DNA of 29,588 bases. It comes from a virus. Numbering within the stretch: position 1 is the first letter of the stretch; each line of letters starts with the position of its first letter. Positions 1 through 29,588 of this stretch are shown piece by piece. The position numbers were made by a program, and so were the translations under genes. The notes beneath the pieces were generated by a model. That model was given only the letters and a program-made list of their open reading frames with translations, did not search any database and was not told the DNA's origin. Where the stretch lies: positions 1-29,588 of the IMG/VR virus record IMGVR_UViG_3300032073_000158; one strand, given 5' to 3'.

Positions 1-2
1 AG

Positions 3-1292
3 CTAGAGAAGCAGAATGAGATATACAAGAAGCTCAAAGACCAAGCTGATGCTCTAAAGGAAAAAGAAGAGAAGCGTAAGAAGTTCCTTGAAGAGCAGCT
101 AGAGCTTAAACAAAAGTTCTTAGACGCTGAAAAAGAATTAGATGACGCTGGTGCAGATGCTGCTATCAAAGCTTCTATAGCTATAGCTAATGAAGAAGAT
201 AAGCTTGCTATACTAAGAGAAAGAGCTTCTGGGTTACTAAACGAAAAAGAGATACAGAAGCTTATAGACGAACAAGCTATAAAAGACCTAAAAGCTAAAC
301 TAGGTCTACAGCTTCTACACTCAGAAAATGCAGACGATATAATAGCCGCAAGAGTTGCTCAGTTAGTAGAAGAACAGAAACTAACTGCAGAGTTAAAAGA
401 ACAAGAGAGAATACTCAAAAGACAAGCCAAGATAGGTAACAAAGCTATCTTAGGTATGACAGATGAAGAGTATCAGTATCACCTAAACATGTCAGCTTAT
501 GTCGAAGGTAGAATGGCTGCTCCCGATAAAGCTACTAAGGGTAAAGCCCCTCCTAAACCTCGTAAAGCTCCTAAAGATCCTCTGCAAGAGCTTATGAAGA
601 ACCTTACGTTACAAGAACGTCTCTTGGGTGTAGAAGAAGATAGAGCTGCAGTTATGAAAGCTCTAGGAGAATCTTATGATAAATATACACCTGAGCAGAT
701 AGACTCAGCTATAAAACTTACAGAGTACATAAGAAAACAGAACGAAGCTCTAAAAGCTCAACAAGACGAACTAGACCTTATTGAAGATCAGGCTAAACAA
801 CTAGCTGCTCCTTTCGAGGACTTCTTTATGACTTTAGTTGATGGTACTGCAACAGCTCAAGATGCTTTTAGAACTATGGCTGCTGATATTATCTCTTCTC
901 TATACAGAATACTTGTAGTAGAGCAGATGGTACAGTCTATAGGAGGATCTATACAAAATTATCTAGCTGGGCCAGTACAAGGGCCACCTCAACAAGGTCA
1001 CCATTATGACGGTGGAGGATACACAGGCAATGGTCCAAGATCAGGTGGATTAGATGGTAAGGGTGGCTTTATGGCTATGCTACACCCAAGAGAAACTGTC
1101 ATAGACCACACTAAAGGTCAAGGTGCTGGTGATAGTATAGTAATAAATCAAAGTTTTAATTTCTCAGCTAACGGCGATGACAGTGTAAGAAAAATTATAG
1201 CTCAATCTGCGCCTCAGATAGCTATCATGACACAGCAACAAATTATGGACTCTCGTCGTAGAGGTGGTCAAATGAAAGCGACATTTAGATAA
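3..1292 (+). CDS. Tail tape-measure protein, C-terminal part (5' truncated)
   Basis: The frame is open from the left edge, so the ATG at 456 is internal and the gene starts outside the window. The first ~200 visible residues are rich in Lys, Glu, Gln and Ala with heptad-like spacing, i.e. long helices or coiled coil. After a Pro/Lys-rich linker comes a helical segment containing TATAQDAFRTMAADIISSL, which resembles the conserved C-terminal domain of lambda gpH-type tape measures. The Gly-rich tail (HHYDGGGYTGNGPRSGGLDG and the later HPRETVID) is also typical of phage tape-measure C termini. The protein would set tail length and occupy the tail lumen. The stop overlaps the next start (TAATG), so translation is probably coupled. 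The family call is confident; total length is unknown. Confidence 0.85.
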   Translation, partial: LEKQNEIYKKLKDQADALKEKEEKRKKFLEEQLELKQKFLDAEKELDDAGADAAIKASIAIANEEDKLAILRERASGLLNEKEIQKLIDEQAIKDLKAKLGLQLLHSENADDIIAARVAQLVEEQKLTAELKEQERILKRQAKIGNKAILGMTDEEYQYHLNMSAYVEGRMAAPDKATKGKAPPKPRKAPKDPLQELMKNLTLQERLLGVEEDRAAVMKALGESYDKYTPEQIDSAIKLTEYIRKQNEALKAQQDELDLIEDQAKQLAAPFEDFFMTLVDGTATAQDAFRTMAADIISSLYRILVVEQMVQSIGGSIQNYLAGPVQGPPQQGHHYDGGGYTGNGPRSGGLDGKGGFMAMLHPRETVIDHTKGQGAGDSIVINQSFNFSANGDDSVRKIIAQSAPQIAIMTQQQIMDSRRRGGQMKATFR

Positions 1293-1906
1293 TGGCTATA
1301 ACTTATCCCTTAAGCACCCCTACCACTATAGGTATCGAGAGTATTGAGCTACGTGCTGTAAACGCTACCTCTGTATCTCAGTCTCCTTTTACATACAAAC
1401 AACAGACATTTTCCTACAAAGGTCAAAGGTGGGAAGCTACTGTTAGTATACCTACAGTTAGAAGGGACTTAGCCGCTGAGTGGAAAGCTATGTTGATTGC
1501 CCTTAAAGGTTTTGAGGGTACATTTCTACTGGGAGATCCTGACTATGTACTACCTAGAGGAACTCTGAGATCTACAATAGCTAGTCCTACAGCTACTATA
1601 ACAGGGTCTTCTGGTGACAGTTCTGTAACTATAGACATGTTAAGTAATACACAGACACTACTAGCTGGTGACTATATTCAATTAGGCTCAGGTGCAGATG
1701 CTAAACTACACACAGTTTTAATCAATAAGACTGGCGATGGTACACTTGAAATATGGCCTAGCTTAAGAGATGACTACTCTACAGCAAGTGTAGAGACAGG
1801 AAGTCCTAAAGGTGTATTTAGACTTTCTAAAAACTCTTCCTCTTGGTCTGTAGACAACTTATCTACATATAGTATATCCTTTGAAGCTGTGGAGGCTATT
1901 GTCTAA
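1292..1906 (+). CDS. Distal tail-like minor tail protein (204 aa)
   Basis: The gene follows the tape measure with a TAATG overlap and precedes the hub-like gene with another. The first ~100 residues are beta-rich and include YKGQRWEATVSIP and FLLGDPDY, resembling minor tail proteins in which a short beta domain describes 'uniform gridded' insertion into the tail tip. By position it corresponds to the distal tail protein (DUF2460 position in the Rhodobacter GTA, gpM position in lambda). No catalytic motif is visible. The assignment rests on gene order, size and beta-rich composition; the exact family is not certain. Confidence 0.6.
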   Translation: MAITYPLSTPTTIGIESIELRAVNATSVSQSPFTYKQQTFSYKGQRWEATVSIPTVRRDLAAEWKAMLIALKGFEGTFLLGDPDYVLPRGTLRSTIASPTATITGSSGDSSVTIDMLSNTQTLLAGDYIQLGSGADAKLHTVLINKTGDGTLEIWPSLRDDYSTASVETGSPKGVFRLSKNSSSWSVDNLSTYSISFEAVEAIV

Positions 1907-2466
1907 TGTCAAGAGATTTACCCTCAGCAATGATCTCAGCTTTAGATGATGTAAATATTGAACCCTTCTTCGCTGTAGAGCTAGAAACAGATACTAATCC
2001 CTTAAGGATTTGGACAGGTTACGACACTCTTACAATAAGTGGAGATAGTTATCTGGGTCTAGGTACATTTTTGTCGGTATCTGCTATTGACGAGACCTCA
2101 GATATTGATGCTAGGGGTGCTACTATAACCATTAGTGGTATTAGTAACTCTGCAATATCTTTAGCTCTACAAGAACCTTATCAAGGTCGAGTATGTAAGA
2201 TACACTTCGGTATTGGGTCTAACAGCGCTGAAGTATTTAGCGGTTACATGGATCAAATGGAAATCCAAGAAGGTTCAGATACGAGTACTATAGTTATTAA
2301 GGTTGAGAATAAATTAGTTGACTTAGAGAGAGCTAGGGTTGCTAGGTTTACATCTTCTTATCAAAAATCAAGAGACATAGCTAACGTATCATCAGACAAA
2401 GGTTTAGACTTTGTAGCTAGTATGCAAGATAAAAAAGTACCTTGGGGTCGTGAGGCAGATGCATAA
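1906..2466 (+). CDS. Tail hub-like protein, DUF2163-like (186 aa)
   Basis: This is a beta-rich 186-residue protein. Its N-terminal segment (FFAVELETDTNPLRIWTG, then TISGDSYLGLG) matches the style of DUF2163/GTA hub N-terminal domains, where Phe-Phe-x-Val-x-Leu and a Trp-Thr-Gly precede a Tyr-x-Gly. It lies between the distal-tail-like gene and the tail-tip protein, as ORFG13 does in GTA tail clusters, with TAATG overlaps on both sides. It would form the ring joining the tail tube to the tip. No NlpC/P60 peptidase gene follows it, unlike in the GTA cluster. The DUF2163-like assignment is from memory of the family and was not searched. Confidence 0.6.
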   Translation: MSRDLPSAMISALDDVNIEPFFAVELETDTNPLRIWTGYDTLTISGDSYLGLGTFLSVSAIDETSDIDARGATITISGISNSAISLALQEPYQGRVCKIHFGIGSNSAEVFSGYMDQMEIQEGSDTSTIVIKVENKLVDLERARVARFTSSYQKSRDIANVSSDKGLDFVASMQDKKVPWGREADA

Positions 2467-5400
2467 TGGGATTTAAGATTTTTGGCAAAGAGATTGATTT
2501 CTTAGATGAAAACAATGCAATAACTGCCGCTGTAATAACCGTCACTGCTATACTACTAGCCCCTCCCACTGGAGGTGCGAGCCTTGCGTGGGCTGGAAAG
2601 GTTTTTGCAGTAACCTTAGCAGCTGGTGCAACTCTTAAAGGTCTACTATCTGAGGATATAGATTTAAACGCAAACAAGGGATACTTAATAACCCAAAGAG
2701 GGGCTGCACTAGACCATCAGATTATATACGGTAAAGTTAGAGTTGGAGGAGCTTTAGTTTACGAAGCTAGCTCTGGTACAGATAACAAATTCCTACACAG
2801 GGTCATTGCTTTCTCTGGGCATGAGATTGAAAGCTTTGAGGGTATCTATTTTAATGACGAGCTAATAACACTTAGTGGAAATAACGTAACGTCACCCTCT
2901 AGGTTCAACGGTAAGATTAAGATTGAAACTAGACTAGGTACTGATACTCAGACAGCTGTTACAAATCTAAGTCCGCCTTCTGAGTGGGACAGTGACTGTA
3001 AGCTATTAGGTATATCCTATATTTATATTCGTTATGAATATGACCAAGATGCTTTCGCTGATGGTATACCGAATATAACTGCGCTCATAAAAGGTAAGAA
3101 GGTTTACGATCCACGTACAAGCACAACAGCCTGGTCTAGTAACCCCGCACTTTGTCTTAGAGATTACCTAACCTCTCCTTACGGGTTAGCTGAGAACACT
3201 TACAACATAGACGATACTGTAATATCTACAGCAGCTAACGTTTGTGATCAGATGAGTGAAAAATCTACGTTTATCACTGCAGGTTCTTTTGTTATAGGTA
3301 ATGAGTACAAGATTAGATCAGGTACAGGTTTTACTAGTATTGGTGCTACTGATAATAACGTAGGTACTATCTTTACAGCTACAGGTGTAGGTACAGGAAG
3401 TGGTACAGCTTATGATCGTAGGTACACCCTCAATGGAGCTTTTACAACCTCTATAACACCTTCAGATATCTTACAAGACTTGACGTCAACCATGGGAGGT
3501 CTACTATGGTACTCTCAAGGTAAGTGGCGTATGAAGCCCGCTTACTATACAGCACCTGTTATAAACTTAACTGACGATGACCTAAGATCTGGTTTTAGTG
3601 TTTCTACTAGACACTCTAGAAGAGATAACTTTAATGTAGTTAAAGGAACCTACAGGGGTCCAGAAACTTCTTATCAGATAACAGATTACCCTCAAGTTAC
3701 CAATGTAACACAAGCTGGTTCCCTTGTTGTAGGTTCTCCCTATACAATAACTGATTTAGGCAATACAAGTTGGAATACAGCTGCTGGAACAAGCGGAGTA
3801 ACTTATGCAAAAGGAGATACATTCACAGCAGCAGCAGCGGTTTCAGGTACAGGTAAAGCCGATGCATTCTTAGGGGCTGACAACGGTCAAGAAAGTATAG
3901 CTGACTTAGAGTTACCTTTTACCAACAGCTTCTCTGAAGCTAGACGTTTAGGTCTTATATCTTTAGAGAGAAACAGGCAGCAGTTACAAGTACAAGCATC
4001 TTTTGGTATGAGGGCCTTTGAGGTTCAAGTAGGAGATGTGGTTACTATAACTAACTCTAGGTTTGGTTGGACTAATAAGACCTTTGAGGTTTTAACTTGG
4101 AACTTTGGATTGGCAGGTGAACTTGAGCTTGCCGTAACTATGACTTTAAAAGAGATTAGTTCTAGTGTTTTTGACGAGACAGACGATGGGGCTGTACTGG
4201 AGTTAGACAACACTACACTGGCTTCTGCTTTTGATGTACAGACACCTACCCTAGCTACACCTGCTACTAGTGCGGAGATAAACGAGGATGGTACTTCTGT
4301 ACCTACAATAGTGTTTACTTGGTCAGTAACTACAGATGATCTTATAGCTCAGTACGAGTTTCAGTGGAAGAAGAGTACAGACACAGAGTATAACTCTTCT
4401 GTGTTACTTGGAAAAGAGTTTACCTTATTCCCCGTTATTAGTGGGGTTACTTACGACTACAGAGTAAGGGCGTTTAACTTCTTAGGTGTTAGGTCTGCTT
4501 TTGCCTCTGGTAGCATAGCTGCCACCAAAGATACAACCGCTCCCCCTCAACCGCAAGCTCCAACAGTCACGGCGGGAGTAAAACAGCTAGAGATTTCATG
4601 GGCTACTTATTTTGATCCATTAAACGCAAACGATCCAGAAAGACCCTCCGACTTCGCTTTCATGGAAGTTTTTGAGGTAGTTGGTGGAACCACTTATCAA
4701 CGAGGGACATCAGCGGGTACAAGCTTTGTGCATGGGGGATTAACTCAAAACACAACTCACACCTATAAGATAAGGGCAGTTGATTATTCTGGAAACACAA
4801 GTGCCGTAAGCCTAACCGCAAACGGAACCGTTGCGGCTGATGTGCAGGGGCCAACGGGGCCAACTGGTCAAAGCGGGCTTATAGTTACGCTTAACGGCGC
4901 GGATATTCCCATGAATAACCAGACTGGAGAACCTCCGGTAGAAACAGGAGTTGACCCCCGTCCTAACAACTCTACGACACAGGGAAAACTAGATGAAGCA
5001 TTCCTAGCCGTAAATCCATTATTGGCTCAGATGAGCGATGTTCCCGAAGATGCTACTATTTGGGGTAGGTTTGTTTTAACTAAAGAGCAAACATTTACAA
5101 CTACAGCTGGACAAACGACTTTAACTATTTCTGGCGGTCATACACCTGATAAATACACTAGAATAATTTATGATGGTGAACAGCTTATCAGCGGAGACTT
5201 TACCTCTGCTGCCATTGATTCCGTAACTGGCAATAGCGCTTCTATAACTTTTACAAATCAACTCTTAAATCGCCTTGGTCTTACATCTGTACCATCAGGT
5301 AAAACAGTTGAGGTTTACTATATACAAGCGTCTGCAAGAAAATGGGATTACACCTCACAAGACTGGACAGACAACTCCGCTATATTTGATGTACCAATTA

Positions 5401-6638
5401 TATTTTCTCCCTTAGTGTTATCCAAAGAAGTTTTGACACAAGCACTTGCTGCTAATGAGATAACCGCAGATCAACTTGTAGTAAACAAAGATGTTGATCT
5501 TTTAGATGGTGCAGCTTGGCGTATAGGTAAGTCAGATTATAGTAGCAATGTAGATGGTATATTCTTTGGTAACCCTGCTGGTTCTGGTGCAACCAACTAT
5601 GGGTTTGCCTTTACAGCTACATCTAACTCTGGAACCGCAAATGAACACGGTATTGAGATAACCCCTCAACACACAAAACTTATTCAACCTACCATAACTA
5701 AGCAATCTACTGGTACAGTTTCTATCTCAGATCAACAAACCACTTCGCCAATAGTAGTAAAAAGCGGTAGTGTAAATCCAAATGCTCAAACTGTAACCAT
5801 TAACGCAATAGGCGGTGGTGGGGGCGGAGCGGGTGCGGAAAGTCAGTCTGGATCTGCTGGGAGCGGGGGCAACACTGTTTACACGCTAACCCTGACTAAG
5901 GCAGGGCAGTCAAACACGGTTTATTCAAACGTAACAGCAAGCGGTGGCGCGGCGGGTACGGGCTACGGCGCGGCTAAAACGGATGGTGACGCAGGGGAAG
6001 CATCTGCAAGAGCTTCTGGTGGCTATGGCGGCGGGGCTTATGGCGTTGGTGGTACTGGTTCTTTAGGATCAGGTGGCGGCGGTGGTGGTGGTCGTGACTA
6101 CAACTGGAATTCAAACTCACGAAAAGGTGGTGGGGGTGGTAGTGCTGGCTCTCACATTTCAAATACTTACGACATTTCAAATTTTGATGCGGCGATAATT
6201 ACAATAGCTTCTATTGGTGCGGGTGGCACAGGGATGTCATCAAGTCGTGGTAATGGTGGCGCGGGTGGTGCGGGTGTAATTTATGGGTCAATCCAAACGG
6301 AAGGCCTAGATCCTGTGGTTCTTAATACGGATGCAGAATATAAATCTGGAACAGTTGGGCGCTTCCAAAGCTGGCAGTCGATAACTTTGACTCAAAATGT
6401 TTGGGTTGCAAATCCAGATGATCAACCCGTCCAAGTCTGCTTGTCTCAAGGGGTTGCGGGTGGTGGAACAAGCTATTTCCAAATTGCAGATGACAGTAAT
6501 GGTACAAATTCATTTACCATTAGCCAAAAAAGTGATGACAACGCTACAGAGCTTATGGCAGCGGCTGTTATTCCTGTAGGTAAGTATTTTAGACAAACTA
6601 ACCACGGTGGTTATGTTGCTAGTATTTTGAGGACATAA
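2466..6638 (+). CDS. J-type tail-tip/host-specificity fibre protein (1390 aa)
   Basis: The N-terminal ~570 residues look like the phage tail-tip J/hub fold, with a hydrophobic helix at ~18-58 and conserved-looking blocks such as LLWYSQGKWRMKP and DLELPFTNSFSEARRLG. Two copies of a ~47-53-residue module (GNxYxI...GTxFTAxxxVxGTG) sit inside that fold at residues ~270-316 and ~414-466. Two fibronectin-III-like domains follow (~590-690 and ~690-795). Next come a short collagen-like GPTGPTGQSG stretch (~800), a linker domain and a very Gly-rich region (~1113-1275, encoded by a GC-rich stretch near 5800-6285). A ~100-residue C-terminal domain, probably the receptor-binding tip, ends the protein. 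It is the likely host-range determinant. The next gene encodes a fibre chaperone-like protein, which supports this. Confidence 0.85.
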   Translation: MGFKIFGKEIDFLDENNAITAAVITVTAILLAPPTGGASLAWAGKVFAVTLAAGATLKGLLSEDIDLNANKGYLITQRGAALDHQIIYGKVRVGGALVYEASSGTDNKFLHRVIAFSGHEIESFEGIYFNDELITLSGNNVTSPSRFNGKIKIETRLGTDTQTAVTNLSPPSEWDSDCKLLGISYIYIRYEYDQDAFADGIPNITALIKGKKVYDPRTSTTAWSSNPALCLRDYLTSPYGLAENTYNIDDTVISTAANVCDQMSEKSTFITAGSFVIGNEYKIRSGTGFTSIGATDNNVGTIFTATGVGTGSGTAYDRRYTLNGAFTTSITPSDILQDLTSTMGGLLWYSQGKWRMKPAYYTAPVINLTDDDLRSGFSVSTRHSRRDNFNVVKGTYRGPETSYQITDYPQVTNVTQAGSLVVGSPYTITDLGNTSWNTAAGTSGVTYAKGDTFTAAAAVSGTGKADAFLGADNGQESIADLELPFTNSFSEARRLGLISLERNRQQLQVQASFGMRAFEVQVGDVVTITNSRFGWTNKTFEVLTWNFGLAGELELAVTMTLKEISSSVFDETDDGAVLELDNTTLASAFDVQTPTLATPATSAEINEDGTSVPTIVFTWSVTTDDLIAQYEFQWKKSTDTEYNSSVLLGKEFTLFPVISGVTYDYRVRAFNFLGVRSAFASGSIAATKDTTAPPQPQAPTVTAGVKQLEISWATYFDPLNANDPERPSDFAFMEVFEVVGGTTYQRGTSAGTSFVHGGLTQNTTHTYKIRAVDYSGNTSAVSLTANGTVAADVQGPTGPTGQSGLIVTLNGADIPMNNQTGEPPVETGVDPRPNNSTTQGKLDEAFLAVNPLLAQMSDVPEDATIWGRFVLTKEQTFTTTAGQTTLTISGGHTPDKYTRIIYDGEQLISGDFTSAAIDSVTGNSASITFTNQLLNRLGLTSVPSGKTVEVYYIQASARKWDYTSQDWTDNSAIFDVPIIFSPLVLSKEVLTQALAANEITADQLVVNKDVDLLDGAAWRIGKSDYSSNVDGIFFGNPAGSGATNYGFAFTATSNSGTANEHGIEITPQHTKLIQPTITKQSTGTVSISDQQTTSPIVVKSGSVNPNAQTVTINAIGGGGGGAGAESQSGSAGSGGNTVYTLTLTKAGQSNTVYSNVTASGGAAGTGYGAAKTDGDAGEASARASGGYGGGAYGVGGTGSLGSGGGGGGGRDYNWNSNSRKGGGGGSAGSHISNTYDISNFDAAIITIASIGAGGTGMSSSRGNGGAGGAGVIYGSIQTEGLDPVVLNTDAEYKSGTVGRFQSWQSITLTQNVWVANPDDQPVQVCLSQGVAGGGTSYFQIADDSNGTNSFTISQKSDDNATELMAAAVIPVGKYFRQTNHGGYVASILRT

Positions 6639-6639
6639 G

Positions 6640-7032
6640 ATGAATTACTTCTGGAATGTAACTCTGCAATCTTACTTTGAAACCCCGCCTCTTGTGGATG
6701 TTCAAGCATACATTGCCAAGGAGCTAAAAGAGAGAGAATGGGAAATAGTAGAAGTTCCTCAACAGCCTTGCTTTTGTCATGACTGGATAGATGGTTCTTG
6801 GGTCTTGGACGTTGATAGAAGGCGAGATGCAGATATTATAGAAGTCAGAGCGACAAGAGATTTTAAATTAAGAACAGAAGTTGATCCGCTGGCGGGAAAT
6901 GCTTTGCGGTGGGCTGATCTGACAAATGCAAAACGGGCAGAGTGGACGCAATACAGAACAGACCTGTTGAATGTACCACAGCAGTCGGGATTTCCCTCGA
7001 CCATAAATTGGCCTACGAAACCAACGGAGTAA
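6640..7032 (+). CDS. Tail fibre assembly chaperone-like protein (130 aa)
   Basis: The start lies two bases after the tail-tip gene's stop. The C-terminal half has the pattern of the Phage_tail_APC family (PF16778): RATRDFKLRTEVDP, then WADLTNAKRAEWTQYRTDLL and VPQQSGFPSTINWPTKP, i.e. a short helix pair ending in a conserved P-Q-x-x-x-F-P...W-P. Proteins of this type sit just downstream of phage tail fibre genes and are thought to help fibre folding or assembly. Codon use resembles the 3' end of the preceding gene more than the other tail genes, so fibre tip and chaperone may have been exchanged together. Confidence 0.7.
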   Translation: MNYFWNVTLQSYFETPPLVDVQAYIAKELKEREWEIVEVPQQPCFCHDWIDGSWVLDVDRRRDADIIEVRATRDFKLRTEVDPLAGNALRWADLTNAKRAEWTQYRTDLLNVPQQSGFPSTINWPTKPTE

Positions 7033-7036
7033 TAAG

Positions 7037-7417
7037 ATGGCATATAAACTAGGAACACGTAGCTTACAGAACTTGTCAGGTGTAAACCCTGATATGGTAG
7101 CTGTAGTAACTAAGGCAATAGAGATCACTGAAGTAGACTTCACAGTTATCGAAGGTATTAGAAATATTGACCGTCAAAGACAACTACTCAAAGAGGGTAA
7201 GTCAACTACACTAAACTCTAGACACATCACAGGTCATGCTGTAGACATGGTTCCTTGGCCTGTAGACTGGGAAGACCTTGATAGGTTTGAAACTATGGCT
7301 GAAGCTATGAAGGATGCAGCAGAAGAGTTAGAGATACCTATTGTATGGGGTGGTGACTGGAAAAGCTTCTATGATGCACCTCACTTTGAACTTGATCGTA
7401 AGAAGTACCCAGCATGA
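7037..7417 (+). CDS. Endolysin, M15-family L,D/D,D-peptidase (126 aa)
   Basis: This single-domain peptidase has the M15 zinc signature: SRHITGHAVD at residues 61-70 (HxxGxAxD, zinc ligands H63 and D70) and the third ligand in APHFEL (H116). The substrate-proximal VIEGIRNIDRQ segment (~37-47) is also typical of the VanY/T5-endolysin group. It would cut peptide cross-links or stem peptides in peptidoglycan at lysis. No signal peptide is visible, so release needs a holin. The genes that follow are small membrane proteins, and the next one overlaps this stop by four bases (ATGA). Confidence 0.88.
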   Translation: MAYKLGTRSLQNLSGVNPDMVAVVTKAIEITEVDFTVIEGIRNIDRQRQLLKEGKSTTLNSRHITGHAVDMVPWPVDWEDLDRFETMAEAMKDAAEELEIPIVWGGDWKSFYDAPHFELDRKKYPA

Positions 7418-7683
7418 GTAGAGAAGAAGATAATTGGCACCTCTCCAGAAGTGTACCTATAACTCTTATCTTCGGTCTTATAGCGCAAGCAGCAGCTATA
7501 GTCTGGACTGTGTCTATGATGATGTCAGACATTGAACGTAATGGTGAAGAGATCATGCGTATGCAATCCAGACTATCTATTGTAGAAGACGCAACGCAAC
7601 GACAAGCAGTATCTATGGCCCGTATAGATGAGAACATTAAGGCAATCCGACAAACAGTAGAGAAAATGGCTAATGACCAGTAA
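7414..7683 (+). CDS. Small membrane protein with coiled coil, lysis-cassette candidate (89 aa)
   Basis: The start overlaps the endolysin stop by four bases. A single hydrophobic segment (SVPITLIFGLIAQAAAIVWT, ~13-32) is followed by a charged helix with heptad character (~36-87). The layout, one N-terminal membrane anchor plus a periplasmic or cytoplasmic coiled coil, is that of inner-membrane spanins (Rz) and of some holin partners. No lipobox protein overlaps it, so a classical Rz/Rz1 pair is not shown. The role in lysis is inferred from position and topology. Confidence 0.6.
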   Translation: MSREEDNWHLSRSVPITLIFGLIAQAAAIVWTVSMMMSDIERNGEEIMRMQSRLSIVEDATQRQAVSMARIDENIKAIRQTVEKMANDQ

Positions 7684-7691
7684 GGATTGTT

Positions 7692-8135
7692 ATGATAGAC
7701 CCGTTTACAGCTTTAGCTGCGGTAAAGACTGCTGTTAGTGCAGGTAAAGAGCTTGTCTCAGTCACTAAGCAAATTGGTGAGTTCTTTGACGGTGTTGATG
7801 AGCTAAGGAACAACCACAATAAGAAAAAGAACAGTCTCTTCTCAGGTGATGATGAGAACAGCATGGAGACTTTTGTGAAGCTACAGAAGGCTAAGGATGC
7901 TGAAGAGGAACTCAGAGCCATTGTGATAGCTACTAGAGGTTACTCCGCTTGGGGTGAGCTACAGGAAATAAGAGCTAGGACACGTAGGGAACGTAAAGAG
8001 AGAGAAGCTGCTGAGAAGCTCCGTAAGCAAGAGATAGTAGAGAAGGTAGTTATTATTGGGGGTACTCTAACTGTGTTGTCTATTATAACTGGGATAGGTG
8101 TGCTTCTGATAATGTCATCAAAGGGAATGTTATAA
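7692..8135 (+). CDS. Unknown protein with C-terminal membrane anchor (147 aa)
   Basis: The N-terminal part (~1-35) is an amphipathic, Ala/Val-rich helix. The middle is highly charged (NNHNKKKNS; RARTRRERKEREAAEKLRKQ at ~94-113). The C terminus (~117-142, VVIIGGTLTVLSIITGIGVL) is one membrane span. The stop lies directly before the next ATG. I recognise no catalytic motif. It sits within the lysis/membrane block, but its size and tail-anchor topology do not match a typical holin. Function unknown. Confidence 0.55.
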   Translation: MIDPFTALAAVKTAVSAGKELVSVTKQIGEFFDGVDELRNNHNKKKNSLFSGDDENSMETFVKLQKAKDAEEELRAIVIATRGYSAWGELQEIRARTRRERKEREAAEKLRKQEIVEKVVIIGGTLTVLSIITGIGVLLIMSSKGML

Positions 8136-8390
8136 ATGTCTGACGGGTTACAAGGTATTGGCTCAATGCCTTTCAACATAGCAAGTGATATACACCATCA
8201 ATCTAGGGTTCGTGAGAGTATTAATAACCACTTGGTAGAGCAGAGAGTTGAAAAAGAGCACAGGGCTAATCACAAACACCTAGAGTCTCTTAGAGAACAA
8301 AGACTAGATTTAGCTAAAGGGTACGATAGGTTTGGTGCAGAAACCCACAGCTTAAAATCAGAGTCTACTACTTTAAACATAGAGGTTTAA
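8136..8390 (+). CDS. Unknown helical charged protein (84 aa)
   Basis: The ATG follows the previous stop directly and the stop lies one base before the next gene's ATG, so the frame is framed by real neighbours. The protein is soluble, rich in Arg, His, Glu and Leu, and predicted helical from ~20 to 75 (RVEKEHRANHKHLESLREQR). No known motif is visible. Co-transcription with membrane and lysis genes is the only clue; it may be structural. Function unknown. Confidence 0.55.
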   Translation: MSDGLQGIGSMPFNIASDIHHQSRVRESINNHLVEQRVEKEHRANHKHLESLREQRLDLAKGYDRFGAETHSLKSESTTLNIEV

Positions 8391-8391
8391 C

Positions 8392-8598
8392 ATGACAGTT
8401 GCAATGGAACGTATACTAGCTTGGAAACTACTACCACGACTAATGATGTTAGTTATGACTGGTATGTACATCAGAGTAATCGAGTGGTTTATGTCGCTAC
8501 CCCCAGAAGCCATGACATCCCAAGCCACTGCACTGACTGCAACCGTCACAGGAGCTTTAACAGGAGCCTTTGCCGTTTGGCTAGGTAATGAAAAATGA
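8392..8598 (+). CDS. Small two-span membrane protein, holin candidate (68 aa)
   Basis: Two hydrophobic segments (~14-33, LLPRLMMLVMTGMYIRVIEW, and ~43-65, ending LTGAFAVWLG) are separated by a short polar turn, and the C terminus is short and charged (NEK). Size and topology fit a class II holin. The stop overlaps the next gene's start (ATGATTGG at 8595), so both are probably translated together. The holin call is based on topology and position near the M15 endolysin. The next gene is an equally good or better holin candidate. Confidence 0.55.
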   Translation: MTVAMERILAWKLLPRLMMLVMTGMYIRVIEWFMSLPPEAMTSQATALTATVTGALTGAFAVWLGNEK

Positions 8599-8945
8599 TT
8601 GGTCAAATAATAGGTAGTGTAGTTGGTCTAGCTACAAGTGTAATCGACAGTAAGACACAGATCAAACTTACTGAGGCTGAGATCAAGAAGAAACAGCTTA
8701 CAGGTGAGATTGACTGGGATCTAGCTGCAATTCAGGCTACACAGAATAGCTGGAAAGACGAATGGATAACTTTACTTTTCAGTATTCCCCTGATACTAGC
8801 CTTTTGTGGTGACTGGGGTAATGCAATAGTCCAGGCTGGTTTTGCAGCACTTGAGACTATGCCAATATGGTATCAGTATTCCCTCGGTGGGATCGTATCA
8901 GCATCCATAGGAATTAGATCGGTATCTAAATTCTTCGGTAAATAA
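8595..8945 (+). CDS. GTA-type 3-TM holin-like protein (116 aa)
   Basis: The pattern matches what I know of the GTA_holin_3TM family (PF11351). There is an N-terminal Gly/Val-rich helix (IGQIIGSVVGLATSVIDS), a charged middle helix ending in NSWKDEWITLLFSIPLILAF, and a further hydrophobic C-terminal segment (YSLGGIVSASIGIRSVSKFF). The W-K-D-E-W motif before the second hydrophobic span is characteristic. It would permeabilise the inner membrane for the endolysin. The start overlaps the preceding stop by four bases. Confidence 0.65.
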   Translation: MIGQIIGSVVGLATSVIDSKTQIKLTEAEIKKKQLTGEIDWDLAAIQATQNSWKDEWITLLFSIPLILAFCGDWGNAIVQAGFAALETMPIWYQYSLGGIVSASIGIRSVSKFFGK

Positions 8946-8955
8946 GTGAGGTAAT

Positions 8956-9120
8956 TTGTACAAAACAATAGCTAGAGTATCAACCAGTAAGTACACTCTT
9001 AAACGACACCTAAGACGACGACAGAAGAAGTCTAAGAAGGCTAAGTCAATCTTAGACCTACCGCCCAGAGGTTTCTTCTCTTGCTTCTGCTGGGACCGCT
9101 CTTGCCCTAACCATAAATAA
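8956..9120 (+). CDS. Tiny basic Cys-containing protein, TTG start (54 aa)
   Basis: This frame uses a TTG start with a GAGGT Shine-Dalgarno four to five bases upstream and begins 11 bases after the holin-like gene. It encodes a very basic N-terminal half (LKRHLRRRQKKSKKAKS) and a C-terminal FFSCFCWDRSCPNHK with three Cys and one His, a possible metal-binding knuckle. It ends just before the terminator at 9137. A basic, Cys/His-ending peptide could bind nucleic acid, but nothing establishes this. The non-ATG start lowers confidence; position, spacing and codon pattern support it. Confidence 0.5.
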   Translation: MYKTIARVSTSKYTLKRHLRRRQKKSKKAKSILDLPPRGFFSCFCWDRSCPNHK

Positions 9121-9136
9121 ATACTGCAGACAAACT

Positions 9137-9172
9137 AAAGGCCCCTTGGATCTCTCCTTGGGGCCTTCTTTT
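9137..9172 (+). terminator. Intrinsic terminator ending the rightward late operon
   Basis: A perfect 8-bp stem (AAGGCCCC at 9138-9145, GGGGCCTT at 9160-9167) with a 14-base loop is followed by CTTTT. It lies between the last plus-strand gene and the last minus-strand gene, where the two transcription units converge. On the minus strand the trailing T-run is poorer (TTTAGTTTG), so it should work best on rightward transcripts. The T-run overlaps the stop codon of the minus-strand gene ending at 9171. Confidence 0.8.
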
Positions 9173-9356
9173 ATGAGGACTTACCCCATTGATGACAGAG
9201 GTAGTCTTTAACTACCCACCTATTTCCCTCTAGGGTCTGTATACCTAGAGCTAGGGACTTTAGACAAACATCCTCTGAAGTGTATAAAACAGAAGGTGAT
9301 ACGCTCTTACAAGTTGTGGTGTCTAAATGGCACGTCAATATTATCGCTGTCCACAT
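9171..9356 (-). CDS. Small Cys-rich exported-like protein (61 aa)
   Basis: The protein begins with a short hydrophobic stretch (MWTAIILTCHL) and contains four Cys (C9, C16, C31, C54), with spaced Trp residues. This looks like small exported or membrane-anchored phage proteins held by disulfides. It overlaps the preceding DUF3310 gene by 50 bases. No alternative ATG exists, and the hydrophobic start fits this class. A second protein of similar style is encoded at 17899-18120. Function unknown. It is the last gene of the leftward operon. Confidence 0.5.
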   Translation of the reverse strand: MWTAIILTCHLDTTTCKSVSPSVLYTSEDVCLKSLALGIQTLEGNRWVVKDYLCHQWGKSS

Positions 9357-9621
9357 CTGGATTCTCCAATATATCTATAAGCCTTTCGAGATACCAGATA
9401 CACTTCCTAAGATCTTCTACAGGCTTTTTCTTATAAGGCCATCTCCAAAGATACTTAAAAGCAGATTGCCAACAATAGGCAGCGTGAGTATTTACAGCTG
9501 CCCCCTCAGTCATAGCTTCCATAGCGTCTATACATTCTATGGTACTATTGTAGTGAGGTGGACTGTTAACGTAGTCCACCACTTTAGTTTTATTCAACTT
9601 TGATAAATCCCATTTAGCCAT
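9307..9621 (-). CDS. DUF3310 protein (104 aa)
   Basis: The DUF3310 signature (PF11753) is readable: VNSPPHYNSTIECIDAMEAM at ~18-37, then SAFKYLWRWPYKK and VEDLRKCIWYLERLID. Members are widespread in phages, are often annotated as nucleotide-kinase-like, and sit among nucleotide metabolism genes, as here beside RNR and MazG; the biochemical role is not established. The ATG overlaps the previous gene's stop (TAATG). Confidence 0.8.
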   Translation of the reverse strand: MAKWDLSKLNKTKVVDYVNSPPHYNSTIECIDAMEAMTEGAAVNTHAAYCWQSAFKYLWRWPYKKKPVEDLRKCIWYLERLIDILENPDVDSDNIDVPFRHHNL

Positions 9622-9779
9622 TAAAACGGTGGCTCCCCATACTCGTCAAGCTCTACTCCTTTGTAAGACATATCGACTTCATAGACTTCATCTTCTACAG
9701 GTGTATCTGTGAAATCTTTTTGTATTACTCCCATGTCACTTAAGTGCAAGGATAGTTGAAGGGGCAGTTGGTTTTCCAT
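9621..9779 (-). CDS. Small acidic protein (52 aa)
   Basis: A 52-residue frame begins at an ATG preceded by a good AGGAG Shine-Dalgarno (seven bases upstream). It fills the gap between the RNR gene and the DUF3310 gene, and its stop overlaps the next ATG by one base (TAATG). The sequence has a hydrophobic N terminus (QLPLQLSLHLSDMG) followed by an acidic, Tyr/Val-rich half ending in ELDEYGEPPF. No family is recognised. Strong translation signals and snug spacing make it likely real; function unknown. Confidence 0.6.
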   Translation of the reverse strand: MENQLPLQLSLHLSDMGVIQKDFTDTPVEDEVYEVDMSYKGVELDEYGEPPF

Positions 9780-9788
9780 TTTAGTCTC

Positions 9789-11687
9789 CTAAGTTAAATC
9801 TACTATTTCACAAACATCACCGCTACAAGCCATCGTTTGCATACCAGCGGTGTTGTCCTCTTGTTCATACTCCGATAACTGAGACCAGTCAATAGCCTTT
9901 GGCATCTTTTGTGAAAGATCAAAATACTCTTCCATTGTGCAATCTTGATAAGGTGCTTGCTGATAAGTGTGATCTGTATGAGGTAAGAATGATACCCCTG
10001 ACATTTCATCAAAGTGTTTATAAACAAACGCACCCACTTCCATCCACTCATGGTCACGTACAGATATCGTTACGCTTGGCTTATGCTCACACCATGACCT
10101 CTGATAGATCAACCATGTCTCCAGCTGCTCTAGGGCGCTCATATCGTTCCTAGTAACAGAGAAAGGTGGTGACTTAACTGGGAAACTGAATACTGTGGTA
10201 GTGTCTCCCTTCATTACACAAGGTTCATTAGGTATCCCTTTGTCCTTCATAAACTGTGTCAAGGGATCTTTATTGTCACCACGCACAGTGCGGATATAAT
10301 AAGGGCTGTGGCGAGCGTGTATTCCACTGGCACTATCCACCAGTTGAGATACTGTTCCCGACGGTTTCACGCAGCTGATAGCAGTAGAACGAGGTATACC
10401 AAGACGGTCAGCCCATTCAGCATTAGTATCAACAGCCACGGTGCGTAAGTGCTCAAGGGTATTCTCCAAGCCTTCGTTCCTACAGGTCATTAAAGCGTTA
10501 TCCATTATGCCTGTGAGTGACACACCGAGCAGTCGCTCTTCTTCGGTGTTGGTAGTCCACACCTTTCGCAAATACGGAAACTTGGTGTAGGTTGATTGGA
10601 TAGTTCCCAGTATAGTTGCCAGACGGACTTTACGCTCAAGATCTTCCAAAGTGTCCGTATCACGTACAACACACTCCGTAAGATTGCAGAACTGATTAGG
10701 GCGCAAAATGATCTCACTGCACGGGTTAGTACCGAACTCGTAGTTAGGATCACGTCTGCCATTTTTTGCAGCTTGTACTTTACTTGCTTGACGATTGAAT
10801 ACACCACGTTCCCCTGATTTACTTTCTACTAGAGCTTGCCATTCCCGCATGAAGGTTTCCATATCGGGCTTCTCTGTGTAGCTCACACTATTGTTAGCCA
10901 ATGCACGATGGGCTGCTGTCTCCCACCACTGTCCTGACTTAGCATGACGCATACGGTCATCACTCAGGTTGGACAGAGAGATCATAGCACTACGGCGTAC
11001 CCCACCAACTACAACAATCTGACCAATGAAACACATAAGATCATGGCACTCGATAGATGACAGCTTACGACCTTGAGCGTTCTTGAACGTAGTGATAGCA
11101 AAGTTAAACAGCTCTACTAAAGGTGCAGGACCACTAGCTCTACCACCAAACGTCTTAAGTCTAGCACCTGCAGGACGTACCAAACCTATATCCCACTGAG
11201 GGATCTCACCAGCCCAGAGAAGTGCAAGTACTTGCCGAAAGGCTTTAGCCCACCCTTCCTTACTGTCTTTGACAACGATTGTAGTCTCACTGTCAAACAG
11301 CTCAGGAACCTCTGGTAGTTTCTGAACAAACTGCCTCTCTACTGAGAAGCCTACACCTGTACCACAAAGCAAAATAAACATAGCTTCATCAAACGCTTTA
11401 GGGTCATCCACAGGCAAGTAGCTACAGTTGTACCCAGCAGTATTATCCCTAGTCAACGCTGGACCTGCAGTCATCATAGCTCTCATAGAAGGCATAACCT
11501 CTAAACCTAATACAGCTTGCTCTAGCTCAGATATGTTGTACTCAGGGCCTACTTTTGGACGCACTACATTAGTCATATACCGAGAGACAGTTTCGCTCCA
11601 GTCTTCCCGACCTTTTCCATCGAAGTACTTTGCATATCGAGACTTAGCAATAAAAGTCTGGTAGTCTGTTGGTAAATAATTATTCAT
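9789..11687 (-). CDS. nrdJ: Adenosylcobalamin-dependent (class II) ribonucleotide reductase, 632 aa
   Basis: The enzyme reduces ribonucleotides to deoxyribonucleotides for phage DNA synthesis, using B12. All residues of the monomeric Lactobacillus leichmannii RTPR mechanism can be placed by spacing. C88 (NCSY) and C334 form the active-site pair (equivalent to C119/C419). C323 in NPCSEI is the thiyl-radical Cys (C408), with N321 and E325 (N406, E410). C621-x4-C626 near the C terminus is the electron-relay pair (C731/C736). The LLCGTGVGFSVER block and GGRASGP are further family features. There is no separate beta subunit or activase nearby, as expected for class II. Its start overlaps the MazG-like stop (ATGA). 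Length is slightly shorter than the bacterial enzyme (739). Confidence 0.93.
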   Translation of the reverse strand: MNNYLPTDYQTFIAKSRYAKYFDGKGREDWSETVSRYMTNVVRPKVGPEYNISELEQAVLGLEVMPSMRAMMTAGPALTRDNTAGYNCSYLPVDDPKAFDEAMFILLCGTGVGFSVERQFVQKLPEVPELFDSETTIVVKDSKEGWAKAFRQVLALLWAGEIPQWDIGLVRPAGARLKTFGGRASGPAPLVELFNFAITTFKNAQGRKLSSIECHDLMCFIGQIVVVGGVRRSAMISLSNLSDDRMRHAKSGQWWETAAHRALANNSVSYTEKPDMETFMREWQALVESKSGERGVFNRQASKVQAAKNGRRDPNYEFGTNPCSEIILRPNQFCNLTECVVRDTDTLEDLERKVRLATILGTIQSTYTKFPYLRKVWTTNTEEERLLGVSLTGIMDNALMTCRNEGLENTLEHLRTVAVDTNAEWADRLGIPRSTAISCVKPSGTVSQLVDSASGIHARHSPYYIRTVRGDNKDPLTQFMKDKGIPNEPCVMKGDTTTVFSFPVKSPPFSVTRNDMSALEQLETWLIYQRSWCEHKPSVTISVRDHEWMEVGAFVYKHFDEMSGVSFLPHTDHTYQQAPYQDCTMEEYFDLSQKMPKAIDWSQLSEYEQEDNTAGMQTMACSGDVCEIVDLT

Positions 11688-12049
11688 CTGTTGTCACCTG
11701 ATCCTTTTATCTTTCCCAATTTCTTACGCTTGTCTAACTTCTCTAAGTTTAACAAAGCAATCTCTGACAGAGTATAGCCTAAATCATCCGCAGCTAAGGC
11801 TGCATACCACAGAGTGTCTCCAATCTCCTTAGCTATCTCAAGCTTATTCATACGACCATCTCTGATCCACTTCTTAACCTTGTCAGCTACCTCTCCCGCC
11901 TCACTAGCTAAACCCAGTGCAGGGTAAACTAACTTGAAGCTTTTATCATAGATAGCAAAGCTTTTAGCTTTCTCTTGGTACAAATCCATATCTGTACCCG
12001 TAAGATCAGTAGCTACACTGTCAATATCATCCTGAGTTATCATCGTCAT
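11684..12049 (-). CDS. mazG: MazG-like nucleotide pyrophosphohydrolase (121 aa)
   Basis: The all-alpha MazG motif is visible: E50-A-G-E53 followed ~20 residues later by KE75-x-x-D78 (EAGEVADKVKKWIRDG; AKEIGDTLWYAALAA). These residues bind Mg and hydrolyse (d)NTPs to monophosphates. The gene is immediately upstream of RNR, consistent with a role in nucleotide-pool control or in lowering alarmone levels, as proposed for phage MazG; the substrate cannot be told. An alternative start is the ATG six bases downstream (12043), better placed relative to the GGAG at about 12054-12057. It overlaps the preceding gene by about 23 bases. Confidence 0.85.
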   Translation of the reverse strand: MTMITQDDIDSVATDLTGTDMDLYQEKAKSFAIYDKSFKLVYPALGLASEAGEVADKVKKWIRDGRMNKLEIAKEIGDTLWYAALAADDLGYTLSEIALLNLEKLDKRKKLGKIKGSGDNR

Positions 12050-12194
12050 ACATCTCCAATTCTACGAAACCTAATTCATCTAAAACTATAAGAACACTTG
12101 GCATATCCGTCTGGCTATCCTCTAGTATTCTATCAATACCGTAAGTCTCTAGCAAGTCCAATACTTCATCATAAGATCTATCTACATCACTCAT
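12027..12194 (-). CDS. Small acidic protein (55 aa)
   Basis: The preferred ATG (12194) lies inside the last codons of the metallophosphoesterase gene, giving an 8-base overlap; a longer frame (to 12242) would overlap far more. The protein is acidic and helical (SYDEVLDLLETYGIDRILED, then IVLDELGFVELEMYDDDNSG). The N-terminal half may form a small helical bundle. No known motif. It is translated between the phosphoesterase and MazG; function unknown. Confidence 0.5.
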   Translation of the reverse strand: MSDVDRSYDEVLDLLETYGIDRILEDSQTDMPSVLIVLDELGFVELEMYDDDNSG

Positions 12195-12984
12195 CTGCGT
12201 ACTCTTTTCTAAGAGCAGAGAGAGATATCCACTGAAGATCATAGTTACCGTTGTCTACATATCTTTTGACCACCGCACCGGATCTCCACTCGCGGTTAGC
12301 TTGCCCAGCCCAACTCTCCTCTTTGCCTTTGAAGCAGCCAGCCACAAGACCGTTGATCGGATAAGGACTAGCGTCAGCTTTATGGTAATAAGAGAATTTA
12401 TGACTATGACCGACAGTAGCAGAACAGGCCAGCTTTTCAGTAAGAGAATAGCCATGATGCTTAGTTGACATAGCAGAACCATAGTTACCAGAAGAAACAT
12501 AATGACCGTAGAGTATACCATCATAGTGAGCGAGGGTGGGGGCTGAGTTAGAGTACTCATGGTAGTCATTGAACCAGTGGTCTGTCTGTAAGTGTTTGAA
12601 GGAGAGACCGTACTTATCTCCTTCGAGTCTCGGGTCGGTCTGTATAGCCCTCTTAATCCTATTCTCATGGTTACCTTCAAACCCTACCCAGTTTGACCTC
12701 TTGTACTTCCTTTGGTTAGGCATATGGCGCAACTTCTCCATAGCATCGTTGTAGCACTCAATGTCTTTCTCGTAGTTCTGAGAGACAACAGCTTGAGGAC
12801 TACGAGTGTCGAAGCTATTGAGAGACTTCATATCAGCGCCATCCCCAAGGTCTACAACATAAGTCGGGTTGATATCATAGATGAGGTTGCCTAACCAAAG
12901 AAACCTTTCATTACTTACAGAAGGGTCTGCGTGAGCACAGGAGAAAACTACTACAGTCTTGTGTCGGGAATAGATGTAGGACAT
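12187..12984 (-). CDS. Calcineurin-like metallophosphoesterase (265 aa)
   Basis: The fold is recognisable from GDGAD (47-51), GNHE (104-107) and GHSH (190-193), with a further YGHY (158-161). These are the metal-binding loops of calcineurin-like phosphoesterases. The first metal motif, normally D-x-H, here reads C16-A-H18 (SCAHAD), so the usual Asp ligand is replaced by Cys. Substrate is unknown; phage members may act on nucleic acids, nucleotides or phosphoproteins. It sits among replication nuclease genes. The start directly follows the previous stop codon. Confidence 0.8.
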   Translation of the reverse strand: MSYIYSRHKTVVVFSCAHADPSVSNERFLWLGNLIYDINPTYVVDLGDGADMKSLNSFDTRSPQAVVSQNYEKDIECYNDAMEKLRHMPNQRKYKRSNWVGFEGNHENRIKRAIQTDPRLEGDKYGLSFKHLQTDHWFNDYHEYSNSAPTLAHYDGILYGHYVSSGNYGSAMSTKHHGYSLTEKLACSATVGHSHKFSYYHKADASPYPINGLVAGCFKGKEESWAGQANREWRSGAVVKRYVDNGNYDLQWISLSALRKEYADE

Positions 12985-13170
12985 TTAGATCTCCAATGTC
13001 TCTATAGAAGTCTTGAAGTGCTTCTGTACTACATGAAGAGCTTCTTCTTCGGGATGACAGATATAACCCCTGACATACTCTCCGTTGTCGTCATAGTTTC
13101 CCTCAAGTCCAAAGTAATCTCCGAAGTCTAATACTTCACCTTCTGCCCAATAGATTTTCATTTTCGACAT
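12985..13170 (-). CDS. Small acidic protein (61 aa)
   Basis: The ATG overlaps the last codons of the upstream nuclease gene and has a GGAG about nine bases upstream; the stop directly precedes the phosphoesterase ATG. The sequence is acidic and aromatic (IYWAEGEVLDFGDYFGLEGN, then EEEALHVVQKHFKTSIETLE). It looks like a small alpha/beta domain. No family recognised and no catalytic motif; function unknown. Confidence 0.5.
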   Translation of the reverse strand: MSKMKIYWAEGEVLDFGDYFGLEGNYDDNGEYVRGYICHPEEEALHVVQKHFKTSIETLEI

Positions 13171-13502
13171 TTTAGTAACTCCATAAAGTAGTCTGCCTTA
13201 CATAGTGCCAACCATTCCTGTCGGTCACCTCTAAGAAAAACTACGGGTTCATATTTACCGTCTTGTACAGCTTGATTTAAGTACTGGTACATAGTTTTAA
13301 AGTCCCTACGCCTCTTTACCTCAATGGATAACGGAAGAACTTCTCTGGCTCTTGGGGAAAGAACAATGTCCTCTCCGTTTACCCCCATGATCTGTGACTT
13401 AACATCATCAGGGTGAAGCTCAGGGAAAGCCTTTAGTAGTCTATCCCTGACTTCCTGTTGACCTACGCGGCCTTTTGCTTTCGCTGATCTAGCGGTTGCC
13501 AT
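13158..13502 (-). CDS. PDDEXK-type phage endonuclease (114 aa)
   Basis: I chose the ATG at 13502 because GGGAG lies just upstream; a TTG at 13529 would extend the protein by nine residues. The motif series NGEDIVLSPRAR ... SIEVKR ... NQA is the signature of small phage PDDEXK nucleases: D45, then E61-x-K63 and the Gln at ~77. It is probably a Holliday-junction or recombination endonuclease of the kind found beside the 5'-3' exonuclease in T7-like replication modules. The start overlaps the exonuclease's 3' end by 40 bases. Confidence 0.75.
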   Translation of the reverse strand: MATARSAKAKGRVGQQEVRDRLLKAFPELHPDDVKSQIMGVNGEDIVLSPRAREVLPLSIEVKRRRDFKTMYQYLNQAVQDGKYEPVVFLRGDRQEWLALCKADYFMELLKCRK

Positions 13503-14173
13503 AGCTCTCCCTCTTCTCTTCGTAGCCAAAGAAGTCTAGCATTCTCAATGACCCTTTCTCGGTCACCGTCATAAGCTTTTAAAACGGCATCCCAGAGTTC
13601 TTCTTCCTTACTCAAACCATCAAGTATCTTCTCAGCCTTCTTAGGGCCAACTCTGTATAAACCTTTGATGTTATCAGCTGCATCACCTGTAAGGATCTGC
13701 GTGTAGAAGAACTTAAGACCGCTCTCTTCGTCTACGTTTTTCCAGACGTTAGTGTTAAAGTTAAAGTGGAAGGCAGGTATCTGTAGCATATCCTTATCAG
13801 CGGAGGCTACAACAGATCTGTTACCAAACTTGGTAGCTTCTATGGCAATCAAATCATCCGCTTCCTGACCACAAGAAATCTCAGCATCCCAAGCTTCCAC
13901 TAAGTGATCTCTGATAGCTGATAACCAGACTGGTTTCTCTACACCCTTCCTATTTCCCTTGTACACTGCAGTCTTAGCTATCTCCTCACGGAAGTTACCC
14001 TTGCCTGTTAGGTAAACTTGATACTCCCCTGAGTTAGTATAAAAGGAAGTCTCAGAAAGTATGTAGGCCATAAAGGTATCAACCTCTATAAGAGCAATCT
14101 TAAGAGGTTTGTCTTTGTTTGCAAAGGCCATCCTATAGGCTACAATGTCTCCGTCTATAATTACTTTACTCAT
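13463..14173 (-). CDS. 5'-3' exonuclease, FEN/T7 gp6-like (236 aa)
   Basis: The PIN-like and H3TH regions of the Pol I N-terminal exonuclease family are visible: D7/D9 (IIDGDI), YKGNRKG (71-77), QEADDLIA (E104, D106, D107), SADKDMLQ (D126, D128), GDAADNIKGL (163-172) and VGPKKAEKIL. These acidic residues bind the two metals, and the helix-hairpin-helix binds duplex DNA. It would remove primers, resect DNA or degrade host DNA, as T7 gp6 or T5 D15 do. The ATG at 14173 overlaps the upstream stop; a GTG nine bases earlier is possible. The polymerase gene itself lacks this domain, so the functions are split. Confidence 0.88.
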   Translation of the reverse strand: MSKVIIDGDIVAYRMAFANKDKPLKIALIEVDTFMAYILSETSFYTNSGEYQVYLTGKGNFREEIAKTAVYKGNRKGVEKPVWLSAIRDHLVEAWDAEISCGQEADDLIAIEATKFGNRSVVASADKDMLQIPAFHFNFNTNVWKNVDEESGLKFFYTQILTGDAADNIKGLYRVGPKKAEKILDGLSKEEELWDAVLKAYDGDRERVIENARLLWLRREEGELWQPLDQRKQKAA

Positions 14174-14372
14174 CTTTCTCACTTAACCTAACCTTGAGTA
14201 CATCTGGTGGATACCCAAAAAAGAAGTCATCGAAACCCCAAGAGTTAGCAGCTTTGATACAGATGTACTCAAAGTCTTCTGTCGTATACACATTATTTTG
14301 CGTATAAGTCATGCTGCGTACTTGGTCGAACTCGTCAGTCTCGGTGACCGTTATCTCTACCTTACAACCCAT
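14166..14372 (-). CDS. Small acidic protein (68 aa)
   Basis: It begins with a GGAGAA Shine-Dalgarno just downstream of the hairpin at 14390-14409 and ends inside the exonuclease start. The N-terminal half is beta-like (CKVEITVTETDEFDQ), and an aromatic-rich stretch (DDFFFGYPPDV) is near the C terminus. No known family. Position between SSB and exonuclease suggests an accessory replication protein, which is inference only. Confidence 0.55.
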   Translation of the reverse strand: MGCKVEITVTETDEFDQVRSMTYTQNNVYTTEDFEYICIKAANSWGFDDFFFGYPPDVLKVRLSEKDE

Positions 14373-14389
14373 ACTATTCTCCGTAAGGA

Positions 14390-14409
14390 GAAGCCCCCGA
14401 AGGGGCTTC
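14390..14409 (-). promoter_or_regulatory. UUCG-capped hairpin downstream of the SSB gene
   Basis: On the minus strand an 8-bp stem (GAAGCCCC/GGGGCTTC) is closed by a UUCG loop on a C-G pair, an exceptionally stable RNA tetraloop. It lies two bases after the SSB stop and directly before the Shine-Dalgarno of the next gene. No T-run follows, so it is more likely a transcript stabiliser, pause or partial terminator than a full stop. It may make SSB mRNA more abundant than the downstream genes (inference). Confidence 0.65.
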
Positions 14410-14411
14410 AG

Positions 14412-14900
14412 TTAAAAACCAGATGCCATATCTGCGTCTGGAACATAAGATACTAAGTCAAGGACACCTAGCTTCTCTAGGCGGTGACCTGCCATGTTAC
14501 CATCACCATACATAACCACCTTGATACGAACTTTGGAACCGTTACCAATGAGACCATCCATCTCAAAGTCCCAACGATCATTGACAGTATCTCCGTCCAT
14601 CTTAACCACAACAGGTGGCCCACCGAACTCCTCTACAGACCGATTGACGTGGTTACGATAGATCTTGAAGTATTTACCAATACCGAAACCTTCTCCGTCA
14701 TAAGGGTCTTTAAGGGCAATCTTCTTACCACGGGCTTTAGCCTCAGACATGATCTTGTCTAAGTTCTCCTGATCTTCTGGATAGAACTCTGCATTGTACT
14801 GTCCATCAGGTACAAACTTTGTGTCCATTTCTGATGTACGAAGTCTAGCCCATTTGATGTAGCCATCCATTACGATTGTCATTGCTTTACGTTTAGCCAT
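14412..14900 (-). CDS. Single-stranded DNA-binding protein, T7 gp2.5-like (162 aa)
   Basis: The OB-fold-sized protein follows its own promoter (14929-14958) and sits beside DNA polymerase and exonuclease. Segments such as TIVMDGYIKWARL, GIGKYFKIYRNH, VVVKMDGD and GNGSKVRIKVVMY fit gp2.5-like or DUF2815-like SSBs. The C terminus is acidic and ends in Phe (PDADMASGF), as SSBs that recruit partners do. It would coat single strands during replication. The family call rests on these features and on context, not on a search. Confidence 0.7.
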   Translation of the reverse strand: MAKRKAMTIVMDGYIKWARLRTSEMDTKFVPDGQYNAEFYPEDQENLDKIMSEAKARGKKIALKDPYDGEGFGIGKYFKIYRNHVNRSVEEFGGPPVVVKMDGDTVNDRWDFEMDGLIGNGSKVRIKVVMYGDGNMAGHRLEKLGVLDLVSYVPDADMASGF

Positions 14901-14928
14901 TTTCTCATCCTCTGTTTGAGATAGATTT

Positions 14929-14958
14929 AGTATATAGTATCCAGGATAGTAGTGTCAA
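14929..14958 (-). promoter_or_regulatory. Sigma-70-like promoter for the SSB-proximal genes
   Basis: On the minus strand TTGACA (14953-14958) is followed after 18 bases by TATACT (14929-14934); TATATA with a 16-base spacer overlaps it. It lies between the polymerase stop and the SSB start, one of few gaps in the operon. It would give SSB and the downstream nuclease, MazG and RNR genes an extra transcript start. Confidence 0.6.
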
Positions 14959-14965
14959 CCCCAGT

Positions 14966-16873
14966 CTAGTGTATTTCTGCATAATTATCACCAAAGCTAT
15001 AATCTATGCCAAGCGGTACATTGAGCTTAACCAAGTTGTTTACACTCTCAATACTGTCTTTCATTATCTTTGCTACATTCTCTTCTTCTCCTTTGTTACA
15101 CAGGACAATAACTTCATCGTGGAACTGTCCTATGATGTTTAAACCAGCTTGCCTACATTTACCCACCCACAAGTCAAAGCAGTAAACACCTGTGCTTTGA
15201 TTAAGTGTACTAAACTTATCCTTCTCGTAACGTAACGAGTGGTACATACCGCTGATAGGGTTCTGTAGCCAAGAGCTACCGTTTACTTCACGAACCTTAA
15301 CACTGTCGGCTACAGCTCCTATAGACCAGTTTCTTTCCCAGAATGCAGAGAGCATGAAGTCAGCCTCTGAGTAAGTACCTGCCATCTGTACAGCCAAACT
15401 CTTTGGACCTACACCGTAAGTGGCTGCATAATTAACAACCTTGAATTTCTTACGCAGGGCCTTAAGATCAAGCTCCCCTTTGTTGTAGGCATCTATGTCA
15501 GACTGAGAGATCTTACCTGAGTGTTTGGCTAAGTCCAAGTGGGGATCAAAGCCTTCTACTGACATCTCGTCAACATAGTCTGGGTCATGGTCATACATGT
15601 AGTGTCGCTTAGTTGTATCTTCCAGTGATACCATATCAGCACCACACAAGACATGACCTTCGGGTGCAATCAGGCATCCACGGATCTCTTTACCCCAAGG
15701 CTTTTCCACTGAGGGTAGATTTACCAAAGGACGAGCGTGACGGAACCGCATGGTGTTAGTGAAACCTGCAATACTGGCTTTGACATAGCCATCCTCTACA
15801 GAGTTTACGAAAGCTTTGAAGATAGCCAGACGATGGTTGATTATCGTAAGACCTTCTAACAGTTCTACAGACTTATCTCTTTCTATCAAGTCTTTGACAG
15901 ATTGACATAGTTCATTGTTAACACGTATCTGAGGTACACCTTGAGACTCCATCTTACCACTATCTTGTTTTAACTTACGTGCACCTAATATGTTTTGTGC
16001 CTCTTTGTTAAAGTTAGAGTGACCTTCCTTACCTTTGTAGTTGTCAATATAAACAGCAGGTTCCCAACCCAAGCTAAACAACCAGTCCTTTACCTGTGTG
16101 ATGGAATTAGGATTGGCGTCCACCTCTCTCAGGACTACCTTAACAGTCTCTGTGGTATGGGGTAGCTTCATATCATCCATAAGAGTTACCCAGTCACTAG
16201 CAAGCTTAGTCAGATCACCAGCAGAGTTAAGCCACTTGGCAGGTCTCTTACGAGTGCTGTAGACCTTTTGATTAGGCATAGCTTCTGTAAGCTGATCGAC
16301 TTTATCCGCCTTCATAGCTTCCAGTTGAGCTAAGTGGGTCTCAGCTTTATCTACATCCAATTTCCACTGTAGCTTCTCCTGATCTGCAGCACAGTCCAGT
16401 TTGAAGCCTAAGTAGCTAATGCACTTTTTAAGATCTTCCTCTTCTTTATAGAGCTTCTTCATCTTGTACATAAGCTCGTTATACAACCGAGTGTTAATCT
16501 TAACGTCTTCTTCGCACCTGTGTATATACTCCTCTACACTGAGGCTAGACCAATCGTCTATCTGGGGCTTAGGTACACCGTACTCTACGCCATAGCCCTC
16601 AAGACCATGACGAGGACGGTCATAGTTAACATACCAAGACAAAGCTAGAGTATCTATTACCTGTTGATCTCTCCTAGGCTTAAACCCAATAATCTTCTCA
16701 AGCACAGGTAAGTCATAACGTATGATGTTGTGACCTATAATCTTACCGGCTGCACATAGAGCTGCCTTCATCTCTGCGTAGTCTGTGGTAGACACCACAA
16801 GATCTCCCTCAGTAAAACTAAGGCAGTGTATCTTTGTAGCATCAAAGCCATCTGTTTCAATATCGAATATCAT
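14966..16873 (-). CDS. Family A DNA polymerase with 3'-5' exonuclease domain (635 aa)
   Basis: I chose the ATG at 16873, two bases after the previous stop (TAGAATG), so the protein begins MIFDIETDG at exonuclease motif I; a start nine codons earlier is possible. Numbering from M1 here: DIE (D4, E6), N49/D54 in GHNIIRYD and D123 (EEDV) form the proofreading site. Palm motif A is GADMVSLE (D413), motif B is RKKFKVVNYAATYG (R474, K478, Y482), and motif C is FHDEV (H585, D586). Y482 is at the position of E. coli Pol I residue 762, as in T7. Exonuclease motif III has Arg where Tyr is usual. There is no N-terminal 5' nuclease domain; a separate exonuclease gene supplies it. Replicative polymerase. 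Confidence 0.92.
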   Translation of the reverse strand: MIFDIETDGFDATKIHCLSFTEGDLVVSTTDYAEMKAALCAAGKIIGHNIIRYDLPVLEKIIGFKPRRDQQVIDTLALSWYVNYDRPRHGLEGYGVEYGVPKPQIDDWSSLSVEEYIHRCEEDVKINTRLYNELMYKMKKLYKEEEDLKKCISYLGFKLDCAADQEKLQWKLDVDKAETHLAQLEAMKADKVDQLTEAMPNQKVYSTRKRPAKWLNSAGDLTKLASDWVTLMDDMKLPHTTETVKVVLREVDANPNSITQVKDWLFSLGWEPAVYIDNYKGKEGHSNFNKEAQNILGARKLKQDSGKMESQGVPQIRVNNELCQSVKDLIERDKSVELLEGLTIINHRLAIFKAFVNSVEDGYVKASIAGFTNTMRFRHARPLVNLPSVEKPWGKEIRGCLIAPEGHVLCGADMVSLEDTTKRHYMYDHDPDYVDEMSVEGFDPHLDLAKHSGKISQSDIDAYNKGELDLKALRKKFKVVNYAATYGVGPKSLAVQMAGTYSEADFMLSAFWERNWSIGAVADSVKVREVNGSSWLQNPISGMYHSLRYEKDKFSTLNQSTGVYCFDLWVGKCRQAGLNIIGQFHDEVIVLCNKGEEENVAKIMKDSIESVNNLVKLNVPLGIDYSFGDNYAEIH

Positions 16874-16874
16874 T

Positions 16875-17483
16875 CTAACCCCACTGTTCTGCCATAGCAT
16901 CTGCTATGCCTTGATAAGTCATACTACGTTTCTTCCAACGATCTTTAGAAGGAGAAAGATAGTGTATTCTGTTACGCTCTGCTTTAGTAAGCTTTAGCAT
17001 ATCCTCTTTTACATTATCTGTTTCCTGTAACAAAGGCAACCCTCTTAACCACAGACAAGTAGCTTTCTGCTCCTTATGCCCGAACATCCAAGGTTGTACA
17101 GTCTGACTTTGGTGCCTAAACCCAATCAACTCTTTTGCATACTTGTGCATAATAGGGTTCTCCACACAGATCTTAGGGATCTCTAAATCAAGGAACAAGC
17201 TAAAGAACTCTGCACCCTCTCTCAGTCTGTCCCACCTAGATGGGTCTCTGTGCAACCAAGATACCCCTGCATTGGTCAGGTAAGTGCAAGGTGGATGAGC
17301 TATAACCATATCCCAAGAAGTGTCGTAAAGGACATCTCTTACGTCTCCTTTGTAGTGATAAGGACTGTCATCATCTGAATCCAATAAGTCACAAGATACA
17401 GCGTTATGTCCTTTAGCTCTGAAAGCCTCTCTGACAGTCCCAGAGAACTCACAAGCTACGAGAATGTTTTGCTTAACGTACAT
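16875..17483 (-). CDS. Short cytosine-C5 methyltransferase-like protein (202 aa)
   Basis: Motifs resemble C5-DNA-methyltransferases: a SAM-binding CEFSG (11-15) and acidic D32, then HPPCTYL (63-69, catalytic Pro-Cys of motif IV) and ENP (108-110, motif VI). The protein is about half the usual length and lacks an obvious target-recognition domain. Related proteins are common in phages and are annotated as DNA methyltransferases. Possible roles are protection from restriction or modification of the phage's own DNA; neither activity nor target is shown. A catalytic Cys in PPC fits a C5 mechanism. Confidence 0.65.
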   Translation of the reverse strand: MYVKQNILVACEFSGTVREAFRAKGHNAVSCDLLDSDDDSPYHYKGDVRDVLYDTSWDMVIAHPPCTYLTNAGVSWLHRDPSRWDRLREGAEFFSLFLDLEIPKICVENPIMHKYAKELIGFRHQSQTVQPWMFGHKEQKATCLWLRGLPLLQETDNVKEDMLKLTKAERNRIHYLSPSKDRWKKRSMTYQGIADAMAEQWG

Positions 17484-17746
17484 TTGTTTCTATCCTTTAT
17501 CCGATACCAACGCTCCATAGTTCTACTTATACTCTTAGGCGTTAGTGATGTGGCGTGTAGGAGTATACCCCCTGTTACTCTTCCGTACAACCCCTCAATT
17601 TCAAACAGGGCATTGTCTATGTAGTCTCCTTCACAACCTTGGCTGATAGAAGGGGTGTTTGGCAATGGACCTCTCAATCCTAACTCTATTTGGTTTACCT
17701 CGAAGTCGAAGAGAGCTTCCCCTAAAGCTTGTTCATGTATCGACAT
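17456..17746 (-). CDS. Unknown protein (96 aa)
   Basis: An ATG at 17746 preceded by GGTGG is preferred over a TTG 18 bases earlier. The sequence is mixed helix and strand (SIHEQALGEALFDFEVNQIE, then GDYIDNALFEIEGLYGRVTG) with a basic C terminus. It overlaps the methyltransferase-like start by 28 bases. No known motif; function unknown. Confidence 0.5.
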   Translation of the reverse strand: MSIHEQALGEALFDFEVNQIELGLRGPLPNTPSISQGCEGDYIDNALFEIEGLYGRVTGGILLHATSLTPKSISRTMERWYRIKDRNKCTLSKTFS

Positions 17747-17912
17747 ATTGCACCACCCTTGCAACTACATAAGATTTAGCGCGTTTTATCGCCTCTTCTT
17801 GGTTATCGTAAAGCCTTGGTTTAGTGTTGGGATGAAGTATGTCATCGTCAACCTCATTGACCCACTCTGTACCCCCAAGGCAAACTTGTACTGCATATTT
17901 AACCACTGACAT
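17733..17912 (-). CDS. Small YAVQ-type protein (59 aa)
   Basis: A 59-residue frame starts after an AGAGGAAA Shine-Dalgarno (about seven bases) and overlaps its neighbours by a few bases at each end. It reads VVKYAVQVCLGGTEWVNEV followed by a helix (NQEEAIKRAKSYVVARVVQY). The same layout, a YAVQ strand pair then an E-E-A-x-x-x-A helix, occurs in the 18117-18284 product. The two look like diverged paralogues. Function unknown. Confidence 0.6.
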   Translation of the reverse strand: MSVVKYAVQVCLGGTEWVNEVDDDILHPNTKPRLYDNQEEAIKRAKSYVVARVVQYVDT

Positions 17913-18120
17913 TTGGTTTCCTCTTAGGTTTAACAGACATCGAAGGTGTATTAGTCTTCAAGCATTGACCTGTGGCATTCCTATCTAAGGCATACACAGG
18001 TTCGTAATAGGCTGGTAGAGCGTCTCCACAGGCCCTAGCACTGGGGAAGATCACTTTAGACTGTAAGTGATCCCCATTCAGTGTGTAGCTCAATACAAGG
18101 ACAGTATAAAACAACATCAT
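17899..18120 (-). CDS. Small exported-like protein (73 aa)
   Basis: The ATG at 18120 overlaps the upstream stop (ATGA) and has GGAG five bases upstream. A hydrophobic N terminus (MMLFYTVLVLSYTLNG) is followed by two Cys (in RACGDAL and GQCLKT) and a basic C-terminal tail (SVKPKRKP). This resembles the style of the 9171-9356 product: signal-like start then disulfide-capable body. Possible periplasmic or membrane protein; function unknown. Confidence 0.5.
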   Translation of the reverse strand: MMLFYTVLVLSYTLNGDHLQSKVIFPSARACGDALPAYYEPVYALDRNATGQCLKTNTPSMSVKPKRKPNVSG

Positions 18121-18284
18121 AGATACTCCACTACTACACCAGTGTTCCACCTCTTTGCTTCCTTCTCAGCTTCTTCACGGTCAGTAAAGACCCATACTTT
18201 AGTGTCGTATGTCCAAGGGTTCTCTTTTCTAACGAAGGTGTATTCACCTTTCTCAATCTCTATTTGAACTGCGTACCTACCCAT
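18117..18284 (-). CDS. Small YAVQ-type protein (55 aa)
   Basis: Starting at the ATG at 18284 (AAGGA nine bases upstream), the protein reads MGRYAVQIEIEKGEYTFVR, a Trp/Asp/Lys segment, then a helix with DREEAEKEAKRWNTG and ends in VVVEYL. It looks like a two-strand plus one-helix mini domain shared with the 17733-17912 product. The reading frame upstream of this ATG is a shadow of the Zn-ribbon gene at 18277-18399. Function unknown. Confidence 0.6.
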   Translation of the reverse strand: MGRYAVQIEIEKGEYTFVRKENPWTYDTKVWVFTDREEAEKEAKRWNTGVVVEYL

Positions 18285-18399
18285 TACTTTTTTCCTTCTC
18301 TTCTTCACTCTTGTGTTCTTCGTAACAATCACCGCACAGATGCCACCCATTCGGTCGACGTTGGCCTTCTGTTGCATTGCATCTTACGCACCTACTCAT
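18277..18399 (-). CDS. Zinc-ribbon micro-protein (40 aa)
   Basis: A strong GGAGAAAAGTGATG start drives a 40-residue frame that fills the gap after the primase-helicase gene. It contains CVRC near residues 4-7 and CGDC at ~22-25, a compact CxxC...CxxC zinc ribbon, then a highly charged Glu/Lys tail (EEHKSEEEKEKSNG). Such micro-ribbons can bind nucleic acid or protein; which is unknown here. Its stop overlaps the next ATG by eight bases. Confidence 0.7.
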   Translation of the reverse strand: MSRCVRCNATEGQRRPNGWHLCGDCYEEHKSEEEKEKSNG

Positions 18400-18442
18400 C
18401 ACTTTTCTCCTTATCTAATCCAGCCTTGATTAATGTTACCTC

Positions 18443-20008
18443 TCATGAGTGTGTCTCCTCTAATGTAAACGAATGTGAGTCAAATAGAAGAGTACCTGCC
18501 ATACCTTCTTCAGAACAAGGGCGGTTCTTCTCTACCCGTAGCTGCGTAGTATTACGCTCATGGTCATCCTCTGACAATTTATCACGGTACAGGTCAATAA
18601 TCACAGAAGCTCTCTGACCGATCATCTTACAGTACTTAGGGTCACCATTCTCGTTTGTATGTGCAATGGTCACAATACCTACGTTAAGCTCTGCAGCAAG
18701 CTTAGAGAGCCTTACAGATAGATCTGCAAGCTGTTGCTCCTTGCTTTCCTCAGAAGAACCTACAACTACATCTTGGATAGGCTCAAAGAATATATACTTA
18801 CACTCACAACCTTGACTTAGATAACGTATCTGCTCAATGAAATCATCAGTATTACCACCGTCAGGCATGTAGAACTGATAGATCAACTCATCCTTGGTAA
18901 GATCCCTGATGGCATCCTCTACTAGGTCGTGTACCCCAAGGGCATCAATGATATCCCTACGTGTCAGATTCTGGTTTAAGTGATAAGACACAAGACCTAA
19001 CAGAGAACGTAGCTTGGTTTCCTCAAGGTGCCAAGAGGCGAAAGGTACACCCCGTTTGATCATGTTGTACTCAAGGTAACGCATGACCTCAGTTTTACCA
19101 ATGCCAGTAGGTGCTTTGATCACAGTGAAGTGACCCTGCATCAAACCCATGATCTTATCATCAAGAGCTTCGATACCTGTAGGTACATAGTTATACTCAG
19201 GGCTTTCCTTGAATAGCTTGACGAACTGATCTGAGGTATTTAGAATATTCTCAGGGGTATATTTATTAGCATTCCACCAAGCGTTACTGAACTCCTTACG
19301 TGCATTATTGGTAAGGAAATCATTAGCGTCTTTGTAGACATCATGGATAACCCGATAGGTTTTATTCGGGAACATATTGAATATCTTAGCAGCCACTGCA
19401 TTACCAGCTGCATCATTATCAACACTGAGGACGATCTTCTCAAAGCTATCAAGCCAAGGTGTACACTTCTCCCAAAGCCTCTTAGAAGGAGTAGCAGAGG
19501 GTAAAGACACTACAGGTGTGATGGACTTACCACCCATGATCTCCTGCACTGAGAGAGCGTCTATCTCACCCTCAGTGATGGTTACCATACGTGCACAACC
19601 TGCAGGGAATATGTTCATACCAAATAGTTCATCTTGACTAAGGTTCTTAGCCGAGAAGGTCTTAGGCAGTACCCTGATCTTCTTTCCACCGGAGGGGTAG
19701 ACATACTCTTGTTTAACTACGTCTCCTGCGGCATTCTTGTAGCTGCGTACATCATACATCTCCATTACACTACTAGAGATACCTCTAGCTGCAATATACT
19801 CATAGTCTTTTATCTCTGGTATCTCTACATCAAAAGCCATTTCTTCATCACTCCTATTGCTTTTACGTTTCACCACTTTATCTATTGCGAAAGACCAATC
19901 ATCGCAAGACTTACAATGTCCTATTCCTTCATCTGTATTGTAGCTGTAGGCATCAGAGCTGCCACAACCCTCTACATTAGGACAAGGTAATCTACCTATC
20001 TCTGGCAT
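18443..20008 (-). CDS. Primase-helicase, T7 gp4-like (521 aa)
   Basis: The ATG at 20008, with AGAGGA upstream, is preferred; an ATG seven codons earlier (20029) also has a weak signal. Numbering from the earlier start: a zinc-ribbon C16-x5-C22-x16-C39-x2-C42; TOPRIM motifs ITEGEIDAL (E153, E155) and LSVDNDAAG (D204, D206); then a RecA-like helicase with Walker A APTGIGKT (306-313). This is the T7 gp4 architecture: it makes primers and unwinds DNA ahead of the Tyr-type family A polymerase. The gene is first in the leftward replication operon, behind the promoter at 20061-20089 and beside the iterons. Confidence 0.92.
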   Translation of the reverse strand: MPEIGRLPCPNVEGCGSSDAYSYNTDEGIGHCKSCDDWSFAIDKVVKRKSNRSDEEMAFDVEIPEIKDYEYIAARGISSSVMEMYDVRSYKNAAGDVVKQEYVYPSGGKKIRVLPKTFSAKNLSQDELFGMNIFPAGCARMVTITEGEIDALSVQEIMGGKSITPVVSLPSATPSKRLWEKCTPWLDSFEKIVLSVDNDAAGNAVAAKIFNMFPNKTYRVIHDVYKDANDFLTNNARKEFSNAWWNANKYTPENILNTSDQFVKLFKESPEYNYVPTGIEALDDKIMGLMQGHFTVIKAPTGIGKTEVMRYLEYNMIKRGVPFASWHLEETKLRSLLGLVSYHLNQNLTRRDIIDALGVHDLVEDAIRDLTKDELIYQFYMPDGGNTDDFIEQIRYLSQGCECKYIFFEPIQDVVVGSSEESKEQQLADLSVRLSKLAAELNVGIVTIAHTNENGDPKYCKMIGQRASVIIDLYRDKLSEDDHERNTTQLRVEKNRPCSEEGMAGTLLFDSHSFTLEETHS

Positions 20009-20060
20009 AATTTTTCCTCTTTTAGTCATATCACTCTTCTCAACTGCGAGAAGTAAAACT

Positions 20061-20089
20061 ATAATACACTATAGTGTTACTAAAGACAA
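20061..20089 (-). promoter_or_regulatory. Sigma-70-like promoter of the replication operon
   Basis: On the minus strand TTGTCT (20084-20089) and TATTAT (20061-20066) are separated by 17 bases, giving a start near 20054 and a short leader before the primase-helicase gene. The 12-bp palindrome ACACTATAGTGT (20066-20077) sits across the spacer next to the -10, a likely repressor or activator site. AGTAACACT-type half sites lie nearby (see findings). Confidence 0.65.
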
Positions 20090-20134
20090 TAATAACTTTT
20101 AGTATTTATAAATAAAGTAACACTAAAGATAGGG
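20090..20134. other. AT-rich stretch between primase promoter and iterons
   Basis: This 45-bp stretch is about 80% A+T (AATAATAACTTTTAGTATTT and on), flanks the iteron array and holds the AGTAACACTA operator half site. It is the natural candidate for a DNA-unwinding element. No gene is present from 20030 to 20366. Confidence 0.45.
20116..20125. promoter_or_regulatory. AGTAACACTA half of an operator-like inverted repeat
   Basis: AGTAACACTA here is the exact reverse complement of TAGTGTTACT at 20072-20081, 34 bases away, across the primase promoter. The same word recurs in other control regions of the window. This fits DNA binding by a dimeric regulator or looping, not a transcript hairpin. 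Confidence 0.5.
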
Positions 20135-20246
20135 ATTTCTATCGCAGCCTTATTTCTATCGGGGGACAATTTCCACTGGCGGGGTAGCTAAACCAATTTC
20201 TATCGGGGGCCAATTTCTATCCCAGGCCCATTTCTATCCCAGGGCC
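20135..20246. repeat. 17-bp iteron array (six copies)
   Basis: Copies of a 17-bp unit, consensus ATTTCTATC(G/C)(G/C)RGGSCM, begin at 20135, 20152, 20169 (diverged), 20196, 20213 and 20230. They form two sets of three, each in exact 17-bp register, separated by 10 extra bases. The array lies between the AT-rich promoter region of the primase-helicase operon (20090-20120) and 12-bp repeats. Tandem iterons beside an AT-rich stretch and a replication initiator or helicase gene are the usual form of an iteron origin. That function is inference; no initiator protein is recognised. Confidence 0.75.
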
Positions 20247-20322
20247 TAAGACACCTGGATTAAAACTAAGGTTAGACCCTGGCCAGGTTCCAGGCTAAGA
20301 TCTAAGCCAGGGTCCAGGGTTA
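20239..20322. repeat. 12-bp repeat array, copy 1 (seven units)
   Basis: Seven 12-bp units start at 20239 and run to 20322 in register, e.g. CCAGGGCCTAAG, GACCCTGGCCAG, GATCTAAGCCAG, GGTCCAGGGTTA. They belong to the same CCWGG/CTAR-rich family as the large array at 23313-23588. They contain the perfect palindrome CCTGGCCAGG (20278-20287). No coding frame is present. Confidence 0.65.
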
Positions 20323-20325
20323 AGG

Positions 20326-20360
20326 CAAAAGAAAAACCCTAGCTAATCTCTTAGCTAGGG
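20326..20360 (-). terminator. Strong intrinsic terminator of the 20.4-23.0 kb operon
   Basis: On the minus strand a perfect 10-bp stem (CCCTAGCTAA/TTAGCTAGGG at 20360-20351 and 20346-20337) with a four-base GAGA loop is followed by TTTTTCTTTT. It lies six bases after the stop of the 63-residue gene. It separates the leftward zinc/peptidase operon from the 12-bp and iteron arrays, so transcription does not run through the presumed origin. Confidence 0.9.
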
Positions 20361-20366
20361 CTTAGT

Positions 20367-20558
20367 CTAGTTTAGTGTATTAGTTTGTTTGTGTATCTCT
20401 AAGTTTACAATATTGGTCATATCTTCCAAAAGAGCTAAGGCTTGAATTAGCATATCTAGCCCTTCTTCAACCCTACCTAAGTTAATAAACACAGCTGATA
20501 GCCTTATGTTCTGCTTAACAGCCTCGGTAACTTCTAGTATTCCTTCTAAGTGTTTCAT
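20367..20558 (-). CDS. Small helical protein (63 aa)
   Basis: The second ATG (20558) is chosen because AAAGGA sits seven bases upstream; an ATG two codons earlier would leave too little room. The protein is almost fully helical (GILEVTEAVKQNIRLSAVFI, then EEGLDMLIQALALLEDMTNI) and ends shortly before the terminator. No motif is recognised. It could be a small binding partner or regulator; function unknown. Confidence 0.6.
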   Translation of the reverse strand: MKHLEGILEVTEAVKQNIRLSAVFINLGRVEEGLDMLIQALALLEDMTNIVNLEIHKQTNTLN

Positions 20559-20581
20559 GGTCATTCCTTTGTTAGAGTTAG

Positions 20582-20599
20582 AGGGGGCCGAAGCCCCCT
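20582..20599 (-). promoter_or_regulatory. UUCG-capped hairpin after the peptidase gene
   Basis: On the minus strand a 7-bp stem AGGGGGC/GCCCCCT is capped by UUCG, four bases after the peptidase stop and before the next gene. It repeats the design of the hairpin after SSB (14390-14409) with different stem sequence. There is no T-run, so it is probably an RNA 3'-end stabiliser or partial terminator. Confidence 0.6.
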
Positions 20600-20603
20600 G
20601 CTG

Positions 20604-21596
20604 TTAGGCTAGGCGACTGGTAACTGTTACGTTAGCACCGTACTCATAGAGTTCGTCTACGAGATCATAGGGGTTCCCGTAGAAGTCCTTGAGCAATAGA
20701 GCCACCGCATTGGGATGGCTACAGACAAGCTCTAGGAAGTCGTCCGCTTCAGTATCCTCTGCCACCATCTTAGACGGTATCCAGCAGTCTCCGTCGTCCC
20801 AGTAGTCGAAGGAGCTTCTATAGCTTCCGTGTTGGGGATACCCCCAGTGACGGTCGTAGTAGTAATCTAACACGGTAGGATCGCGCTCGAATACTAGCTT
20901 TGACCAGTCGGCTGCTATAAGCGCATCTCTGAGGGCTGAAGCGAAGAACAGGTCTTGAGTTTCTCCCTTAGTATGTTGCGCGTTGTAACCTACAGAGACA
21001 TTTGTACACTCTGAGATTAGCTGCGAGTACTCGTTAGAGTCGGTGTAGGAACCCGTAGGATCGGGCCGCATACCTAACCCCAGAATACTGTCTAGGGATA
21101 CTGCAAAGGCATCAGAGCATGTCCTGATCCCCGACTGGTGGGTGATGATATCTTCCTTGCCCTTCCTGTCGAACGATATCACAGCCTTGAGGCTATCCAT
21201 CCATGGCGGGTTGTCCTTAACAAGTTTGCTAGAGCCAATGCACCCGCTTTCTTCTTCGGCATGGACTACATAAACACCCTCGATACCTGCGTCGATCATC
21301 TCTAAGATTAACCATATACCAGTGGCACAGTCTGCGCCCAGACAGTTAGAGTCGCTGTCATTAGCTAGGCTAACGATATCGTTCTTGATCTGGATCTTTT
21401 GCATACCGCCAGAGTTATGCACACTATCGTAGTGAGCTGCAAAGCAGAGCTTAGGGTTGTTACCTATGACAAGCTCATAGTTACCATGCTTGTCTGGAAA
21501 CCCGAAGGTCGGGTGTAGAAAACGGCTACAGAAATCCTTTATGGAATCCGTGCCATGCTTGCGCTTAAACTTAAGCATTGAGGTTAAACTATGCAC
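20604..21596 (-). CDS. M28/M20-like dizinc metallopeptidase (330 aa)
   Basis: The ligand set of a co-catalytic zinc peptidase is readable in order: AAHYDSVH (H55, D57), LGADCATGIW (D89, bridging Asp), HAEEESGCIGS (catalytic and ligand Glu ~114-116), SFDRKG (D143) and YNAQHTKGETQD (H208). The first ~225 residues are the peptidase core; the last ~100 (aromatic/acidic, with YYYDRHWGYPQHG and DDFLELV) are extra. Such enzymes remove N-terminal residues or deacylate small substrates. A phage replication-region copy is unusual. A GTG start at 21596 (AGGAG nine bases upstream, overlapping the previous stop) is preferred over ATG at 21578. It is co-transcribed with the zinc-ribbon protein; the target is unknown. 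Confidence 0.75.
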   Translation of the reverse strand: MHSLTSMLKFKRKHGTDSIKDFCSRFLHPTFGFPDKHGNYELVIGNNPKLCFAAHYDSVHNSGGMQKIQIKNDIVSLANDSDSNCLGADCATGIWLILEMIDAGIEGVYVVHAEEESGCIGSSKLVKDNPPWMDSLKAVISFDRKGKEDIITHQSGIRTCSDAFAVSLDSILGLGMRPDPTGSYTDSNEYSQLISECTNVSVGYNAQHTKGETQDLFFASALRDALIAADWSKLVFERDPTVLDYYYDRHWGYPQHGSYRSSFDYWDDGDCWIPSKMVAEDTEADDFLELVCSHPNAVALLLKDFYGNPYDLVDELYEYGANVTVTSRLA

Positions 21597-23034
21597 TGTC
21601 TTTAGTCTCCTGTTCTCGGGGTTCTAATACCCAATTTTCGTTGGTGTCGTCATAGACATACTTAGTGGTAAAATCATTAAGGTTATACCAAGAGATGCCA
21701 TAAGCAGACGCCCTGCCTCCACAACTTAGATCATTGCTCTGATCGTTATGATAGATTTCTTCTACAAGATCACACATGAAGTAGTCTTCGTCGTATTCGT
21801 CTTGGCTGATAACTATGCCATCCCCTGTAGTATAGACATGGTCCTCATCCCAAGACTCGCCTGACTCAGTTTCTACAGCGTGATGTATAGCGCAATGCTC
21901 GCACCATGTCTGAGGGGTGTTACCCCAGCGATTAACTGTGTGAACTTCCCGCTCCTCATCCCTAGGCATGTCTTCTTCGCAATAGTCGCAACAGAAGAAT
22001 AGAGAGTGGTAACAGTTTTCACAATAGCTGTCACCATCGCGGGTATACACGTAGCTTTCATCTACTGAATCCCCGCACTCTAAACAAGAAGAACAGCCAC
22101 CGGTCATAAGTAAGCCGTTATATTGGCTAGCGTCTATGTCACCACCCCTAGAAATCTCTAGCTTGGTAACGCTGCTGCCACCGGCATACTTTTCCTCTAG
22201 CTGCCTAGGTTCGTAATCAAGATAGGGAGCAATGTAGCCACTTTGGTATGGTATAGCTTTAAGCTGACACCCTATCCATGACTGGTTATCCCCAAGCTCT
22301 ATTTCAGCGAAAGAAATAAACTCGCGAAGTTTCTTGTAGGCCATTTCTGAGACTGCATAGATAGGCCCAGCTTTAGGTTTTATCTCTACACCCGCTCTAG
22401 ATTTGGCTACAACAACACGGCCACCGATACGGCCACCGGCATCTTCTAACCAGATAACCTCGAAGTCACCTGAAGCGTAAGCCTCTGCTGGGTGATTAGG
22501 CATGTGGTCGAACTTGTACCGCATACAGCTATTGACTGAATGTTTCTTATGACAATTCGTATCCAAATTCTCAGGGGATACCTGAGTATGTGAATAGGCT
22601 TTGGCAAAGTCCTTAGCACTAAAGCCAGTGTGTACAGTGTACTCTCTGGGCATTAGCTTAGACTTTACTGCGTCCACTAAGCTATCAATCTCAAAGTCTA
22701 GTAGCTGTGGAAACATTTTTCTAATGGCACGACCTATACGGACACCTCTGCGTCCGCTGCGACCTTTATCCCTAGCTGCTAAGTCAGGGTAGATAAACAT
22801 AGCAGCAGGTTCGTCTTTATCTATGTTAGGCCAATAGATATCTAAGACCTTACTGACGTTAGCTGTCTGTTCATAGTAATAGCTAGTATCAAGACTATCG
22901 CAGTCGTCTACTTCTTGCTTTATCTTTTGAGCTAGGTATTCGTATAAGAAAGTCTTACACCTTTGTGAAAGTCCATTGGAGTCATAGAAAGTTTCTATCT
23001 CCAGACCTTCGAGAGCTTTACCGTAATCTCTCAT
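21589..23034 (-). CDS. Large phage protein with C-terminal multi-CxxC zinc ribbons (481 aa)
   Basis: A consensus AGGAGGT Shine-Dalgarno precedes the ATG. The N-terminal half (1-300) has no recognised motif; it includes KGRSGRRGVRIGRAIRKM (basic, ~90-107) and HPAEAYASGDFEVIWLED. The C-terminal part holds two zinc-ribbon-like clusters: C314-x2-C317-x2-C320, C338-x2-C341, then C348/C349-x2-C352 and C378-x2-C381. Acidic residues flank them. Homologous-looking proteins occur in other phages without known function (from memory). It is the first gene of the operon, under the promoter at 23132-23160, and the peptidase follows with an 8-base overlap. Possible role: nucleic-acid or host-target binding platform for the peptidase (inference). 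Confidence 0.7.
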   Translation of the reverse strand: MRDYGKALEGLEIETFYDSNGLSQRCKTFLYEYLAQKIKQEVDDCDSLDTSYYYEQTANVSKVLDIYWPNIDKDEPAAMFIYPDLAARDKGRSGRRGVRIGRAIRKMFPQLLDFEIDSLVDAVKSKLMPREYTVHTGFSAKDFAKAYSHTQVSPENLDTNCHKKHSVNSCMRYKFDHMPNHPAEAYASGDFEVIWLEDAGGRIGGRVVVAKSRAGVEIKPKAGPIYAVSEMAYKKLREFISFAEIELGDNQSWIGCQLKAIPYQSGYIAPYLDYEPRQLEEKYAGGSSVTKLEISRGGDIDASQYNGLLMTGGCSSCLECGDSVDESYVYTRDGDSYCENCYHSLFFCCDYCEEDMPRDEEREVHTVNRWGNTPQTWCEHCAIHHAVETESGESWDEDHVYTTGDGIVISQDEYDEDYFMCDLVEEIYHNDQSNDLSCGGRASAYGISWYNLNDFTTKYVYDDTNENWVLEPREQETKDSA

Positions 23035-23035
23035 A

Positions 23036-23052
23036 GTTACCTCCTAAGTAAC
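23036..23052 (-). promoter_or_regulatory. Hairpin presenting the Shine-Dalgarno of the 481-aa gene
   Basis: On the minus strand GTTAC-TTAGGAG-GTAAC puts the Shine-Dalgarno in a 7-base loop closed by a 5-bp stem, ending one base before the ATG. Upstream in the same leader, 23064-23077 can form GCAGC-UUAC-GCUGC. This could modulate translation; a stem this short is only suggestive. Confidence 0.4.
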
Positions 23053-23131
23053 GGTTACAGTTTGCAGCGTAAGCTGCGGCTAAGTTACAGGCTAGGGCAC
23101 GAATCACTAGGCGCACCTATCCCGTACTAAG

Positions 23132-23160
23132 ATAGTAACATTTAGGATAGTCTAAGTCAA
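23132..23160 (-). promoter_or_regulatory. Sigma-70-like promoter of the zinc-ribbon/peptidase operon
   Basis: On the minus strand TTGACT (23155-23160) and TACTAT (23132-23137) are 17 bases apart, giving a start near 23124 and a leader of about 90 bases. AGTAACATT at 23134-23142 overlaps the -10 and resembles the AGTAACACT operator words found at the primase promoter and at 24216. Confidence 0.65.
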
Positions 23161-23191
23161 ACCCATAGTTTTTTCTATAGGGATACTCTAG

Positions 23192-23205
23192 TTTGTGATC
23201 ACAAA
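23192..23205. promoter_or_regulatory. Palindrome TTTGTGATCACAAA
   Basis: A perfect 14-bp palindrome lies about 32 bases upstream of the leftward promoter's -35. Twelve of its bases (TTTGTGATCACA) recur at 23297-23308. A dimeric DNA-binding regulator is the natural reading; TGTGA/TCACA half sites recall CRP/FNR-type recognition but lack the spacer. Confidence 0.5.
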
Positions 23206-23296
23206 TGATTAGCTGCAATAAAAGCCTAGTGTTTTCTTATAGTTATGGCGTGGATGGTTGGCTTAGGTTTATATTAGGTTTCCCATCGGGGGTTCT

Positions 23297-23308
23297 TTTG
23301 TGATCACA
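23297..23308. promoter_or_regulatory. Second TTTGTGATCACA palindrome
   Basis: This is the second copy of the palindrome at 23192, exactly 105 bp away (about ten helical turns), directly before the 12-bp repeat array. The equal helical face suggests co-operative binding or looping. Confidence 0.5.
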
Positions 23309-23312
23309 TAGG

Positions 23313-23588
23313 TGCTGCCCTGGCCTGGTCCGAGGCTAAAACTTTAGGTCATTTCCCATCCTGGGCCTTAGCTAAGGTCTAACCCTGGAGCCTGGGCTAG
23401 TTCCTACCCTGGGGCCTGGCCTGGAGCTAACCCTGGAGCCTGGCTTAATTTCTACCCAGGGTCTAGCCCTGGAGCCTGGCCTGGAGCCTGGCTTATTTCC
23501 TATCGAGGGTCTTAGCTTAGGGCTATGCTTAGGGCCTAGATATGGCCTATGCTATGGTCTAAGCTATGGCCTAGGCTATGATCTAGGC
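23313..23588. repeat. 12-bp repeat array with 48-bp higher-order period (23 units)
   Basis: The whole 276 bp can be read as 23 units of 12 bp without a gap, most fitting CTGGRGCCTGGC or TAKGGYCTARGC. CTGGAGCCTGGC occurs four times exactly (23433, 23469, 23481, and with one change at 23385). Every fourth unit (starting 23349, 23397, 23445, 23493) is an ATTTC/GTTCC-YAYC variant that also matches the core of the 17-bp iterons, giving a 48-bp higher-order repeat. The last four units (23541-23588) are near-identical TATGRYCTARGC. About fifteen CCWGG sites fall in 23318-23492. An AT-rich run (23592-23620) follows. No coding function is likely. Candidate origin or protein-binding array. Confidence 0.8.
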
Positions 23589-23622
23589 TAGTAAATTAAT
23601 TTAATAATAATGCTTTTTATTG

Positions 23623-23651
23623 TTGACGCTATAAGCTGCGACTGCTAATGT
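23623..23651 (+). promoter_or_regulatory. Candidate promoter of the 77-aa gene
   Basis: TTGACG (23623-23628) and an extended -10 (TGCTAATGT, hexamer 23646-23651) are 17 bases apart. An inverted repeat TATAGC/GCTATA (23657-23662, 23669-23674) lies just past the -10 and may be an operator. The -10 is a weak match. Confidence 0.45.
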
Positions 23652-23700
23652 CCTTATATAGCAAGTTCGCTATAGCTTAGTTCTTAGAAAGGAACACACT

Positions 23701-23934
23701 ATGTCAAACTACTTTGGAACCCGCCGCGTCTCACGTGAAGAACTCCGCCACACTGCGCATGGCGCGCTTGTGCAAGTATGCGCTAAGTATATCGCTGCCG
23801 AGAAAGACAAGGAAAAGCGTGAGATACTAACCGAGGCGCTTACCATGTACATGAGCATCAAGGTAGGCGATACCAAGCGCGAAGATATCGTCTCAGCTTA
23901 TGAGGCCGCGGTTGCCGAGGCTATCGGCTCATGA
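23701..23934 (+). CDS. Unknown small protein (77 aa)
   Basis: It begins MSNYFGTRRVSREELRHTAH and is helical throughout, with a charged middle (IAAEKDKEKREILTEALTMY) and an Ala-rich C terminus. AAAGGA lies about eight bases upstream. Codon choice is more GC-rich (CGC, GCG, GCC) than in neighbouring genes, which may reflect recent acquisition or high expression. It is the only sizeable gene in the 23.0-24.4 kb control region. Possible early regulator or host-takeover protein; function unknown. Confidence 0.65.
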   Translation: MSNYFGTRRVSREELRHTAHGALVQVCAKYIAAEKDKEKREILTEALTMYMSIKVGDTKREDIVSAYEAAVAEAIGS

Positions 23935-24014
23935 TACGCGAAGCACTAAAGGCAGCCCTTGGGGCTGTCTTACTCTTTGCCCTACTCTACTTGGGGTTGT
24001 CATACCTAACTTAA
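23931..24014 (+). CDS. Membrane micro-protein coupled to the 77-aa gene (27 aa)
   Basis: Its ATG overlaps the previous stop (ATGA), typical of coupled genes. The product has a Lys/Arg-containing start (MIREALKAA) and one hydrophobic helix (LGAVLLFALLYLGLSYL), so a single-span membrane peptide. The same bases also contain an 8-bp stem (GGCAGCCC...GGGCTGTC) followed by U-rich sequence, which could instead be an attenuator. Coding is plausible, not proven. Confidence 0.45.
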   Translation: MIREALKAALGAVLLFALLYLGLSYLT

Positions 24015-24020
24015 CCATGG

Positions 24021-24080
24021 GACCCTAGCTAGGAGACTGGCTAGGGCCAGATCCTGGGGTAGCCCCTATGATTTCCAATA
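24021..24080. repeat. 12-bp repeats, third short array
   Basis: Units such as GACCCTAGCTAG, GAGACTGGCTAG, GGCCAGATCCTG and GGGTAGCCCCTA follow each other in 12-bp steps and resemble the main array's CTGG/CTAG words; a TGATTTCC unit then runs into an AT-rich stretch. It is shorter and more diverged than the other two arrays. Confidence 0.5.
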
Positions 24081-24156
24081 TAAAAAATAAGGTTAGCCTA
24101 TGACATAATGTCGCACCTACTTGATTTCTGCTCTTGACACACTATATACCCACTAA
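24081..24156. other. Non-coding part of the packaging control region
   Basis: No reading frame is supported between 24015 and 24435. Besides the listed sites there is an 11-bp palindrome GACATAATGTC (24102-24112) and a lone TTGACA (24134-24139) without a -10 at a usable distance. The rest is AT-rich. Confidence 0.4.
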
Positions 24157-24239
24157 CTTAAGTAACTCTTAAGTAATTCTTTAATTTATAATACATATAG
24201 TTATTATAAGACTATAGTAACACTTAAGTGTAACTTAAG
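24157..24239. promoter_or_regulatory. Four CTTAAG boxes in helical register around a TATAAT
   Basis: CTTAAG occurs at 24157, 24168, 24223 and 24234. Each pair is 11 bp apart and the pairs are 66 bp apart, all multiples of 11. A TATAAT lies between the pairs (24187-24192) without a good -35. The second pair overlaps a near-perfect 20-bp palindrome, AGTAACACTTAAGTGTAACT (24216-24235). The arrangement suggests a regulator bound on one face with possible looping, acting on rightward transcription. Confidence 0.5.
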
Positions 24240-24312
24240 AGGGGATCTCGACTTAGCCTATAGTCTTTATCACTTATAGTATGCAGCTAAAAAATAAATA
24301 TAGCTCTACCCC

Positions 24313-24340
24313 TTGACATTTGTTAATTAGTACCTATATA
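24313..24340 (+). promoter_or_regulatory. Sigma-70-like promoter for the packaging operon
   Basis: TTGACA (24313-24318) is followed after 16 bases by TATATA (24335-24340), with TATAGA at 18-base spacing as an alternative. The start would lie near 24348, where ATAGC/GCTAT (24348-24352, 24358-24362) forms a small inverted repeat. The leader of about 90 bases ends in AGGAAG before the terminase gene and contains the palindrome AGCCTAGGCT (24408-24417). Confidence 0.65.
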
Positions 24341-24435
24341 GACCTCCATAGCCGACAGCTATCAATCGTATCTCCTCAATCATATATTTTCAGCGAAGAC
24401 GGATTGTAGCCTAGGCTCCTCTTTTAGGAAGAACC

Positions 24436-24852
24436 ATGAGTAACTCTCAACCTCAGCCACTGAAACATAGTGAGCCGATTGCTAAATACGTTAGGCAAGC
24501 GGTTAAAGATGGTGTCCAGATCAAAGACATCATGGCTACTATTAATAAGCGCTACCAGAATGCCCCTCGTAACCTAGCTACTTTCTATAAGTATTATGGG
24601 GGAGACGTTAGTGAGGCTAGAGCAGAGATCTCCTCACGTGTTGGTAACGTAGTCGTTGAGCAAGCCCTTAATGGTCACTTTCCCTCTCAGGAGTTATTCC
24701 TACGCTCTAAGGCTGGATGGAGTCCAAAGGAGACTGTACAAGCCGAAGAGATGTCTGTCGACCCCGACCAAGACGCTAGTGCTATAGACACTCTTATGAC
24801 CCTACTCGGTAAAAACTCTGATGACTCCCCAGATAACAGCACAGACCCTTAG
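24436..24852 (+). CDS. Terminase small subunit candidate (138 aa)
   Basis: The gene sits directly before the large terminase and overlaps it by 32 bases. A Shine-Dalgarno AGGAAG is six bases upstream. The N-terminal half is helical and basic (IAKYVRQAVKDGVQIKDIMA), in the manner of a DNA-binding helix-turn-helix; the C terminus is acidic (KNSDDSPDNSTDP). No strong family signature is seen, so the call rests on position, size and helix-turn-helix-like region. It would recognise the packaging site. Confidence 0.6.
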   Translation: MSNSQPQPLKHSEPIAKYVRQAVKDGVQIKDIMATINKRYQNAPRNLATFYKYYGGDVSEARAEISSRVGNVVVEQALNGHFPSQELFLRSKAGWSPKETVQAEEMSVDPDQDASAIDTLMTLLGKNSDDSPDNSTDP

Positions 24853-26173
24853 AGATCTACCAGATGCTGAGGTTGCAGCTGCACTAAAACAACTTGGACC
24901 TGAGAAAACAGAAGAACTGCAGCACTCTTGGGAGTTCTGGGCTAGACCAGAGCAGCTAGAACCTAAAGGCAACTGGAATATATGGGTAGCTCTAGCTGGC
25001 AGGGGCTGGGGTAAGACTAGAGCCGGTGCTGAGTGGGTAAGACACAGGATTAAGAAGGGCGATAAGATAGTCCACTGTGTAGCTCCTACTAAAGGTGATG
25101 TAAGACGAGTTATGGTCGAAGGTGACTCAGGTCTTATTAATGTATGTTGGAAGGGAGATAAATCCTATAGAGGTAGTCATCTAGGATTACCCATATGGTC
25201 TCCCACTAATAATACACTCACTTGGGAGAATGGAGCTAAAGCTGTATTTTTCTCTGCTGAAGACCCAGAAAGACTCAGGGGTCCACAAGCCTACTCTGCA
25301 TGGACTGACGAACTCTGTGCATGGAGAAACGCACAAGAAACTTGGGATATGCTACAGTTTGGTCTACGACTTGGACGTAGACCACAAGTATTTGTCACTA
25401 CGACACCAAAGACAACCAAACTCATTAGAACTATATTAGATGATGATAAAACGACAGTCTCTACCGGCAGTACTTATGATAACGCTGCTAATCTTGCTGA
25501 TACTTTCCTCGACGCAGTCCGTAAGACCTATGAAGGCACCCGCCTTGGTCGCCAAGAACTTTACGCCGAAATCCTGGACGAAGCGTCAGGCGCTCTATGG
25601 AATAGAACTCTCTTAGCCTCCTGTGAGGTAGACAAAGATGATGTTCCCACTCTTAATCGTATAGTGGTATCCATAGACCCCGCAGTTACTGCAAATGCAG
25701 AAAGTGACATGACTGGTATTGTTGTAGCTGGTGTAGATGTCAACGGTAGAGCTTACGTCCTAGAAGATCACACAGGTAGATACACTCCTCAGCAATGGGC
25801 AGCTAAAGCCGTAGACCTCTACAGAGAGCACATGGCAGACCGTATTGTTGCAGAACGTAACCAAGGTGGCGATATGGTTCGCCACACCTTACACACAGAA
25901 GATGAAACAGTCCCAGTAAAGCTCGTCCATGCCTCCAGAGGGAAGATGGCACGGGCTGAACCAGTATCTGCTCTATATGAGCAAGACAAAGTTAGACACG
26001 TAAAGGGATTAAACGACTTAGAAGATCAGATGGTACAGTGGGAACCTCTAGGGTCCATAGGCTCACCAGACCGTCTTGATGCTTTAGTTTGGGCTATAAC
26101 GGACCTCTCATTGAATGGCTACGCAAAACCTACGCTGAAACTAGCGTATAGTAGCGCCAAAGGATTACGGTAA
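24821..26173 (+). CDS. terL: Terminase large subunit (450 aa)
   Basis: The packaging motor is clear. Walker A is AGRGWGKT (59-66), with GKTRAGAEW typical of the Terminase_6/GTA-HK97 class. Walker B ends in TDEL (D163, E164), motif III is TTTPK (193-197), and the RNase H-like nuclease has SIDPA (D286), an acidic Glu in AERNQGGD (E345) and D420 in RLDALVWA. It couples ATP hydrolysis to DNA packaging and cuts the concatemer. The stop overlaps the portal start (TAATG). Confidence 0.95.
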   Translation: MTPQITAQTLRDLPDAEVAAALKQLGPEKTEELQHSWEFWARPEQLEPKGNWNIWVALAGRGWGKTRAGAEWVRHRIKKGDKIVHCVAPTKGDVRRVMVEGDSGLINVCWKGDKSYRGSHLGLPIWSPTNNTLTWENGAKAVFFSAEDPERLRGPQAYSAWTDELCAWRNAQETWDMLQFGLRLGRRPQVFVTTTPKTTKLIRTILDDDKTTVSTGSTYDNAANLADTFLDAVRKTYEGTRLGRQELYAEILDEASGALWNRTLLASCEVDKDDVPTLNRIVVSIDPAVTANAESDMTGIVVAGVDVNGRAYVLEDHTGRYTPQQWAAKAVDLYREHMADRIVAERNQGGDMVRHTLHTEDETVPVKLVHASRGKMARAEPVSALYEQDKVRHVKGLNDLEDQMVQWEPLGSIGSPDRLDALVWAITDLSLNGYAKPTLKLAYSSAKGLR

Positions 26174-27513
26174 TGGCTAAGAAGCTCTCAGAAACAGAGG
26201 CCAAGAAGATATTAGGTGTAGCAGGTGACAACACCTCTAATGGTCAGATAAGGGCTGATGAGTTTCTACCTGAGCTTCGTGGCAAGAAAGCTATACGCAA
26301 GTACCGTGAGATGAGAGATAACGATAGCACCATAGGTGCTGTTATGTATGCTACAGAACAAGTCCTTCGTGACGTAGACTTAAAGGTAATGCCAGCCAAT
26401 GATACCCCACAAGCTAAAAGAGAAGCTGAGTTTGTTGAAAGTGTCCTTGATGACATGGACCACACTCTTGATGACCATGTTGCTGAAGCTCTTTCGAGCT
26501 TGTCTTACGGTTTTGCTTGGTTTGAAGTCGTTTATAAAAGACGTACTGGCCCTACTACAAGAAGCGACAAAGGCCGCTCTAAGTATTCTGATGGCCGTAT
26601 GGGTGTACGCAAGATTGCTATTCGTGCGCCTTGGACAATCTCTAGGTTTGATGTAGATAACCAAACTGGTGATGTTTTAGGTATATATCAGGATGGTTCG
26701 CGCTATAACAACACTAATTATATACCTACTCGTAAAAGTCTGTACTACCGCACGACATCGCTTAATGGTGACCCTGCTGGCCGCTCTATACTTCGCAATG
26801 CTTATACTTCTTATGAATATGTCAATAACCTACAGTCTATTGAGGCCATAGCAGTTGAGAGGGAACTTGCTGGTATCCCTGTTGCTCGTATCCCTGCTGA
26901 GTACTTGTCAGGGGATGCCACAGCGGCCCAATCTGGATTTGTCAATAACCTGCAAGGCATTCTCAGAGACGTCAAGTTCAATGAGCAAGGGTACATTATA
27001 CTGCCTTCCGACACCTATCCCGATAAAGACGGAGCGCCTACCAACCATAAACTGGTAGATGTAGAGCTTATGTCTTCTAACGGTACTCGTAATATTGATA
27101 TAGACCCCGTAGTAAGACGCTATCAACACGATATAGCCCGTAGCGTCCTTTCAGAGTTTCTTATGCTTGGTGGCGGCAATACTGGCTCTTATGCCCTATC
27201 CAAGAGTAAGACAGACTTGTTCCTCCGTGCATTAGAGAGTTATATCCAAGCTATTGTAGATGTCCTTAACAAGCAGCTTGTCGAGCGCCTCTGGGAGTTG
27301 AACGGTCTGAACTATGACCTTATGCCACAGGTTGTGGCTGGGGATGTTGCACCACACGACTTAAGAGAAATTGCAGGTTTCCTACGAAACCTAAATGGTG
27401 CAGATATTAACGTCAGTGATCACCCAGAGGTTATTCAAGACCTTATGGACATTGCTGAACTTCGATACGACCCAGATGTAGGGTCAACTCAAACACAAAA
27501 GGAAACTGACTAA
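26173..27513 (+). CDS. Portal protein (446 aa)
   Basis: The gene follows TerL with a TAATG overlap and has the length of a portal. The N-terminal part is helical (LRGKKAIRKYREMRDNDSTI, then GAVMYATEQVLRDVDLKV), as in DUF935/HK97-like portals. A long alpha region with ALESYIQAIVDVLNKQLVERL follows near residue 355. It would form the dodecameric ring through which DNA enters and to which the tail attaches. No protease or scaffold gene is visible immediately after it. Confidence 0.8.
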   Translation: MAKKLSETEAKKILGVAGDNTSNGQIRADEFLPELRGKKAIRKYREMRDNDSTIGAVMYATEQVLRDVDLKVMPANDTPQAKREAEFVESVLDDMDHTLDDHVAEALSSLSYGFAWFEVVYKRRTGPTTRSDKGRSKYSDGRMGVRKIAIRAPWTISRFDVDNQTGDVLGIYQDGSRYNNTNYIPTRKSLYYRTTSLNGDPAGRSILRNAYTSYEYVNNLQSIEAIAVERELAGIPVARIPAEYLSGDATAAQSGFVNNLQGILRDVKFNEQGYIILPSDTYPDKDGAPTNHKLVDVELMSSNGTRNIDIDPVVRRYQHDIARSVLSEFLMLGGGNTGSYALSKSKTDLFLRALESYIQAIVDVLNKQLVERLWELNGLNYDLMPQVVAGDVAPHDLREIAGFLRNLNGADINVSDHPEVIQDLMDIAELRYDPDVGSTQTQKETD

Positions 27514-27881
27514 TGGCTTTTTTAGCTAACGATATCTTTGATAGTGGGTTGAACGTGCTCAACACTGCTACAACAACAATTTACATTACTTCACAAGAAG
27601 CTACAACACGCACAGAAGCTACCGCTACTTACGATTTAGGTAACGTAGCTGTTTCTATCCCTGCTGCAGTAGACAGAACAGCAAGCGGTGGTGGCCGTAA
27701 GGTGGCTGTACCTGCTGTTACTACAGGTTCTGTTACAGACACAGGCACTGCAAGTCACTACGCTATTGTAGACGGTACTCGTCTCTTGGTAACTGGCGCT
27801 CTATCGGCTTCTCAGGCTGTGACAAGTGGTAACTCTTTCTCATTAGCTACGTTTGATATCGGTATCCCAGACCCATCATAA
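27513..27881 (+). CDS. Small phage structural protein (122 aa)
   Basis: It overlaps the portal stop (TAATG). The sequence is Thr/Ala/Ser-rich and beta-like (NDIFDSGLNVLNTATTTIYI, later GTASHYAIVDGTRLLVTGAL, ending DIGIPDPS). Similar proteins with a N-D-I-F-D start and H-x-A-I/L-V-D-G segment are frequent in marine phages without a known function (from memory). It could be a virion decoration or fibre-associated protein. Role unknown. Confidence 0.6.
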   Translation: MAFLANDIFDSGLNVLNTATTTIYITSQEATTRTEATATYDLGNVAVSIPAAVDRTASGGGRKVAVPAVTTGSVTDTGTASHYAIVDGTRLLVTGALSASQAVTSGNSFSLATFDIGIPDPS

Positions 27882-27892
27882 TAGGCTCTTAA

Positions 27893-29588
27893 ATGGCTAA
27901 GTTCGCAGATCGTGTAAAGGTAGCTACGTCTACTACTGGCACAGGTACAGTCACCCTAGGCTCCGCAGAGTCTGGGTTTCAAACAGTGCCTTCTTCTCTT
28001 AACAGTGAAACCATTCGATATGTTATTGAAGATGGTACAGCTTGGGAGATTGGCACAGGAACCTATACACACTCAGGTACTACTCTCACACGGTCCTTAA
28101 CTAGCTCCAGTACGAGCAGCTTGCTTAATCTGTCTGGTAGTGCCAAGGTCTTTATCAGCCCAGCGGCAGAGGATCTGCAATACGTTGAGGTCTATAGTTC
28201 CACCAGCGACTTACCATCAGCCTCAAGCAATCATGGCCGTATAGCTCATGTGCATGGCGATGGAGCTATGTATTTTGCTCATGGTGGTAGTTGGATCAGG
28301 TTAGGCAACCACAGCGATATTACTAGCTACTCTAACGCCACAACATCAGCCGCTGGCCTTATGTCATCGTCTGATAAGACAAAGCTAGATGGCGTAGCTA
28401 CCAGTGCCAATAACTATGTTCTGCCTACCGCCTCTAGCTCTGCGCTTGGCGGGATTAAGATCGGCACTGGTCTTAGCATAGATGGCTCTGGCGTTGTTAC
28501 GGCTAGTGGAAGCAGTTCTTCTGGCGGCTCTTTAGAGCCAATTACCACGACTAAAACTGTAGCTACAGCTAACCAAACTGTTTTTACCGGCACTTGGAAA
28601 GCTGAAAATATCTCAGTGTTTCTCAACGGTGTTAAGCTACCAGACAGCGAGGTAACAGCCACTGATACGCAGATTACTATTAGCGCAGCGGCTGTAGGCG
28701 ATATTGTAGAAGTTGTTGAATATGGCGCACCGTTTGCTAGTCCGTATGCCAGTACGTTTCCTACGGTCACTACGGGGGCAACTTCAGTAACTGTAGACTA
28801 CACAGCCGACAAAGTGGCGGTCTACAAGAACGGTGTTAAGCTTAGAGGCGGTGGCGTAGATTTCACAGCAACTAACGGTACTTCGATCACAGGCTTCTCA
28901 GCTTTTGTAGCTAACGATGTTGTTGAGGTGGTCGAACACGGTTCGCTCGCCAGCACTCCTAATAATATAGTAGACCTATCTGACACTCCTTCAAGCTTAG
29001 GCACAGCGGGTCAAGTTTTGCAGATGAATAGCGGGGCTAATGCGTTAGAGTTTGCTGATGCCGCTGGTGGTGGCGGCGGCGGTTCATTAGAAGCTGTGGC
29101 TAGTGGTACTCTGGCTAACGGCGATACAGTAGTGGTTAATTCTGACGGAACAGTATCAGCCGTATCTGGATCGCAATCGACATCTATTGGATCTCAAGTA
29201 GAACTAACAGGGAGTGAGTATTCAAAATATAGTTGTGGTGGCTGCTATGATACTGCAAATAATAAAGTAATCTACTGTTACGTTGACGCAAACAATAGCT
29301 CATATGGTACAGCCGTAGTCGGAACAATATCTGGCACATCAATTAGTTTTGGCACTCCTGTTGTGTTTCACTCAGGGGCAGTGCTTTCTACCGAATTTGG
29401 AAACAGTACGGACTACCACTCAGGCCTAGATAAAATTGTTGTTACATATTCCGCAAACAACATAGCCTACCAAAAAATAGGAACGGTTAGCGGTACGTCA
29501 ATAAGCTTTAGTTCAGCATTTCAGCCGTTCAGCAGCAGTACTTGTTATTCTGTTGGAGCTTGTTACGATTCAGGATCAGGCAAAATCA
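27893..29588 (+). CDS. Tail fibre/appendage-like protein, 3' truncated (565+ aa)
   Basis: The frame is open from ATG 27893 to the window end without a stop. It begins [20 protein letters not shown], a common marine-phage N-terminal module, then has a segment with [20 protein letters not shown]. Next come a fibre-type [19 protein letters not shown] and [19 protein letters not shown] stretch, two tandem 45-55-residue beta modules containing NGVKL (~226-330), and a [15 protein letters not shown] plus polyglycine linker. The visible C-terminal end holds repeats ending in [20 protein letters not shown], likely propeller-like. This architecture is that of an exposed appendage or receptor-binding fibre. 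Its place beside the portal rather than the tail genes is unusual. Confidence 0.75.

Follow-up and report, generated by a model that had tools for sequence, protein, structure and literature searches.

No function is known so far for the one-strand nicks of T5, phiKMV-like and tf phages (PMC3517423, PMC11780129). In tf, each site of the nick motif has been shown experimentally to be a single-strand break (PMC3517423), and a group of 61 related phages has the motif as a conserved feature (PMC11780129). We have counted 14 tf sites, all of them on the strand of the early genes and against an expectation of 2.4, in a genome that combines a convergent early/late layout with a primase/helicase, a polymerase and an OB-fold protein. 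How a T7-type replisome is started in phages without a phage RNA polymerase is another poorly understood question, and it is touched by the repeat array described here. The window, i.e., the whole stretch of 29,588 nucleotides analyzed (IMG/VR record IMGVR_UViG_3300032073_000158), is part of a CRP-6-type Roseobacter phage. CRP-6 is the founder of an ocean-wide group (PMC6918029) and the closest isolate to the window (MK613348; terL 84%, primase 61%), which has replication and structural genes in common with the group and matches CRP-6 in gene order and in the two-arm layout of convergent early and late genes. Family searches have identified a T7-type primase-helicase with a 4-Cys zinc region (18443-20029, minus strand), a family A DNA polymerase (polA, 14966-16900, minus strand), an exonuclease, a RusA-like resolvase, MazG and a B12-type ribonucleotide reductase, together with terminase, portal and a lambda-J-like tail protein. 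The conserved, unannotated 162-aa gene at 14412-14900 (minus strand) has been considered as a binder of unknown type and rejected in that role, its product being predicted to be a single-stranded DNA-binding protein (SSB) with an Enc34-like fold. A single-subunit RNA polymerase (PF00940) has been found neither in the window nor in five complete CRP-6-type relatives; as a positive control, the same search detects this enzyme in CRP-7. Initiators of the lambda-O (PF04492) and Rep_3 (PF01051) types have likewise not been found in CRP-6-type genomes.

The original prediction had described six repeat units beside an AT-rich element and upstream of the primase-helicase, arranged as two triplets in exact 17-bp register, and all of this has been borne out. 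Five exact copies of ATTTCTATC have been located on the plus strand by sequence scan (20135, 20152, 20196, 20213 and 20230), the sixth unit at 20169 reads ATTTCCACT with three differences, 27 bp separate the triplets, and no additional exact copy of ATTTCTATC occurs anywhere in the window. In 100 order-2 Markov simulations the copies of any one 9-mer within 110 bp never exceeded two, compared with the five observed, and identical 9-mer pairs 17 bp apart numbered 0-2, compared with 12. When the minus strand is read, the unit becomes longer (CCCCCGATAGAAAT), and the seemingly degenerate copy is CCGCCAGTGGAAAT, a regular variant (AGTGG form) of the family motif described below. Array A (20135-20243, minus strand) consists of six such 14-bp copies (20135-20148, 20152-20165, 20169-20182, 20196-20209, 20213-20226 and 20230-20243), which read toward the leftward primase-helicase gene. 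Five more diverged copies on the same strand (set B, 23278-23509; copies at 23278-23292, 23351-23365, 23400-23413, 23448-23461 and 23495-23509) are mostly 48 bp apart and are embedded in 12-bp-periodic repeats. The window positions 20247-20334 and 23330-23600 are occupied by low-complexity CCWGG/CTWAG-type 5-mers (YYWRR) joined by 2-nt linkers, with a period of 12 bp and higher periods of 24 and 48 bp; DNA of this kind is also present beside the arrays of the relatives L022, L023 and L035.

The 87-bp stretch adjoining the array (20048-20134) is indeed AT-rich, with 77% AT compared with 56% in the window and 50% in array A itself. It contains a consensus match to a sigma70-like promoter (TTGTCT-17-TATTAT, 20061-20089, minus strand) before the primase-helicase, about 45 bp downstream of the end of the array, as well as AGTGTTACT/AGTAACACT and ACTATAGT boxes, which are found again ahead of the late operon (24156-24229). 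Because of this promoter and these recurring boxes, the sequence of the stretch suggests a promoter/operator region rather than an unwinding element. On the other side of the array, an intrinsic-terminator-like hairpin (20334-20363, minus strand, consensus match) would end the upstream leftward unit. Array A thus lies between terminator-like and promoter-like sites, and is therefore probably not transcribed and probably acts as DNA. The region before the late genes (24156-24229) carries CTTAAGTAAYT units 11 bp apart together with AGTAACACT/ACTTAAGT boxes, similar to the boxes at 20068-20124, and its TTAA-N7-TTAA spacing is presumably reminiscent of a CtrA site.

Each array unit is one form of a 14-bp minus-strand motif, CCYNC-RRTGG-AAAW, and array A is the clustered form of this CRP-6-type-phage-specific motif (about ACCCCYNCRRTGGAAAW), read from one strand. 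No motif of this type has been found described in the open-access literature searched, and blastn searches of phage records with the window or with one array have given no useful match. Upstream of the primase in related contigs, the units take the forms CCCCC-GATAG-AAAT, CCCCC-AGTGG-AAAT, CCCCC-GTGGG-AAAT and CCTCC-GATGG-AAAT on the primase strand. Scanning the collection with two array patterns has yielded 46 and 24 stretches. For the first pattern, CRP-6-type genes are present on the retrieved piece in 38 of the 46, and one more (L118) derives from the complete genome G015; for the second, all 24 lie in CRP-6-type contigs, one being a piece of G002. Arrays encoded by the host have been rejected, as none of the 18 bacterial-genome matches has a CRP-6-type gene. 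Open reading frames in the IMG/VR contigs have been called mechanically, and completeness has been judged from recurring ends for G001, G015 and G016 and from the match to a relative's map for G002. G015 and G016 (L163-L168) are two near-complete CRP-6-type genomes with recurring ends and circular lengths of 47,325 and 46,380 bp.

Among the 87 distinct array versions in related contigs, position and orientation are conserved. The array is on the primase strand wherever a primase is found on the same locus (73/73), opposite to terS in 26/26 and to terL in 21/21 cases, and it lies between terS and primase, i.e., where the late genes give way to the early ones, in 18 of 19; the nineteenth is CRP-6, whose linear record has been opened inside this very interval. 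The CRP-6 array (44771-44871) comprises four copies of CCTCCGATGGAAAA and one variant and differs from that of the window in its spacing of 21-23 bp and its place before gp01 rather than the primase. Just upstream of it (L098, 44510-44730), CRP-6 has several copies of a second dispersed repeat family, about GTTGCARAAATGTCAC. Array and primase are separated by about 0.1 to 4.4 kb, and the gene downstream can be the primase, an M28 peptidase, an RMF-like gene or CRP-6 gp01; it is therefore the place that is conserved, rather than the promoter of one gene. Cooperative iteron or enhancer arrays are usually helically phased. In the arrays studied here successive copies are mostly 15-28 bp apart, and helical phasing is absent (R of 0.09-0.24 for periods of 10-11 bp). 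Odd spacings (15, 17, 19, 21, 23, 25 and 27) outnumber even ones by 101 to 14 in 35 non-redundant arrays and by 51 to 18 after similar spacers have been collapsed, counts that are partly dependent through shared ancestry.

The motif is not restricted to its arrays. With a motif model trained solely on the arrays of other phages, the sites of CRP-6 outside its array have been found on the early strand only, and the other strand outside the array has none. As a null model, the annotated genes have been codon-shuffled in place 200 times: the early genes contain 12 sites in sense (2.4 ± 1.5 expected) and the late genes nine in antisense (2.0 ± 1.4 expected), numbers reached in none of the 200 shuffles. 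In 14 contigs, scanned with leave-group-out models, 62 sense sites have been observed versus 15.8 expected and 34 antisense sites versus 13.0, and on the other strand two and six sites versus 4.4 and 6.7; these contigs are related and not independent, while CRP-6 is significant by itself. The ratio of motif strand to other strand in the five complete CRP-6-type genomes is 26:0, 19:1, 17:2, 18:2 and 17:0, so the motif is nearly exclusive to one strand genome-wide, and no enrichment is seen in three phages of the cobavirus group, whose primases are related. A model-free k-mer comparison has picked out the same words, the most strand-skewed 8-mers being CAGTGGAA (44:2), CGTGGGAA (28:1) and GTGGAAAA (24:0) with array copies included. 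The isolated copies moreover have flanking bases in common that lie outside the scored positions (A at -3 in 51%, C at -1 in 61%). In the window, dispersed minus-strand copies are CCTCCGGTGGAAAG inside the primase-helicase (19682-19695), CCTTCGTTAGAAAA (18225-18238), GCTACAGTGGAAAT and CCCTCAGTGGAAAA inside polA (16360-16373 and 15702-15715), ACTTCGATGGAAAA (11613-11626), CCCTAGAGGGAAAT (9222-9235) and, antisense to late genes, CCACCGAGGGAATA (8877-8890) and CTCCCAGTAGAAAT (1522-1535); the only plus-strand match at the same threshold is CCTCCGGTAGAAAC (4932-4945). We know of no classical iterons that are dispersed genome-wide on one strand. Strand-polar processes include replication, nicking, packaging and exonuclease control.

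Our best single guess, a tentative one that falls short of an even chance, is that the array is a cis-acting replication-start element. This reading is favored because the array occupies the conserved early/late gap in probably untranscribed DNA, because the phage has a T7-type replisome with an SSB, and because no phage RNA polymerase, lambda O or Rep_3 protein has been found. Both replication initiation as the process and the binding of the array by a protein are what we infer. The element would sit in the untranscribed stretch that separates the late from the early genes, where a putative, probably phage-encoded protein would recognize the tandem copies and prepare one strand by melting, loading or nicking; the T7-type primase-helicase, the SSB and the family A polymerase of the phage could then start at the prepared strand, and the scattered same-strand copies would serve this strand-specific activity as weaker, secondary sites. 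Candidate binders present group-wide are the primase-helicase, TerS and the SSB, and the binder may alternatively come from the host or from another phage gene. The 481-aa and 77-aa proteins originally put forward as binders have been rejected as general ones, as they have been found neither in CRP-6 nor in other motif-bearing relatives. The suggested GC-skew check has also yielded no evidence for an origin: at four-fold sites the skew depends on the strand of the genes alone and does not switch at the array. Together with the lack of helical phasing (R about 0.1-0.2), this counts against a replication-start element, as do the dispersed one-strand copies in sense and antisense genes, which are not expected of an origin iteron. 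From the proposed iteron origin, the tandem direct repeats in register have thus been retained, in a non-coding and probably untranscribed gap where the replication genes begin, whereas the copies outside the array speak against a simple iteron origin. The idea of an initiation mode other than a T7-type promoter and without a recognizable Rep protein agrees with the three negative family searches (PF00940, PF04492 and PF01051), and the one-strand dispersal of the motif weakens it.

The dispersal is what the most probable of the other readings would explain, in which the copies are strand-specific nick sites as in T5, phiKMV and tf, with the array as a hot spot close to the boundary of early and late genes. 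A phage nickase would cut the motif strand at the dispersed sites, possibly in connection with packaging or replication. By analogy, this is possible though on the unlikely side. The tf signature is likewise confined to one strand, that of the early genes, and its 14 sites compare with 17-26 matches in the five complete CRP-6-type genomes (0-2 on the other strand); as in tf, the copies occur in sense and antisense genes, are conserved in the group and accompany a convergent two-arm layout. Tandem arrays have, however, not been described for nicked phages, no nickase has been identified, and CRP-6-type genomes show no enrichment of the tf and phiKMV consensus sequences. Unlikely as well is a role in transcription regulation, in which an operator or activator array would serve early or replication-operon promoters and the other copies would be weak sites. 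The array of the window does end close upstream of the sigma70-like promoter, and the boxes beside it recur at the late promoter region, but distance and downstream gene differ among phages, helical phasing is lacking, and the dispersed copies lie within genes, many in antisense and with fixed strand. The copies that lie antisense to late genes speak against a role in promoters or at the transcript level, and the motif as phage promoter has been rejected for this distribution and for the missing single-subunit RNA polymerase. A packaging site (pac/cosB-like), to which the small terminase subunit would bind close to the ends of the genome, is improbable: the array is always within the interval from terS to the early genes, where linear genomes of cobavirus ICBM2 and tf end, and TerS and TerL are common to the group, but its distance to terS often amounts to some kb, it can also be found past early genes, and packaging leaves the dispersed one-strand copies unexplained. 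Very improbable is a nick-array origin, in which a nickase would cut one strand at each copy, the cuts 15-28 nt apart would release short oligonucleotides and leave a single-stranded gap for loading of the T7-type primase-helicase, and dispersed nicks would be the same activity elsewhere; if true, the enigmatic nicks in the genomes of T5/tf-like phages would thereby have a function. Least credible is the reading of the copies as sites at which the primase of the phage itself would preferentially prime the lagging strand, with a cluster at the replication start, despite the T7-like 4-Cys zinc region and the GACC preceding many array copies (the complement of T7-type GGTC sites), since the window copies lack GAC, the rare 14-bp motif is far longer than known primase sites, and cobaviruses with a 53% identical primase lack it.

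The motif is thus found group-wide in widespread marine Roseobacter phages, bunched where the early genes begin, and may mark the start of copying. As cultured CRP-6 has the one-strand motif both dispersed and concentrated in one array, the questions of nicking and of replication start can both be addressed with a single isolate of an abundant marine phage group. The T7 replication origin, a promoter with an AT-rich region, is approached in the T7-type primase-helicase with its zinc region and in the family A polymerase, but differs in that no phage single-subunit RNA polymerase is detected in the window or the five complete relatives. Lambda ori and iteron plasmids share the tandem direct repeats of a protein-sized unit, the non-coding gap by replication genes and the adjoining AT-rich DNA; unlike in these systems, copies are dispersed genome-wide on one strand, the 15-28 bp spacing has no helical phase, lambda O and Rep_3 are not found, and the AT-rich part is promoter/operator-like. 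With respect to the nick motifs of T5, phiKMV and tf, the CRP-6-type motif has another sequence and adds tandem arrays at the early/late boundary. Because the tf motif TACTRTGMC and the phiKMV core CCTACTCCGG are not enriched in CRP-6-type phages, and have been rejected there, the likeness to tf may amount to 'works like' at most, not to membership. Nevertheless, both have a short one-strand motif that occurs in sense as well as antisense genes and is conserved throughout a phage group (in the tf group, with about 9-14 copies in each genome), and the nick-site motif of phages such as tf is the nearest described signature and the only parallel found.

Follow-up and report, generated by a model that had tools for sequence, protein, structure and literature searches.

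A predicted M28/M20-clan dizinc peptidase and its near-obligate partner gene in phages and other mobile elements

Results

Organization of the locus

The window is a stretch of 29,588 nucleotides, positions 1 to 29,588 of the 29.6-kb IMG/VR virus record IMGVR_UViG_3300032073_000158. Two adjoining genes had been predicted in it, and both open reading frames were verified at their predicted coordinates on the minus strand. The first, here called S (21589..23034), encodes a 481-residue partner protein with a helical N-terminus, a GNAT-like core and LIM-like zinc repeats, and its homologues adjoin the second gene in many loci. The second, here called P (20604..21596), has a GTG start and encodes a 330-residue predicted dizinc peptidase of the M28/M20 clan. 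The reading frames overlap by 8 nt (21589..21596, minus strand), with the GTG of P over the stop of S, and an overlap or near-overlap is retained among relatives. Strong ribosome-binding sequences are present on the minus strand for both genes, AGGAGG for S (23040-23045) and P's own AGGAG (21607-21611). The original prediction assigned a promoter and a terminator to each gene, but S and P are one transcription unit, and the promoter-like match at 23160-23132 is at chance level, as the region has 10 such matches and shuffles give 7.5 +/- 2.5. Directly after the stop of P is a 7-bp GC hairpin, AGGGGGC-TTCG-GCCCCCT (20582..20599, minus strand), with a fold of -16 kcal/mol and a z of only -1.3. 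The unit is closed by a terminator-like hairpin with a 13-pair stem and a T-run (20334..20363, minus strand), a kind of site that also arises by chance (3.5 expected in shuffles). A 65-residue open reading frame 3' of P (20367..20564, minus strand) is retained downstream of P in near relatives only, and it diverges fast, with 32-100% identity in near relatives whose P proteins are 94-99% alike.

Two TGTGATCACA palindromes are located upstream of S (23192-23205 and 23297-23310). Five matches to this palindrome were found in the window at no more than one mismatch, against 0.16 expected, and the palindromes are possible binding sites for a regulator. The unit had been described as lying between repeat arrays, and these arrays are real. 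Those at 23379-23590 and 20193-20243 consist of 24/48-bp CCTGGAGCCTGG-type and 17-bp repeats, are non-coding and flank the unit on both sides. The unit had also been placed apart from the replication operon. It is in fact directly upstream of, and in the same direction as, a T7-type primase-helicase gene with Toprim and DnaB_C domains (18443-20029, minus strand). The same arrangement is seen in KP34-type phages, and the S-P unit was therefore assigned to the early region.

The peptidase

P matched the Pfam model of peptidase family M28, clan MH (PF04389), at 7.6e-7, with 29.5 bits against a gathering score of 21.3 and thus above the cut-off, and 66 of 67 relatives of P had M28 matches at E <= 0.01. 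P also matched PHROG 4191, 'peptidase', at 3e-74 over the catalytic domain, the match covering residues 4-247. A phmmer search of the PDB with the single P sequence returned chance matches only, and a profile was needed; the profile of 67 relatives identified the Staphylococcus aureus tripeptidase 3rza (3e-11) and Bacillus cereus PepT 3gb0 (5e-11). The AlphaFold2 model of P (pLDDT 89.5) aligned with PepT 3gb0 over 223 residues at 2.5 Å, with a Z of 23.3.

A full ligand set had been predicted for P (H55, D57, D89, E114-E116, D143 and H208), and every one of the named residues is present. Residues H55, D57, D89, E115, E116, D143, D186 and H208 are invariant in all 67 aligned relatives. The metal site, whose collapse would have counted against the original prediction, is expected to be intact, given this invariance and the alignment of the model with PepT. 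P is thus well supported, by sequence and model, as a predicted dizinc peptidase of the M28/M20 clan.

The catalytic domain (residues 1-236; 20889..21596, minus strand) was modelled as a single domain that aligns with the catalytic part of PepT, TET1 and DapE. P has the catalytic fold and ligands in common with the PepT/tripeptidase structures (3gb0, 3rza) and the TET aminopeptidases, but differs from these enzymes in lacking a lid or dimerisation domain and in having a C-terminal tail. No lid or dimerisation domain of the M20 type was found in the approximately 236-residue catalytic domain; D143 and H208 are separated by only about 65 residues, and the alignment covers 223 of the 373 residues of PepT.

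The tail (residues 248-330; 20607..20855, minus strand) is composed of a disordered linker and a helical C-terminal segment, with helices at residues 282-318 in the AlphaFold2 model, and is proposed to be an element that docks on S. In 129 paired P proteins a median of 113 residues (61-162) followed the last ligand, as compared with 26-50 residues in seven stand-alone P proteins from bacterial contigs. In this comparison two loci (L029 and L036) were scored as unpaired but have S by sensitive comparison or PHROG. The absence of the tail from stand-alone bacterial P proteins suggests a docking element. Three short-tailed stand-alone P proteins were nested among paired ones in the tree, at weakly supported positions, as would be expected if S and the tail were lost together. 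Against the contrast, stand-alone P proteins are few and mostly distant, and the P protein of Thermus phage P23-45 has the tail with no S nearby. Docking of the tail of P on S is an inference from this contrast.

The partner protein

The most strongly conserved part of S is a core with the pattern SCM...HP...Y...D...GR...Y...PYLD. Residues S169, C170, P182, Y186, Y226, Y271 and D273 are invariant in 70 of 70 relatives, and R206 (96%), D190 (93%) and M171 (96%) are nearly so; the S169-C170-M171 motif is encoded at 22522..22530 on the minus strand. This set of Ser-Cys, Tyr, Asp, Arg, Tyr, Tyr and Asp appears catalytic and resembles an active site.

The AlphaFold2 model of S had a pLDDT of 93.5, and fold matches were computed with the whole model. 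In the VIA-align comparison the best 50 rows were all of GNAT or FemX type, the top match being 7wx6 (Z 7.6, 88 residues, 2.8 Å); the GNAT-like fold is placed at residues 130-250 (22285..22647, minus strand). By Foldseek the GNAT match had an E of only 1.5e-2. A Z below 8 is a level that a common arrangement can reach, and the CoA motif Q/R-x-x-G-x-G/A was found in none of the 70 members of the S family, so S is described here as GNAT-like and not as an established GNAT. No GNAT Pfam match was found in any member.

C-terminal to this core, residues 314-381 (21892..22095, minus strand) form LIM-like zinc repeats, with the cysteine sets C317/C320/C338/C341 and C349/C352/C378/C381 and CxxC motifs at 314, 317, 338, 349 and 378. 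The Pfam LIM match is weak (E 0.0012; 19.4 bits against a gathering score of 22.9, thus below it), and seven of 70 members match LIM weakly. LIM structures were among the Foldseek matches of S. The first zinc set is complete in 65 of 70 aligned members, and the partners in BDU-MI-1 and PPWS1 lack most of the zinc-repeat cysteines and keep the core. S had been viewed as a zinc-ribbon platform. The zinc repeats bear this out in part, but they are an incomplete description, since the strongest conservation is in the catalytic-looking core and the cysteines are lost in some relatives.

Single-sequence searches with S gave a weak LIM match only and no phage record, and S of the window had no significant match in PHROG. 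Two BFVD entries (A0A6J7X5D3 and A0A6J7X2B6), phage amidoligases or LIM-domain zinc-repeat proteins, matched part of S by Foldseek (7e-6 and 9e-5), and these matches probably fall on the zinc repeats. An amidoligase assignment was considered because the N-terminal GLEIE of S resembles GxEIE; it was rejected, as no amidoligase Pfam match was found in 70 members and the motif is not conserved. Unlike the phage amidoligases, S has no amidoligase domain.

Pairing across relatives

In Pasto, SU552A, KP34, VP93, PPWS1 and BDU-MI-1, P is immediately preceded by a gene for a partner of 480-710 residues. The Pasto partner is homologous to S by blastp (7e-9), and profile comparison with S gave 3e-12 for the PPWS1 partner and 5e-15 for that of KP34. 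The VP93 and KP34 partners have PHROG 6980 in common, which also matches the BDU-MI-1 partner. By tblastn, P was found in 375 phage records, mostly of Klebsiella, Pectobacterium and Vibrio phages.

In an IMG/VR scan led by the partner, P adjoined S in 68 of 72 new loci, and the other four loci end within or just behind S; P was thus beside S in 68 of 68 informative loci found through S. The scan led by the peptidase agreed, and in some of its loci S was no more than a few kb away on the other strand. In a scan with each bacterial or archaeal species represented by a single genome, S adjoined P in 32 of 43 peptidase loci, and the pair was also present in alphaproteobacterial chromosomes and plasmids. 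Conservation of the pair across relatives, on which the original prediction depended, was thus observed in KP34-type and VP93-type phages, PPWS1, Pasto and BDU-MI-1 and in the IMG/VR loci.

The relatives in the S and P models come from the very loci by which the pair is defined. In two family samples S and P were sought separately to avoid locus selection. S and P were each found in 3 of 298 genomes in the first sample, side by side in the same three (chance 2e-7), and each in 2 of 327 in the second, in the same two (chance 2e-5); the centre genome of each sample had been picked for carrying the pair, which leaves two independent cases in the first sample and one in the second. Over 57 pairs, the protein distances of S are correlated with those of P (r 0.85), and none of 2000 permutations gave as high a value. 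Linkage and shared descent in mobile elements explain part of the pairing and correlation, which support a physical partnership and are not proof of it. As judged from these sequences, the pairing is near-obligate and the two genes are rarely apart.

Several unusual arrangements were also recorded. A Mesorhizobium STM 4661 contig (L194:3622-10371) contains two distinct S-P pairs arranged in tandem, two phage contigs (L095:9318-10265 and L104:6622-7560) have a second, shorter S-like open reading frame several kb from the pair, and in a Spirochaetaceae MAG contig (L188:283-2635) the order is reversed, with P before S.

Genomic neighbourhood

The pair precedes the primase in the lytic podoviruses KP34, VP93 and PPWS1 and is within the early region of CB5. 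In Pasto it follows an ArdA-like antirestriction gene, and in BDU-MI-1 it precedes rIIA. Integrase-like genes are near the pair in many phage and rhizobial contigs. On Sphingopyxis plasmid pMC4, which was typed as conjugative, the pair is between ParB and toprim genes, and the gene run there (L231:4547-14634), DUF2958-ParB-S-P-toprim-DUF2493-HEPN-Abi, has the look of a region for establishment and conflict. These neighbourhoods are better suited to an early role or one in establishment than to virion assembly, although a position beside establishment genes is seen in a handful of examples. The PADLOC defence models gave no match at E <= 1, and the main text of a paper on plasmid leading regions (PMC11541004) mentions neither DUF2958 nor proteases.

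Discussion

P-type proteins have been listed before, as a 'putative peptidase' in the description of the KP34-like genus (PMC4411677) and, under the same label, among the early genes of PhiM1-like phages (PMC6115819). P is a member of PHROG 4191, the peptidase family of KP34-like, VP93-like and PhiM1-like podoviruses (KP34p11, VP93 gp7, PhiM1_10), and the KP34-like and VP93-like loci have the same S-P order before the primase as the window. They differ from the window phage, in which the pair and the structural genes are on opposite strands; in the PHROG 4191 phages the partner gene is listed as hypothetical. PHROG 6980 and PHROG 13313 (KP34p10 and PPWS1 gene 6), families of unknown function, share homology with S in the SCM core, but their proteins have longer N-terminal parts and the PPWS1 protein is without most of the zinc cysteines. 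In the original prediction, no system of this kind was known to have been described. The peptidase was already annotated, and that claim is narrowed to the pair as a unit and its role, which appear undescribed: the pair was not found in the open literature searched and has no function name in PHROGs, Pfam, NCBIfam or PADLOC. No paper linking phage M20/M28 peptidases to anti-defence was found in the literature searched.

Enterococcus phages of the VRE9 type (L037:2672-5998) encode a related M20-like peptidase, PHROG 34186, with a PHROG 18912 protein on either side; these two proteins are paralogues, and one of them has an SC motif. These 'SC' proteins were considered as relatives of S and set aside, as profile comparison with S gave an E of 0.23.

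The reading we favour, with a confidence somewhat short of even, is that S and P are two subunits of one early enzyme acting on a host, defence or phage target, which S would select and possibly modify and P would hydrolyse. It builds on computed observations: the fold and ligands of P, the near-obligate pairing, the co-variation of S and P, and the early or establishment neighbourhood. For complex formation, tail docking, catalysis by S, the target and the benefit, we infer the following course. P would be an M28/M20-clan dizinc enzyme, either an aminopeptidase or a deacylase, reduced to a catalytic domain and a helical C-terminal tail by which it would dock on S. S would bind a protein or peptide-like target, which it may modify first, and P would next trim or de-acylate the bound target. 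The action would be timed early, for host takeover or the establishment of incoming DNA. An analogy, in mode only, is provided by Rac, a predicted GNAT of a phiKMV-like phage, whose action on a host protein results in the cleavage of host RNA polymerase (PMC7552054). Such a strategy thus exists in phages; the abstract describes no cognate phage peptidase for Rac. The analogy implies no sequence relation of Rac to S, and S lacks the CoA motif. A bolder form of the favoured reading, which we consider clearly less probable, is that S represents a new family of GNAT-fold enzymes independent of CoA and that S-P is a two-component modifier of protein or nucleic acid, by which lytic phages and conjugative plasmids alike would disable a host target or a defence target as they enter.

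Other readings are possible. P may be an aminopeptidase for recycling, releasing amino acids from peptides in the course of infection, with S as a non-catalytic regulator or scaffold. The closest solved relatives of P, the tripeptidase PepT and the TET aminopeptidases, are consistent with this, but a scavenging peptidase would need no near-obligate partner of 450-700 residues with an invariant polar core, and carriage on a conjugative plasmid and an early-region position are ill-suited to nutrition; we regard it as unlikely. To an add-and-remove pair we give the same low probability. In it S, as a transferase of GNAT fold, would put an acyl or aminoacyl group on DNA, tRNA, a metabolite or a protein, and P would remove or trim that group. 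The structural matches of S are GNAT and FemX-type folds, the M20/M28 clan includes the deacylases ArgE and DapE, and phage GNATs that modify host proteins exist, Rac being an example (PMC7552054); the lack of the CoA motif in all 70 S proteins and of a GNAT Pfam match in any member argues against it. It is improbable that the pair serves prophages and plasmids as an anti-phage or superinfection-exclusion module, since it is a core early gene set of lytic podoviruses and has no PADLOC match, even though it occurs on plasmids and in integrated elements and, on pMC4, a few genes away from HEPN and Abi genes. Least probable is a role for S as a zinc-finger transcription regulator with P as a co-factor having a side role, for although S has LIM-like zinc repeats and PepA-type aminopeptidases can bind DNA, several relatives lose the zinc cysteines yet keep the core.

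Several hundred sequenced phages encode P, among them many Klebsiella phages under consideration for therapy, and the pair spans marine phages, prophages and plasmids whose hosts are very different bacteria. Given a partner that is enzyme-like and near-obligate, and a tail that probably serves in docking, what had been a bare 'putative peptidase' label becomes a testable two-protein system in KP34, VP93 and the window phage.
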